IMG/VR virus record: IMGVR_UViG_3300037847_002388
Span: 1 to 51,030 of that record
Reading direction: 5' to 3' (one strand)
DNA: 51,030 nt
DNA from: a virus
Shown here: one piece after another, positions 1-51,030 of the stretch
How the letters are laid out: every line of letters begins with the position of its first letter
Position numbering within the stretch: the stretch's first letter is position 1
Made by a program: the position numbers and the translations under genes
Notes under the pieces: model-generated
Databases searched by the model: none
What the model was told of the DNA's origin: nothing
Seen by the model: only the letters and a program-made list of their open reading frames with translations

Positions 1-59
1 GAACAATGAAAGCAAAAGAGTATAATTACAATATATTAGCAGGATGGTTAAATGAATGA
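1..59 (+). CDS. C-terminal end of an unknown protein, cut by the window start
   Basis: The frame is open from the window edge to TGA at 57-59. The visible tail reads TMKAKEYNYNILAGWLNE. Its stop overlaps the ATG of the next gene in an ATGA junction, the arrangement used throughout this strand, so it is probably the end of a real gene. An alternative is a 17-aa peptide starting at ATG 6. Function cannot be told. Confidence 0.45.
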   Translation, partial: TMKAKEYNYNILAGWLNE

Positions 60-226
60 ATTATAAAACAACAAGCGGAATAACAGTATTTAGAGATAAA
101 GAAAGTATAACAGCATACACCAAAACTAGACACGGCGAACTCGAAGTGCATATGCGAAGTGGAACAATTTTCACCGTATGTAAAGAGGAATCGGACAAGT
201 TTATTAGATGGGTAGAAATGGAGTGA
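56..226 (+). CDS. Small hypothetical protein, 56 aa
   Basis: Starts MNYKTTSGITVFRDKES and ends at TGA 224-226. The start ATG overlaps the upstream stop (ATGA), and the next start lies 5 bases past its stop, so it fits the compact operon. The sequence alternates short beta-like stretches (GITVFRD, ELEVHMRSG, IFTVCKE) and ends IRWVEME, suggesting a small beta-rich fold. There is no cysteine motif or membrane segment. No family recognised. Confidence 0.5.
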   Translation: MNYKTTSGITVFRDKESITAYTKTRHGELEVHMRSGTIFTVCKEESDKFIRWVEME

Positions 227-231
227 ATGCT

Positions 232-417
232 ATGAAAGAAGAGAATTACAACTTAATAGAGGCAGCAATCAATAAAGGGATTGATGAAGGAATGGAACAG
301 ATATTACGTCTATTGATGCAATACAATGTTAACGATGAACAGTATCTTAACGATGCTTTGTTTCATCTAGCGTATCATAGTATTGTGGAAGACACCGAAG
401 AGGTGAAGTCAGAATGA
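232..417 (+). CDS. Small acidic hypothetical protein, 61 aa
   Basis: I chose ATG 232 (MKEENYNLIEAAINKG) over the upstream in-frame ATG 208 because a GGAG sits about 9 bases ahead of it and it begins just after the previous stop. The protein is acidic and predicted helical, with no membrane segment or metal motif. Its stop overlaps the glutaredoxin start. No family recognised. Confidence 0.5.
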   Translation: MKEENYNLIEAAINKGIDEGMEQILRLLMQYNVNDEQYLNDALFHLAYHSIVEDTEEVKSE

Positions 418-683
418 CACACATTGTACTCAGTAAGAAACGATGTTTGCCATGCAGACAATTACACGATATATTAGTAGCCAATAATTTAGATTGGGAA
501 ACTAAATGGTATCATGAAGAACCTGAGTTTTTTGAGATGCTAGGAGTAAAGTCAGCACCTTCATTGTTAAAGATGACAGGACTGATTAATGGATATAAAC
601 ATTACAAGGTGGTAGCAGTAGGCTTACCAGACATTCAGAAATATATGAATAATAATTTTAATGAAAATGAGGAAGAAGAATGA
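414..683 (+). CDS. Glutaredoxin/thioredoxin-like protein
   Basis: A thiol-disulfide oxidoreductase of 89 aa. The N-terminus is a beta strand (HIVLSKK) followed by the redox motif CLPC at about residues 11-14, and a SAP segment near residue 46 matches the cis-proline of the thioredoxin fold. An acidic tail (NENEEEE) follows. Such proteins reduce the active-site disulfide of ribonucleotide reductase, and a class II reductase lies about 2 kb downstream on the same strand, so it is a plausible electron donor. The pairing is inferred from position. Start and stop overlap both neighbours by 4 bases. Confidence 0.8.
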   Translation: MTHIVLSKKRCLPCRQLHDILVANNLDWETKWYHEEPEFFEMLGVKSAPSLLKMTGLINGYKHYKVVAVGLPDIQKYMNNNFNENEEEE

Positions 684-1840
684 CAGAAGATTGGAGAGAA
701 GCAAAAAGAGCATTAGGCAACGGCCGATGGGATAGAGTTCTAAAGACCAACATGGTTGCTCTATCTAAAGCAGATAACTATGATGATGCTAAACATGAGT
801 GGATAGCAACAGGTAATGTATGGTGGGATGGATTAGGTACAATGCCCACATGGGTAACTAAACATCCATACAAGTGTTTGTGCGGTCACAATATTGTATA
901 TCACTTTGAGATTCATAACACCGAAACTGATGTTAGAGAATCAGTTGGTTCAGACCACATAAACTCATATCTTATTCTTCGTGCTATTCGTGAAGAGACT
1001 GGTCTATCTGATGACCAAATCACGGATGAAATGATTGAGGAATGGATTGAAGTTAGGGTTGAAGCATTGAAGAAAGATGCATGGTGGAATATGCATGGTG
1101 ATGAATTCACAAGAATGTTCAATGAAGTTAAGGACATGGACTTGAGAGTTAATGTACGCAAAAGCGGTAGATATTACGACTCAACGTATAGAATGTACCG
1201 AGACAAAACGTATATCAGGAAGAGAAGTGAAGGTAAATATGGGGAACCATTCTACAAAATGGCCTCTTTGGTATGGCGTTGGAATCATCCAGACAATCCG
1301 AAAGCACAGATTAGAACGAAAGGATATCCGAACCAAAATCTGTATAATGATTTACTGATGTTTTATTTTACGTTGGAAAAAGCAAACGAGCAGATTAAAA
1401 AAGAGGACAATTTTTTGGAGAATCGCCTAGAGCAACTAGAAAATCACGATAAAAAAGTGGAGGAAAGGAGAAAGGCTGCCATAGAACGCAAGAATAAAAT
1501 TGTGGCTACGGTTCAAGATATCAATCACCAACCTGCGTTTTTAGAAGCGTGTGAATATTACGGAGTAAAGCCATTCGTTCCAGAACAAGGTAAAGATTCG
1601 TGGGAAGAAAGGTTCTTATTAGATATAAAGAATAGAATGATAAAGGGCGATGTTCTGAGTGAGAAGCAGACAAAGAAACTATGGGATGTGTTGTCTTCAG
1701 ATAAGAAAGAAGACGTTCCTGCAACCGAGAGGCAAAAGAATTATTTAATTCGGTTAGGGTATGAAGGAGACATTGACGATATAACTAAGTCTGATGCAAG
1801 CACAGAAATTAGCAAGTTAAAGAAAGAAAAGTGGGGTTAA
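680..1840 (+). CDS. Phage-type hypothetical protein with Cys/His motif and ATxxQ C-terminal domain
   Basis: 386 aa, cytosolic. Around residues 67-95 it has CLCGH, then HFEIHN, then VGSDHI. This resembles a recurrent phage protein family (CxCGH ... VGSxCI) likely to bind zinc, although the final Cys appears as His here. A long charged, probably coiled-coil region follows (about 225-275). The C-terminus (ATERQKNYLIRLGYEGDI) matches a small helical module often appended to phage and helicase proteins. Role unknown; nucleic-acid binding is a guess. It overlaps the glutaredoxin gene by 4 bases. Confidence 0.7.
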   Translation: MTEDWREAKRALGNGRWDRVLKTNMVALSKADNYDDAKHEWIATGNVWWDGLGTMPTWVTKHPYKCLCGHNIVYHFEIHNTETDVRESVGSDHINSYLILRAIREETGLSDDQITDEMIEEWIEVRVEALKKDAWWNMHGDEFTRMFNEVKDMDLRVNVRKSGRYYDSTYRMYRDKTYIRKRSEGKYGEPFYKMASLVWRWNHPDNPKAQIRTKGYPNQNLYNDLLMFYFTLEKANEQIKKEDNFLENRLEQLENHDKKVEERRKAAIERKNKIVATVQDINHQPAFLEACEYYGVKPFVPEQGKDSWEERFLLDIKNRMIKGDVLSEKQTKKLWDVLSSDKKEDVPATERQKNYLIRLGYEGDIDDITKSDASTEISKLKKEKWG

Positions 1841-1843
1841 ACC

Positions 1844-2059
1844 ATGACAGATAAAGGGAAGACTAAGAAAGAGTTAGAAGCAGAAGTCGTTACACTAGAG
1901 AGCGATTTAGAGAATATAAGAGAACAATTGGCGCAAGTTAGCATGGGTTATCAAAACCTACTAAATGCAAATGGGCAACTGCAAAGCCTTGTTCAGAAGT
2001 ATGAAGAGACAATTAACATCTTGACCGGAAGGCTCATCGAGGCTAGAGCGCAAGGTTAA
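1844..2059 (+). CDS. Short coiled-coil protein
   Basis: 71 aa, nearly all heptad-like and charged (KKELEAEVVTLESDLENIRE), with no cysteine and no membrane span. It starts 3 bases after the previous gene. Likely a helical oligomerisation or scaffold peptide. No family recognised. Confidence 0.6.
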   Translation: MTDKGKTKKELEAEVVTLESDLENIREQLAQVSMGYQNLLNANGQLQSLVQKYEETINILTGRLIEARAQG

Positions 2060-2098
2060 TTAACAAACGACATGAGGAAAGAAAACGGAGGACTAAGA

Positions 2099-2302
2099 AT
2101 GATTTTGACAATAATAAATGAAACAGGACACACGGAATTAGTGGGTATATCCCACACCGCAGTTATAGAGCAAATCAACGACCACCCTACACATTGGGTT
2201 GTTATTGATTCGGAACTTACTTCTAGGGAAGAAATTTCGGAAGTAAATTGGGATAGCGTTGACAACGTAGAATTAATCCCTGCGGTTGTTGGCGGGCAAT
2301 AA
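2099..2302 (+). CDS. MoaD/ThiS/ubiquitin-like beta-grasp modifier with C-terminal GG-Q
   Basis: 67 aa. ATG 2099 is chosen over ATG 2072 because GGAGG (2087-2091) lies 7 bases upstream. The segment order fits a beta-grasp fold: strand MILTIINETG, strand HTELVGI, helix TAVIEQINDHP, strand HWVVIDSEL, final strand NVELIPAVVGGQ. The end closely resembles the IIPxVxGG tail of ThiS, MoaD and SAMP proteins, whose terminal glycine is adenylated by an E1/ThiF enzyme. One residue (Gln) follows the di-glycine, so it would need trimming, as ubiquitin precursors do. A ThiF-like gene (8310-8897) and a JAMM protease (9931-10395) are on the same strand. Fold and role are inferred from sequence pattern; a sulfur-carrier role is the alternative to protein tagging. 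Confidence 0.62.
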   Translation: MILTIINETGHTELVGISHTAVIEQINDHPTHWVVIDSELTSREEISEVNWDSVDNVELIPAVVGGQ

Positions 2303-2321
2303 GCCTACCATTCAACTAAAT

Positions 2322-2358
2322 GAGATAGTGGGGGCGTAGCCTCTCGCTCCCCTATCTC
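2322..2358 (+). other. Strong RNA hairpin in an intergenic gap
   Basis: Bases 2322-2328 (GAGATAG) pair with 2352-2358 (CTATCTC). After a bulged T, 2330-2336 pair with 2345-2351 (one G-T wobble). This gives 14 pairs around an 8-base loop. It lies in the 79-base gap after the ubiquitin-like gene, one of the few real gaps in this strand. No T-run follows, so it is not a simple terminator. RNA processing, stability or translational control are possible. Confidence 0.6.
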
Positions 2359-2381
2359 AACAAGCCATTAGAGGTTATGGT

Positions 2382-2765
2382 ATGGATTTGAAAGATAATA
2401 TTAATTTTATAGATAAGGGCCAGTTTAAACCGTTATTCAATATATTTGGTTGGCAGGTTAAAGAAGTAAAAACTTACAGGGAGTGGGATGTTGTTAGAGC
2501 AGACTTCTATCCTGTTGGTTATGTTCTTGGATTCAGCAAGAAAGCAGTTATTGTATGCGATGGAGATATGCAGATTGTATATGATGGGAAAACATTCACC
2601 GATTTTGAACACATGGTTCAGATATACGGTGATAAAGCCTACGAGACATTCCCTAATTGGGAGGTTCTAGTTGAGAAACAATGGGCTATAAAAAAGGAAG
2701 GAGAATGGGTGGCGGCTTTTTCTAATTTAAGTGAAATGCCATATAGTAAACAAGTGAAGTGTTAA
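2382..2765 (+). CDS. Hypothetical protein, 127 aa
   Basis: Starts MDLKDNINFIDKGQFKPLF after the 2322-2358 hairpin and ends 2 bases before the reductase ATG. Predicted mixed alpha/beta with many aromatic residues (GWQVKEV, YPVGYVLGF, FPNWEVLVEKQWAIK). No membrane segment or metal motif. It may be co-translated with the reductase, but nothing ties it to that function. No family recognised. Confidence 0.6.
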   Translation: MDLKDNINFIDKGQFKPLFNIFGWQVKEVKTYREWDVVRADFYPVGYVLGFSKKAVIVCDGDMQIVYDGKTFTDFEHMVQIYGDKAYETFPNWEVLVEKQWAIKKEGEWVAAFSNLSEMPYSKQVKC

Positions 2766-2767
2766 TT

Positions 2768-4642
2768 ATGCAAGAAAACAAAGCGAGAGAAATATTAAGT
2801 CAGTTAACGGTATATATGAAGTATGCAAAATATATGCCAGAACAAAACAGGAAGGAGACATGGATAGAACTATGTCAAAGAAACATGGATATGCATCTAG
2901 AGAAGTTCTCACATTTAGGTGATGAGTTCTTACAAGAGATTGAGGATGTATATGCAGATTATGTTATTCCAAGAAAGATATTACCTTCAATGCGCTCAAT
3001 GCATTTTGCAGGTAAGCCAATTGAGATATCTCCTAATAGGATTTACAATTGTGCATATATGCCTATCAATGATGTACTATGCTTCAATGAAGCAATGTTC
3101 TTATTGTTAGGTGGAACAGGAGTAGGTTATTCTGTTCAGAAACATCATGTGAGGCAATTGCCTCCTATCCAACACCCCAATCCTAATCGAAAGAGAAAGA
3201 TAGTTATTGAAGATTCTATCATGGGTTGGGCTGATGCAATCAAGGAATTGTTTAGGTCTTACACAGGAGATTTGACTCAAACACCTAGATTCATCTATGA
3301 TGATATTAGACCAAAAGGTGCAAGGCTCAAGACTAGTGGTGGTAAAGCACCCGGCCCTGCTCCATTGAGGACTTGTATTAGTATCATAGAAGGTATTCTA
3401 CAAAACAAAGAAAATGGTACTCATTTAACAACATTAGAGTGTCATGATATAATGTGCCATATAGCAGATGCAGTATTGTCTGGTGGTATTCGTAGAGCAG
3501 CCATGATTAGTCTATTCAGTATTGATGATGATGAAATGATTAATTGTAAAGCAGGGCCATTTTGGGATGGTAATGCACAAAGAATGAGAGCGAATAACTC
3601 AGCAGTAATACTGAGGCACAAGATAGAAGAAGATGTATTCTACAATTTATGGAAGAGAATAGAGGATGGTGGAACTGGTGAACCCGGTTTGTATTTCACT
3701 AATGACAAAGATTGGGGAACTAACCCCTGTTGCGAAATAGCACTTAGACCCTATCAGTTCTGTAACTTGACTGAATGCAACGTTAGTAATGTTGAGGGTC
3801 AAGAAGACCTGAATAATAGAGTAAAGGCTGCCGCATTCTTAGGTACTCTACAAGCATCTTATACAGACTTCCATTATCTTAGGGATATATGGCAAGATAC
3901 TACTGAGAAAGATGCATTGTTAGGAGTATCAATGACAGGACTCGCTAGTAACAAGGTTGCTGATTTAGATGTAACTGGTTCAGTATTCGTTGCTAAGAGA
4001 GAGAACGCAAGAGTAGCAGATATAATCGGTGTAGAAAAGGCAGCAAGATTAACTTGTATCAAACCATCCGGTACTGCTTCTTGTGTATTGGGAACATCAA
4101 GTGGTATTCACGCTTGGCATTCTCCATATTATATTAGGAGAATTAGAGTCAAAGATGATGAGCCAATAGCATTGTATCTGAATAAACACCATCCTGAATT
4201 GATGGAGAAAGACCAGTTTGATGCTAATGGATATTGTATTGCTTTACCGCAAAAAGCACCAGTAGGTGCAACAACAAGTAAGGATGAAGATGTATTTGCT
4301 TTCTTAGAGAGAGTAAAGGATGCTTCTGTAAGATGGGTTTCACCCGGACATAGTAATGGACAGAACACTCACAATGTTTCTGCTACTGTATATATTCCCG
4401 ATGATAAATGGGATGATGTAGGTAGATGGATGTGGTTGAATAGGCATTTCTACAATGGATTGTCTTGTTTCCCATATGATGAGAACGCATATCCACAACC
4501 GCCATTTGAGGCAACAGATAAGAAGACTTACGAAAAGATGATGCAATCACTAAACAGTATTGATTTGACACAAGTTACTGACGATGATAATGATGATTTT
4601 GGTAACAATCCGGCTTGTGCAGGTGGGGCGTGTGATTTATAG
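2768..4642 (+). CDS. nrdJ: Adenosylcobalamin-dependent (class II) ribonucleotide reductase
   Basis: 624 aa from ATG 2768; the upstream in-frame GTG 2759 is less likely. It reduces ribonucleotides to deoxyribonucleotides using a radical from B12. Recognisable features are SMRSMHFAGKPIE followed by RIYNCAYMPI, a GGTGVGYS loop, NPCCEIALRP and NLTECN near the active site, IKPSGTASCVLG, and the C-terminal pair CAGGAC, which relays electrons from a thioredoxin or glutaredoxin. The order resembles the monomeric triphosphate reductase of Lactobacillus leichmannii, but this protein is shorter. There is no NrdB-type partner. A glutaredoxin gene lies upstream at 414-683. Use of B12 implies that the host makes or imports cobalamin. 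Confidence 0.93.
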   Translation: MQENKAREILSQLTVYMKYAKYMPEQNRKETWIELCQRNMDMHLEKFSHLGDEFLQEIEDVYADYVIPRKILPSMRSMHFAGKPIEISPNRIYNCAYMPINDVLCFNEAMFLLLGGTGVGYSVQKHHVRQLPPIQHPNPNRKRKIVIEDSIMGWADAIKELFRSYTGDLTQTPRFIYDDIRPKGARLKTSGGKAPGPAPLRTCISIIEGILQNKENGTHLTTLECHDIMCHIADAVLSGGIRRAAMISLFSIDDDEMINCKAGPFWDGNAQRMRANNSAVILRHKIEEDVFYNLWKRIEDGGTGEPGLYFTNDKDWGTNPCCEIALRPYQFCNLTECNVSNVEGQEDLNNRVKAAAFLGTLQASYTDFHYLRDIWQDTTEKDALLGVSMTGLASNKVADLDVTGSVFVAKRENARVADIIGVEKAARLTCIKPSGTASCVLGTSSGIHAWHSPYYIRRIRVKDDEPIALYLNKHHPELMEKDQFDANGYCIALPQKAPVGATTSKDEDVFAFLERVKDASVRWVSPGHSNGQNTHNVSATVYIPDDKWDDVGRWMWLNRHFYNGLSCFPYDENAYPQPPFEATDKKTYEKMMQSLNSIDLTQVTDDDNDDFGNNPACAGGACDL

Positions 4643-4973
4643 TCACAACATAATTAAAACAATAGATGATTTGGTACTCATCCAAGAGTATCTATTAGAA
4701 GAGATAGATACTATTGAGTCTATCATGCCTAGTGTAACTGTTTATACTGCATTAGACGACTACCAGTATAGAAATGTCAAAGAAGCAAAGAAGGCATTTA
4801 CAAGGGTAGTCAATGATACGATTGATGAGAATTTAACGCTAGACCAGTTTTTCCGCTATTTGCGGAGATTTTACATAGTCTCAGGTCTAGCGCAAGATGA
4901 CAAAGAGGTTGGCTCTAAAATGAGAAACCTGTTTGAAATGGCTATGTATTTGAAAATAAATAAAGAGGAATAA
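4632..4973 (+). CDS. Hypothetical helical protein, 113 aa
   Basis: I prefer GTG 4632 (MIYSHNIIKTIDDLVLIQEY) because AGGTGG at 4621-4626 is well spaced; the longer form from 4584 would run 59 bases into the reductase gene. Mostly helical (LIQEYLLEEIDTIESIM, NVKEAKKAFTRVVNDTIDE), with no cysteine motif and no clear membrane span. It overlaps the reductase end by 11 bases. No family recognised. Confidence 0.6.
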   Translation: MIYSHNIIKTIDDLVLIQEYLLEEIDTIESIMPSVTVYTALDDYQYRNVKEAKKAFTRVVNDTIDENLTLDQFFRYLRRFYIVSGLAQDDKEVGSKMRNLFEMAMYLKINKEE

Positions 4974-4975
4974 AA

Positions 4976-5404
4976 ATGAGATTTACGAATTGTAAATGTG
5001 GAAGCACGAATTTTGAAATAACACGGAACGGAAAGATGGAGTGTGTAGAATGTGGTAATTGGTTTAACCCATTCTCCGCACAACAACACAAGGTAATGAA
5101 GCCAAACGGTAAGCATTACTTTTGGGTTATATTGACACCACACTTCATTGAACGTTTTGAAGAAAACTTCATGGATAAAGATATAGAGATAGAATCTTTG
5201 GTAGCAGATTCTCTAGCAATAGAGAAGGCAGCCACTATGAAGAGAACGCAAGGTACTAGGTGGAATGATAAGCACATCTATTGGCGTTATTTCTTTAACC
5301 CAAAGAGAAAGCGTTTGGAGATGGAGTTTATCTCTCTAACTAATACTAATTATTTTACTACTAAGTATCACAAGGATGTAGAGTTTGTGAAGGTGGGATT
5401 CTGA
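4976..5404 (+). CDS. Zinc-ribbon protein with HFIERFEENF helix
   Basis: 142 aa. The N-terminal 25 residues form a zinc-ribbon pattern (CKCG ... CVECG). The rest contains LTPHFIERFEENF, similar in style to the H-x-x-E-R-F helix of small RNase-toxin-like and DUF4258-type folds, followed by beta-rich segments (HIYWRYFFNPKRKRLEMEFISL). Function is not established; nucleic-acid binding is the likely theme. The next gene's ATG overlaps its TGA. Confidence 0.6.
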   Translation: MRFTNCKCGSTNFEITRNGKMECVECGNWFNPFSAQQHKVMKPNGKHYFWVILTPHFIERFEENFMDKDIEIESLVADSLAIEKAATMKRTQGTRWNDKHIYWRYFFNPKRKRLEMEFISLTNTNYFTTKYHKDVEFVKVGF

Positions 5405-5727
5405 TGGATGTTAAAGAAGTACATGAGAAGATGAATAAGTCACAATTGATTAGGACTTACAAGCAATGGTTAACCGAAGAGAAAAGATTCTCTAAGAATA
5501 CCAGAAGAGAAGGTAGGTTCAAGCAACCAATAATCAATGGTAGGAAATACTCTTGGGGAGACTTCAAGAGATTACCTAGAGATGCCGTACTTGTATTTAT
5601 CATAACAGAAGGTTGTGATGTGGATTACATGAAGAAACTGAATGAACAAGGTTTCTATGTTGAGAAGAGAGAATGGCATCCTAACTTCGGTATGAATTTG
5701 TTTGGTGGGTTGGGTGAAGAAGAATGA
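5404..5727 (+). CDS. Hypothetical basic protein, 107 aa
   Basis: Starts MDVKEVHEKMNKSQLIRTYKQ at the stop of the previous gene and overlaps the next by 4 bases. Basic helical N-terminus (KRFSKNTRREGRFKQPI), then a hydrophobic strand (DAVLVFIITEG) and a glycine-rich acidic tail (GGLGEEE). No recognisable domain. Confidence 0.6.
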   Translation: MDVKEVHEKMNKSQLIRTYKQWLTEEKRFSKNTRREGRFKQPIINGRKYSWGDFKRLPRDAVLVFIITEGCDVDYMKKLNEQGFYVEKREWHPNFGMNLFGGLGEEE

Positions 5728-5903
5728 ACACCCTCCCCCAAGAAACAAGTTTCGACTACATCGAAGGAAAATTGCATGGAATGGAACTGGCGTTGCAGAT
5801 AATTAACAGACGAGATGTAAACAACAATTCTGTTAGATGGTTAGTAAGAGAGATGGATATGCTTAGAAATATGATAAATAAAATGAATTTGGAGGAAGAA
5901 TAA
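5724..5903 (+). CDS. Small hypothetical protein, 59 aa
   Basis: Starts MNTLPQETSFDYIEGKLHG and ends at TAA 5901-5903. It overlaps the upstream stop (ATGA) and the downstream start (TAATG). The C-terminal half is a probable amphipathic helix (VREMDMLRNMINKMNLEEE). Its reality rests on the tight overlaps and on GGAGG-like signals around it. Confidence 0.5.
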   Translation: MNTLPQETSFDYIEGKLHGMELALQIINRRDVNNNSVRWLVREMDMLRNMINKMNLEEE

Positions 5904-6058
5904 TGAGTCAAGATAATTATTACATGAGAAGATATGGTTGTACTAGAAACCAATACAGAAGAATAATGCTTGGTACTAGATATCAAGAGGCATTCGATGG
6001 CCCACAAGAAGAATATGAAGAAAGGAAGAAGATTATCCTAAAAGAAAGAGGGGAGTGA
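5903..6058 (+). CDS. Small basic hypothetical protein, 51 aa
   Basis: Starts MSQDNYYMRRYGCTRNQYRR and ends KKIILKERGE. The start overlaps the previous stop and has GGAGG (5891-5895) 7 bases upstream. Rich in Arg and Tyr, so nucleic-acid or protein binding is conceivable. No family recognised. The next gene begins 2 bases after its stop with GGGAG ahead of it. Confidence 0.55.
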   Translation: MSQDNYYMRRYGCTRNQYRRIMLGTRYQEAFDGPQEEYEERKKIILKERGE

Positions 6059-6059
6059 G

Positions 6060-7385
6060 ATGTTCAATGATTACGGTTGGTGTACTAAGGCTAAGATAGA
6101 GATATCTACTGCTGATGATAGTTCAAAGACTCATACTACCCATGTAGATGTATATTCTACATATCAGTTAAACTATGCTAGTGTTAGAACCAATACAGAA
6201 AGCGATGAATGGAAAGAGAGAAACTCTCGTTACTCAATAGAATGCTCCTATGTTAGAACACAAAAAGGAGAACCTTTGATTCAGGGTATTAAAAATTCTT
6301 TACAGAACTTTCTAGGATGGGGTAGAAGAAGTAGACGTTGGAGTGCGCCTAATGATTTCAAGGTGGCATTTGTATTGCCTAACAATAACAATGCTACTTT
6401 CATGGTAGAAAAGAAAGACCCTTACTATAAACTAATGAGTCAAAGGGTAACTAAGAAGAATCTAATGACTGCACTAAGTCGTGCTTTGTATAGGTCATGT
6501 TTTGAGGAAGATGCACAGACGCTAACAATCTATATGTTTAGAATGATAATGCTACCGGAGAATGTATCTTATGTACTTGAGAACAGAACTCCCTTTTGGT
6601 TCTTTGATTTAGAAACTAGAGAGAAGGTAGAAGTTAGACTGAATACTCAAATGATTGATAATGATAAGGCTGCACTAGAAATATCAGATGGTGTATGGGG
6701 GCCAATAAGTGTAAAGGACTTAGATATATTTGTCAATTATTTTTATCATGGTCATACTAGGGCAAAGAAATGGGCATATATGTCTCCGAAGAAACTATGG
6801 AAGGAATTGTTAGGAGAAGCACCATCTGAATCACAGGAGCAACTAATGGTTGAATTCCTTTGTCAAAACAGAACACAAGACATTGTAGAAAACAGGGCCA
6901 AGGAATTAATGAACTCCCTAACTGTAAGATACCCCGAAAGGATTCGTCTGGTGGATGTAGGTAAATATACTGCTATGCTAATTAGAGGTAAGAAGGCTGA
7001 TTGGATTATTGTAGATTCTACTTACAAGACTCAGATTCAGAAGGTTAAGACTTATGTGTTTATTCATGATGATTATCTACATCCAACTGATTCTGATAGA
7101 AGGTCAACGTATCATACAAGAGGTGGTGGTTTATCCTTTATGGGTGGTCAATTAAGAGGCCCAATCTGCATAGACAACGTTCACAGTAATTCAAGTCTTG
7201 GCGACCAATATGCTGCTAGAGGACTAGCATTGCTGAATGATAATATAACAATGAAACTAGTCAATACCATTGGCAGGTATGTTCCAAAGGAATTGAAAGA
7301 AGATATAGATAAGGTTTCTAGATTTGATATTCCCTTTGCGGATATAACAGGTAAGGAAAAAGATTGGAAGGTGATTGCGAATTGA
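6060..7385 (+). CDS. Large unknown protein, 441 aa, with a PICIDN motif
   Basis: The largest unassigned gene in the replication half. It has a beta-rich N-terminus (KAKIEISTADDSSKTHTTHV), a middle helical region and a C-terminal alpha/beta part. Around residue 370, GPICIDNV superficially resembles the GxICLD active-site segment of E2 ubiquitin-conjugating enzymes, and HPTDSDR lies upstream. This is weak: the flanking E2 landmarks are not clearly present. No signal peptide or membrane segment. It sits directly before TFB and the E1-like gene. Function unknown. Confidence 0.7.
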   Translation: MFNDYGWCTKAKIEISTADDSSKTHTTHVDVYSTYQLNYASVRTNTESDEWKERNSRYSIECSYVRTQKGEPLIQGIKNSLQNFLGWGRRSRRWSAPNDFKVAFVLPNNNNATFMVEKKDPYYKLMSQRVTKKNLMTALSRALYRSCFEEDAQTLTIYMFRMIMLPENVSYVLENRTPFWFFDLETREKVEVRLNTQMIDNDKAALEISDGVWGPISVKDLDIFVNYFYHGHTRAKKWAYMSPKKLWKELLGEAPSESQEQLMVEFLCQNRTQDIVENRAKELMNSLTVRYPERIRLVDVGKYTAMLIRGKKADWIIVDSTYKTQIQKVKTYVFIHDDYLHPTDSDRRSTYHTRGGGLSFMGGQLRGPICIDNVHSNSSLGDQYAARGLALLNDNITMKLVNTIGRYVPKELKEDIDKVSRFDIPFADITGKEKDWKVIAN

Positions 7386-8317
7386 AGTGTATGAATTGTG
7401 AATCAACGTCTAATTTTGTGGATGAGAAACTAGGTGAAACTGTATGTTCAGATTGTGGTTTAGTATTAGTTACTCACATATTTGAGGATAGAGTTTCCCA
7501 AGTACCCATCTTGAATGAAGACGGTAGTGCATCTATGAGAGTAGGTGATAGAGGAACGTTAGGTTCTGTATTCAATAGTAGTGGTTTCTCTGGAAATTAC
7601 ATTAAGAGATTAGGAAGAACACAATTGAAGTTTAAGGGTAGGCAACAACAGTCATTGAATAGGGGATTCATTGAACTAAACATGGCGTTGTCCCCTTATC
7701 TTCCTAACCACTCACTAAAGGAGAGGGCGCACCATTATTACAAGAAACTGTTTTTCAGTAGAGTAATGCAAGGATATAACATAGATGTAAGAGCATCAGC
7801 AATATGTTTGATAGTGCTTCGTGAAAATGGAATACCATTGACTATCTCTGAGATAGCAAAGACAAATGGTTTGTCTCCTTCAAAGGTTTCAAAGTGTGCT
7901 AGGAAATTAGCAAGGACACTTAACAAGCCATATATTCTACACTCAATGCCGATTAAGCCTTGGGTAGATAGAGTAACCCATGATATGATTGTCACTAAAT
8001 ATGGTAATGAGAACCTAAAAAGAAACTTCAAGAAAGATGCAATAGAAGTCGTAGAATACGTTCACAATTATGTGACTGCTAGAGACACAGCATTCACTAA
8101 AAGTTACATGGCTTCTGCATTATGGATTACTGTATGTCTGAGGGCTTTTGGTTCTCAACCAGAATTCACTCAACATGACATAGGTAATGCAACCAATTGT
8201 ACTCCTGTCTCTTTGAGAAATAGGAATAAGGAAACATTTGGTATGTTTAATGTGAACAAGAAAGACTTGGCTCAAATGACTGTCAAGCAATTTATTTCAG
8301 GTGTAAGATATGAATAA
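7382..8317 (+). CDS. tfb: Transcription initiation factor TFB (TFIIB homolog)
   Basis: 311 aa from TTG 7382, which overlaps the previous stop and has GGTGAT at suitable spacing; a longer start at 7364 is possible. It recruits RNA polymerase to the TBP-bound promoter. The N-terminal zinc ribbon is complete (CMNC then CSDC, residues about 3-25), followed by a B-reader-like stretch and two cyclin repeats, the first containing IDVRASAICLIVLRENG and the recognition helix region SPSKVSKCARKLARTL. A viral TFB could redirect host polymerase to viral promoters; that role is inferred. No TBP gene was seen here. Confidence 0.92.
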   Translation: MKCMNCESTSNFVDEKLGETVCSDCGLVLVTHIFEDRVSQVPILNEDGSASMRVGDRGTLGSVFNSSGFSGNYIKRLGRTQLKFKGRQQQSLNRGFIELNMALSPYLPNHSLKERAHHYYKKLFFSRVMQGYNIDVRASAICLIVLRENGIPLTISEIAKTNGLSPSKVSKCARKLARTLNKPYILHSMPIKPWVDRVTHDMIVTKYGNENLKRNFKKDAIEVVEYVHNYVTARDTAFTKSYMASALWITVCLRAFGSQPEFTQHDIGNATNCTPVSLRNRNKETFGMFNVNKKDLAQMTVKQFISGVRYE

Positions 8318-8897
8318 GAAAAGAAAGGTATTGATAATAGGTGTAGGTGGAATAGGAAGTTATTTGACTCCATTGTTACATAAGACAGGGTTGTATGATA
8401 TACACATATCTGACCCTGATACTGTTGAAGTAAAGAATCTGTCTTATCAGAACTTCAACACATCGCATATAGGTGCGAAGAAAGTAAGAGCGTTATTGGA
8501 CTATGATGCCATAGGTAGCAGAAAAGAGTTTCCAATACTGACTCAAGACCAATTGAAGGGTTTTGATTTGATTGTCTGTTGTGCAGATAATTTAGATGTA
8601 AGACGATTGGTTTATAGGCAGGGCTTTCAAGATGATTGCACAAACAAGTGGTTAGATTTGAGAGCGCAGGGTAGAAATGGAGCATTAATCAGTTATCTAA
8701 CTGACCCTAAACATTGTGACACATTTCTAGCAGGGCCAGACGGTTCATTCAGTTGTCAAGGTGAATCATTTGGTAAGACGTTAGACACGAAAGACATACA
8801 CTTTACCCATGTAGCAGTAGCAGGTATGGCTGCACAATGGATGCAAAGATGGTTTAACGATGAAAATATTTTTGACAAAAGGATAGTGAATATATGA
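8310..8897 (+). CDS. ThiF/MoeB/E1-like ubiquitin-activating family enzyme
   Basis: 195 aa, compact for the family. The Rossmann adenylation core is clear: GVGGIG at residues 11-16, acidic residues D35, D37 and E40 in ISDPDTVE, then NLSYQNF, and IGAKKV with the family lysine (57-58), and CADN around 91-94. In ThiF/E1 proteins this domain adenylates the C-terminal glycine of a ubiquitin-like partner. The usual NxxRQ arginine is Tyr46 here, and the structural CxxC zinc pairs are absent. C149 (SFSC) is a candidate catalytic cysteine. It overlaps TFB by 8 bases. A JAMM protease follows three genes later, and a GG-ended modifier is at 2099-2302. Family call strong, partner inferred. Confidence 0.88.
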   Translation: MNKKRKVLIIGVGGIGSYLTPLLHKTGLYDIHISDPDTVEVKNLSYQNFNTSHIGAKKVRALLDYDAIGSRKEFPILTQDQLKGFDLIVCCADNLDVRRLVYRQGFQDDCTNKWLDLRAQGRNGALISYLTDPKHCDTFLAGPDGSFSCQGESFGKTLDTKDIHFTHVAVAGMAAQWMQRWFNDENIFDKRIVNI

Positions 8898-9541
8898 GAA
8901 ATAAATCATGGACTAAAAAAGAAGAAGAGTTCCTTCTTGCACTAAGCAAAGAGGAAACGGATAGTGGCGAGAAATTTCCTGCCTCAATTATTACCGTTCT
9001 GTTTAATGACCACTTCAACAGAATAGTAAAAGGTTGGAATGCTCGCTCACATGGAGCAATCCAAACAAAACTAAGAGAATTGATTAAGTTGGAAAAGACA
9101 AACCCTTCCAACATAACTGTCAAATTCAAAGCAAAGAAAGAAGAGGTCAAGAAGAAAACACCAAGGGGTAAAAACGCTCACGGTGATGAACCTAATTCTG
9201 GTAGGTCATGGACACCTGCTGATGATGCGTATCTAGTACAGAATTATACTGCACATGATGATGCACAGAATAAGGTAGCAAAGCATCTAGGTCGCTCTAG
9301 GAAGGCTTGTTACAATAGAATAAGGAGATTGAAGAATATGAACAAGATAGGTATGATAACTATGGGTTCAACCTTAGAATCATCAGATGATGAAACTGAA
9401 ATTGAACACATGGTAATACCAGAACAAAGACTACCTGTAACTCTACTAGGATATTTGGTTCTATGGTGGAGAAACAGGAGAAAGAATAAGATGATAATTA
9501 AAAGAAGAAAGTTAGAAGAACAACTAAGGAGATTGAGTTAA
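8894..9541 (+). CDS. Two-domain SANT/Myb-like DNA-binding protein
   Basis: 215 aa with two tryptophan-led three-helix motifs. One is N-terminal (KSWTKKEEEFLLALSKEE, residues 4-21 onward). The second is central (RSWTPADDAYLVQNYT, then ACYNRIRRLKN). These are typical of Myb/SANT or GcrA-like DNA-binding units. A basic linker separates them. Near the C-terminus LPVTLLGYLVLWWRNRRKNK is a short hydrophobic segment followed by a strong basic patch, perhaps a membrane contact. Likely a transcription or genome-organising factor. It starts at the E1 stop (ATGA). Confidence 0.75.
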   Translation: MRNKSWTKKEEEFLLALSKEETDSGEKFPASIITVLFNDHFNRIVKGWNARSHGAIQTKLRELIKLEKTNPSNITVKFKAKKEEVKKKTPRGKNAHGDEPNSGRSWTPADDAYLVQNYTAHDDAQNKVAKHLGRSRKACYNRIRRLKNMNKIGMITMGSTLESSDDETEIEHMVIPEQRLPVTLLGYLVLWWRNRRKNKMIIKRRKLEEQLRRLS

Positions 9542-9931
9542 ATGGCAAAAAAGTGGACTGAAGAAGAAGAGAATTTCTTGTTGGAAAACATGAATGAGAA
9601 AGTAGAAGTATTGGCAGAACAATTGAGTAGGTCTGTTGGTGCAGTAAAATCGAGGATTCGTAAATTGACACCTACCGTACCTGAACCTGAAATGGATGAT
9701 AAAAAGGAAGCAATTGAGAAACTAATGGAGTATGCAGACGAGGTAATAGTGCGAGTTGAGAACGCTGAAGAAGTGAGCGAGTCCGTGGAGTCTGGGTCTG
9801 AGGCTATTATACTCGATGACATAGAAGTAGATATGCCAGTTAAGGTATCAGAACCAACTGCTTCAAGGTTTACATGGGTTATACTATTGGCAGCAGGTTT
9901 GGGTCTTGTATTATATGGAGTGTATAATTGA
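9542..9931 (+). CDS. SANT/Myb-like domain protein with C-terminal membrane anchor
   Basis: 129 aa. The N-terminal KKWTEEEENFLLEN through VGAVKSRIRKL (residues 3-41) is a single SANT/Myb-like DNA-binding unit, related in style to the preceding gene. An acidic linker follows (about 50-105). The last 20 residues (FTWVILLAAGLGLVLYGVYN) are a clean transmembrane helix. A DNA-binding head on a tail anchor could tether viral DNA or promoters to the membrane. It begins 1 base after the previous gene. Confidence 0.75.
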   Translation: MAKKWTEEEENFLLENMNEKVEVLAEQLSRSVGAVKSRIRKLTPTVPEPEMDDKKEAIEKLMEYADEVIVRVENAEEVSESVESGSEAIILDDIEVDMPVKVSEPTASRFTWVILLAAGLGLVLYGVYN

Positions 9932-10395
9932 TGTATGAAGATTTAGAAGTAATTAAAGATAATTGGAGAGAACAGATTGAATCTGGCTTTAAGTGGAATA
10001 GAGAAATGTTATATTATTCTATATGGCAAATGTCTTTAACTGCTTTTGATAAACCTAGAGAGGTTCAAGTGTTAATTGACGCAAACGATAACACTTATAT
10101 CTCCGTTGGTTCTCCGGGTTTTGTATCTTTTGATGGTCAAGATGAACAATTATATGGGAAAGATAAACCTAAAATGAAGTTTCCCTTGAAAGAATGGATT
10201 CATACTCATCCGTTTGGTAAAGCGTACTTTAGTGGTACTGATTTGAGAACTATTGCTATATATCGCAATCACATGAAAGAAGCAACTGTTCTAGGAGATA
10301 ATGAAAGAATGGCAATTAAGTTTGGTGTTGGACTTAATGGCGAAGACTATCAAGAATATGTTCAACACACTTTTATTGGAGATGAAGAAGAATGA
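9931..10395 (+). CDS. JAMM/MPN+ metalloprotease (deubiquitinase-like)
   Basis: 154 aa from ATG 9931; TTG 9928, overlapping the upstream stop, is also possible. The zinc-protease signature H-x-H-x7-S-x2-D is exact: H91, H93, S101, D104 in IHTHPFGKAYFSGTDL. Upstream strands (VQVLIDAND, YISVGSPGF) fit an MPN fold. JAMM enzymes cleave after the di-glycine of ubiquitin-like proteins, either to remove them from targets or to mature precursors. The candidate modifier at 2099-2302 ends VGGQ, one residue beyond its GG. Tail-associated JAMM proteins (lambda K type) exist, but this gene is far from the tail module and carries no NlpC domain. Confidence 0.88.
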   Translation: MYEDLEVIKDNWREQIESGFKWNREMLYYSIWQMSLTAFDKPREVQVLIDANDNTYISVGSPGFVSFDGQDEQLYGKDKPKMKFPLKEWIHTHPFGKAYFSGTDLRTIAIYRNHMKEATVLGDNERMAIKFGVGLNGEDYQEYVQHTFIGDEEE

Positions 10396-10844
10396 AGAAG
10401 ATTATGAGTTTGATGATTGTATGTACTTTTTTGGCGGGTTGTGCTGATGCTATACCCGACCCATCTGATGTATATGATGAAGAAGAAGCAATCCAAAAGG
10501 ATTGGGAGACAATGACTGGTGAATTTACACTTGTGTTAGAGAACAATAGCACTTTGGTTTATGCACCGGAAATGTGGTTAGATACCAATACAACATATGG
10601 CCTAATTGAATTAGGTGGTTTCAATTACACGGCAGAACATCTAAGTTTTGTAGTGGATAATAACTCAGTTATATTCCACAATTACACCTTCAATATGAAG
10701 GGACACTTAGTTCAAGATGGTTACATTTGGTCTGAGGGATTAGCACCTGAATTTGGTAATGCAACATTGCATTTTGCAGCATTTCCATTTGATGTAACTG
10801 TTGAGTATGAATTAACATACAGGATTTGGGATGGCCGAGAATGA
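10392..10844 (+). CDS. Secreted lipoprotein with multiple N-glycosylation sequons
   Basis: 150 aa. The N-terminus MKKIMSLMIVCTFLAGCAD is a lipoprotein signal with lipobox LAGC, so cleavage before Cys17 and lipid anchoring on the outer face of the host membrane are expected. The mature part is acidic and beta-rich and carries six N-x-S/T sequons (NNS, NTT, NYT, NNS, NYT, NAT), consistent with archaeal surface N-glycosylation. A surface role such as superinfection exclusion is possible but not shown. Start and stop overlap both neighbours. Confidence 0.75.
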   Translation: MKKIMSLMIVCTFLAGCADAIPDPSDVYDEEEAIQKDWETMTGEFTLVLENNSTLVYAPEMWLDTNTTYGLIELGGFNYTAEHLSFVVDNNSVIFHNYTFNMKGHLVQDGYIWSEGLAPEFGNATLHFAAFPFDVTVEYELTYRIWDGRE

Positions 10845-11254
10845 GTGCTATAACCGTTAAATTCCCTGCTCCGTTACCTGCGGAGATACCTTGTCCTATT
10901 TGTAGATTTGAAGAAGGCAAGAGAGGAAAAGGTTGTATCGCTTGTGAGTTTGAAGGCAAAATCAATCTAACTGTTGATGCTAAGATACCAATACAAAGGG
11001 CGCATATTATACAGTATGTGGCTAATAATATGAGTGCGGTATCTCAAGAGTTAACAAGACTATACGGATTAGTACCAAAGGTAGAAACTACCGAGGTAAT
11101 AGAAACTGAAAACGGACAGTTTGAGATTGTGCAGGTAAGTAGTTTGGGTGGAGCAGTTTGGATAGCGAATAGGCTTGATGAACTTGCTGCCCCAAAATAC
11201 CTGTTCAATCATCAAGATTTAGAAATATTCAAGGGAGGATTTGAAGTTGAATAA
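10841..11254 (+). CDS. Zinc-finger hypothetical protein, 137 aa
   Basis: ATG 10841 overlaps the previous stop (ATGA) and is preferred over 10826. A CxxC pair at about residues 19-22 (CPIC) and another after 12 residues (CIAC) make a compact zinc knuckle of the DnaJ/rubredoxin style. The remainder is alpha/beta with no known motif (AHIIQYVANNMSAVSQELTR). Role unknown; adjacent to PC4-like and histone-fold genes. Confidence 0.65.
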   Translation: MSAITVKFPAPLPAEIPCPICRFEEGKRGKGCIACEFEGKINLTVDAKIPIQRAHIIQYVANNMSAVSQELTRLYGLVPKVETTEVIETENGQFEIVQVSSLGGAVWIANRLDELAAPKYLFNHQDLEIFKGGFEVE

Positions 11255-11498
11255 TGAAAAGATAATAGCAAGAATCCCTAGAAACGCTAATGATGAATTA
11301 GTAATCAGGACTGCTAATACATGGAACATTGATATCGTAGATATGAGATGGTACAATAATGGCAATCCTACTCGAAAGGGATTAAGAGTAAATGTAGAAG
11401 AGTGCAAGACATTAGTTAAAGCACTAAGAAAAGCAATAGGTGATAAAAATGGAAACAATAAATTCGATGAAGAAGAGATTAAAGGGGATGTTGAATGA
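11247..11498 (+). CDS. PC4/Sub1-like single-stranded DNA-binding transcription coactivator
   Basis: 83 aa. TTG 11247 is preferred because GGGAGG lies about 8 bases upstream; TTG 11241 is too close to it. The pattern ELVIRTANTWNIDIVDMRWY, then NGNPTRKGLRVNVEEC and a closing helix (KTLVKALRKAIG), matches the PC4 fold: four beta strands with the VDIRxYY and KGI signatures, then a helix. PC4 proteins bind ssDNA or melted promoters as dimers and can stimulate transcription. It shares 50 bases with the next frame. Family call from motif order only. Confidence 0.7.
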   Translation: MNNEKIIARIPRNANDELVIRTANTWNIDIVDMRWYNNGNPTRKGLRVNVEECKTLVKALRKAIGDKNGNNKFDEEEIKGDVE

Positions 11499-11688
11499 GG
11501 GAACTCATGTATCTCCTGAAGTCTACACTAAACTAGTACAGGTTAGTGAAGGCTATGTTAACCAACTAGTAGCAACAACAGTAATCTGTTTTAACAAAGA
11601 CGAGAAGGCTAGTAGGTTGAATGAGAATCATGTCTTTGAGGCATATTTTATTATGTCTGGTTTGATAAAATCAGAAGAAGAGGCATAA
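11449..11688 (+). CDS. Histone-fold protein (archaeal histone-like)
   Basis: 79 aa from ATG 11449 (GGTGAT upstream); an internal ATG 11488 would give 66 aa, the usual archaeal histone length. The segment HVSPEVYTKLVQVSEGYVNQ, then ATTVICFNKDEKASRLNENHVFEAYF, follows the histone pattern: short helix, long central helix, loop with basic residue, strand, then a last helix starting xHVxxA. It may wrap viral DNA or mimic host chromatin. Marine Group II cells are reported to carry histones, so host interaction is conceivable. Overlap with the PC4 gene is about 50 bases. Confidence 0.6.
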   Translation: METINSMKKRLKGMLNEGTHVSPEVYTKLVQVSEGYVNQLVATTVICFNKDEKASRLNENHVFEAYFIMSGLIKSEEEA

Positions 11689-11691
11689 CCA

Positions 11692-11757
11692 ATGGAAGGA
11701 GTATTAGTCGTACTTTTCTTCTATTGGATTTGGAAGACTATTAGGAGGCCATATTAA
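11692..11757 (+). CDS. Membrane micro-protein, 21 aa
   Basis: Reads MEGVLVVLFFYWIWKTIRRPY: a single hydrophobic helix followed by a basic end, typical of a one-span micro-protein. The TAA overlaps the ligase ATG (TAATG), and its last codons carry the ligase ribosome binding site (AGGAGG). Could be coding or only a leader for ligase. Function unknown. Confidence 0.4.
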   Translation: MEGVLVVLFFYWIWKTIRRPY

Positions 11758-13313
11758 TGACATTAGAGAAATTAGCAAGAATGTGTGAAGTATTAGAAAA
11801 CCAGACTCCAACGATGAAAGTAAATACAATTGTTGGAGCCATGCCTTCATTTGATGATAAGGCTAGACTTATGTATATTCTATCTATGGAATATAACATA
11901 AACAACATAGGCAACAAAAGAGCGATAACTTGGATTGCAGAATCGTTAGGTCTGTTTGAAGACGAAGTAGAATCAGCAGTCCATACATGGGGAGATATCG
12001 GAGAAGCAGTCTATGAAATAGACGAGGGAAATGAAAAGGATTCAGATATATCTTTGAATACACTAATACAGTTATTGGAGAACGATTGTTCTTCGATGAG
12101 TAGTAATTCGTTTACTATATTCAAAGAACACCTTAACAAGATGAGTGCTAGAGAAAAGAAATGGTTTCTTAGGTACTGGTTGAGGACTCCTAGAAATGGA
12201 GTTAATAATAAAATACCTTTGAAAGCGATGGCTAAATACTATGGTAAAGGTATCAAAGAAGTAGAGAAATATGCTAGGTTTAACAAAGCACATGAGATAT
12301 GTGTAGCATTAGATAATGATGAAGAACCTGATTGTAAGTTAGTACATGGGCAGTTTGTCAAACCAATGTTAGCAAAGGCGAAGAAAGAAACTGATGTTAT
12401 ATCTGAGCCAATCATTGATATCAAGTATGATGGAAATAGGTATCAGATTCATCACTCTTACATATCAGAAATGAATGCTCACTCTACAATAATATTCAAC
12501 AGAAAGGGTAATGTTGTAACTAACCAATTCCCCGATGTTGTAGATATAGTGCGAAGCATGAACCTACCTAATATCATATTGGATTGTGAAATATATCCTG
12601 TTGATATGCAAGGTAATCCTGCTGAACATAAATTACTAGCAAAGCGTGTTCATAAGAAGAATAAAGATGAGGCTATGCAAGAGTGTCCTGTTAAGTTAGC
12701 AGTATTCGATTTGTTGTCTTACAATGCTAATGTTATGTTAGACGAACCGCAAAGGAATAGAATGACTGCACTAAAGGAAATCATAGAACCTGAATATCAG
12801 ACCTATGTATTTCCTCCTGACACAACAATAGAGAGTGCATACAGAACTGCCATTGATTTAGGGTTTGAAGGAATCATGATAAAAGACCCTACATTACCAT
12901 ATCAATCAGGGAAGAGAAGTAAAGGATGGTTGAAACACAAACCACCACGATTCAATTATGATGTGGTGATAACATCTGCATCATATGGTGATGGGAAAAG
13001 AAGTCATGTGTATGGTACTTATGGTATATCTGTAAAGGATGGTTCTGATTATGTATCTGTTGGTAAAGTCGGTACTGGTTTCAGCGATTATGATTTAGAG
13101 TGGCTAACCACAGAATTGAGAAAGAATGTAGAATCATTTTCGGATGACGTTATGCATTTCTTACCACGCATCGTGCTTGAGGTAACGTGTGACTTAGTTA
13201 CCACAGACTCCAATAATAACATTGGTCTGCGTTTTCCACGATGTATCAGAATTAGAAAAGATAAGTATGCTTCTGAAGTTGATACGCTAGATACCTTGAA
13301 GGAGGCAATGTAA
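11757..13313 (+). CDS. lig: ATP-dependent DNA ligase
   Basis: 518 aa, usual length for archaeal-type ligases. It seals nicks using an adenylated lysine. Motif I is KYDG with K223 as the nucleophile (DIKYDGNR). ILDCEIYPVD (motif III region), EGIMIKDP (motif IV) and GWLKHKP (motif V) follow in order, then an OB-fold with LEVTCDLVT. The N-terminal 200 residues correspond to the helical DNA-binding domain. AGGAGG lies 8 bases ahead of ATG 11757. It sits between histone-fold and replication genes. Confidence 0.95.
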   Translation: MTLEKLARMCEVLENQTPTMKVNTIVGAMPSFDDKARLMYILSMEYNINNIGNKRAITWIAESLGLFEDEVESAVHTWGDIGEAVYEIDEGNEKDSDISLNTLIQLLENDCSSMSSNSFTIFKEHLNKMSAREKKWFLRYWLRTPRNGVNNKIPLKAMAKYYGKGIKEVEKYARFNKAHEICVALDNDEEPDCKLVHGQFVKPMLAKAKKETDVISEPIIDIKYDGNRYQIHHSYISEMNAHSTIIFNRKGNVVTNQFPDVVDIVRSMNLPNIILDCEIYPVDMQGNPAEHKLLAKRVHKKNKDEAMQECPVKLAVFDLLSYNANVMLDEPQRNRMTALKEIIEPEYQTYVFPPDTTIESAYRTAIDLGFEGIMIKDPTLPYQSGKRSKGWLKHKPPRFNYDVVITSASYGDGKRSHVYGTYGISVKDGSDYVSVGKVGTGFSDYDLEWLTTELRKNVESFSDDVMHFLPRIVLEVTCDLVTTDSNNNIGLRFPRCIRIRKDKYASEVDTLDTLKEAM

Positions 13314-13814
13314 TTGATTAAAGCCGGGTCAATGACCCTTATAGACGCTATACCTTATAATTGTGTAAAAATAGAGGGTAAAGTGGCCTATTTGAAGAGG
13401 GTCGGTGATGAAACTAGGGGTCGCTTCAAAAAAATGGATGCTAAATTGGTTCCCTATGTAAACGAAAAAGATGAATTAATCGTTCCAAAGCCTCCACCAG
13501 TTAATAGAAAGCGTATGTCTAGGTTTCACTTTATGAAAGTAATCAAAGAAGCAACTGATTTACCGCTTTCACATGATTTGGCTTATTATGTGGCTGAACA
13601 TCTTGAATCTTTAGTTTATACATTAGCAGCCAAAGCAGAAGATAATGCTATTATGCATGGGGATGATAGAATAACGGCTGCGCATTGGTATCACTTACAA
13701 TTATCCCCTCAACAGGGCAATGGTAAATGGGAAGAAAATCGTGAGTTCGCAAAGGACTATAAAGAGCATCTGATTTCTGAGGCAATGAAACCGGAGGAAG
13801 TAGAAGATGTATGA
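13314..13814 (+). CDS. Protein with C-terminal histone-fold domain
   Basis: 166 aa starting at TTG 13314 with GGAGG 9 bases upstream. Residues 1-65 form an unknown beta-rich domain ending in a Pro-rich hinge (VPKPPPVNRKRMS). Residues 70-130 look like a histone fold: FMKVIKEATDLPLSHDLAYY, then a long helix (EHLESLVYTLAAKAEDNAI), a loop, and DRITAAHWYHLQL closing helix. This resembles TAF/CENP-type histone-fold proteins more than simple archaeal histones. It might pair with the 11449-11688 product. Call from pattern only. Confidence 0.6.
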   Translation: MIKAGSMTLIDAIPYNCVKIEGKVAYLKRVGDETRGRFKKMDAKLVPYVNEKDELIVPKPPPVNRKRMSRFHFMKVIKEATDLPLSHDLAYYVAEHLESLVYTLAAKAEDNAIMHGDDRITAAHWYHLQLSPQQGNGKWEENREFAKDYKEHLISEAMKPEEVEDV

Positions 13815-14139
13815 TATCAATATTAGGGATATTGTTTCTAGATACGGTGGATGTGATTTAATTAGATTTATGTTTTATGCGGAACCCGGACATAGGGATT
13901 TAGCAATACTAAAATCAGGAATAGAAGATATCTACAAGCATCCATATTATGTAGGTATAGAAGAGATAACAGAAGAGGATGCTAGAACGTTTGATGTTAA
14001 ACGTGGATGGCTAATCTCTTTTGTATTTACTTTTGATATAAAGGAATTCAAAATGGCTGAGTGGATATCACAAGGCTTAGATGAATTGCGTGTTAAGCAC
14101 GAACTAATAGAAGTTAGGGAGATAGTTAGTAATGTATAA
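13807..14139 (+). CDS. Hypothetical protein, 110 aa
   Basis: Starts MYDINIRDIVSRYGGCDLIR, overlapping the histone-fold gene by 8 bases and the next gene by 8. Mixed alpha/beta with a strand pair (GWLISFVFTFDIKEF) and helices, no metal or membrane motif. No family recognised. It travels with the downstream LAGLIDADG-like gene. Confidence 0.55.
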   Translation: MYDINIRDIVSRYGGCDLIRFMFYAEPGHRDLAILKSGIEDIYKHPYYVGIEEITEEDARTFDVKRGWLISFVFTFDIKEFKMAEWISQGLDELRVKHELIEVREIVSNV

Positions 14140-14530
14140 TGATGACCAATTGGTAGGAATTTTAATCTCTATTGCCAAGCCTGAGATTCATGTTTCGAGG
14201 GCAGATAATACTAACATAGGTTATAGAGTAAGAGTTAGAGTAAATCTAAGAGGGTCTGAGACTTTTCTATTAGGTGTCCATAGGACATTAGAACAGAAAG
14301 GTATTGACTCTAAGTATAAATCTGAGGAACACAAAAGTAGACCAAGGCCAATATTGACTGTTGGTGGTATTGTAAATATATGGAAACTGATTCAGTTGGT
14401 TCCAGAAACATTACCTGATGCAAAGGACTGTTGGGGAGAACTTAGAGAGATAATTAAAATAATAGATAGTGGAGAACATCATACTCTAGAAGGTCTAGAT
14501 AAAATACTTCGATTGAAAGGGGAGATATGA
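14132..14530 (+). CDS. LAGLIDADG-endonuclease-like fold protein, probably inactive
   Basis: 132 aa. The later part closely follows single-domain LAGLIDADG homing endonucleases: a helix LLGVHRTLEQKGIDSKY, RPRPILTVGGIVNIWKLIQLVP, then EIIKIIDSGEHHTLEGLDKI. However, the LAGLIDADG helix near the start is LVGILISIAKPEI, with no acidic residue at the catalytic position. This suggests a domesticated DNA-binding protein rather than an active homing enzyme. It is not inside an intron or intein. Overlaps both neighbours. Confidence 0.6.
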   Translation: MYNDDQLVGILISIAKPEIHVSRADNTNIGYRVRVRVNLRGSETFLLGVHRTLEQKGIDSKYKSEEHKSRPRPILTVGGIVNIWKLIQLVPETLPDAKDCWGELREIIKIIDSGEHHTLEGLDKILRLKGEI

Positions 14531-14742
14531 TGTTACAACCTGATGAAGAAGACATAGCAATTTTAGAAAATGTAACATATGAAACACTAAGAAAAGGATG
14601 CAAAGAATGTGGCTTTCGCCATGTTGTATTTCAGACTTGTATTAGTGTTGAGAAAGATGTAAAGGTTTTCTTCATGAATATAGAGTGTCCTAAATGTAAA
14701 GAGGATTATACCGAAATAATGCATATGAAGGAGATAGAATGA
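14527..14742 (+). CDS. Zinc-ribbon protein, 71 aa
   Basis: The first cysteine pair is CKEC (about residues 25-28) and the second is CPKC (about 54-57), with a strand-rich insert between them, giving a classical zinc ribbon. The N-terminus is acidic. Similar ribbons occur in small transcription or RNA-binding proteins. It overlaps the upstream stop and the clamp-loader start by 4 bases. Exact role unknown. Confidence 0.6.
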   Translation: MMLQPDEEDIAILENVTYETLRKGCKECGFRHVVFQTCISVEKDVKVFFMNIECPKCKEDYTEIMHMKEIE

Positions 14743-15575
14743 TAATAGGAATAGAAAAAGAAAGACCAATAATAATAGTAGGCAAAGAAGGCACAGACAA
14801 AAAGAAACAAGCACTTGCGTTATTCGATGACCCAATTGTAAAGTACGCTAACGAATATGATGTTGTGGACAATTACAGTATTCCTCTTGATAGAGGGATT
14901 GTAATATTGGAGGCTAACTTCAAACCTAACACAGATTTGATTGTAGATACACTATTGAAATATCGAGGCAAAGTTGTTCTAACATCGGCAAACCAAAAGG
15001 ATGTGCCTAAGAAAATATTCTCTCTTTGTAAATTAAAGAGAGCAGGTAAATCTAAATTACAGACAAGAATAAAAATGATTGCTCCTAATTCAGATGAACC
15101 TGAAGATTACTTCAAAAATGTGTTTGAGATTACTCATGATTTCTTGAAGAATCAAGACCGTGAAGATGTAGCACTAAAATTGAAATTGAATAAGCCCCCG
15201 GATGTTCAGATTTTATCATGGTTAGTAGCCAACGTACATCCGAATAAGTTAGCCTACATTGATGCAAAGGTGAAAAGAAGATGGTCGCAAGACTACTTCT
15301 ATGAATTGTTGGCGTATTCTCATAATGGAAAACTTGCCCGTAGTGCAACTATTCCATCAAAGAGAGCCTACGATAAGGATGCTCAGATATGCAGAAAGGT
15401 TGGCTTGAAAAGCCATGAGAAGTATATTCTAGAGCAGTTGAAACAAGACCCTGAATTTGTAAAGTACATGAAAGGAAAACTAAACAATGTGCAAAAGCGC
15501 AGGGCAAAGATACCAGATAAGGTATCTAAAATTAAGAAGAAAGATAAACAAATTGGATTAGATAATTGGATGTGA
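14739..15575 (+). CDS. Divergent clamp-loader large-subunit-like protein with C-terminal PIP box
   Basis: 278 aa, immediately before RFC small subunit. An AAA-like N-terminus is visible (PIIIVGKEGTDKKKQAL), but the P-loop lacks the GxxGxGKT pattern, so it is probably not an active ATPase. The middle resembles the RFC helical collar (PPDVQILSWLVANVHPNKL). It ends KKKDKQIGLDNWM, a PCNA-interacting (PIP) pattern Q-x-x-L-x-x-W, as in archaeal RfcL C-termini. It would pair with RfcS to load PCNA, comparable to T4 gp62 with gp44. Assignment from context and tail motif. Confidence 0.6.
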   Translation: MIIGIEKERPIIIVGKEGTDKKKQALALFDDPIVKYANEYDVVDNYSIPLDRGIVILEANFKPNTDLIVDTLLKYRGKVVLTSANQKDVPKKIFSLCKLKRAGKSKLQTRIKMIAPNSDEPEDYFKNVFEITHDFLKNQDREDVALKLKLNKPPDVQILSWLVANVHPNKLAYIDAKVKRRWSQDYFYELLAYSHNGKLARSATIPSKRAYDKDAQICRKVGLKSHEKYILEQLKQDPEFVKYMKGKLNNVQKRRAKIPDKVSKIKKKDKQIGLDNWM

Positions 15576-15581
15576 ATAATT

Positions 15582-16487
15582 ATGTTATGGACAGAAAAGT
15601 ATAGACCGCAGACACTAGAAGAAATCTTAGGACAAGATAAGTTTGTTAGTGATGCGAAACATTGGAAAGAAGGAATGCCTAATCTTCTTCTCTATGGAGA
15701 AGCAGGTGTAGGTAAAACTGCGGCAGCAGGTGTAATAGCAAACTTCGTGTTGGGTGAAGATAAAGAATCAAATTTCTTTGAAATCAATGCGTCTGATGAT
15801 AGGCGACTTGAAGTGGTTAGAACTACAATCAAAGAGATTTCTTCAGCCATGAAGATAGGCAATGTACCACACAAAATAATCTTATTAGACGAGATGGATG
15901 GTATGACTCCTGATGCTCAGAATGCATTGAAGAGACTTATGGAACGTTATAGTTCCAATGTGCGTTTCATCATAACGTGCAACCATAGACACAAGATAAT
16001 CTATCCTTTGCAGTCAAGGTGTGCAAACTACGGTTTTACACGCCTCTCAGATGAAGAGATTAAGACTGCATTAGATAGAATACTTGATTTTGAGGGGATA
16101 TCTCACATAGAATCCTCCCAGTTGGAAGAGTTTATAGGCACTCTCAATGGTGATTTAAGACGAGGGATTACCGAATTACAGGCTTCTGTTTCGAGCAATA
16201 CCCCGTTATCAATGCAAATAGAAAGAATGCAACAACCTTACAATGAATTGTTAGAACACATTCTAAATGACCAATACGAATTAGCCCTCAAACAAATGCA
16301 CAATATGATACATATGTCGGTAGACATGAAAACGATTTGTATAGGAATGCATGATGTTGTAGTTAAGAAAAGTCTGCCAACGCCTAAGAAGTTCAAGTAT
16401 CTAAGAGTGATAGGTGAAAGTGAATGGAGAAGCACAAACATGACTCCTAAAGTTTTGGCAGCATGGATGATAGGACAGTTGATTTAG
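15582..16487 (+). CDS. rfcS: Replication factor C small subunit (clamp loader ATPase)
   Basis: 301 aa, near the usual 315-330. It opens and loads the PCNA ring. Signatures are the RFC box WTEKYRPQTLEEILGQ at the N-terminus, Walker A GEAGVGKT (39-46), Walker B IILLDEMD, sensor 1 IITCNH and the SRC arginine-finger motif in LQSRC, followed by lid and collar helices (GDLRRGITELQA). It starts 6 bases after the large-subunit-like gene. The PCNA gene is about 3.3 kb downstream. Confidence 0.96.
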   Translation: MLWTEKYRPQTLEEILGQDKFVSDAKHWKEGMPNLLLYGEAGVGKTAAAGVIANFVLGEDKESNFFEINASDDRRLEVVRTTIKEISSAMKIGNVPHKIILLDEMDGMTPDAQNALKRLMERYSSNVRFIITCNHRHKIIYPLQSRCANYGFTRLSDEEIKTALDRILDFEGISHIESSQLEEFIGTLNGDLRRGITELQASVSSNTPLSMQIERMQQPYNELLEHILNDQYELALKQMHNMIHMSVDMKTICIGMHDVVVKKSLPTPKKFKYLRVIGESEWRSTNMTPKVLAAWMIGQLI

Positions 16488-16757
16488 ATGAAGATATTTG
16501 ATTTAAACAATGATGGGGTATTAGATAGGCATGATGTAAAGAAAGCAATCATGCGATATGAGTGGATTGTTGTTACAGGATTACTCCTAACAATAGTCCC
16601 AATGTTGAATGTGTTAGGTTATACTAACATAGATTCAGATTTCTTTTGGGCGTTAGCAGGTTTATGCTTGACGGTTGAAGGAATCATAGAACTTTACTAT
16701 GAACAAAAGTATTGGGATAGAATGAATGAACAATTAGCAACGGAGGAAGAGAGATGA
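16488..16757 (+). CDS. Small membrane protein with an EF-hand-like calcium loop
   Basis: 89 aa. Residues 5-16 (DLNNDGVLDRHD) match an EF-hand/dockerin-type loop (D-x-N-x-D-G-x-L-D-x-x-D). Two hydrophobic spans follow: WIVVTGLLLTIVPMLNVLG and FFWALAGLCLTVEGIIELYY. A charged tail ends the protein. It begins directly after the RfcS stop. Might sense or bind calcium at the membrane. Topology and function are inferred. Confidence 0.65.
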   Translation: MKIFDLNNDGVLDRHDVKKAIMRYEWIVVTGLLLTIVPMLNVLGYTNIDSDFFWALAGLCLTVEGIIELYYEQKYWDRMNEQLATEEER

Positions 16758-17104
16758 ATCTTGATGAGTATCAAAGGGAAGCAAAGACATTCGCAATATA
16801 TCCAGTAGATATGAACATTATTTATCCATCTTTAGGACTTTGTGGGGAAAGTGGTGAAGTTGCGGAGAAAGTTAAAAAGTGGATTCGTGATGACGGATTC
16901 ATCAAAACAATGATGACCAACCAACCAAGGATGGCTCCAAGAACGTATGAGATAGAAAAAGAATTAGGGGATGTTCTTTGGTATCTGGCAAACTTGGCTA
17001 CTGATTTGGGTCTAAGTCTAGGTGCAATAGCACAATTGAATCTAGATAAGTTGGAAGATAGAAAGAAAAGAAATGTGATTAAAGGAGAAGGTGATGATAG
17101 ATGA
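16754..17104 (+). CDS. MazG-like nucleotide pyrophosphohydrolase
   Basis: 116 aa, a single MazG domain. The family signature is GLCGESGEVAEKVKKWI (E-x2-E-type metal site) followed by EKELGDVLWYLANLATD, giving the second acidic pair (E-x2-D). The closing helix LDKLEDRKKR with NVIKGEGDDR is typical. These all-alpha enzymes hydrolyse NTPs to NMPs and are common in marine viruses, where they may clean nucleotide pools or affect host stress signals. Overlaps the upstream gene by 4 bases. Confidence 0.9.
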   Translation: MNLDEYQREAKTFAIYPVDMNIIYPSLGLCGESGEVAEKVKKWIRDDGFIKTMMTNQPRMAPRTYEIEKELGDVLWYLANLATDLGLSLGAIAQLNLDKLEDRKKRNVIKGEGDDR

Positions 17105-17295
17105 AGATAAGAATACCGAAAGAAATGTATGACAAAATAAGTGATTATGCTTTAGCGAATGATATGACATTCGATGAGGCTATTTTGCTTTGTTTTAAAT
17201 TAGGAGAGGCAGTTGAAGCGACTAGTATGGCTATGGGGTCAAAACAACCTTGGTCGCCTCAATATGAGCCTACAAGTGAGGATGGAGAGTTATGA
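17101..17295 (+). CDS. Hypothetical protein, 64 aa
   Basis: Starts MKIRIPKEMYDKISDYALAN with the look of a ribbon-helix-helix-like or short helical protein (strand, then two helices), then a Pro/Ser-rich tail. It overlaps MazG and the following micro-gene in ATGA junctions. DNA binding is possible, not shown. Confidence 0.55.
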   Translation: MKIRIPKEMYDKISDYALANDMTFDEAILLCFKLGEAVEATSMAMGSKQPWSPQYEPTSEDGEL

Positions 17296-17363
17296 GAGTA
17301 ACATTGACATTAGAGAATAGTAGACAGACTACTCTTGAAGAGTTTGGATTTGTATTTGAGTGA
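17292..17363 (+). CDS. 23-residue micro-protein consisting mostly of a PIP-box-like motif
   Basis: Reads MRVTLTLENSRQTTLEEFGF plus VFE. The core QTTLEEF matches the PCNA-interacting box Q-x-x-L-x-x-F. The second aromatic is displaced by one Gly (FGF rather than FF). The start overlaps the previous stop (ATGA) and is preceded by GGAGAG. It could be a free clamp-binding peptide in a genome that also encodes PCNA, or a chance short ORF. PIP-like C-termini also occur in the polymerase and clamp loader here. Confidence 0.45.
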   Translation: MRVTLTLENSRQTTLEEFGFVFE

Positions 17364-17367
17364 TTAG

Positions 17368-17433
17368 ATGAAGTGGTCTGAATACTTTAGGTTGAAGAAA
17401 GAATATAATAAGAAGAAGAAAAATCGGAAGTGA
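17368..17433 (+). CDS. Basic micro-protein, 21 aa
   Basis: Reads MKWSEYFRLKKEYNKKKKNR plus K. It lies 4 bases after the preceding micro-gene and 4 before the next gene. Strongly basic and helical, so nucleic-acid binding is conceivable; it may also simply be a leader. Weak evidence. Confidence 0.3.
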   Translation: MKWSEYFRLKKEYNKKKKNRK

Positions 17434-17437
17434 AAAC

Positions 17438-18661
17438 ATGGAAGAAAAAGTAAATATGGAAATAGCCAAGGCTGCCGAAGTCTTGGAATTAGAGGTTTCT
17501 GAAACAGAAACAAAGTATATGGAGATTTGTGAAACAAACAATCTCAACCCCATTGAAGATTGGGCTTTGGCTCTATCTTTGTTTAGACAATGGTTTAGTG
17601 GAGCATACGCTTACAAAGATGCACCACAACAAGAATCTAGTGGTAATTCATTAGTAAAGAAAGCATCTGGATATTTTATATCTTTAGATGCTGCAAGAGA
17701 TATGGCTAAGATGCAGAATGAGAGAATTAAGAACGAATATCTCCGTGATGCAGATACAACCTATTCTCTTGGTAAAGTAGCCGTTGTTCTTGAGCAAGAC
17801 GGTGGCTATGAAATTAGCAGAATGCATAAGGGTGAAGAACAGATTAAGACTGTATCAGAACTACCAAATAATCATCATGAGGTAGAAGTTGGTAAGTGGA
17901 TTGTTCCATTAGATAGTATGCAACAATACTCAAGTGGCCCTAATGCAAACTATGGTAGACCACTACCTGCTGAACAGTTTAGACTAGCAGGTGTGTTTAT
18001 TGGTACTGTTGACGGTAATGAGGGTCTTTACTACTTCTCTTACAAAGGAGATGGATGTAAGACTTTCAATCCACAGACGTTCCATTATGTCCACTTTGAC
18101 TGTATTCCTGACAGTAATAATGCAGACAGGATTTATGGTTTCAAGATGGGAACAATGGAGAGCCTAGTCTACAATGCTGATTTATCTGATGATGATAGTA
18201 GAAAGACTGCAAGCCCATCTGTATCTGATTTACAGAATCACATGATGGAGAATGCAATGTCTCACTATTGTAGTCTATCGGATATAGCAAGGCATCATTC
18301 AGAATCAGAAGGCAAGCCATATGCTCAAAGGTTTGTAATTACTGATGGTTCTGTATCAAGTGTTAATATGACACCAAACAGTATTGGAACAAGAAGGATA
18401 ACTGTAAGCGATTTGAATTCTGATTTCGATTATGATGGTGGTTCATGGGCAGGGACAACTTGTTGGATTCCCGCTAACATTGATATTGACTTTGGTATTG
18501 GTTCCACATTGGTTCTTGTTGGTAGAACATCACAAGGCAGAAATCAAGATGGTGGGCCGGGTGATATTACACTAAACGTTAGCGGTGTTCTTTGTACCGA
18601 GAATCGTGGTGTTGTAGCAGAACCCTATGAGTCAACAGAAGAAGATATTGATTGGTTCTAA
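17438..18661 (+). CDS. Candidate viral ssDNA-binding protein (RPA/SSB-like), tentative
   Basis: 407 aa. No clear signature, but three points suggest an ssDNA-binding protein. The position just before a RadA/Sak4-like ATPase and PCNA is typical. Beta-rich segments near the C-terminus (GSTLVLVGRTSQGRNQDGG, then ITLNVSGVLC) look like an OB-fold. The last residues, ESTEEDIDWF, are an acidic tail ending in aromatics, like the partner-recruiting tips of bacterial SSB and T7 gp2.5. The N-terminus is helical. It could instead be an unrelated replication accessory protein. Confidence 0.45.
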   Translation: MEEKVNMEIAKAAEVLELEVSETETKYMEICETNNLNPIEDWALALSLFRQWFSGAYAYKDAPQQESSGNSLVKKASGYFISLDAARDMAKMQNERIKNEYLRDADTTYSLGKVAVVLEQDGGYEISRMHKGEEQIKTVSELPNNHHEVEVGKWIVPLDSMQQYSSGPNANYGRPLPAEQFRLAGVFIGTVDGNEGLYYFSYKGDGCKTFNPQTFHYVHFDCIPDSNNADRIYGFKMGTMESLVYNADLSDDDSRKTASPSVSDLQNHMMENAMSHYCSLSDIARHHSESEGKPYAQRFVITDGSVSSVNMTPNSIGTRRITVSDLNSDFDYDGGSWAGTTCWIPANIDIDFGIGSTLVLVGRTSQGRNQDGGPGDITLNVSGVLCTENRGVVAEPYESTEEDIDWF

Positions 18662-18727
18662 GACCAACATTCCTAGCGGTAGTAGTGTCCGTCAAAGGGG
18701 TGCAATGCCCCTACAAAGGTGATTTAA

Positions 18728-18979
18728 ATGAAAAGTATGTTTAAAATAGAAAATGGAGTAATACATGGTAGTAGTTATGCTACTTTGTTAAGAACTGTCG
18801 AGTTTGTTACTTGGCGACTCAATGAAGATTCTGGTGAATATTGGATGAAGTTCCATGTTCCATCAGGTAAAGAAATAAGAATTAAGGTTAATGAAGAAGA
18901 CCTACGCAGTATATTGAATGATTGGGCGGAATATGAATTGAAATTAGAATTAGGTGATGAAGATGAGTTGGACTACTGA
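18728..18979 (+). CDS. Hypothetical protein, 83 aa
   Basis: Starts MKSMFKIENGVIHGSSYATL, with AAAGGTGAT 5 bases ahead of the ATG. Beta-rich with an acidic tail (EYELKLELGDEDELDY). It overlaps the RadA-like gene, whose ribosome site is inside its last codons. A 66-base gap precedes it. No family recognised. Confidence 0.6.
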   Translation: MKSMFKIENGVIHGSSYATLLRTVEFVTWRLNEDSGEYWMKFHVPSGKEIRIKVNEEDLRSILNDWAEYELKLELGDEDELDY

Positions 18980-19799
18980 GAATAAAGGAGATGCAGTAAA
19001 AGCAGAAAAGATTGCTCACGCAGAAGAGATTGATTTTGGTAAGGAGCAAGAGGAATGGAACAAGCAATATGCTAAGAAATTCCTAAAGAAGAAAGATAAG
19101 AGAGCCAGACTAGTATTAGGTATATGGGGTAAGCCTAAGACTGGTAAGACTGGTCTATCTCTTGATTTCCCTGACAAGCCAATATATGTGCTTGATTGGG
19201 ATAGAGGTGTTGAATCTACATGGAGAGAACACCACGATTCTACTGATAGGATTCAGATTCATTGTCCTATCAATAGAGATAAAAGAAATGTTATTGACAT
19301 CAATAAGTCTGAGAAAGAGTCTTTGATGTTCATCAACATGGTTAGGCAAAGAATCCAAGAAGGAGAAGACCCTGTTTTTGTATTTGATGGTGTTGATACT
19401 TACTTCAACTCCTGTCTACTAAAGGTCAATAACGACCCAACCAAGGTAACTAAGGTAATGCCTTGGCAATACGGAGAAAGAAACAAGACTTTCAATTTCA
19501 TGATGGAAGCAGTTTATTCCTTGAATTGTGATGTGATATACATTACTCACGAAAAGGAGCAGTATATTGACAATACTGTTGTAGGATTTGTACCTGCTTG
19601 GCAAGATTGGGGTGGTAAGTTGGAACAAGAAATCAGATGTTATAGTAGAGAAGACAAAGGGGAATTAAAGTATTTTGCTAAACTAATTGGTAGTAGAACC
19701 AAAGGTAATCTTGTTGGTACTACATGGACAACTAGAGATGGAAAACCACCTAATGTAGTTTGGCATGGTATTACTGAACTACGAGATGGTGCAATATGA
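18963..19799 (+). CDS. RadA/Sak4-like RecA-family ATPase
   Basis: 278 aa from ATG 18963, which has AGGTGAT 4 bases upstream; an earlier GTG 18954 is less likely. It has a single RecA core: Walker A GKPKTGKTG, then strand IYVLDWDRG, Walker B VFVFDGVD, and a later strand CDVIYITHEKEQ. It lacks the RadA N-terminal helix-hairpin-helix domain, which points to the phage Sak4 type. Such proteins promote single-strand annealing or strand exchange. It sits between a putative ssDNA-binding protein and PCNA. Confidence 0.85.
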   Translation: MSWTTENKGDAVKAEKIAHAEEIDFGKEQEEWNKQYAKKFLKKKDKRARLVLGIWGKPKTGKTGLSLDFPDKPIYVLDWDRGVESTWREHHDSTDRIQIHCPINRDKRNVIDINKSEKESLMFINMVRQRIQEGEDPVFVFDGVDTYFNSCLLKVNNDPTKVTKVMPWQYGERNKTFNFMMEAVYSLNCDVIYITHEKEQYIDNTVVGFVPAWQDWGGKLEQEIRCYSREDKGELKYFAKLIGSRTKGNLVGTTWTTRDGKPPNVVWHGITELRDGAI

Positions 19800-20575
19800 A
19801 TGTAAAATTTACAGTAAATAAGAAAGAGTTTGAGTCGGCGTTAAATGCCGTCACATTGAAAGGTAAGTACAAGAGTTCACACTCTTCAAAAACCGCAGTC
19901 ATTAGCAATGATGTAGCCGGAGCGATAAGCGATGATGGCACTTCATTGACTTTGACAAATGCTAGTGATACAATGGCTGCAATGTGTAGCGTTGCTATTA
20001 CTGACATACAAAGAAGTGGTAGTCTGTCAATGTTTATTTTTGAAGTAGAGAGAGTGCAAAAGTATCTGAAGACTTTCAAGTATGATGATATGCATATTAC
20101 TATTACTGCTTCTAATGTTATTCTAAAGACAGAATCACAAAGAGCGCAGATACCATTGCTTGTTGAGCATTCAGGTATTACTGCGATTAGTAAGATTGTT
20201 GGTATGGAAGTTAATCATGCAAGTGATGAGTTTCCTACTTTCGGTAGGACTACCTTTGAAACAAAGATAGCAGTAGAAGGTAATGTTCTAGCGGAGGCTA
20301 TCAAGAATTGTGCTATTGTAGGTACTGCAACATACAGATTGAATGTTAGTGATGAAGAGTTTAGTATATCTTCTGTCAACTTCCATCAAACTGAGAATTA
20401 CAAAGTTACAATACCTGTGATTTCTTGTGAAGGTGAAGACTCAACACTAGAGTTTTCAGCACCACTAGACAAGTTTTGTTCTGGTGTAATGTACCTTTAC
20501 TTGAAAGACGATGCTCCAATACTACTATGTGGAGCAGATAGAAAGTTAATAGTAGCCCCGTATATTAGAGGATGA
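19796..20575 (+). CDS. pcn: Sliding clamp PCNA
   Basis: 259 aa, close to the archaeal norm of about 245-250. Two clamp repeats are visible. The C-terminal signature MYLYLKDDAPILLCGADRKL followed by VAPYIRG is characteristic. The ring tethers DNA polymerase, ligase and nucleases to DNA. It overlaps the RadA-like gene by 4 bases and is followed 4 bases later by polymerase. PIP-type tails at 15575, 17363 and 23348 are likely local partners. Confidence 0.92.
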   Translation: MNVKFTVNKKEFESALNAVTLKGKYKSSHSSKTAVISNDVAGAISDDGTSLTLTNASDTMAAMCSVAITDIQRSGSLSMFIFEVERVQKYLKTFKYDDMHITITASNVILKTESQRAQIPLLVEHSGITAISKIVGMEVNHASDEFPTFGRTTFETKIAVEGNVLAEAIKNCAIVGTATYRLNVSDEEFSISSVNFHQTENYKVTIPVISCEGEDSTLEFSAPLDKFCSGVMYLYLKDDAPILLCGADRKLIVAPYIRG

Positions 20576-20579
20576 TATA

Positions 20580-22250
20580 ATGATAATTACTGCAATAGAT
20601 AATGCAAATAAATTTGTTCTTAGATGGAGAGATGAGAACAATAAAAGATTAGAATCGGAAGTAGGTTATGTAGACTTCAATCCATATTTTTACATCTTAG
20701 CAAGTGAGACAGAACGCTCCGGTGTTAACATCACCGAGTATGTTAATGGTCGAAAGGATTCATTCAGAATACAACTTCATTATACTGTTGATGGTTCTGT
20801 ATCTCTCGATGGTAGGGCTTTGAAGAAAGTTACATGGAATCCTCCAAAGCCCGGATATACTAGAGAACTTCGTAAGCAATGGAGTGAAACTTTTGAGGCA
20901 GATGTACCCTTTCATTATCGGTATGCCATAGATTGTTTAACACACCTACCAGAATATAAACTAAGAAAGTTTTATTGGGATTTAGAGTGGCAACAACGTG
21001 GCCCCCATGATGGTGCTATTACTTGTATTTCATACTATGATAATTACACGAAGAAGTCTAAGGTATATTGGTGGCAACCTGATTCTGTAAATAGAAAGGT
21101 GAAAGGACATTCAAAGCCTTTTGATACTGAGCGAAAGATGTTGTCTGCTTTTGTTGATGATATAATTGACAAAGACCCTGATATGTTAATTGCATGGTTT
21201 GGTTCAAAGTTCGATTTGCCTAAGTTAATAGAAAGGCTACATGAGAATGGTATTGACCCAAGAGCAATATCTCCTTGTCATGATGTTAAGGGAGTGTATT
21301 TTTCTGATGGTATCAAACTTAGTAAAACGGTCAAAAACTATACTCCTATTGAACAACCAGTTAGAGGTAGGCTTATCCTAAATCTTGACTTGGCGTTTGA
21401 AAGACAATGGAATGATGCACAAAGAGGAACACTACCTTCTCTAGCATTAGATTATGTATCTGAAAATGTTCTTGGTGAAAAGAAACTAGTTAGTGAAAAG
21501 TTTCCAGATAAGAATCAATTCTTTTCTAGGGGATGGTTAGAAGATACTCAAAACTATCTTGACTATGCAAAGAAAGACGTTGACTTGATTGTAAGAATAG
21601 ATGAAGAAAATTATACTTCTGAAGCAATACTTTCTCTTCAACGTTTGATTGTTGCTCCCTTCGATGCTTGCTTTTATGCATCCAATATGGGTGGTATTTA
21701 CTTCATGCGTAATGCTACTTGGAAAGCACCAACAGGAGATAAAGAAGGTGAAAGGATTGAATATGAAGGTGCTATGATTTACAACCCAGAATCAGAAGGA
21801 ACAAATGGATTACATTTAGGAGTGGCTGCGTTTGATTTCGCAGGTCTATATCCTTCTATGATGATAGCAAGAAATATATCTTGGGAAACTAAATCTACTG
21901 AACCAACTGAGTTTGGTGTTAATGTTTTGATACCAAGGGATTTCAGTCCTGTTAAGTTTGAGGATTGGAAGTATTATAGAACAGATGAATTAGGTCTTCT
22001 ACCAAAAGCAGTATTAGACTTAAAGAAATTAAGAACAGAATATAAGAAGAGAATGTATTCTGCAAAAGACCCTGCTGAGTATGCTAAGTGGAATAATAAC
22101 CAGTTAGCAGTTAAGAGACTGATGGCTTCTTTTTATGGAGTGGTTGGCTATCAAGGATTTGGTTGGGCTGATGTTGATTTGGCTGCTAGTATAACTGCTA
22201 GTGCTAGAGAAGCAATTAGAGAGGCTGCGTTTAAGGTGATGGAATTATGA
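20580..22250 (+). CDS. polB-N: DNA polymerase B, N-terminal part (exonuclease plus motifs A and B)
   Basis: 556 aa carrying the 3-5 exonuclease and half of the polymerase domain. Exo I is YWDLEWQ (D134, E136), Exo II IAWFGSKFDLPKL, Exo III YAKKDVDL. Polymerase motif A is AFDFAGLYPSMM and motif B NNQLAVKRLMASFYGVVGY. The reading frame ends shortly after motif B (AREAIREAAFKVMEL), exactly before the position of motif C, which is in a separate gene at 22431-23348. Two microgenes lie between. The two chains presumably assemble into one enzyme. No intein splice residues are seen at the break. Confidence 0.95.
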   Translation: MIITAIDNANKFVLRWRDENNKRLESEVGYVDFNPYFYILASETERSGVNITEYVNGRKDSFRIQLHYTVDGSVSLDGRALKKVTWNPPKPGYTRELRKQWSETFEADVPFHYRYAIDCLTHLPEYKLRKFYWDLEWQQRGPHDGAITCISYYDNYTKKSKVYWWQPDSVNRKVKGHSKPFDTERKMLSAFVDDIIDKDPDMLIAWFGSKFDLPKLIERLHENGIDPRAISPCHDVKGVYFSDGIKLSKTVKNYTPIEQPVRGRLILNLDLAFERQWNDAQRGTLPSLALDYVSENVLGEKKLVSEKFPDKNQFFSRGWLEDTQNYLDYAKKDVDLIVRIDEENYTSEAILSLQRLIVAPFDACFYASNMGGIYFMRNATWKAPTGDKEGERIEYEGAMIYNPESEGTNGLHLGVAAFDFAGLYPSMMIARNISWETKSTEPTEFGVNVLIPRDFSPVKFEDWKYYRTDELGLLPKAVLDLKKLRTEYKKRMYSAKDPAEYAKWNNNQLAVKRLMASFYGVVGYQGFGWADVDLAASITASAREAIREAAFKVMEL

Positions 22251-22351
22251 ATAGAGAGGATAAAATATTCTATGGTAGAATGTCGTTCTACATTACTGGA
22301 ACTATTGCCTTTGTAATTAATTCCATTAATGTAGGATGGTGTCAAATATGA
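22247..22351 (+). CDS. Membrane micro-protein between the polymerase halves, 34 aa
   Basis: Starts MNREDKIFYGRMSFYITGTI and ends FVINSINVGWCQI. The start overlaps the polymerase N-part stop (ATGA), and its stop overlaps the next ATG. One hydrophobic helix (about residues 13-32). The gap-filling overlaps suggest translation. No homolog known to me. Confidence 0.45.
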   Translation: MNREDKIFYGRMSFYITGTIAFVINSINVGWCQI

Positions 22352-22434
22352 AAAACAGAAGGCAATGTAGATGGTGTGGGGCAATACATCCTTTTGGTTT
22401 GGATAGAAGATATAAGTGTGGTGAATGTAAATGA
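22348..22434 (+). CDS. Zinc-ribbon micro-protein between the polymerase halves, 28 aa
   Basis: Reads MKNRRQCRWCGAIHPFGLDR then RYKCGECK. Two CxxC pairs (CRWC, CGEC) make a minimal zinc ribbon. The stop overlaps the ATG of the polymerase C-part (ATGA). Such a ribbon could dock onto the polymerase or DNA, but this is a guess. The two CxxC pairs in so short a frame argue that it is coding. Confidence 0.55.
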   Translation: MKNRRQCRWCGAIHPFGLDRRYKCGECK

Positions 22435-23348
22435 AGGTGGTGTATGGACATACTGATTCTATCTATGTTCAGATGCCTATGGAACAAGCAGAAGCAACCC
22501 TTCAATTATTGAATAACCATGTTAGACAGAAGTTTCCTAATCTGTTAGAATTAGATGAACACCCTGTAACATTAGAGTTTGAGAAATACTATCAATCTCT
22601 AGGTGTGGGTATGACTAAGAATAGAAACGCAGGTTTGATATCTTGGAAGGATGGTAAATACTTAGATGAACCAGAATTCGTAATGACTGGTTTTACTGCT
22701 AAGAGACTATCAATCACTAAGTTAGCAAAGGAGACTCAAATGAGTATTCTAAAGATGTGGGTCGGTCAATTCACCGAGGAAGAAATAACAGGTATGCTGA
22801 AGAAAGCATACTACGCAGTTCTTGAAGGTAGAGTTCCGGTGGAGTACCTTATTAACAGAAGTAGATTTAGACCCGAAAGATTGTCTTACAAATGTAAAAA
22901 CTGTAAAAAACAATTATCAATAGAAGATTGTACCAATGCTCACAAAGAAGCACAAAGGGATGGTCATATATCTTGTTGTCCTAAATGTGGTCAGCCTATT
23001 GATGTAGTAACACAAGAGGGTAGAAGACCTAGTATTGGTTCTGGTATTGAAGGTGTTATTTGGAATCATCAGAATGAAGAAAACAAGATAGATGATTCTT
23101 ATGTATTCCTTAGAGTAGCAGATGATGTTCAAAGAGCAACGTACATCAATCCAGTAACAGGTGTTAGAAAAAGACCTTCCTATATTTCTGCATCAACTGT
23201 GGAAGAGTTAGAACAACATAAGGCAGATTTACCGCACTATGCTGAATCAATAATAAAGAAGGCGGAGCCTATTTACAGGGCAATGGGTTGGAGTCTTGAC
23301 CCTATCAAAAGAGACTCGAAACAAAAGACATTAGATGAATGGTGGTAA
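22431..23348 (+). CDS. polB-C: DNA polymerase B, C-terminal part (motif C, zinc insertion, PIP box)
   Basis: 305 aa starting at MKVVYGHTDSIY, so it begins at motif C. The usual YGDTDS reads YGHTDS: the catalytic second Asp (D9) is kept, while the first is His7. The thumb follows (FVMTGFTAKRLSITKL), then a zinc-binding insertion with paired cysteines (CKNC, CCPKC). The C-terminus KQKTLDEWW is a PIP box (Q-x-x-L-x-x-W-W) for binding PCNA. Together with 20580-22250 it forms a complete B-family polymerase. Confidence 0.94.
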   Translation: MKVVYGHTDSIYVQMPMEQAEATLQLLNNHVRQKFPNLLELDEHPVTLEFEKYYQSLGVGMTKNRNAGLISWKDGKYLDEPEFVMTGFTAKRLSITKLAKETQMSILKMWVGQFTEEEITGMLKKAYYAVLEGRVPVEYLINRSRFRPERLSYKCKNCKKQLSIEDCTNAHKEAQRDGHISCCPKCGQPIDVVTQEGRRPSIGSGIEGVIWNHQNEENKIDDSYVFLRVADDVQRATYINPVTGVRKRPSYISASTVEELEQHKADLPHYAESIIKKAEPIYRAMGWSLDPIKRDSKQKTLDEWW

Positions 23349-23350
23349 TA

Positions 23351-24217
23351 ATGAGAGAATATACATATCAATGGAATGTAGAGGATGATGAACCTACTTT
23401 GAAGATTACAAAATCTTCCTTTGGTTCATTTCAATGGTGTCCTAGAAAATACGAGTTTTCGTATATTGAAAGGCTACCACAAGATACAACTGAGGCTATG
23501 ATTAAAGGTACTGCGGTACACAATAGTAGAGAAGATTTCTTTGATGTATTCGATGTAAAGAAAGCGGAGAATATGTCAAATGACGAATTGGTTGATTACA
23601 ATATGGGGTTACACCCTATTGATGGTTATACTGATATATACAGGAACATATCAGTTTTTGAGGCTAACAGATTTATGGAAGCCAAGCAAGCAAACAAACT
23701 AGATAGTTATCTACCTGTAATAAATGAAGTAAAGTTAGACGCTGAGTTATTTATTCCACAGGACTTGAATCCTAAATGTGTCTTAGAACGGGACTATACT
23801 GTTCACTTACAAGGCATCATAGATAGGATGTTCATTGAGGATGGTGCATACATCCCTATTGAATTAAAGACTGGCCCTTGGAAAGACTACAAGAGGACAG
23901 GTATGAGGAAAGAATTGTCTTTCTATAAACTACTTGTAGATAATGCTCCTGATAAAGTATTAGAAGAAGCAGGTATAGATAGGAATATTCCTATTACTCA
24001 TTGGGGATGGTACTATCCTGTGTCTAATTATATTGAGACTGAGCCTGTAAAACAGACTAGTATCAATGCAGTAATGAGAGGCATCACTCAGTTGATTAAG
24101 GCGTATGAAGATAAGCACAATGGGGGAGAACAATTCCCTACGAAGTATTACTTTAAGACCTGTCAACATTGTAGTTTTATGCCTATATGTGATGCGGCAC
24201 AATCAGAGGTATGGTGA
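23351..24217 (+). CDS. Cas4/RecB-like PD-(D/E)XK nuclease with probable Fe-S cluster
   Basis: 288 aa from ATG 23351 (GGTGG upstream), with an alternative start at 23339 overlapping polymerase. Active-site pattern: GTAVHN (His), LQGIIDRMF (Asp) and IPIELKTG (E-x-K). An early cysteine in SFQWCPRKYEF and a C-terminal cluster CQHCSFMPIC fit the Cas4/AddB-type four-cysteine iron-sulfur site. Such enzymes degrade or resect DNA ends with 5-3 polarity. No cas1 or CRISPR array is nearby, so a replication/recombination role is favoured over CRISPR adaptation. Confidence 0.88.
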   Translation: MREYTYQWNVEDDEPTLKITKSSFGSFQWCPRKYEFSYIERLPQDTTEAMIKGTAVHNSREDFFDVFDVKKAENMSNDELVDYNMGLHPIDGYTDIYRNISVFEANRFMEAKQANKLDSYLPVINEVKLDAELFIPQDLNPKCVLERDYTVHLQGIIDRMFIEDGAYIPIELKTGPWKDYKRTGMRKELSFYKLLVDNAPDKVLEEAGIDRNIPITHWGWYYPVSNYIETEPVKQTSINAVMRGITQLIKAYEDKHNGGEQFPTKYYFKTCQHCSFMPICDAAQSEVW

Positions 24218-24221
24218 TAAT

Positions 24222-24581
24222 ATGTTAAGTGATAAGATAAAAGAATATTTGAGAGATAAGACTTGGAGTTTTAATGAGATAACAAACATAACGGAAGTTA
24301 TTGATGAGTTAGCAGATACAACCTATGGAGACTTAGATGCGAAATCTAAGGTAGATTTACTATGGGATGTTGATATAGAAGAGGGACTAACCTTTGGGCA
24401 ATTTTTCCAAGCGTTAGTTAAGAAAACACTAAAATCAGAAATAGCAATAATAGTGAAAGCAGAATTAGATTCTGCCATAATAGAATTTAAGGTGAATAAA
24501 AATGAAGTTTCCGAGAGAAGTGTGGGCGGGGAGTCACATAAAGAACGCTCCACAGATGAAAAGAGTAAAGATAAACAATAA
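24222..24581 (+). CDS. Hypothetical acidic protein, 119 aa
   Basis: ATG 24222 (MLSDKIKEYLRDKTWSFNEI) with GGTGAT 4 bases before is the likely start. Helical, with a predicted disordered, charged C-terminus. Its last 80 bases overlap the primase gene in another frame, one of the longest overlaps in this strand. No family recognised. Confidence 0.6.
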   Translation: MLSDKIKEYLRDKTWSFNEITNITEVIDELADTTYGDLDAKSKVDLLWDVDIEEGLTFGQFFQALVKKTLKSEIAIIVKAELDSAIIEFKVNKNEVSERSVGGESHKERSTDEKSKDKQ

Positions 24582-25497
24582 AGATGAATTTGTAGTATGG
24601 GTTAATGCATTCAATGGTAAGATGAATTGTTATACATCTGTATATGATTTTGGTAAGTATGCTGAAGATGCAGCCATTGACTCTACTTGTATCAAAGACA
24701 GAATGTTTTTAGATTTTGATGCACACGATGAGCCATTAGAAAATGCCTACTACGATTGTATTAGAGTATGTGATGTTTTATTAGAACAAGATGTATTCTT
24801 CAATATGTATTTTAGTGGTAAGGGTTTTCATATGATAGTTTATGGAGAACAGGCTGATGATATCAGAAGCATTCAGTCGTATTTCACCACGCTTACTCCT
24901 ATTGCTCCGACTTTGGATAGGAGTGGAATTCAGGTTAAGAGGCTTCGTAGGATTCCTAACACGGTCAATCTCAGTAGCAAAGGCCCGTACTTCTGTATTC
25001 CTATTACAAGAGAAGATTTAGAATCTGGATTGGATGTTATATTAGACAAAGCAATGACTGGTAATCATCCTCAAGTTAGGTATGGAAACAAGTTAGTCAA
25101 ATGGCCTAATGTAAAGCCAATCGAAATGAGCGATATTGAAATTAATGCACCAAAGCCTGTTGGTGAATTACCGATACTACCATGTTTGCACAATGCAATT
25201 ATGGTAGAAAACCCCGGACATTATGCAAGAGTGTATCTAACACAATGGTATAGAGATATACTTACGATGAGAGAAAGACACATTAGCGAAGAAAAGAAAG
25301 CGGAAGTGATTGAGATAATAATAAATGAATTTAAGGCGATAGCAGACAAAGAAGATATATGGTTGGATTGGGATGAAAAGACCACTAGGCATCATGTTAA
25401 GTTTGTAGTTGATGGTGGATATCATGCTCCTAGTTGTAAAGAGAAATTGATTCCGCAGGGTTATTGTCCGGGTAAGTGTTGGAGGTATTGCGAGTGA
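24502..25497 (+). CDS. priSL: Archaeal-type primase, PriS catalytic domain fused to PriL-like Fe-S domain
   Basis: 331 aa. Residues 1-200 carry the primase core: LDFDAHD with catalytic D71 and D73, SGKGFH (S105 to H110) and RRIPNTVNLSSKGP. From about 220 the sequence changes to a PriL-like Fe-S domain: PILPCLHNAI (C228), then GHYARVYLTQWYRD, and a tail with C312, C322, C326 and C330. In cellular archaea these are two proteins, PriS and PriL; here they appear fused. It makes primers for the polymerase. GGTGA precedes ATG 24502. Confidence 0.87.
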   Translation: MKFPREVWAGSHIKNAPQMKRVKINNKDEFVVWVNAFNGKMNCYTSVYDFGKYAEDAAIDSTCIKDRMFLDFDAHDEPLENAYYDCIRVCDVLLEQDVFFNMYFSGKGFHMIVYGEQADDIRSIQSYFTTLTPIAPTLDRSGIQVKRLRRIPNTVNLSSKGPYFCIPITREDLESGLDVILDKAMTGNHPQVRYGNKLVKWPNVKPIEMSDIEINAPKPVGELPILPCLHNAIMVENPGHYARVYLTQWYRDILTMRERHISEEKKAEVIEIIINEFKAIADKEDIWLDWDEKTTRHHVKFVVDGGYHAPSCKEKLIPQGYCPGKCWRYCE

Positions 25498-25628
25498 TAT
25501 GCGAGCCTTTAGAACATGAATGGGAAGTAGAAGAAGTATCAGGTAACAAAGATATATACAAAGGAATAGTGATGAAATTGAGATGTAGTAAATGTAATGC
25601 AAGTTTGAAAGGAGAGATAAACACATGA
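25494..25628 (+). CDS. Small cysteine-containing protein, 44 aa
   Basis: GTG start overlapping the primase stop (GTGA), with GGAGG (25481-25485) 8 bases upstream. Starts MICEPLEHEWEVEEVSGNKD, with CSKC near the end. One CxxC and a lone N-terminal Cys could bind zinc. The strong ribosome site supports translation. Function unknown. Confidence 0.55.
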   Translation: MICEPLEHEWEVEEVSGNKDIYKGIVMKLRCSKCNASLKGEINT

Positions 25629-25723
25629 TTGATGCACATGATATAATGTATCTAGCGAGGTTGATGTTTTATTTGTCTATAACCGCATATATTACAAATG
25701 AGTTATTGTTGGTGATGCTATGA
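25625..25723 (+). CDS. Membrane micro-protein, 32 aa
   Basis: Starts MIDAHDIMYLARLMFYLSIT and ends AYITNELLLVML: a single hydrophobic helix. AAAGGAGAG lies about 8 bases ahead of the ATG. Start and stop overlap both neighbours in ATGA junctions. Probably translated; function unknown. Confidence 0.5.
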   Translation: MIDAHDIMYLARLMFYLSITAYITNELLLVML

Positions 25724-26400
25724 ATAAATTGATAATAGATAGTAGAGAAAAATCTAATCTTTCTGAATTCATCATTTCAGAAGCAAGTAGAATGAATATA
25801 CTTACTGAGAAACAATGGATAGAGATAGGTGACTATGTTTATCAAGATGTATGCTTTGAAGCAAAATCTACTATTGACTTCCTACAATCAGTATTGAATG
25901 GAAGACTATGGAATCAAGTAGATAACATGGATAGGCACTATGAATATAGTATAGTCATAATACATGGTTCACTACATCAAGTAATGGCTTATCCAAAATA
26001 TGTTAATATGGAAATAAATGAACAATTACTCAAACACAAATTCTATGGTGCAATTGGTAGGCTAACATTAGATACTGATTGTAAAGTGTTTTGGGTAGAA
26101 AGTCCTCAGAAGGCAGCCAAGATAATTACAACAATATGTAAGATGAGGCCAGTTAAAAGAAGTGTAATTCAACCAACATTGTTGAAAAGGATTACAACTG
26201 ATGACTTGAGATTAGATATGCTATGTACCATTAAAGGAGTTAGTAAATCTAAAGCAAAGAAAATTATAGAAAAATATGGTTCTGTTATGGAAGTAGGAGA
26301 ATCTAATGTAAATGAATTATCCTCTATTGATGGCATAGGCCCAACGATAGCAAAGAGGATAATAGACACACTAAATAGTGAAGAAAAAGTGGTAGTATGA
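25720..26400 (+). CDS. XPF/ERCC4-family structure-specific nuclease
   Basis: 226 aa. The N-terminal nuclease domain has IIDSRE (D7), IGDYV (D38) and FEAKSTIDF, the ERKxxxD site with Arg replaced by Ala (E47, K49, D53). The C-terminal 60 residues contain two helix-hairpin-helix motifs (KGVSKSKAKKIIEKYG and IDGIGPTIAKRI). This is the minimal archaeal XPF/Mus81 layout without the helicase part. It cleaves branched DNA such as forks and flaps. Overlaps the helicase start by 4 bases. Confidence 0.92.
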   Translation: MNKLIIDSREKSNLSEFIISEASRMNILTEKQWIEIGDYVYQDVCFEAKSTIDFLQSVLNGRLWNQVDNMDRHYEYSIVIIHGSLHQVMAYPKYVNMEINEQLLKHKFYGAIGRLTLDTDCKVFWVESPQKAAKIITTICKMRPVKRSVIQPTLLKRITTDDLRLDMLCTIKGVSKSKAKKIIEKYGSVMEVGESNVNELSSIDGIGPTIAKRIIDTLNSEEKVVV

Positions 26401-27878
26401 ATTGGACTGAAACTAATTATAATGAATATGAAGACGAACTGTATTACAGTTTCGTAGATGATAATACAACGACAGAAAGCAATAAATTGACATTGCCAAA
26501 GATTGTAGAAAAGTGGACTGCTGATGCGGTGTTGGCATCTAATTACAACGATGTACCCGCAGCCTTAGCCTTCTTTTCTGTATTGGGTCAATTGTGTAAA
26601 GATATGATTGCTATTCCTAGTAACCTGAATGTTGATGATACTCGCATTCAGTTCCTTTGGATGCAAACATCAGGAACAGGAAAGTCAACATTGACTAATT
26701 GGTTCCTACCAGTATTGAGATTAACATTCGATACTATCAATGAAAAGCATGGTACTCATTTTGATATCTTTGATATTACAGATTATACTGATGCTGCGTT
26801 GATTGGTTCTTATGAAAAGAGAAGAGAAGAAGTAGAAGATGATAACGGACAAATGAGAAGGATGGAAATTGATGTTCAAGTTCCCGGCCAGTTAGAAGGT
26901 GAAGGAATGGCTATGTGGGATGAGTTTGAGTATTCAGGTATATTCAAGCAAAGCCAACATAAAGAACAAGCAATCGTATATCTAAATACATTCATGAATA
27001 CTCTATGGGGAGAAACATGGGTTATCAGTAAGAAACTAAAACAGGGAGAAGACCCTATCATTTGTAAGTGTAGGCGTTCTGTATATGCTACTACATATAT
27101 TCCAAAGGAATTGACTACTGTAATTACTGAGAAAGGTGTGCTTCAAAGGATTCTGATATTTATCTATGAAGTACCCCAACATCAGCAGAAGCAAATGAGA
27201 AGACAGTTAATCAAAGATTGGGGTGTAGTTGGTAATAGAGCATTGCCTAAAACAACTTACGCCAAAAACTTCTTGACGTTATATGATACTCTAAAAGAAA
27301 GATTTGATGATGTAGGTCAAGACCCTCTAAAGACTATGAGGTTTAGTAAGAATGCAAATGACGCTTTAGAGAGAGAATGTGTATTGATGGAGAAATACAT
27401 TGAAAGCAGTAGAATAGAAGTGTTTCAATCTGTTGAAACTTTCATCAACAGAATGCTTAAACACATTCAAAAGATGGCTATATTGTGTGCAGTAGCAGAA
27501 GCCCCAAGTATATCTGATAAAGATAAAAGGTTCATTGTTACGCAAAAAAATGTACTTCAAGCATCCTCTCTAATTAGGAAGTGCTATAAGTCCCTCGTAT
27601 CTTGGCTTGATGAAAGCCTACGGGAAGAGAAGAAGGGTCTGGAAGAAAGAGCCAATATAAGTGTCTTTAAAACGGTTTATCGTGAATTGAAATCTAAAGA
27701 CGGATGGGTTAACAAGAACGTGCTATTCCAAAAGGTTAGGGAGAAGACAAAGAAAGGCCAATCAACCTTATACAAATGGTGGTCTAAGATTGAAGAATAC
27801 TTTGAAGAAGATAAAATAAACCGAGTAGTTTATGTAAGATTATTGGAGGACAAGAAAGATGGTGAAGTGGGAGAATAA
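26397..27878 (+). CDS. P-loop ATPase, probable replicative helicase (SF3/MCM-like)
   Basis: 493 aa. Walker A is TSGTGKST (91-98) and Walker B MAMWDEFEY (D175, E176). A conserved asparagine/threonine sensor region may be YATTYIPKEL, with a possible arginine finger in GVLQRILIF. The C-terminal 80 residues look like a winged helix (KNVLFQKVREKTKKGQSTLY). The order N-domain, AAA+, winged helix resembles MCM and phage primase-helicase C-termini. No DnaB signature is present. Between the primase/XPF genes and an exonuclease it is the only helicase candidate in the window. Confidence 0.7.
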   Translation: MNWTETNYNEYEDELYYSFVDDNTTTESNKLTLPKIVEKWTADAVLASNYNDVPAALAFFSVLGQLCKDMIAIPSNLNVDDTRIQFLWMQTSGTGKSTLTNWFLPVLRLTFDTINEKHGTHFDIFDITDYTDAALIGSYEKRREEVEDDNGQMRRMEIDVQVPGQLEGEGMAMWDEFEYSGIFKQSQHKEQAIVYLNTFMNTLWGETWVISKKLKQGEDPIICKCRRSVYATTYIPKELTTVITEKGVLQRILIFIYEVPQHQQKQMRRQLIKDWGVVGNRALPKTTYAKNFLTLYDTLKERFDDVGQDPLKTMRFSKNANDALERECVLMEKYIESSRIEVFQSVETFINRMLKHIQKMAILCAVAEAPSISDKDKRFIVTQKNVLQASSLIRKCYKSLVSWLDESLREEKKGLEERANISVFKTVYRELKSKDGWVNKNVLFQKVREKTKKGQSTLYKWWSKIEEYFEEDKINRVVYVRLLEDKKDGEVGE

Positions 27879-28092
27879 ATTTATGGTGTTTGATGCGGCC
27901 AATGGCCCTAAGAACGTTATAGATAACCTAAATACAGAAGGAGAGCAAGGTTGGGAGTTATGTTCGATTGTATCTGTTGGTGGAGGCGACCATATGATTG
28001 CCTTCCTAAAGAGAGCAAAGGACATTAAAATGCCTGACCCTGAAGAAGATAAGAAAGCAAATATCGCTAGACTGTGGGGAGGCGGAGAGTAA
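27859..28092 (+). CDS. DUF4177-like small protein
   Basis: 77 aa. WENKFMVFDAANG, then LNTEGEQGWELCSIVSVGGG followed by MIAFLKR, follows the DUF4177 pattern (beta hairpin, helix, GWEL, last strand LKR). Function of the family is unknown. GGAGG lies about 9 bases ahead of ATG 27859. It overlaps the helicase end by 20 bases and the next start by 1. Confidence 0.65.
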   Translation: MVKWENKFMVFDAANGPKNVIDNLNTEGEQGWELCSIVSVGGGDHMIAFLKRAKDIKMPDPEEDKKANIARLWGGGE

Positions 28093-28187
28093 TGGCTAAA
28101 GGAATTAATACTAGATTTTGGAGAAAGGCATTTGGTGTAAGCCGTTGGTCTTTCCTATTCGGTAAAGGCGATGATTTTGCGGAGTGA
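28092..28187 (+). CDS. Small basic micro-protein, 31 aa
   Basis: Reads MAKGINTRFWRKAFGVSRWS then FLFGKGDDFAE. Start overlaps the preceding stop (TAATG), with GGCGGAG 6 bases upstream. Basic, amphipathic N-terminal helix with two Trp. Possibly a membrane- or DNA-associating peptide. Confidence 0.5.
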   Translation: MAKGINTRFWRKAFGVSRWSFLFGKGDDFAE

Positions 28188-28192
28188 ACTGT

Positions 28193-28789
28193 ATGTCTGA
28201 TGTATTGGCAATAGACCTTGAAACTAAGAATTACTCCTATGATATAGGAGGATGGGGTAATACCCATATGTTTCAAGTATCTACTGTATGCACATGGGAT
28301 GGGGACAAAGGAACAATATACATTGATAAAGCAGTAGATGATTTGAAGAAATCTAATGTGGAAGTCAAGCCTATATCCCAATTGAAGTTTGACTTAGATG
28401 ACCATTTGCAGAAAGGGGGTCTGCTTCTTGGTCACAACATAGCAGGTTTTGATTTACCTGTTTTGAGGGATTCACTAGATATATTCTGTATTCAGAAGTA
28501 TATCAACAAGAAAGCCTATATTGACACAAGCCGTGAAGTAAGTAGCGTTATGGGTGAAAGGTATAGTCTGAATAATCTAGTGACACATACTTTAGAAGAT
28601 GCTAAGATAATGCATAGCGAAGATGCGCCTAAAGTTTGGAAAGCAGGTGGCTATACAGAAGTAGCAGAATACTGTTTGAAGGACTGCGAGTTAGTATTTG
28701 ACTTGTGGAAGTATGGAATAGATAACGGAGTTGTAAAAGGCTTCGATATGAATGAAGAAGAAATGAAAGAGATTGAGGTGAACTGGTGA
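28193..28789 (+). CDS. DEDD/RNase H-like 3-5 exonuclease
   Basis: 198 aa from ATG 28193; GGAG precedes it, and GTG 28184 is an alternative overlapping the previous stop. Motifs: Exo I AIDLETK (D-x-E), Exo II GHNIAGFDLPVL and Exo III YCLKDCEL (Y-x3-D). It is a DnaQ/PolB-exonuclease-type fold standing alone. Proofreading or DNA repair, or RNA trimming, are possible. It is similar in plan to the exonuclease domain of the viral polymerase but clearly separate. Confidence 0.87.
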   Translation: MSDVLAIDLETKNYSYDIGGWGNTHMFQVSTVCTWDGDKGTIYIDKAVDDLKKSNVEVKPISQLKFDLDDHLQKGGLLLGHNIAGFDLPVLRDSLDIFCIQKYINKKAYIDTSREVSSVMGERYSLNNLVTHTLEDAKIMHSEDAPKVWKAGGYTEVAEYCLKDCELVFDLWKYGIDNGVVKGFDMNEEEMKEIEVNW

Positions 28790-28956
28790 GTACAATAGAA
28801 TGGATAGTATGGATATTGTTTCTAATGGCAGTATGTCTGTTATTCTTTGCAGCGTTTAGTGGAGATAGAGTTTCCAATCAAACGATTGAAGAATACATGG
28901 ATAATCTAATGGCAGAAGAACAACAAGACTGGGGCGGAAATAATCGTGGCTCTTAG
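28786..28956 (+). CDS. Single-span membrane protein, 56 aa
   Basis: GTG start overlapping the exonuclease stop, with GAGGTG upstream. The N-terminal helix is hydrophobic (IEWIVWILFLMAVCLLFFAA), followed by an acidic, Asn-rich cytosolic or external tail. Overlaps the next gene by 11 bases. Function unknown. Confidence 0.55.
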   Translation: MSTIEWIVWILFLMAVCLLFFAAFSGDRVSNQTIEEYMDNLMAEEQQDWGGNNRGS

Positions 28957-29134
28957 AGAAACGTGTTCCGCTTGCGGGCAAGATACGATACCTAGAAGAA
29001 TTCTAGGTTTTTATGTAGGTTCTCCGCAAAGGGTCAAGATTTGGGAATGTAGAGAGTGTTACTTTCTATGGTCTGAAAAGGTCTTGCCCTTTGTGGAGGC
29101 CAACTCTAAAAAATTTGGCAAAATTCAAAATTGA
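28946..29134 (+). CDS. Zinc-ribbon protein, last gene of the + strand array
   Basis: 62 aa from GTG 28946. CSAC at about residues 7-10 and CREC at 35-38, separated by a basic strand pair, form a zinc ribbon. The C-terminus is Lys-rich (NSKKFGKIQN). It is the final gene before the convergent junction; oligo-T at 29144 follows 10 bases after its stop. Nucleic-acid binding is likely, target unknown. Confidence 0.65.
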   Translation: MALRETCSACGQDTIPRRILGFYVGSPQRVKIWECRECYFLWSEKVLPFVEANSKKFGKIQN

Positions 29135-29143
29135 CAAATTACG

Positions 29144-29153
29144 TTTTTATTTT
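29144..29153 (+). terminator. Oligo-T archaeal-type terminator for the + strand array
   Basis: A TTTTTATTTT tract 10 bases after the last + strand stop. Archaeal RNA polymerase stops on oligo-T without needing a hairpin. Further short T-runs at 29331-29335 and 29345-29349 could back it up. Confidence 0.5.
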
Positions 29154-29192
29154 GGGCTAAAAAACGGATTTGGCTCAAATTGATTTATTCAT

Positions 29193-29319
29193 CGGTTCTA
29201 ACCCTAGCATGAATAATCAAACGTCTGATTCTAGGCTACTAGAGTGCGTTCTGAGGGCGTTCCTTTAGTCGGATGTTAATTAGCCCTGCTTCACCAGAAC
29301 ATCGCCTGTATCGGAACCG
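29193..29319. other. Structured element in the convergent intergenic region
   Basis: The 277-base gap 29135-29411 has no plausible gene but many complementary segments. CGGTTC 29193-29198 pairs with GAACCG 29314-29319. Inside, CCTAG 29203-29207 plus AATCA 29215-29219 pair with TGATTCTAGG 29226-29235, leaving a 7-base bulge and a 6-base loop. A second arm pairs GTTCTGAGGGC 29248-29258 with GCCCT 29283-29287 and CAGAAC 29295-29300, again with a 7-base bulge. This could be an RNA, a replication or packaging site, or a transcription barrier. It is not a tRNA. Confidence 0.4.
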
Positions 29320-29402
29320 TCAAGTCTAACTTTTTAGTCCTAATTTTTGCGCACTTCAAATACTCTCGACTTTCCATATTAACAATAAACCATTTATCGT
29401 TT

Positions 29403-29409
29403 AAAAAAA
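29403..29409 (-). terminator. Oligo-T terminator for the - strand tail operon
   Basis: Seven A on the + strand, hence seven T on the - strand, beginning 2 bases beyond the stop of the last tail gene (29412). Fits oligo-T termination and matches the + strand tract at 29144 on the other side of the junction. Confidence 0.5.
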
Positions 29410-29411
29410 TA

Positions 29412-29735
29412 TTAACCACTATAAGGAGGGTCTGGAAACATCCTTCCTTTTGGGTGATTAACCATAAACGATGGTTGTTGTGGTTGATATTTAGCATATG
29501 AATTAGGCGGTGTATCGCCATATATCTCTTGAAGTGTTTCAGGCCAATTAAGCAATGCTGCCCTGTAATCTGCTAATTCTTGTTGTTCTGTTTGTGTTAA
29601 TGCATTATACAACAAAGGTTTAGATTGATAAAAATCTACATATGTTTCTAGCATCCAATTCCTAGAATATCTAACCTTTGCCATTGCCTCCTCCATGCTA
29701 ATCGTTATCTCTTCTCCATGTTCTCCTATTGCCAT
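29412..29735 (-). CDS. Phage tail/fiber assembly chaperone-like protein
   Basis: 107 aa from ATG 29735, with GAGGTGA at suitable spacing; GTG 29744 is less likely. The central part RNWMLETYVDFYQSKPLLYN through ADYRAALLNWPE resembles the tail-fiber assembly chaperone family of caudoviruses (helix with W/D, then YRxxLxxxP). The C-terminus is Pro-rich. Position directly after the giant fiber gene supports a role in folding or attaching it. Confidence 0.65.
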   Translation of the reverse strand: MAIGEHGEEITISMEEAMAKVRYSRNWMLETYVDFYQSKPLLYNALTQTEQQELADYRAALLNWPETLQEIYGDTPPNSYAKYQPQQPSFMVNHPKGRMFPDPPYSG

Positions 29736-29745
29736 TTTATTCACC

Positions 29746-32700
29746 TCATGCTACCGTAAAGTATGCCGTCATTCTTGCAGGGCCAACCTGTGTATTAGTA
29801 TATCCCTGCATTCCTGTTGTTCTTAAATTGAAAGTATCTCCTGCTGCGTAAGATACACCAGTTCCACTTAATGATGTGAATGACCTAACAAACGCATTAC
29901 CACCAGTTCCACTAGCATTAAATTGCATTGTAGTTGTACTGGCTGACCTATTCTTGAAAACTGTCATTGTCTGATTACTGGAATTTGTTTCACTACCATT
30001 ATTACCAAATGCTATGTCTATTCTTGACAATGTGCAAGCAACAGGTAAAGCAACACCAAAGTCTGTTCCTGTTGAAGAATTAGTTGTATTTCTTGCTCCA
30101 TTACCAAAAGACATTTGAAAACCATTTGCACCACCCGCAGCCGCCGTACTAGCGATATGAACATCAGACTCTTCACCAACAATAACGAATGTATTGGTAT
30201 CTGTACCACCACCACCACCGCTAACTGTTGTGAATGTTAACGCTCCACTACCATTGGTAGTTAGAACCTGTCCATTACTACCATCTGTAAGTGGGAATGT
30301 GTATTCATCGTTAAATCTAATCTTTCTATCAGGGCCGATTCTTAACGCTTCTACTGCATTCTCATGTCCTGCTGATTCTCCTGTTTTGAATACTATTCCT
30401 GAACCTGAATCATTGGTTGCGACTGAGTTAGCGATAATTAATGTGTTATTGTCTGTATTGTCATTATGGAATACATCAGATGAATGCCCAATAGATGAGT
30501 GTGTCGTACCTCCATCTAATACGAACTCCATATATGGTTGGTCTAATTCACCTGAATTGTCTGAATCTGCCCTTAATGATAATACTGCATCTCCGGCATG
30601 ACCATCTACTATTAGTGTAGTACCATCCCAAGTAAGACCTGCTTCTGCATTCATGGCATCTGTGCCTGTTGCAGTTACAATTCTGTTGTCTGCACCATTA
30701 GTCATAAAGTCAGATACATCTACTGAAATTGCATCGGCCGCTACATCAATACCAGTTCCCGCACCAATGTTTAGTGTTGCAGAACCAGAAGTCGCTCCAC
30801 CAGTTAAACCATTACCTGCTACAACTGCGGTAATATCACCAGAAGCGGTTGTAAATCCACTATCATTATCAAACGCTGAAAGTGGTATTTCAGATATTAA
30901 TTTCCTACGTTCTGCTCCATTGTCTAATAGAATCAATTCATCTTGGCTTGAGTTAATCGCAGCCGTCATGTCTGTAAATTCAGATAAATCAAGACTGATA
31001 GTTGGAGTAGTAGTTGCATTTGTTACATCTAAACCTGTACCTACTGATATTTGTGTTACTGTACCTGCATTAGTTGTAAAACCTGCTCCGTTTGTTAATT
31101 GGTTATTGTTTGTTGGAATATCGCTTATGTATGCAAGAGTAGAAGCAGTTCCCCAATTAGTATCATCTTGGTCTGCTCGGTAGTGATATATTCTTTTTGT
31201 GCTATTCTTGGCGAATGCCAATATGTTTGCATCTCCACCTGTATGTCCTGTGAATGTGTCTAATACTAAAACATCAACATAATCAGAAGCGGTAGTGGTT
31301 GAACCATCCTCTAATCCTGTTTTTGTTGAGAACCTTCCTGATAGTTCTCTAATGTTATTTGCCAAGTCATCAGGAGCAAAGTCCCTATCATCGTCTGTCC
31401 TTAGACGAGGAGCGAATATTGTTCTGAAATCCAAATCAAATGGGTCTGCATCTGAACCCGGAGATATATCAGAATAATTGATGTCTATACTTGTGTTACC
31501 ACTATGGAACTTAACTTCTTCAGCGTTTGATATTGATACCTCAGTACCATCATCATCTTCTAGAACGAAACTCATTTGACTTGTAATAAATCCTGCATCG
31601 TTATTGAAACCTGATAGATTGATATTACCCTTAGTTAGTTTCTTCATAGCATTGTTAGTATCTACTACCGCAAAGAAATCACCATCCCCATCTGATGTAG
31701 ACGTAGTTAATTCTGATAAATCAAGGTTTACTGCATTGGAAGTTACTGATATACCTGTACCATTTCCTACTGCTAGTGAAACACCGCCAGAATCTCCACC
31801 TCCTGTTAAACCTGCACCTGCGGTTACACCAGTTATATCTCCTGTATTAGCGTCAACATAACTAAACGAACCATCACCATCTGATTGAAGTAATTGCCCG
31901 GAAGTTCCATTACCACTAATATTCAATTGGGTAGCAGTAACCGAATTGTCTTTCAATGCGAAAGTTAAATCATATGGGTCGCCATCTGAACCATGACTTG
32001 TATCAGTCCAGTTAATATCAATACCAGTACCTTCAACAAATTTTATTTCTTTACCATGACTAATTGTAACTTCTGTTCCATCACCGTCTTCTAATTGGAA
32101 TGTGGTTAATTGATTGGTGTTGGTGTTTGTATCAGTAGAAGCAATGGTTATGTTATTAGCATCAGTATGTGTTAGTGTAATATTAGAACCTGCTACAAAC
32201 TTAATGTCTTGTGTACCTGAACCTGCTCCACCCTCAGTTAGCCTAAGTATTATATCATTAGTAGAATCAACAAACGAAGATGTGTATGTATTCTGCGTGT
32301 TTGTATTTGGTGTTGTAACTGAGCCTCCTAGTGATATAGCAGAACCGTTGATTGTTATACTGCTATTAGCCAAAGAACTGTTAGCAATATTAGTTATAGT
32401 GTTATTACTTGCATTAATTGTCTTATTAGTTAATGCTTGACTTCCTGCAAGTGTAGCGACTGTGGCATCAATAGCAACAGTTATGTTTCCACTTGAACCG
32501 CTATTAGCACCACTAATACCTGTACCTGTTGTTATGGTCTGATTGTTCTCTCCTCCGGCTGCGCCACTAACTAATGTAAAATTGTCATCTGCATGATTGT
32601 ATGTTACTACCATGTTATCTAGGTCAGAAGTAAGAGAAGCATTTGTGAACTTAAGATGACTAGCAAGTATTTGTGCATCACCTATCTTAGCATCTGTAAT

Positions 32701-35700
32701 TGCATCATTGGCTATTCTTGCAGTTGTAATAGCACTTGTTCCTATTCTTGCTGCGGGTATAGTACCTGTTGTTAATTTACTAGCAGAAATTCCTGATGCT
32801 AATTTATCATTAGAAATAGAACCTGCTAATTGTGCATTAGTTATTGTTGAATTACTAATTTGACCTGCAATTGTATCTGCGGTAATAGAGCCACCTAATG
32901 ATGTAGAAGAACCTGCAATTGTTATTGCGCTATTTGATAGTTTAGAATTAGCAATTGAACCTGCTAATTGAGAGTTAGAAATACCTGATGACTTTACTGT
33001 AACTAATCCAGAAGATACTGAGAAATCATCTTGACTAAATGATGCTACTCCTTTATTGATAGCACTAGCATCTTCAGCACTAAATGTAACTGTACCAGAA
33101 CTTTCAGCAACATCAATACCTTCACCTGCTGCGAATGTTATTGTTCCACCTAATGCAGTAGCAGTCGAGTTTGAACCATCACTTACAGTAATAGTTGAAT
33201 TAGTTAATTTAGAGTTAGCAATAGAACCTGCAAGTTTAGCATTTGTAATAGCACTATCAGCGATTCTAGCAGTTGCGAATGTACCAGCATTAATTTTACT
33301 CGCATTAAGACTTGGTATTCTATCAGCACCTAATGTTCCTGCATTAATCTTAGAAGCATCTAAGTTTGGTATATCGCTTGCTGCTAAATTAGCAAATACT
33401 ACACCTGTCCCTGATAATGACAGACCAGTTCCGGCCGCTACTGCTACTGTTCCATCTCTATCTGGTAATGTTATTGTTCTATCTGTACTAGCGTCTTGAG
33501 CAGTAAGTTTGATTTCATGGTCATTACCATCACCTGCTCTAAATGCTAGAGTGTTGTCTTCAACGATTTGTACTGTTTCACTACTATACTTCGTATCTCC
33601 TTTAACAGTTAAGTTTCCTTTGATTACAACGTTAGTATCTTCACCTGAATCTCCTATGTTTAGTGTGTCATTTTCATTCATTGTTGCTAATGATGATATT
33701 ATGTTAGCCTTATCAGTTACATCAGCAGATGTTTCAATTCCATCCAATTTATTCTTTAGTGCGGTTGTAAAGTTACGCTGAGTAAGTCCACCATCTCCGA
33801 CAGAATATTGAGTATCATTATCAGTCCAAGGTACATTGACATACATTTGTCCACTTGATAGTTCAACAGGATAGTTCTTGTTATTCTCGGTATAACCAAT
33901 CTTAACTAATCCTAGTGTGCTACTTGTAGCAGTTGAATAAGTTGTGTTATTATCTGTTGAAGTAATAGTTATTGTATCAGTTGATGTATTTGCTGATATT
34001 GTTGTAGCACCTGCTCCCACTAAGGTTAGAGTGTCAGTTTTTTGGTCTGCCTGTACTGTATCTGAACCAACTGCTACATTACTAAATGCGTTTTGATTTG
34101 TTTCTCCACTTGAACCGGATAGTGCGAACCTTCCATCTAAATCAACGGTAACATCAGAAAGACCACCGCTTCTACTTAGTGTCAATACACCATTGCCAGT
34201 ATTGAATGTAGCATCATCAACCTGTCTATCTGTATTTGCTGATACGCTGTTTTCTACAAATGCTTTGATAGATGCTTGTGATGCAGGTTTGTCAGTAGCA
34301 TTAGAACTCATGTCGTTTTCGTTAAGTATATCAGAAGTTATAGAATAATTATTTGCAGTAGTAGTAATTGCACCTGTACTTGAATCATATGATATTAATC
34401 CTGAGCCAGATATTTTACTTCTTACTTGTGCATCAGTCAACTGAGTGTTATTATCAGCAGACCATGTTAATACACCATTGCCATCTGTCTTTAGGAATTG
34501 ACCGCTATCACCATCATTAGGTGGTAGTGTTAATGTATAATCAGAACCAACATTAAGAGGAGTCTGTAAAACTATTTTGTTAGAGTTATCATTATCGAAG
34601 AACCTTAGAGTTGAGTTACTTCTAATGTCTAATGGTTTGAATACTTTAACTACTGAGTCTATTGTTAAAACATCTACATTAGAACCATTTACTTTAGGTG
34701 TAAAAATTATTTTACCATCTTCTGAGCCATCAGAAATATCAAGCATTTGTGAACTGATAGCAGTATAACCAATTAATTCACTAGCATCATTTTTTCCGTG
34801 AAATGTAAACTTACCTAGAAAATCATTATCAGCAGGGCTAGATGAATCTCGATGTATGTTGATGTTTGGCCCAGAGAATGCATCATTGTCTTTTGTAACT
34901 ATTTGTAATGCAGGGCCACCTTCTCCGCCTGTTTGGTCATGAATGATTGTTAATCTACCTTGGTTTCCAGCAGGGCTGATTGTCCCATCACCTACTATTA
35001 CTCTTGAATCTCCGGCAGTAGCAAGAATAAGGTCATTGTCGCCAGTAGGGTCAATTGTCATATCTCCACTAGCGTTTGTAATAGTACCAGTTAATATTGG
35101 AGCAGTTAGCGTTTTGTTGCTTAATGTCTGCGCACCTGTTAGAGTTACATCAGCAGGTAAGTTAGTTAGATTCGCACCGCTTATGGCAGGTAATACTGCC
35201 GGGAACCTTGCATCAGGTATTGTTCCTGAAGTTAGATTTGATGCGTTTAATGCAGTAGCAACAGCGTAACCTGCACCATTAGTTAATTGATTATTATTGG
35301 TTGGTATTGTAGGTTTATTTTTAATGAATGCATCTGAAGAATCACTTGTTTCATTGAAGTCTGCTTGAACGTTGACTTCTGCTCCATCAGCAGGTAAAGT
35401 ATTAGGGAATACCTTTCCTGTACCTACTAATTCTGATGAAGTAATCTTTGCTAATACATTTGCTATTGAAGCACTCTTGAGAGAACCGTTATCAAATACA
35501 TACAAGAAGTCTTGTGCAGTATCTATACCACTTCCTAAGTCTGATAAATCACTAAATGTAGAAGAGGCAGCGTGTTGTATAACAGAAGACTTTGATAATT
35601 GGGCATCTGCAAAAGTACCTGCATTAATTTTAGATGCGTTTAGGTTTGGAATGTCACTAGCAGTTATTTCTCCTATGATAGTGGCAGCAGATTTATTTTC

Positions 35701-37404
35701 TACATTTCCTAATCCTACATCTGCTTTTGTTGTTCCTACATCTGAATGAGTAACACCTGCTCTCATGGTAGCAGTTGTGATATTGTCTACGTTGCTTAAT
35801 CCTACATCAGCCTTTACTAGTCCTAATGCTCCTTTACCAAGTGTAACTGCTACCCAATTTGCAGAGCCTACTGCTGATGCTCTATACATCTTATTATTAT
35901 CATTTGAGTCTATCCATATATCACCAATCGCAGTAGCAGTAGGAGCGTTATCAGAAACAAATGTAGTTACTTGTGCTTGATTCAAAACATTGCTAAGTCC
36001 AACATTTGCCTTGGTAGTACCTGCTCTTATTGTCGCAGTAGAATTGTTATCTACATTACCAAGGCCAACATCACCCTTTGTGACTGTAACATTGCTTGAT
36101 AGAGCATGACCGTTAACTGTTGTACTAGTAGATACCTTACCTGCTAATGATTGAACCAATCCACCCGATACAGTATTATCCAATAGATAGTCTTCTAATT
36201 GTGCTAATGTGTCAATAGCGTTAGAGTCTGCTCCGAGTAGTGCATCTATTTTAGCGGCCGCCTTTCCTTCAATGTATGCATCTGTTAATGTATCTGTTCT
36301 ATTCTTTGCAGATGTTATATCACTAGCCTGTTGTGTAGTAATTCCTACTTTTTGAGTGTTAGCACTCACCGCACTCTCTAAGTCGCTGATATTTGGTATT
36401 GCTATTGTGCCACTAAATGTAGGATTGCTTAGGTTTGCTTTTAGGTTCAAAGCATTTTGTTGTGCAGTAGAAACAGGTTTAGCAGAATCAGCAGTATTGT
36501 CTACATTGCCTAGCCCAACATCTCCTTTAACCAATCCTAGTTGTGTCTTTACTTCTGATATACTTCTACCTTCTAAACCAGTATTAGTGAATCTAGCAAA
36601 GTCACCACTTTGAACAGAATTGTTATCTATCTTTACTGCATTGGTGTTTGATATCCCAAATGTAAGTGAACCTTGTACTCCTGTTGTCTTAGCAAGTGTG
36701 ACTGCGTTATCTGCAATCATATTAGTAGCGACAGTTTGTGAATCTGCTGTTGTAATTAATGTCCCTGTTATACTTGGAACAGTTACAGTTTTGCTTGAAC
36801 TTGATGCATCTGTAAATGCTAATTTAGTATGGTAAGCGTTTGATGTGTTATATGAATATATATCTCCATCAGTTTTTACCTCGAATCTCTTTCTGAAATC
36901 ACCGCTATTTTCATCACCTGCGGTTAAAGTGTTAGTAGTTTTCTTTATTCCAACATACTGTATTTTTCTTTGAACTGCCGTTCCTGTTCCTTTTGCTATC
37001 TGAACAACACATATTGGAATATCACCATCTGTAAGGTCGGCAGTTTTAGCGGCTGAAGAACCTAAAGCATTCGTTCCTCTAAATGCTATTGCTCCACTTG
37101 CGTTTATTACAATAAAACCATACCAATCATAAGCGGTAGCACCTGTGAAGTTTGTACTGCTTTTATCGCTTTGCGCACCTAATGTTTTATACTCTCCTTT
37201 ATCGAAGTAACCTCCGGCAGTTATATCGAATGTTCCATCTGATTGAGATGTAACTTGGAATCCGTGTGCAATGAACGAACCTGCATCAGCAGTATTCAAT
37301 GCTTTGATAATACCACTATGTAGATTATCAATACCATCTTCCAACTGGTCGCTAGTTGTAGGTGCAACCTTCAATGTACTAATAAAGCCTGAAAAGTCCG
37401 TCAT
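29746..37404 (-). CDS. Giant repetitive tail fiber protein, 2552 aa
   Basis: An elongated trimeric fiber is expected. Known phage-fiber repeats recur: KGDVGLGNVDN-type units (residues about 290-580) and many SKINAGTF and NAKLAGSIANSKL units in the middle. TLSNKTL and GLTGGGDSG spacers punctuate the chain. The last 150 residues are non-repetitive and Gly/Ser/Asn-rich (beginning after GGGGTDTNTF), as in receptor-binding tips of marine phage fibers. The start overlaps the upstream stop. Host-surface binding is the likely role. Repeats may recombine or cause assembly errors. Confidence 0.88.
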   Translation of the reverse strand: MTDFSGFISTLKVAPTTSDQLEDGIDNLHSGIIKALNTADAGSFIAHGFQVTSQSDGTFDITAGGYFDKGEYKTLGAQSDKSSTNFTGATAYDWYGFIVINASGAIAFRGTNALGSSAAKTADLTDGDIPICVVQIAKGTGTAVQRKIQYVGIKKTTNTLTAGDENSGDFRKRFEVKTDGDIYSYNTSNAYHTKLAFTDASSSSKTVTVPSITGTLITTADSQTVATNMIADNAVTLAKTTGVQGSLTFGISNTNAVKIDNNSVQSGDFARFTNTGLEGRSISEVKTQLGLVKGDVGLGNVDNTADSAKPVSTAQQNALNLKANLSNPTFSGTIAIPNISDLESAVSANTQKVGITTQQASDITSAKNRTDTLTDAYIEGKAAAKIDALLGADSNAIDTLAQLEDYLLDNTVSGGLVQSLAGKVSTSTTVNGHALSSNVTVTKGDVGLGNVDNNSTATIRAGTTKANVGLSNVLNQAQVTTFVSDNAPTATAIGDIWIDSNDNNKMYRASAVGSANWVAVTLGKGALGLVKADVGLSNVDNITTATMRAGVTHSDVGTTKADVGLGNVENKSAATIIGEITASDIPNLNASKINAGTFADAQLSKSSVIQHAASSTFSDLSDLGSGIDTAQDFLYVFDNGSLKSASIANVLAKITSSELVGTGKVFPNTLPADGAEVNVQADFNETSDSSDAFIKNKPTIPTNNNQLTNGAGYAVATALNASNLTSGTIPDARFPAVLPAISGANLTNLPADVTLTGAQTLSNKTLTAPILTGTITNASGDMTIDPTGDNDLILATAGDSRVIVGDGTISPAGNQGRLTIIHDQTGGEGGPALQIVTKDNDAFSGPNINIHRDSSSPADNDFLGKFTFHGKNDASELIGYTAISSQMLDISDGSEDGKIIFTPKVNGSNVDVLTIDSVVKVFKPLDIRSNSTLRFFDNDNSNKIVLQTPLNVGSDYTLTLPPNDGDSGQFLKTDGNGVLTWSADNNTQLTDAQVRSKISGSGLISYDSSTGAITTTANNYSITSDILNENDMSSNATDKPASQASIKAFVENSVSANTDRQVDDATFNTGNGVLTLSRSGGLSDVTVDLDGRFALSGSSGETNQNAFSNVAVGSDTVQADQKTDTLTLVGAGATTISANTSTDTITITSTDNNTTYSTATSSTLGLVKIGYTENNKNYPVELSSGQMYVNVPWTDNDTQYSVGDGGLTQRNFTTALKNKLDGIETSADVTDKANIISSLATMNENDTLNIGDSGEDTNVVIKGNLTVKGDTKYSSETVQIVEDNTLAFRAGDGNDHEIKLTAQDASTDRTITLPDRDGTVAVAAGTGLSLSGTGVVFANLAASDIPNLDASKINAGTLGADRIPSLNASKINAGTFATARIADSAITNAKLAGSIANSKLTNSTITVSDGSNSTATALGGTITFAAGEGIDVAESSGTVTFSAEDASAINKGVASFSQDDFSVSSGLVTVKSSGISNSQLAGSIANSKLSNSAITIAGSSTSLGGSITADTIAGQISNSTITNAQLAGSISNDKLASGISASKLTTGTIPAARIGTSAITTARIANDAITDAKIGDAQILASHLKFTNASLTSDLDNMVVTYNHADDNFTLVSGAAGGENNQTITTGTGISGANSGSSGNITVAIDATVATLAGSQALTNKTINASNNTITNIANSSLANSSITINGSAISLGGSVTTPNTNTQNTYTSSFVDSTNDIILRLTEGGAGSGTQDIKFVAGSNITLTHTDANNITIASTDTNTNTNQLTTFQLEDGDGTEVTISHGKEIKFVEGTGIDINWTDTSHGSDGDPYDLTFALKDNSVTATQLNISGNGTSGQLLQSDGDGSFSYVDANTGDITGVTAGAGLTGGGDSGGVSLAVGNGTGISVTSNAVNLDLSELTTSTSDGDGDFFAVVDTNNAMKKLTKGNINLSGFNNDAGFITSQMSFVLEDDDGTEVSISNAEEVKFHSGNTSIDINYSDISPGSDADPFDLDFRTIFAPRLRTDDDRDFAPDDLANNIRELSGRFSTKTGLEDGSTTTASDYVDVLVLDTFTGHTGGDANILAFAKNSTKRIYHYRADQDDTNWGTASTLAYISDIPTNNNQLTNGAGFTTNAGTVTQISVGTGLDVTNATTTPTISLDLSEFTDMTAAINSSQDELILLDNGAERRKLISEIPLSAFDNDSGFTTASGDITAVVAGNGLTGGATSGSATLNIGAGTGIDVAADAISVDVSDFMTNGADNRIVTATGTDAMNAEAGLTWDGTTLIVDGHAGDAVLSLRADSDNSGELDQPYMEFVLDGGTTHSSIGHSSDVFHNDNTDNNTLIIANSVATNDSGSGIVFKTGESAGHENAVEALRIGPDRKIRFNDEYTFPLTDGSNGQVLTTNGSGALTFTTVSGGGGGTDTNTFVIVGEESDVHIASTAAAGGANGFQMSFGNGARNTTNSSTGTDFGVALPVACTLSRIDIAFGNNGSETNSSNQTMTVFKNRSASTTTMQFNASGTGGNAFVRSFTSLSGTGVSYAAGDTFNLRTTGMQGYTNTQVGPARMTAYFTVA

Positions 37405-37751
37405 TAAGGAATCACCACCCTAAAAGTGAAACTTAATGTCTCACTTGATGCTAATGGGCCTATGCTCTTAAAGTTGACTCGGCTCAACATATTACCTCCA
37501 GTAGAGGCATCAAAAACACCCATTTCTGATATTACATTAGATAATAGTTCTGCACCTGTAAAGGTGACTGTATAGACAATTGTATTACCAACTACTTGTT
37601 TTGAGTCTGCGGCTTTTCTAAAGATTTCATGGTCTAATGTATTTTGGCTTGTTGAAGTATCATCACCACCATCTCCCACGGCAATATGACCAAAACCATT
37701 TGTTCCAATCAATAAATCTGCTGTTTTGTTTTTACCTGCATCTGTTATCAT
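37404..37751 (-). CDS. Small tail collar/fiber-associated structural protein
   Basis: 115 aa. The start MITDAGKNKTADLLIGTNGF followed by HIAVGDGGDD is characteristic of a small virion protein family found beside tail fibers and baseplates in caudoviruses (A-x-G-x-G after an N-terminal helix, then L-x-x-E-x-x-R). Beta-rich otherwise (SNVISEMGVFDAS, SETLSFTFRVVIP). Probably joins fiber and baseplate. Overlaps both neighbours. Confidence 0.65.
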   Translation of the reverse strand: MITDAGKNKTADLLIGTNGFGHIAVGDGGDDTSTSQNTLDHEIFRKAADSKQVVGNTIVYTVTFTGAELLSNVISEMGVFDASTGGNMLSRVNFKSIGPLASSETLSFTFRVVIP

Positions 37752-40700
37752 AATTCTATTTCCTCCGTTGTAACAACATCACTCCCTGCATTCATTGTTG
37801 TTGTCCAACCTATTAAGGTTCCCCAACCTAATGATGTTCCTGTGGGAGTGGTTCTTTGTGATATTAATGAAACTTCATCTATACCAACCTCTTCAAACAA
37901 GGATTTACTGGTTACTTCAGCAGTAACATCCTTTGTTAATAATGTAGAAAATCCTCCTTTTCTTTCTATATTCATTTCAGCGAGTCTTTCTGCTATTGTC
38001 TTATTAAACGTACCAACAGTTATTTTACTGATAGCAGACATAGCATTCTCTATTTCATATACAATATAGTCATCGGGGGGAATGTTGTGATTAGGGAAGT
38101 TAAGTGTGATTAAATCACCGGGTTTCATTAATTTCATTTCATCCTTTCTTTCAATCTCAATAGTTACTTTTGTTGTCTTAGCATTGTGCAATGCCAGAAG
38201 TTGTTCTGCCTTTACTTGGGCTTCTTTAGAATATTTGATGTTAGAATCAATATGCGTCAAAGTCCTAGTATTTTTATCGGTAGGCATTTCTGTTGTGGCT
38301 TTTACATTATCTCCTATCACAACTACCTTGTTGGCTCTATCAAAGAGAGATGTGTTGTTTTCTGCACTTATCAGATTTTGACCATCCCTGTATCTAAGTG
38401 AAAATATTCTTCTCGATGAGTAATCATCAATATCTCTAATCTGAATTTTCTCTCCTTTGAATACATACTCTAGTCCTTTCTTTGATGCTAAGAAATTGAC
38501 TGCGGTAAAGACATCATTCTCAGCAAACCTTGTGTTGATTATAAATGGCCTTCTTGTGTATTTTACTAGTTCCTCATATTGTTGTGGAGTATAGAATGTA
38601 TCAACTGTGCTATCGCTATCATAGTCAACATCATCTAATGTTAGTGTAGTAGTGCCTTGACCTGATGCTACTAAACCAATTAGTTTGCCATCTTGATTGT
38701 ATAGTGTATCTCCATTTGCTATTACATCAGTTGCTACTGCTGATTGTAAAGTAATGTTATTTCCAGAAGTACCGCTAACAATAGCACCTGTAAACGTTAG
38801 GTTTCTCTCGCTATCATCCACTTCTATATCGTTTTCATTTAGGATTTCGTTAATGGCAGTTTCAGCATCCAATCCTATTGCCATAGTAGTTCCTATGTAT
38901 GCTCTTTCCACGCCATTTTGTAGCGGTGTGTTTGTTGTGATTGTGAATGTCTTACCAAAGGAAACAACACCATTTCCTGATAGTGTTCCTTCATAGTCAA
39001 ATCTTAGGCTTTGTCTGCCAGTAGTAATATCTTTGGTAACAGTAATGTTCTTTCTAGTCGTAGTACGCCCATCAGTTATACAACAATCAATAACTTCTCC
39101 GTCATCAAATAGTTCAAGGCTTTGCTCTACCAAGTCTATATTCTCTACCATTTTATTATTAGAATCTAAATCATCATCAACATCGAGTAAGACATACATT
39201 GAGACTATTCCTTCTCCTGTAAAGTTGGTTGTGGTTGCTCCCATCGTTGCAGGTTCTCCTGTATCTAATCTAGTTGCAGTATCATTGTATTGAAGTCCTG
39301 TATGTATCTCCTTGTTGAATTCGATAAAGCCCGGAGTTTCATCAAACGTAGTTTCTGATACTCTCATCAATCTATATCGTTGGCTTGCAGTTAAATCAGC
39401 ATTCAATGTCAAAGTATGAACTGCGTGTGTACCGCTATCATTTACAGTATGTGAAATTATTTTCAATGTGTCTTTACCATCACCTAGTCGAACCAAATAA
39501 TATCCAGTTAGATTAGGAGCATAGTGAATCCAATTATGTGTATTGCTTGCATTCATTGTAATTGTGATTGTGCTTCCTGACATCCCATCTGTTCTGATTG
39601 TAGGTTTGATTATCATCTGTGTTTGATATAATTCACCAGTTGTACTTGAAACGTCATTATGATGTACTTGACCTACTTGGGCAACAGCATCATCTTCACT
39701 AATAAAAGGTGCTTGTTTAGTCTTAGTTCCTATGTATGCAACGTCTGGGCTACCCAACTGGTCTATTCTCATATTACGGCTATGTTGTTGTCTATCTTCC
39801 GATGGACTTGCATTTTCTTCATAGTTATTGTAATTAGTTTGAGTGTCTAATTCTAATAGAGATGAGGTTGTAATGATATCCCTTTGATTACTACCCTGCG
39901 ATTCTTTTATTGCTCCTCTAAAATGCTTGAATACTCCTATGCAATTATCGTACAGATGCGTACTTCTGGCTGCTTTGTATTGGTCTGGACTAGGGTAATC
40001 ATCAGCAGTATTACCATCGTTATCAAATGTTGTGAATGTCTGCATTTGTAATGCGTTTATTATTCTAGAGTAATGCCAATATTTGATTGCATAGTCTTGT
40101 TCATCTTGACTGGTAGTGCTATCACCATCGAAGTCTAATGCCCAATCTCCTTCTGAATGATATGGAGAACGTCTAAAGTTATCATTGTCGCCAGAACTAC
40201 CTCCATTATGATGAAATATTTCAGGTATAATTGGTAGGAAAATATTGTTAGGAATAAACGGATTTACTGAAGCACCGTTGACCAACGCTGTATGTAATTT
40301 ATCACTATGTTCAAAATAGTCATTTTTGTTTATATGACCATAAGTAAGATAGACTGCAAGATGTCTCATATCGTTAGCATTGCTTAGTGAGTCTAAACCA
40401 AAACCATCATCTGTCAACATATCGAATACTCTTACATTTGCCTTGAATACAGAAGTAGACGTAGTGTTTTGGAATACAGTTACGTTTGAGCCTGTTATTA
40501 TACCAGAACCATTAGTGGATATAGTCGCATATCCAGTACCGTTTATTCTAGCAACAAGACTGCCATCTGATGTTTTGAAGAACATATCTCCTTCCTTGAA
40601 GTTTCTTACTACTGCCCCACTACAATTGATTGAATTAGTAGAAGCATTTCCGGCGTTACTTGCTACCATTGTAAATCCTAATGATTCTGGTGTCTTCCAT

Positions 40701-43700
40701 CTTGGATATGAGAAGTTACTTATCTTAGGTACTGTATCTATATCTTGTAAAGACTCAGCATCAATAGGAGTAAAGTGCCAATCAAATGTAGCCTCTACTA
40801 ATCTCATTACTCCAAACCTTTTGATGTTCGTAGGTGTAGTAGAGGAGGAATTTATTTTATGAATATTATAGTTAGATTCGCTTGCTAATGATTGGAAACT
40901 ACCGCCTGTATAATTAGCGTGACTAATACTAGAAGTGTCTTTCTGTCCTATCTTTTCGGTCAACAAACCATAGTTAGTAAAAGCACTTGACTGAAATAGG
41001 TTATTGTATCTTAGTTTAGATTCTGGATATAAATCTCCAACACTTAACAATTCATATTTTTTGGTTCTAAAGTCCTTTTGTTCTACATCTCTAATTGATG
41101 TTGTTGCTACTGATGTTCCTGTTCTTGTTTCAGGAAACTGCTTTGGTAATAGAGTAAGTTTGTCGCTACCTGTATAGTTATCATCATGGAAGTTACTACC
41201 CAGAATAGGCTTGTTGCTAATGGTCACATAATCTGTACCGTTGATTGAGCCATCAGCGTTTATTCTATATGCAGGTGCATACCCCATAATCTTTTGATTT
41301 CTAGGAGAGTCATTCAAAACGGATGTGAAAGTCTCTTTCAGTTCGCCCGGATTCACTCTTTGTATTGGATTGTATTTGAATGACTTACTTGAAACATATT
41401 CTGATGTGTTATCGCTCTTGAGAGTATGAATGAATCCCGACTTTGGTATGTTTCTATTAACCATATACAGATTGCTATTTGCAGATGTAAATGTATTATC
41501 AGAACTATTATTCTCTATACTACCCAAAACAATTGGAAATGTAGGAGCAAGTGTGATTGTAGTTAATCCGTCTTGTGAAACGCTATCTAACACATTGAAG
41601 TATGTAGATGTAGAAAGGCTATGTATAGAACTCAATGTTGTAGATACTTCGCTTTCTAATCCTATCTTGAATGCAAACTTGGAATCCTTTGCTCCTATGC
41701 TGTTTGTATCTATGATATCAAAACCAAGAGAATTATCTGTATTGTAACTTCCAGATGCAGAAGCATATGCTAAATCTGCATAGGTAATATTAGTTGTTAT
41801 TGGGCCAGTACCACTATCATTAAATTTGACTTTCTCTCCATCTACAAAGACTACTCCTTTATCTCCTGTTGAAGTGAAGTCGGTAGGTGAAGTAGTAAGT
41901 GTTGGGTTTGCTGAAAGGGCTTTTATTCCTGTGATGTATGTGCCTGTATCTCTTCTGTATAACTTAACAGTAGCCCCGCTATTTACTTGGGTTTCTGATA
42001 TGTTCGGGCTTCTGAGTGTAATAGTATAATCTCTATAACCAGTACCAATAGCAACATTACCTACCGCACTTATTTCACCAAGCAAATTACCGTTACTATC
42101 CATCAGAACATCAAATGGTTTAGGTATTATTCCCAAAGCATATTGAGCATCAGTTATTCTAATTTCTGTTCCTGTTCCTGTGGCAGTTAAGTTACCATCA
42201 ATTGTTACATTGACAGTATTATCTAACATAGGTGAAAGAGTCGAATGAATAATATCATTGGTATGGTTCAAGTTTTTATTAGTGGTGTTACCAAGCAGTT
42301 TGGATAGTTTGTCCCTACCTGTTATCTCATAAGTGACCATACCATTCTTGTTCTGTGAATTGATATCTTCAACACTACCGTTGAACACTTCTTCATCAAT
42401 AGCGTAGTTACCTGATAGATAATACAACATTGATATTGGGGTTGTCTGATAATATTTCTTACTTGTAAAATCAGATGATAATTTAATTTGCTTATGTACC
42501 GAATCACCATAATCAATATCTATTTGATGGTTAACAAATTCTGGACTGAGCAACACTAGTTTGTTATCATTCAAAGAAGCATTTGTTTTGCTGATTGTGC
42601 TTCCATTGATAGTGAGTCTTTGGAAGGTATTGCTACCATATACTGCTTCTGTATCTATCGGGAATGTACCTTTGAGAGAACCATTCCATGCTCTAATGTA
42701 TGCTATTTCATTAGTGAAGGAAGGCATTGATGATATGTTATTCCATGTTGCTTCACTATCAGTCTTTATCTTATTTACAGTTATATCCTGTACTCTAACT
42801 CCATCTACAACCGCAGGTGCAGTAAAGGCTGAAATAACGTAGTAATTCTTTCCTACTCTTATCAAATCATTTACCTTTAAGAAATTGTCATTTCTTACAT
42901 CAAAGAGTTCTGTGATTGCATTCAATCTAATTTTGTTTCCTGTTACACTAGTTACAGTAAAGGGTAGTTTGTATGTGTTAAGTGCAGATGAATGTAATGT
43001 ATTTCTTACTGTAAAGGAATGGTCTTCTTTGAGTTTCAGATGTTGTATTCCTGACATATCGAATACTTTTGCTCTTGCTATCTGGCTCATTTTGTTTCGA
43101 GGGAAATTAACTGATGCTTCTAATACAGGGTCTACTATGTTGTTCTTTAGGTTAGAAGACTTGTAGTATAGGTATCTACTTGGCCCTGTAAAATTACCAT
43201 GATTGAATCTATATGTTCCTGTTGCGAATGTATCTGAATGTGCAGAAGTTTTGTCTTCTGTGCTTCTGCTATAATTCCTAAATGCATATCCCCATCTATC
43301 AGGAGTAAATGTGTATGTGCTTGCAGTATCGAAATCAGTTGCACTATCTGTTCCTACTTCTGTAATATCTTTACTTCTTTGATTGTCTACTAAAACTGCG
43401 TTGTGTTTTATTGTCCCCAAATCAGTAATGTTAACTCCATATTCTTGTTCCGTTAGGAATATTGTTTGTTGAATATCCCTACCAACGAAGTATAAATCTG
43501 CTGCGTTGATTAAACTAGCGGTTGAAGGGGATAGGGGTCTTCTAGGATAATCCAAAGTAATTGTACTATTTGCACTATCATACGATGCTATATTGCCTAT
43601 CCATTGAACATTACCTGCGTTGATTCCTTTGTATAAACTTCTACCAATATCTGCATCAGTAAAACTTCCTGTATGTTCTGCTACAACGTATGTTGATTGG

Positions 43701-44572
43701 TATGCAGTAACTTGATTTGTAGTGCTTGACCTTATTCTGCCTTTCTGAACCCAATCACTATACCATCTACAAGTGGTCAATTGATACTTCGTATTGTAAT
43801 CTAGTTGGTTTTTGTGTTGTAGTCTATCCTCATAGAAGTACCAAGTTGGCCTACTTACTGTACTGCTAACATCGTATTTATTGAATAGGAATGTTCTACC
43901 AGAAGTAGTGTCTGTCTTCCCCCTTAACCCATATGATACTGCAACTACGCTAGTATCTGTTTTTGCCGGGCCTTCGTAAATTTCAAAGTTAGTGTCTTTA
44001 GGTATAGGTTTTGGATAACGTGGCTCAAACTCAAAACCATCACCATAGTAATCATAAGTAGTTAGACGCTTTATCTTGGCAAAGTGTGGTCTGTTTGTTA
44101 TTGCTCCATCATCTCCTCTTATTTCTGGATTGATTAAAACGAAGTAGTCTTTTGTTTCTAAATCCATACCCGGCCCTGTTGAACCTGCTAATAGTTGACC
44201 AGTAGTAGATGCATTCTCATCATATATTCTTATCTTGTAAGATGAAGTTTCTTGCTTGTTTGTTGCATAATTAGCAAGGGTCGTCTGGTTATTTGCAGAA
44301 GGTATTATTCTATTAACAAGTCTAGCCTTTTCATGACCTGATATTATTGGCTCACTTGTTTCACCCAAACTTGTAGGTGCATTTCTTATCTCAAAGAAGT
44401 TAGCAGAATCTTGGTCATTGGTATTTAGACCGGGGTTCTTGAGTACAGGGTTTACAGATGTATCTGCAAATGCAAAACCCGGAAAAGCATCGTTTCTATT
44501 AGCATAGGTATGGTTTAGATTAAGTTCTTGAGTACGAGTTTGATTGAGTACATATGTATAGTTATCAGCCAT
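37748..44572 (-). CDS. Very large baseplate/tail hub-like protein, 2274 aa
   Basis: The C-terminal part (about residues 1990-2200) resembles phage tail hub proteins of the gp27/gpD/Gp37 type: FAENDVFTAVNFLASKKGLE, then KIQIRDIDDYSSRRIF, RANKVVVIGDN, and MKPGDLITLNFPNHNI. The first about 1900 residues contain beta-rich, Asn/Ser/Thr-rich segments without clear family. This suggests a hub fused to long extensions that may form the tail tip. No lysozyme, peptidase or cysteine-rich motif seen. Starts at a TAATG overlap with the preceding 914-aa gene. Confidence 0.75.
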   Translation of the reverse strand: MADNYTYVLNQTRTQELNLNHTYANRNDAFPGFAFADTSVNPVLKNPGLNTNDQDSANFFEIRNAPTSLGETSEPIISGHEKARLVNRIIPSANNQTTLANYATNKQETSSYKIRIYDENASTTGQLLAGSTGPGMDLETKDYFVLINPEIRGDDGAITNRPHFAKIKRLTTYDYYGDGFEFEPRYPKPIPKDTNFEIYEGPAKTDTSVVAVSYGLRGKTDTTSGRTFLFNKYDVSSTVSRPTWYFYEDRLQHKNQLDYNTKYQLTTCRWYSDWVQKGRIRSSTTNQVTAYQSTYVVAEHTGSFTDADIGRSLYKGINAGNVQWIGNIASYDSANSTITLDYPRRPLSPSTASLINAADLYFVGRDIQQTIFLTEQEYGVNITDLGTIKHNAVLVDNQRSKDITEVGTDSATDFDTASTYTFTPDRWGYAFRNYSRSTEDKTSAHSDTFATGTYRFNHGNFTGPSRYLYYKSSNLKNNIVDPVLEASVNFPRNKMSQIARAKVFDMSGIQHLKLKEDHSFTVRNTLHSSALNTYKLPFTVTSVTGNKIRLNAITELFDVRNDNFLKVNDLIRVGKNYYVISAFTAPAVVDGVRVQDITVNKIKTDSEATWNNISSMPSFTNEIAYIRAWNGSLKGTFPIDTEAVYGSNTFQRLTINGSTISKTNASLNDNKLVLLSPEFVNHQIDIDYGDSVHKQIKLSSDFTSKKYYQTTPISMLYYLSGNYAIDEEVFNGSVEDINSQNKNGMVTYEITGRDKLSKLLGNTTNKNLNHTNDIIHSTLSPMLDNTVNVTIDGNLTATGTGTEIRITDAQYALGIIPKPFDVLMDSNGNLLGEISAVGNVAIGTGYRDYTITLRSPNISETQVNSGATVKLYRRDTGTYITGIKALSANPTLTTSPTDFTSTGDKGVVFVDGEKVKFNDSGTGPITTNITYADLAYASASGSYNTDNSLGFDIIDTNSIGAKDSKFAFKIGLESEVSTTLSSIHSLSTSTYFNVLDSVSQDGLTTITLAPTFPIVLGSIENNSSDNTFTSANSNLYMVNRNIPKSGFIHTLKSDNTSEYVSSKSFKYNPIQRVNPGELKETFTSVLNDSPRNQKIMGYAPAYRINADGSINGTDYVTISNKPILGSNFHDDNYTGSDKLTLLPKQFPETRTGTSVATTSIRDVEQKDFRTKKYELLSVGDLYPESKLRYNNLFQSSAFTNYGLLTEKIGQKDTSSISHANYTGGSFQSLASESNYNIHKINSSSTTPTNIKRFGVMRLVEATFDWHFTPIDAESLQDIDTVPKISNFSYPRWKTPESLGFTMVASNAGNASTNSINCSGAVVRNFKEGDMFFKTSDGSLVARINGTGYATISTNGSGIITGSNVTVFQNTTSTSVFKANVRVFDMLTDDGFGLDSLSNANDMRHLAVYLTYGHINKNDYFEHSDKLHTALVNGASVNPFIPNNIFLPIIPEIFHHNGGSSGDNDNFRRSPYHSEGDWALDFDGDSTTSQDEQDYAIKYWHYSRIINALQMQTFTTFDNDGNTADDYPSPDQYKAARSTHLYDNCIGVFKHFRGAIKESQGSNQRDIITTSSLLELDTQTNYNNYEENASPSEDRQQHSRNMRIDQLGSPDVAYIGTKTKQAPFISEDDAVAQVGQVHHNDVSSTTGELYQTQMIIKPTIRTDGMSGSTITITMNASNTHNWIHYAPNLTGYYLVRLGDGKDTLKIISHTVNDSGTHAVHTLTLNADLTASQRYRLMRVSETTFDETPGFIEFNKEIHTGLQYNDTATRLDTGEPATMGATTTNFTGEGIVSMYVLLDVDDDLDSNNKMVENIDLVEQSLELFDDGEVIDCCITDGRTTTRKNITVTKDITTGRQSLRFDYEGTLSGNGVVSFGKTFTITTNTPLQNGVERAYIGTTMAIGLDAETAINEILNENDIEVDDSERNLTFTGAIVSGTSGNNITLQSAVATDVIANGDTLYNQDGKLIGLVASGQGTTTLTLDDVDYDSDSTVDTFYTPQQYEELVKYTRRPFIINTRFAENDVFTAVNFLASKKGLEYVFKGEKIQIRDIDDYSSRRIFSLRYRDGQNLISAENNTSLFDRANKVVVIGDNVKATTEMPTDKNTRTLTHIDSNIKYSKEAQVKAEQLLALHNAKTTKVTIEIERKDEMKLMKPGDLITLNFPNHNIPPDDYIVYEIENAMSAISKITVGTFNKTIAERLAEMNIERKGGFSTLLTKDVTAEVTSKSLFEEVGIDEVSLISQRTTPTGTSLGWGTLIGWTTTMNAGSDVVTTEEIEL

Positions 44573-47316
44573 TACTCATCACCAAACCTATAATAGAATA
44601 TGATATCATTTAATCCAACGGATAGAGTGCTGTTTCTAGGACTTGGTTCTGCTCTTGAATGCATACACATCTCAAATAACTCTCCCATGAATTGATTCTT
44701 CCTATCTTCATTATATGTACTAGAACCTTCACTCGCTCTTGTTAGCCCCTGTCCTATTCTACAATCACTAGGGTCAAAGAAGAAACCGTTTGGTAGTATT
44801 GTCGTTGTTATATCTTGAGATGCAACCTCTGTGCCATTAACGTATATTTTCAAAGCATTAGTAGTATAAGAACAAGATATCCTATATGTTGATTCAACAT
44901 ACAATGCCTCTCTTGGTTGAGAAGCGTATAGTGTAGTAGTTACTGGCACTAAAGGAGATGCATCTAATGTTAGAACATTACCAACTACATTGGAAGTAGT
45001 GCCTATTAGTTGAGCAGTAGCATCATATATTTTTTCACCTGCCCCTATTAAATCAGCCTCATTATTACCTAATGTAATGTTTAAGTCGCCACTAGTATCA
45101 AAATTATTATTGTTACCCGCTAATGTTATACTTGCTGAGTTTTCAGAAATAGCATATGCATTTCCAGCAGTAGCCATTACTATTTTTACTACATTAGAAT
45201 TACCGGGTGTTGTTGCTGTTACATCTCCACCGTGAGCAGAATTTATTGCTGATGCTAAGTTTGTAGCAGTTGCATTTGCATCTGCACCCTTTTGAAAGAA
45301 TGTAAATGTAGAATCTGATGTTCCAGTAGATTCATTTACAGAAGGCTTGTATTTGATTAGAGTTCCATCTGCATCTGTAATATTAATTGAGATGTTTGGA
45401 TTTGATGCAGTTACTCCACCTGTAAAGTTAACTGCGGTTACGTTGCTTACGTTTTCAGTAATTGTTGTATTACCACTAGAACCTGCGGTTCCCTGTGTTA
45501 GATTTACTTTGTTTTGATTACTACCGTCATTTGCTGCCGTTATATCAAGAGCAGATACACCATTTACTACCGATGCAAAATTAGCCCTATTAGAACCTGA
45601 TAATGGTAATCTGTATATGACGTAAACTACGCTACTAAGAGTTATAGTAGAACCATTAGCATTACTTGATTTGGTTGGATGGGCTGCCAAAAACTTAGTT
45701 GTTGTGCCATCACTATCTACAAGTTGTATATGTTGTGTTGGTTCACTAGCGGATTCTCCACCTGAAAAATTTGATGTGGTTGCATGAGACATATTTGTGC
45801 TACTAACTGTAAATGAGTTACCACCAGTACCACCAGTATCAGCAGTTAATGTAACACCAGTATTACTAAATGTAGAAGCAGTAACTTGTGTGTTTCCATT
45901 ACTACTGTTAATAGCATTTCTTAATGCAATCATTGTATTAGGGAGCGTACTTCCTTTTTGGAAAGCAATAAAGTTAGTTCCTCCTCTATTAGTTATTGAG
46001 CCATTTGAAATACCACTACCGCTAGGAACAGGATGATATTTCTTATCTCCACCACCTGTATTTATTGTTAGGAAATTGTTAGTAACAACGCTTTCATCTA
46101 CTCCACCTGCTATCTGTACTCTACTAATACCAGATAAACCAGAACCAATGGTTATACTACCACCTGAACCTATTCTATTAGGCGTTGTACCAACAATAGC
46201 AGCCGTGAATGTTATTTCAATCTCAGGGTCGCCAAAGGTTGCACCTACCGCTTGACCTGCTGTAACGCTACCTGCCCATCCATTATTCCAAGCGTTGATT
46301 GCAGAAGCAAATCTAGCAACGGTGGCTTCTGCATCTGCACCAACAGTAAAACCTCTAGCACCCGCTCCCCAATCATTATCAGCAGCAAATAAATCAACAT
46401 TGTTGTTATATGAAGATGGGTCAACAGGAAACCACTTTGTTGTAGTATTACCGTCTTCACTAACAATTTCGATATGTGTAGTTAAATCACTAGTTGTAGA
46501 ATGACTTGGATTAGAGTCAAATTTGATGCTACCTGCTGTGTTTGAAGAAGGTGCAGTATCAACGCTAAAGTTATTATTGCTAAATGTAATATTAGTAGTT
46601 GCAGATTGAGCAGGGTAATATGATTCAGGTGTACCACTAAAAGTAACACTACCTGTACCAGAAGCAGAAGAAACGTTTGTTTCACCTGTAAAATTATTGT
46701 TTGCTACTGTTATTTCCTTGCTTGGAGTCACGTTTATTGCGGTTGAAGATATCTTAGTCAATTCAGTATTAACGCCATCATAGTAGCCATCAGTATCATA
46801 ATATCCATGCAGTAAATTGTTTGCCTTGATGATTGTATCTGATGTAGCAGTAACCTTTGTGGTGTTTTCTTGGTGTATTTTTGCGACTATTCTATATTCA
46901 GCAGGTCTATTAAACGTCTTATTTTTTAATTCCGTTGTAGAAATTGTAGTGTTTTCTAAGTAAAGTTCAAAGTTTTTATTATAAAATAGGTGCATTTTCT
47001 GTGCGGTTCTATTATCAAAGTAATAATTTGATTGATAATGTGTTAAATTACTAGTAACGGCATTACTCAAACTAGGGCTAGTTTTCTGTGAATCAAGTAT
47101 GCCTCCGCCTGTTCCTGTCTTAGTTCCATATCCATTTACATCATATGGCGTTATTATGGCTTCAATTGTGAATGGTGTGGTTTGACCCCAAAGACCACCT
47201 CTTACCTCTAGGTCTTGGTCTGCCGGATTCTGGTCTGAATATACTTGTTTGATATATCCATCGCATAGCATAGGGAATACTAGCGACTTGGTATCTCCAA
47301 CATATACACCCGGCAT
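44572..47316 (-). CDS. Tail protein with LamG-like domain interrupted by tandem repeats, 914 aa
   Basis: The N-terminus (PFTIEAIITPYDVNGYG) and C-terminus (ALKIYVNGTEVASQDITTT, then FMGELFEMCMHSR) look like halves of one LamG/concanavalin-like carbohydrate-binding fold. Between them, about residues 270-740, lie four related units built on I-x-I-x-D-x-DGTTTK, A-x-x-FASAINAWN, then GNxxT and a final FSGGxxAS. The repeats are a known theme in phage tail proteins. Starts MPGVYVGDTK after a GGTGA site. A host glycan-binding role is plausible. Confidence 0.72.
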   Translation of the reverse strand: MPGVYVGDTKSLVFPMLCDGYIKQVYSDQNPADQDLEVRGGLWGQTTPFTIEAIITPYDVNGYGTKTGTGGGILDSQKTSPSLSNAVTSNLTHYQSNYYFDNRTAQKMHLFYNKNFELYLENTTISTTELKNKTFNRPAEYRIVAKIHQENTTKVTATSDTIIKANNLLHGYYDTDGYYDGVNTELTKISSTAINVTPSKEITVANNNFTGETNVSSASGTGSVTFSGTPESYYPAQSATTNITFSNNNFSVDTAPSSNTAGSIKFDSNPSHSTTSDLTTHIEIVSEDGNTTTKWFPVDPSSYNNNVDLFAADNDWGAGARGFTVGADAEATVARFASAINAWNNGWAGSVTAGQAVGATFGDPEIEITFTAAIVGTTPNRIGSGGSITIGSGLSGISRVQIAGGVDESVVTNNFLTINTGGGDKKYHPVPSGSGISNGSITNRGGTNFIAFQKGSTLPNTMIALRNAINSSNGNTQVTASTFSNTGVTLTADTGGTGGNSFTVSSTNMSHATTSNFSGGESASEPTQHIQLVDSDGTTTKFLAAHPTKSSNANGSTITLSSVVYVIYRLPLSGSNRANFASVVNGVSALDITAANDGSNQNKVNLTQGTAGSSGNTTITENVSNVTAVNFTGGVTASNPNISINITDADGTLIKYKPSVNESTGTSDSTFTFFQKGADANATATNLASAINSAHGGDVTATTPGNSNVVKIVMATAGNAYAISENSASITLAGNNNNFDTSGDLNITLGNNEADLIGAGEKIYDATAQLIGTTSNVVGNVLTLDASPLVPVTTTLYASQPREALYVESTYRISCSYTTNALKIYVNGTEVASQDITTTILPNGFFFDPSDCRIGQGLTRASEGSSTYNEDRKNQFMGELFEMCMHSRAEPSPRNSTLSVGLNDIIFYYRFGDE

Positions 47317-47324
47317 TTACTCAC

Positions 47325-48062
47325 CTAAAAACTAGCATTAATGAAATCAGACATAGCGGTAGACGCTACTGTAAATGTTAGGTTAAAGGCAATTGAGGGT
47401 ATTTGGTCGCCCGCAATATCTGTTGAGAAATCGTTTATGAAACCACTCAATCCGGGTATCTCTTCATTGATTGAAGTTAGTGCCGAAGGAAACTCCGTTG
47501 CTCCCCAATCAATTTTAGTTCCGTCTAAAGTAGGCATATCGAATGTTCTATTTCCATAGTGAAATGGTATTAATGGCAAATCTTTCAATTCAGTATTAGC
47601 AGTAACACCACTACGATAATCAAAATTAGTATCTGCACGACTTGGAATAAGTATGATTAATTTACTTACATTCTGGTCTTCGTGTAAGAAAGAAGAGTCA
47701 ACATATGAATGTAGTAGTTGAGCCAATTCATATGCAGTTAGTTTGACTTCTTTTTGAGTTCCACCTTTACTTCTTTTGAATAAAGTTTGGTCTTTGAGTA
47801 TTCCCGTTATTGTTATTGTTTTAGTTGCTAGACCCATATCTAATGCTAGTGTAGTAGATTCACCGGAAATAACACCGGAGAAAGGAACAGGGAAAGCAAG
47901 AGATTGTTTGTTTGTTGAAATGCTAATGTTAGTTGCTAACAAACCAATTCTATTTTGAAACAATCCTGATTCTGTATCAGAAGGTGTAGTATCGCCAGAA
48001 CCTCTTCTTGCTAACTCTAACATACAATAACTGTTTGCTCCATAATCTCCGTAATCAACCAT
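47325..48062 (-). CDS. Baseplate/distal-tail-like structural protein, 245 aa
   Basis: ATG 48062 (MVDYGDYGANSYCMLELARR) is favoured: AGGTG lies 6 bases upstream and it starts 1 base after the tape-measure stop. Beta-rich first half (ATKTITITGILKDQTLF), then helical and strand segments. Its position after the tape measure is where distal tail or baseplate adaptor proteins are encoded. No definite family match from the sequence. Confidence 0.55.
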   Translation of the reverse strand: MVDYGDYGANSYCMLELARRGSGDTTPSDTESGLFQNRIGLLATNISISTNKQSLAFPVPFSGVISGESTTLALDMGLATKTITITGILKDQTLFKRSKGGTQKEVKLTAYELAQLLHSYVDSSFLHEDQNVSKLIILIPSRADTNFDYRSGVTANTELKDLPLIPFHYGNRTFDMPTLDGTKIDWGATEFPSALTSINEEIPGLSGFINDFSTDIAGDQIPSIAFNLTFTVASTAMSDFINASF

Positions 48063-48063
48063 A

Positions 48064-48507
48064 CTATGCACCTATTCTGTTTGCTCCTGTTCTATTCATT
48101 CTTATGTTGATTTCTCTTGCTACCTTGTTGGCTATATCTCTAATTTCTGCATCAGAAGCACCTACACGGCCGTTTATATGAACATGGATATTATTTCCAC
48201 CTGCTCTTGTACCCATGCTATTTGCATTATTGCTTATCCTTGCACCTCTAGGTAAGTTAACTAATTCTGGCCCTCTTTCTCCAACGATTGCAGGGCCACC
48301 CATAGATACCCCTCCGGTTGAGAAGAATCTACCAATTGTGTTTTCATATAACCCGCTTAGTAATCCGCCGATTACTCCAACTAATACTTTGAACAGACCT
48401 GCTAAAACATTAGCAATTAGTTTAACTACATTGAGGAAAATATCTTTGAAGAAAATTTCCAATGCTCCTAATAAAGGCTGCTTTGAAAAATTTGAATGCA
48501 CTTCCAA
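48064..48507 (-). CDS. Tape measure protein, C-terminal portion in a shifted frame
   Basis: 147 aa as an open frame from TTG 48507, without a proper ribosome site. It contains a hydrophobic stretch (LIANVLAGLFKVLVGVIGGL) and the tape-measure end motif GGPAIVGERGPELVNLPRGAR. It overlaps the 48422-49420 frame by 86 bases and continues it in the +1 frame; moving over at the T5 run (48486-48490) would give one 451-aa protein. So this is most likely the end of the same protein, not a separate gene. Confidence 0.72.
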   Translation of the reverse strand: MEVHSNFSKQPLLGALEIFFKDIFLNVVKLIANVLAGLFKVLVGVIGGLLSGLYENTIGRFFSTGGVSMGGPAIVGERGPELVNLPRGARISNNANSMGTRAGGNNIHVHINGRVGASDAEIRDIANKVAREINIRMNRTGANRIGA

Positions 48508-49420
48508 ATTGTTTGCTTAAGTAAGGCCAACCTTTCTTGATAATCTTAGCAAGAATTGTGATACCTAATACAACTAACAATCCATATATTAGGAATTTAC
48601 CTAACGCTGCTAAGGTTACTGTTAGATATTTACCTGCCATTGGTAATATCTTTTTTAATTTTTTAGCATTGATTATTTGTGTTTTGATGAATCCTTGTCT
48701 TGTGTCTCTTTGCATCATAGGGTCATTAGGGTCGGGGTCGCCTGTACCCAACTTACCACGAAGAATGTTATTTAATCCACCACCCATTTTCTGAAATATT
48801 TTGAGGGGTTCAAGTGCTTCCTTTGCTATGAATCTGAATGCTCCTGTAACTGGCGCAGGTACATCCTTTGCAGTAAAACCTCTTCTAGTTACGTCTTTTG
48901 TTGCAGCGAATGGATTAGCATCATCAAATCTTTTTCTTAAACTTCTACCAAAGACCTTCTTTCTAAATTGCTTACCTCTTTTTAATGCTACTTTTTTTAT
49001 TGCATTAATTTGAGTATCAAAGAAATTTTCTGCGGTTTCTTTTGCTAATTTTTCGTCACCCAAGTCTTGAACAAATAATCTGTAAAGTGGTTGTTCAGTT
49101 ATCTTTTTTCTTTGTTCTTGTAATGTTTTTAATGAGTCTGCTAACCCTAAGTTTGCATCCATGTTCTTTAATATTGATTTTTGATTTTCTTCATTTGCAT
49201 TAGTATATGCTTGAACAATATTTGATACACCACGAAGATAATTTTGTAATCTCCAAAATGTACTGCCCGAACTGAATCTGCTGATAACGTTCCAAAGTTT
49301 GTTTCCACCTTCACCTGCTTCACCAAAACTTTTGATTAGACCTTCATTGGCCTGATTCAACCTGCTAATAGCAATAGTCAAATCGTTGGTAAAAACGTCA
49401 GCATCTCTATCTTTTGTCAT
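48422..49420 (-). CDS. Tape measure protein, N-terminal portion
   Basis: 332 aa. The ATG overlaps the TAA of the frameshifted chaperone extension. Mostly helical (ISRLNQANEGLIKSFGEAGE) with a central hydrophobic membrane-like segment (KFLIYGLLVVLGITILAKII), as in tape measures, which fix tail length and may enter the host membrane. Short for this class if the tail is long. The last 21 codons after the T5 run look non-native, and the natural sequence continues in the +1 frame at 48486-48064. Confidence 0.75.
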   Translation of the reverse strand: MTKDRDADVFTNDLTIAISRLNQANEGLIKSFGEAGEGGNKLWNVISRFSSGSTFWRLQNYLRGVSNIVQAYTNANEENQKSILKNMDANLGLADSLKTLQEQRKKITEQPLYRLFVQDLGDEKLAKETAENFFDTQINAIKKVALKRGKQFRKKVFGRSLRKRFDDANPFAATKDVTRRGFTAKDVPAPVTGAFRFIAKEALEPLKIFQKMGGGLNNILRGKLGTGDPDPNDPMMQRDTRQGFIKTQIINAKKLKKILPMAGKYLTVTLAALGKFLIYGLLVVLGITILAKIIKKGWPYLSKQFGSAFKFFKAAFIRSIGNFLQRYFPQCS

Positions 49421-49635
49421 TACTTCATCTTCCTCATTTGTCTATCTATTTCGTCTGCCTTTAATTGTTCTACTTCTGAATGTATTTTCATCATTTCTAA
49501 TATTATTTCTGCCGGAGTATTGTATGCTTCCATTGGACTTATACTGAATACTTTTGAATATGAATAAATAAGGATTCGTGAGGCTAAAACAGGTTCTACT
49601 TGTCCTCCTTTTAGACCTCTACGAATCTCTTTCAG
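49420..49635 (-). CDS. Frameshift extension of the tail assembly chaperone (gpT-like)
   Basis: A 71-codon frame with no start codon near its beginning; its codons begin LKEIRRGLKGGQVEPVLASR and end DEIDRQMRKMK before TAA 49420-49422, which overlaps the tape measure ATG. It lies in the -1 frame of the upstream chaperone and is reached by slippage at 49635-49641, giving a fusion of about 189 aa. Compare lambda G and G-T. The extension usually binds the tape measure. Charged, helical C-terminus. Confidence 0.75.
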   Translation of the reverse strand: MKEIRRGLKGGQVEPVLASRILIYSYSKVFSISPMEAYNTPAEIILEMMKIHSEVEQLKADEIDRQMRKMK

Positions 49636-49988
49636 TTTCCCGTATCATCCCCTAAAAAGTCGTCAAAGGGATTAGGTAGTACATTCTTTAATTGCGCTCC
49701 AACAAAAGGAGATAATCTCAAAAGTTCTACCGTTGTTAATGACGGTTCTGTTTTCTCTACGAAGTTTTCAACCATAAACCTATACATTTTATTTAGGTCT
49801 ATACCCATACTTCCTTCATCAGCGTCTAGGCTCATCACCACAGATAACGCTTGTTCTACTTGAAGCCATGTAGGTTCTTTGACCCACACCTTCAATATAT
49901 CATTTGAATTTTCGTCTACCTTCAAATGATGACATTTTGTTTCTACTGTTGTAAACAGTCTGTTCTTATCACTTACTATGTTTTCCAT
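49632..49988 (-). CDS. Tail assembly chaperone (gpG-like), with -1 frameshift site at its end
   Basis: 118 aa from ATG 49988; AGGTGG precedes it, and GTG 49997 is an alternative. Helical protein with WVKEPTWLQVEQALSVVMSL and MYRFMVENFVEKTEP, then LRLSPFVGAQLKNVLPNPFD, typical of siphovirus tail chaperones. It sits directly before the tape measure, the conserved place. Its stop TGA follows a GGGAAAC slippery heptamer, so a fraction of ribosomes should make a longer fusion. Confidence 0.75.
   Translation of the reverse strand: MENIVSDKNRLFTTVETKCHHLKVDENSNDILKVWVKEPTWLQVEQALSVVMSLDADEGSMGIDLNKMYRFMVENFVEKTEPSLTTVELLRLSPFVGAQLKNVLPNPFDDFLGDDTGN
49635..49641 (-). other. Programmed -1 ribosomal frameshift heptamer GGGAAAC
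   Basis: On the - strand the bases are G GGA AAC in the chaperone frame, immediately followed by TGA (49632-49634). This is the X XXY YYZ form used for -1 slippage; lambda uses GGGAAAG in the equivalent gene. Both P- and A-site tRNAs can re-pair on GGG AAA. The -1 frame then stays open for 71 codons. Confidence 0.8.
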
Positions 49989-50221
49989 TTTTTCCACCTA
50001 CAATATAAAACTAACAAACAAACGATTGTTAGTGGAATGTTACAATAAAAGGATTTTACCTCCTTTTTAGACCTCCTAATATGGCCGAAATCATACCCTT
50101 GATGCGGGAATAGACCCACATATTCGGAGATTGCTTCATGATTTTCGCCCTCGACTTTCTTAGAAATGTTATATAACCCTTTGAATTGTTCTTTACATCG
50201 TTTTACCCGATAATAATCCAT
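49976..50221 (-). CDS. Possible small basic protein with C-terminal membrane segment, 81 aa
   Basis: Starts MDYYRVKRCKEQFKGLYNIS inside the end of the tail tube gene (19 bases overlap) and ends overlapping the chaperone start. The C-terminus (IPLTIVCLLVLYCRWKKWKT) looks like a membrane helix. No good ribosome site. In another frame a 27-codon basic ORF (MKQSPNMWVYSRIKG...) starts near 50141 and ends KRR. The 200-base space between tube and chaperone could hold either, or neither. Confidence 0.35.
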   Translation of the reverse strand: MDYYRVKRCKEQFKGLYNISKKVEGENHEAISEYVGLFPHQGYDFGHIRRSKKEVKSFYCNIPLTIVCLLVLYCRWKKWKT

Positions 50222-51030
50222 TTACCATGATATTTACATTCATGGAGGGTGCGAGCCGAGAGAGTCACGGCCACATCAATCATTCCTTTGTCGTCTGGGA
50301 AGGGAATATCAACAGATTGTACTATGTAATCTTTTAAGGTAATTGTAATCTTATCAGTATCAGCAGTAGAGTTTTTGTCAAATGTTAGAACAATATCTCC
50401 TAGCGTAACTTCATCAGCACCTCTTAATTCATCAAAGATTAATCTATCAGTAACTTGAAGATTTAAACTGACTTCATATGTTCTTTGTGCAGGTTGATGT
50501 GCTGATACAATAGACCTATCATAATCACCGATGTATCTTTGTGGTGTAATATTATTATTTATTGTAAGAGTACCGCTTTTTACTCTAGCAAGGTTCTGTC
50601 CAAATGCTTTAACAGTTCCATCTGAAAACATGAATGGTAGATTATCTGCACTTAAATTATGGTTGAATAAACCAGAAGCAGTTCTTACTTTTCTCTTTGG
50701 AATATAGTTTTCATTACTATCATATCCTCTCCTAGTTACTGCATCAATAGTAGCCTTCAATTCTTGACCTTCTTCAAAATTCATTGTAAATGTATTTACT
50801 TGACATCCTGTAAATATACGAGAGAAAAGGTTTTCATCCAAAGCATCTTGGTAGTAGTCTGCATCAAGTACATTTCCTTTCTCATTAGTAAATTCTAATG
50901 CAAAAGATGGTAGTGTTGCTCCGTCTGCTTCTGTAAATGTATAATCTACTTTAGCAGAATTCCATTTTAGTAAAGAAGAGTCTGCCGTACCGAATGTTTT
51001 TGGTGGGCTTATTGTTCCTTCTTCTCTTCT
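50203..51030 (-). CDS. Major tail tube-like protein, start cut by the window end
   Basis: The frame is open from the window edge (51030) to TAA at 50203, giving 275 visible residues; an internal TTG at 50841 is not the true start. The core GCQVNTFTMNFEEGQELKAT, SGTLTINNNI, QRYIGDYDR, HQPAQRTYEVSLNLQVTD and a final IDVAVTLSARTL match the beta-sandwich of siphovirus tail tube proteins that polymerise into the tail shaft. Its place just upstream of the chaperone and tape measure genes fits. The N-terminal part lies beyond the window. Confidence 0.82.
   Translation of the reverse strand, partial: RREEGTISPPKTFGTADSSLLKWNSAKVDYTFTEADGATLPSFALEFTNEKGNVLDADYYQDALDENLFSRIFTGCQVNTFTMNFEEGQELKATIDAVTRRGYDSNENYIPKRKVRTASGLFNHNLSADNLPFMFSDGTVKAFGQNLARVKSGTLTINNNITPQRYIGDYDRSIVSAHQPAQRTYEVSLNLQVTDRLIFDELRGADEVTLGDIVLTFDKNSTADTDKITITLKDYIVQSVDIPFPDDKGMIDVAVTLSARTLHECKYHGKWIIIG

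Follow-up and report, generated by a model that had tools for sequence, protein, structure and literature searches.

A putative -1 programmed ribosomal frameshift with flanking candidate stimulators in the tail assembly chaperone gene of a magrovirus-like, probably archaeal virus

The tail chaperone locus and its virus

We analysed a 51,030-nucleotide stretch of viral DNA (IMG/VR record IMGVR_UViG_3300037847_002388, positions 1 to 51,030; hereafter the window), in which the tail genes lie on the minus strand. Within the tail module, a gene for a tail assembly chaperone (TAC) sits directly upstream of the tape measure gene, and a further tail gene lies upstream of it (50203-51030, minus strand, cut by the window end; phrog_290 minor tail protein, E=1.3e-19). 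The chaperone ORF, here called the 0 frame, has its stop at 49632 and two candidate starts, ATG 49988 and GTG 49997. Comparison with relatives favours the ATG, and the GTG sits inside the Shine-Dalgarno-like AGGTGG of that ATG. The resulting G-like product (49632-49988, minus strand) comprises 118 amino acids followed by TGA. The ORF ends in ACG GGA AAC TGA, and the minus strand at 49641-49632 reads G GGA AAC TGA, that is, a slippery heptamer G_GGA_AAC (49635-49641) with the 0-frame stop (49632-49634) directly 3' of it. Read in the -1 frame from 49641, the sequence stays open for 73 codons, 71 of them past GGG AAA, and ends at TAA 49422-49420, which overlaps the tape measure ATG by one base (TAATG), the final A of the stop being the first base of the start. 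This T-like extension (49420-49641, minus strand) contains no ATG, GTG or TTG for its first 36 codons. An earlier note, made from the letters of the window, had described the end of the chaperone frame, the 71 further codons with their overlapping stop and the missing start codon, and all of these readings are exact, the first base for base. An 81-aa ORF overlaps the start of the chaperone gene (49976-50221, minus strand), and the related contig L086 has an ORF of equal length at the corresponding place (4768-5013).

Several searches assign the 0-frame product to the tail assembly chaperones. It matched phrog_25860 (tail assembly chaperone, E=2.1e-5), and its AF2 model (pLDDT 81) matched the chaperone of HHTV-2 in Foldseek (E=1.9e-6), with weaker fold matches to chaperones of bacterial phages. 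Profile comparison by hhalign identified the HVTV-1 chaperone as a remote homolog (E=1.7e-4 over 82 columns). The fold search of the PDB gave no significant match for the chaperone, and searching solved structures by sequence yielded no useful match. Tblastn against annotated phages returned zero matches for the window chaperone and likewise for the 914-aa tail protein, while a consensus chaperone query against the same phages found matches at E>1 only, some weak ones falling on the chaperones of HVTV-1 and HCTV-5; the HCTV-1 chaperone was not recovered as a homolog. For the -1 part, AF2 predicted a compact helical domain (pLDDT 96). The tape measure gene (48064-49420, minus strand) is interrupted in the window contig, where it forms ORFs of 332 and 147 aa, the second part matching phrog_19914 (E=3.6e-9). 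The two frames split at 48422-48507, with the junction near 48473, and 65 nt present in both L002 and L086 are missing, which indicates a deletion or an assembly error in the window contig.

The window encodes a TFIIB-like protein, an RFC small subunit, an ATP-dependent ligase, a Hef/XPF nuclease and a Cas4-like nuclease, as well as a DNA polymerase B divided between two ORFs (20580-22250 and 22431-23348, plus strand), and its replication and structural genes run in opposite directions. Both features agree with those of the Magrovirales, an order of viruses of Poseidoniales archaea (split PolB, RFC small subunit, TFB, ligase, ERCC4 nuclease). In the ICTV description of the Aoguangviridae (order Magrovirales), the labels TFB, RFC-S and PolB-NTD/CTD match the window, and the accompanying ICTV figure already has a TAC marked on a magrovirus. 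Among annotated records, the closest PolB matches were haloarchaeal viruses. Magrovirales genomes span 90-110 kb; contigs of relatives are up to 99 kb long, and the window is a fragment of 51 kb, with the head genes (major capsid, portal, terminase) falling outside it. A large ORF at 2759-4642 (plus strand) gave weak matches to a ribonucleotide reductase barrel and a B12-dependent insertion domain. Judged by its genes, the window is probably part of the genome of a magrovirus-like virus that infects marine archaea. The earlier note had spoken of an archaeal virus, which gene content makes likely; since the archaeal-type genes match those of the Aoguangviridae, we infer that the host is likely archaeal as well. 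The single match among genome contigs, L086 (NZMJ01000011.1), is 10.5 kb long and was binned with the bacterium Maricaulis. Its chaperone is 96% identical to that of the window and its ORF layout is that of a viral tail region; it is probably a misbinned virus contig.

Conservation of the heptamer and the second frame

Five scans of IMG/VR and one scan of genome contigs yielded 135 distinct loci, the window included. We took as representatives the 63 loci below 90% identity, among which pairwise identity of the chaperone goes down to 46%. An in-frame X_XXY_YYZ heptamer lies 0-30 nt upstream of the 0-frame stop in 135/135 loci, and hence in all 63 representatives. Elsewhere in the same genes such heptamers occur at 41 of 6453 codons (0.64% per codon), a background against which an end heptamer in every representative excludes chance. 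It is also the sole heptamer between the last -1-frame stop and the 0-frame stop in 62 of the 63.

The letters of the heptamer vary among the representatives: GGGAAAC (22), AAAAAAC (18), GGGAAAT (8) and AAAAAAA (6) are the common types, with GGGAAAA (4), AAAAAAG (4) and GGGAAAG (1) being rarer, and loci L080 and L081 carry AAAAAAT. On the tree, the signal changed between GGGAAAN and AAAAAAN at least twice, with X_XXY_YYZ kept throughout, and a further GGG/AAA change separates L059 from L080, whose proteins are 91% identical. A change from GGGAAA to AAAAAA alters the encoded residues and leaves intact the re-pairing of two tRNAs, the pattern that tandem slippage should leave behind.

The -1 frame is open in 130/135 loci, where the extension measures 68-83 codons (that of L036 extends to the contig end). 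Of 14 pairs compared in this frame, 12 gave a dN/dS of 0.11-0.35 and the other two 0.53-0.54; by this measure the extension is under purifying selection. The five exceptions are L039, L305, L306, L311 and L312. In L039 most of the second domain is gone after the heptamer and remnants of its end lie in another frame, the result of either a real deletion or an assembly error. In the other four, which retain AAAAAAG and the upstream block described below, the second domain lies in the +1 (= -2) frame, and an ATG overlaps the stop codon of the 0 frame. Synthesis of the domain would need a -2 or +1 shift, or reinitiation, and these loci may have changed to another type of frameshift or to reinitiation, perhaps on more than one occasion. 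The earlier note had proposed conservation of the heptamer and of the -1 frame in related genomes as a check on its reading, and a downstream stem-loop as another. The heptamer is conserved in all 135 loci and the -1 frame in all but the five just named, so that the reading survives the refuting condition the note had set for itself, and a stem-loop is present, as set out in the following section.

Elements flanking the heptamer

An internal Shine-Dalgarno-like block, GGGGNTGAT, which the earlier note overlooked, lies 7 nt upstream of the heptamer; other relatives have GGAGG or GGTGAT in its place. In the window we annotated this block as GGGGATGAT (49644-49652, minus strand), with 7 nt from its GGGG to the heptamer, and GGGGNTGAT is able to pair with the 3' end of 16S rRNA with one base bulged. 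Among the first 41 representatives, synonymous variation collapses over the five codons GGG GNT GAT NNG GGA, a collapse that is unique to the block and the heptamer after column 85, other low columns lying earlier in the gene. Within GNT, the third base is T in all 41 sequences, although the codon variously encodes D, A or V. The GGAGG and GGTGAT of the more distant relatives are canonical Shine-Dalgarno forms and encode other amino acids. Over the 63 representatives, the mean duplex energy with the 16S 3' end was -10.8 kcal/mol versus -7.1 kcal/mol in synonymous resamples, and 0 of 200 resampled sets reached the observed mean. The window's own block is not stronger than its amino acids predict (p=0.5), and the related sequences are non-independent, so the excess is a family-level result. 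Mean Shine-Dalgarno pairing at the gene starts of these viruses was -7.4 versus -3.4 in random windows, and Shine-Dalgarno sequences thus appear to be used at their gene starts.

The block might nevertheless be kept for the protein or for some other reason and leave a real frameshift unstimulated. This alternative targets one part of our explanation, and the heptamer, with or without the stem-loop, would then suffice. The absence of any excess in the window taken alone speaks for it, as does the spacing: the Shine-Dalgarno sequence of dnaX lies 10 nt from its heptamer, and 7 nt is shorter. The family-wide duplex energies, the invariant T across three different residues and the variants that still pair while encoding other amino acids speak against it, and on this evidence we regard it as unlikely, though it deserves serious weight.

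Downstream of the heptamer, the window RNA folds into a bulged stem-loop (49570-49631, minus strand; -23.6 kcal/mol, z=-3.8), whose main stem begins 7 nt past the heptamer and is preceded by weak AAG/CUU pairs 3 nt past it. A fold with z<-2 was obtained at this position for 89% of the AAA-type and 49% of the GGG-type representatives versus 6-11% in control windows. In the first run with 41 sequences, two control windows further upstream reached 27-34%, which points to other structured parts in the TAC gene. Covariation was counted in two sets of sequences. Among 22 relatives picked largely for good folding, 12 pairs had changed on both sides, a number reached by 0 of 500 shuffles, and 75% were paired versus 38-47% when the sequences were slid. 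Among 21 AAA-type sequences that were not picked for folding, 50 cells had changed on both sides versus 30.7 +/- 4.4 (0/500 shuffles), with 63% pairing versus 39-44% when slid. RNAalifold gave no consensus structure for all representatives or for subsets, probably because the stems differ in register, and we therefore used counts on named structures. About half of the GGG-type lineages lack a significant stem-loop and several of them form no stem; the element is therefore common in the family but not universal.

The frameshift reading, its alternatives and known systems

Taken together, these observations are very probably explained by a -1 programmed ribosomal frameshift that makes two products from one tail chaperone gene in a magrovirus-like virus. 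The majority of ribosomes would terminate at TGA, giving G, the chaperone of 118 aa. In a minority, tRNA-Gly on GGA and tRNA-Asn on AAC would slip back together onto GGG and AAA, and these ribosomes would read on in the -1 frame to make G-T, a fusion protein of about 189 aa whose C-terminal domain is predicted to be helical. Two neighbouring elements probably aid the slip, as they do in bacterial dnaX: the upstream Shine-Dalgarno-like sequence, by pairing with 16S rRNA, and the stem-loop, which begins 3-7 nt downstream. If the proteins act as those of lambda do, the tape measure would be coated by many copies of G and few of G-T, which would also recruit the subunits of the tail tube. With less assurance, we favour the broader view that archaeal ribosomes slip by -1 through a dnaX-type signal conserved across the family, and that sister lineages have moved to +1/-2.

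Three alternatives would do without ribosomal slippage altogether. The first treats the two frames as two genes that yield no fusion protein, the second of them being translated independently, either from a start codon of its own or by reinitiation coupled to termination. The chaperone stop does lie just inside the second frame, and the ATG overlapping that stop in L305, L306, L311 and L312 is what such a gene would use. But the window offers no start over 36 codons, and an ATG falls within the first 16 codons in just 6 of 60 representatives, so that a start codon of the second frame is not conserved; the invariant X_XXY_YYZ, the switching between GGG and AAA and the placement of the Shine-Dalgarno-like block would also be left unexplained. 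We consider this reading very improbable. Still less credible is transcriptional slippage on the heptamer, by which bases would be inserted into or lost from the mRNA and the frames joined by normal translation. Polymerase slippage is conceivable in AAAAAAN relatives with runs of 6-7 A, but the runs in the GGGAAAC of the window are only 3 long, the GGG and AAA forms are interchangeable in a manner fitting tandem tRNA slippage, and the Shine-Dalgarno-like block and the stem-loop stand at ribosomal spacing. On the start, heptamer and spacing evidence we rejected both. That the break is a sequencing error, a pseudogene or a chance ORF, as the damage to the contig elsewhere (the tape measure 65 nt short) might suggest, is refuted by the recurrence of the break, with its heptamer and frame, at 135 loci drawn from many samples and by purifying selection on the -1 frame, and can be practically dismissed.

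The earlier note had called the arrangement a -1 frameshift of the lambda G/G-T type, and the 135 loci, the selection acting on both frames and the chaperone matches bear this out as the probable reading. Such a frameshift is not new to archaeal viruses. A review (PMC5009743) describes -1 TAC frameshifts in HVTV-1, HCTV-1, HCTV-2 and HCTV-5, the one in HCTV-1 at G_GGA_AAC, and the GenBank records of these four viruses annotate joined TAC genes. Nor is the note's claim that archaeal ribosomes slip new or proven by sequence: -1 frameshifting has been measured in Saccharolobus, at about 10% in vitro (reviewed in PMC8211752). The Saccharolobus solfataricus fucA1 frameshift occurs at A_AAA_AAT, the heptamer also carried by L080 and L081, but in a cellular gene with another layout and product.

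The haloarchaeal viruses share with the window a joined TAC coding sequence upstream of the tape measure, and HCTV-1 has the same heptamer; that of HVTV-1 and HCTV-5 is G_GGA_AAG and that of HCTV-2 is A_AAA_AAC. Unlike the window, they have no significant fold downstream of their heptamers, and their upstream Shine-Dalgarno-like match is not above the background of their own genes. The second domain is longer than in the window in HVTV-1, HCTV-5 and HCTV-2, and the chaperone stop lies 27 nt past the heptamer in HVTV-1, HCTV-5 and HCTV-1 compared with 0 in the window.

With lambda G/G-T the window family shares the order of chaperone and tape measure, a heptamer at the end of the chaperone frame and a start-less -1 frame, which in the family is under purifying selection. 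The lambda heptamer is GGGAAAG rather than the GGGAAAC of the window, and we know of no Shine-Dalgarno element in the lambda frameshift signal. E. coli dnaX combines an internal Shine-Dalgarno sequence, a slippery heptamer and a 3' stem-loop, and its A_AAA_AAG is present in some relatives of the window. The window family resembles it in the upstream pairing, seen at family level, and in a stem 7 nt downstream, within 5-9 nt. The gene is a different one, and the shift shortens the protein in dnaX whereas it would extend the protein here. A frameshift known from other tailed viruses thus appears in this family with what resembles the full three-part signal known from bacteria.

In the literature that we searched, we found no report of a -1 TAC frameshift in magroviruses and none of Shine-Dalgarno-stimulated frameshifting in archaea; if our reading is true, this would be, as far as that literature goes, the first such stimulated frameshift in archaea. 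With this family, the two-frame tail chaperone reaches beyond a few haloarchaeal viruses into a viral group that is abundant in the ocean, and the TAC genes of these viruses that are annotated as two proteins should be joined. The family also offers, ready for alignment, well over a hundred natural versions of a single frameshift signal, and with them a testable question, namely whether archaeal ribosomes respond to an internal Shine-Dalgarno sequence and a stem-loop as bacterial ribosomes do.
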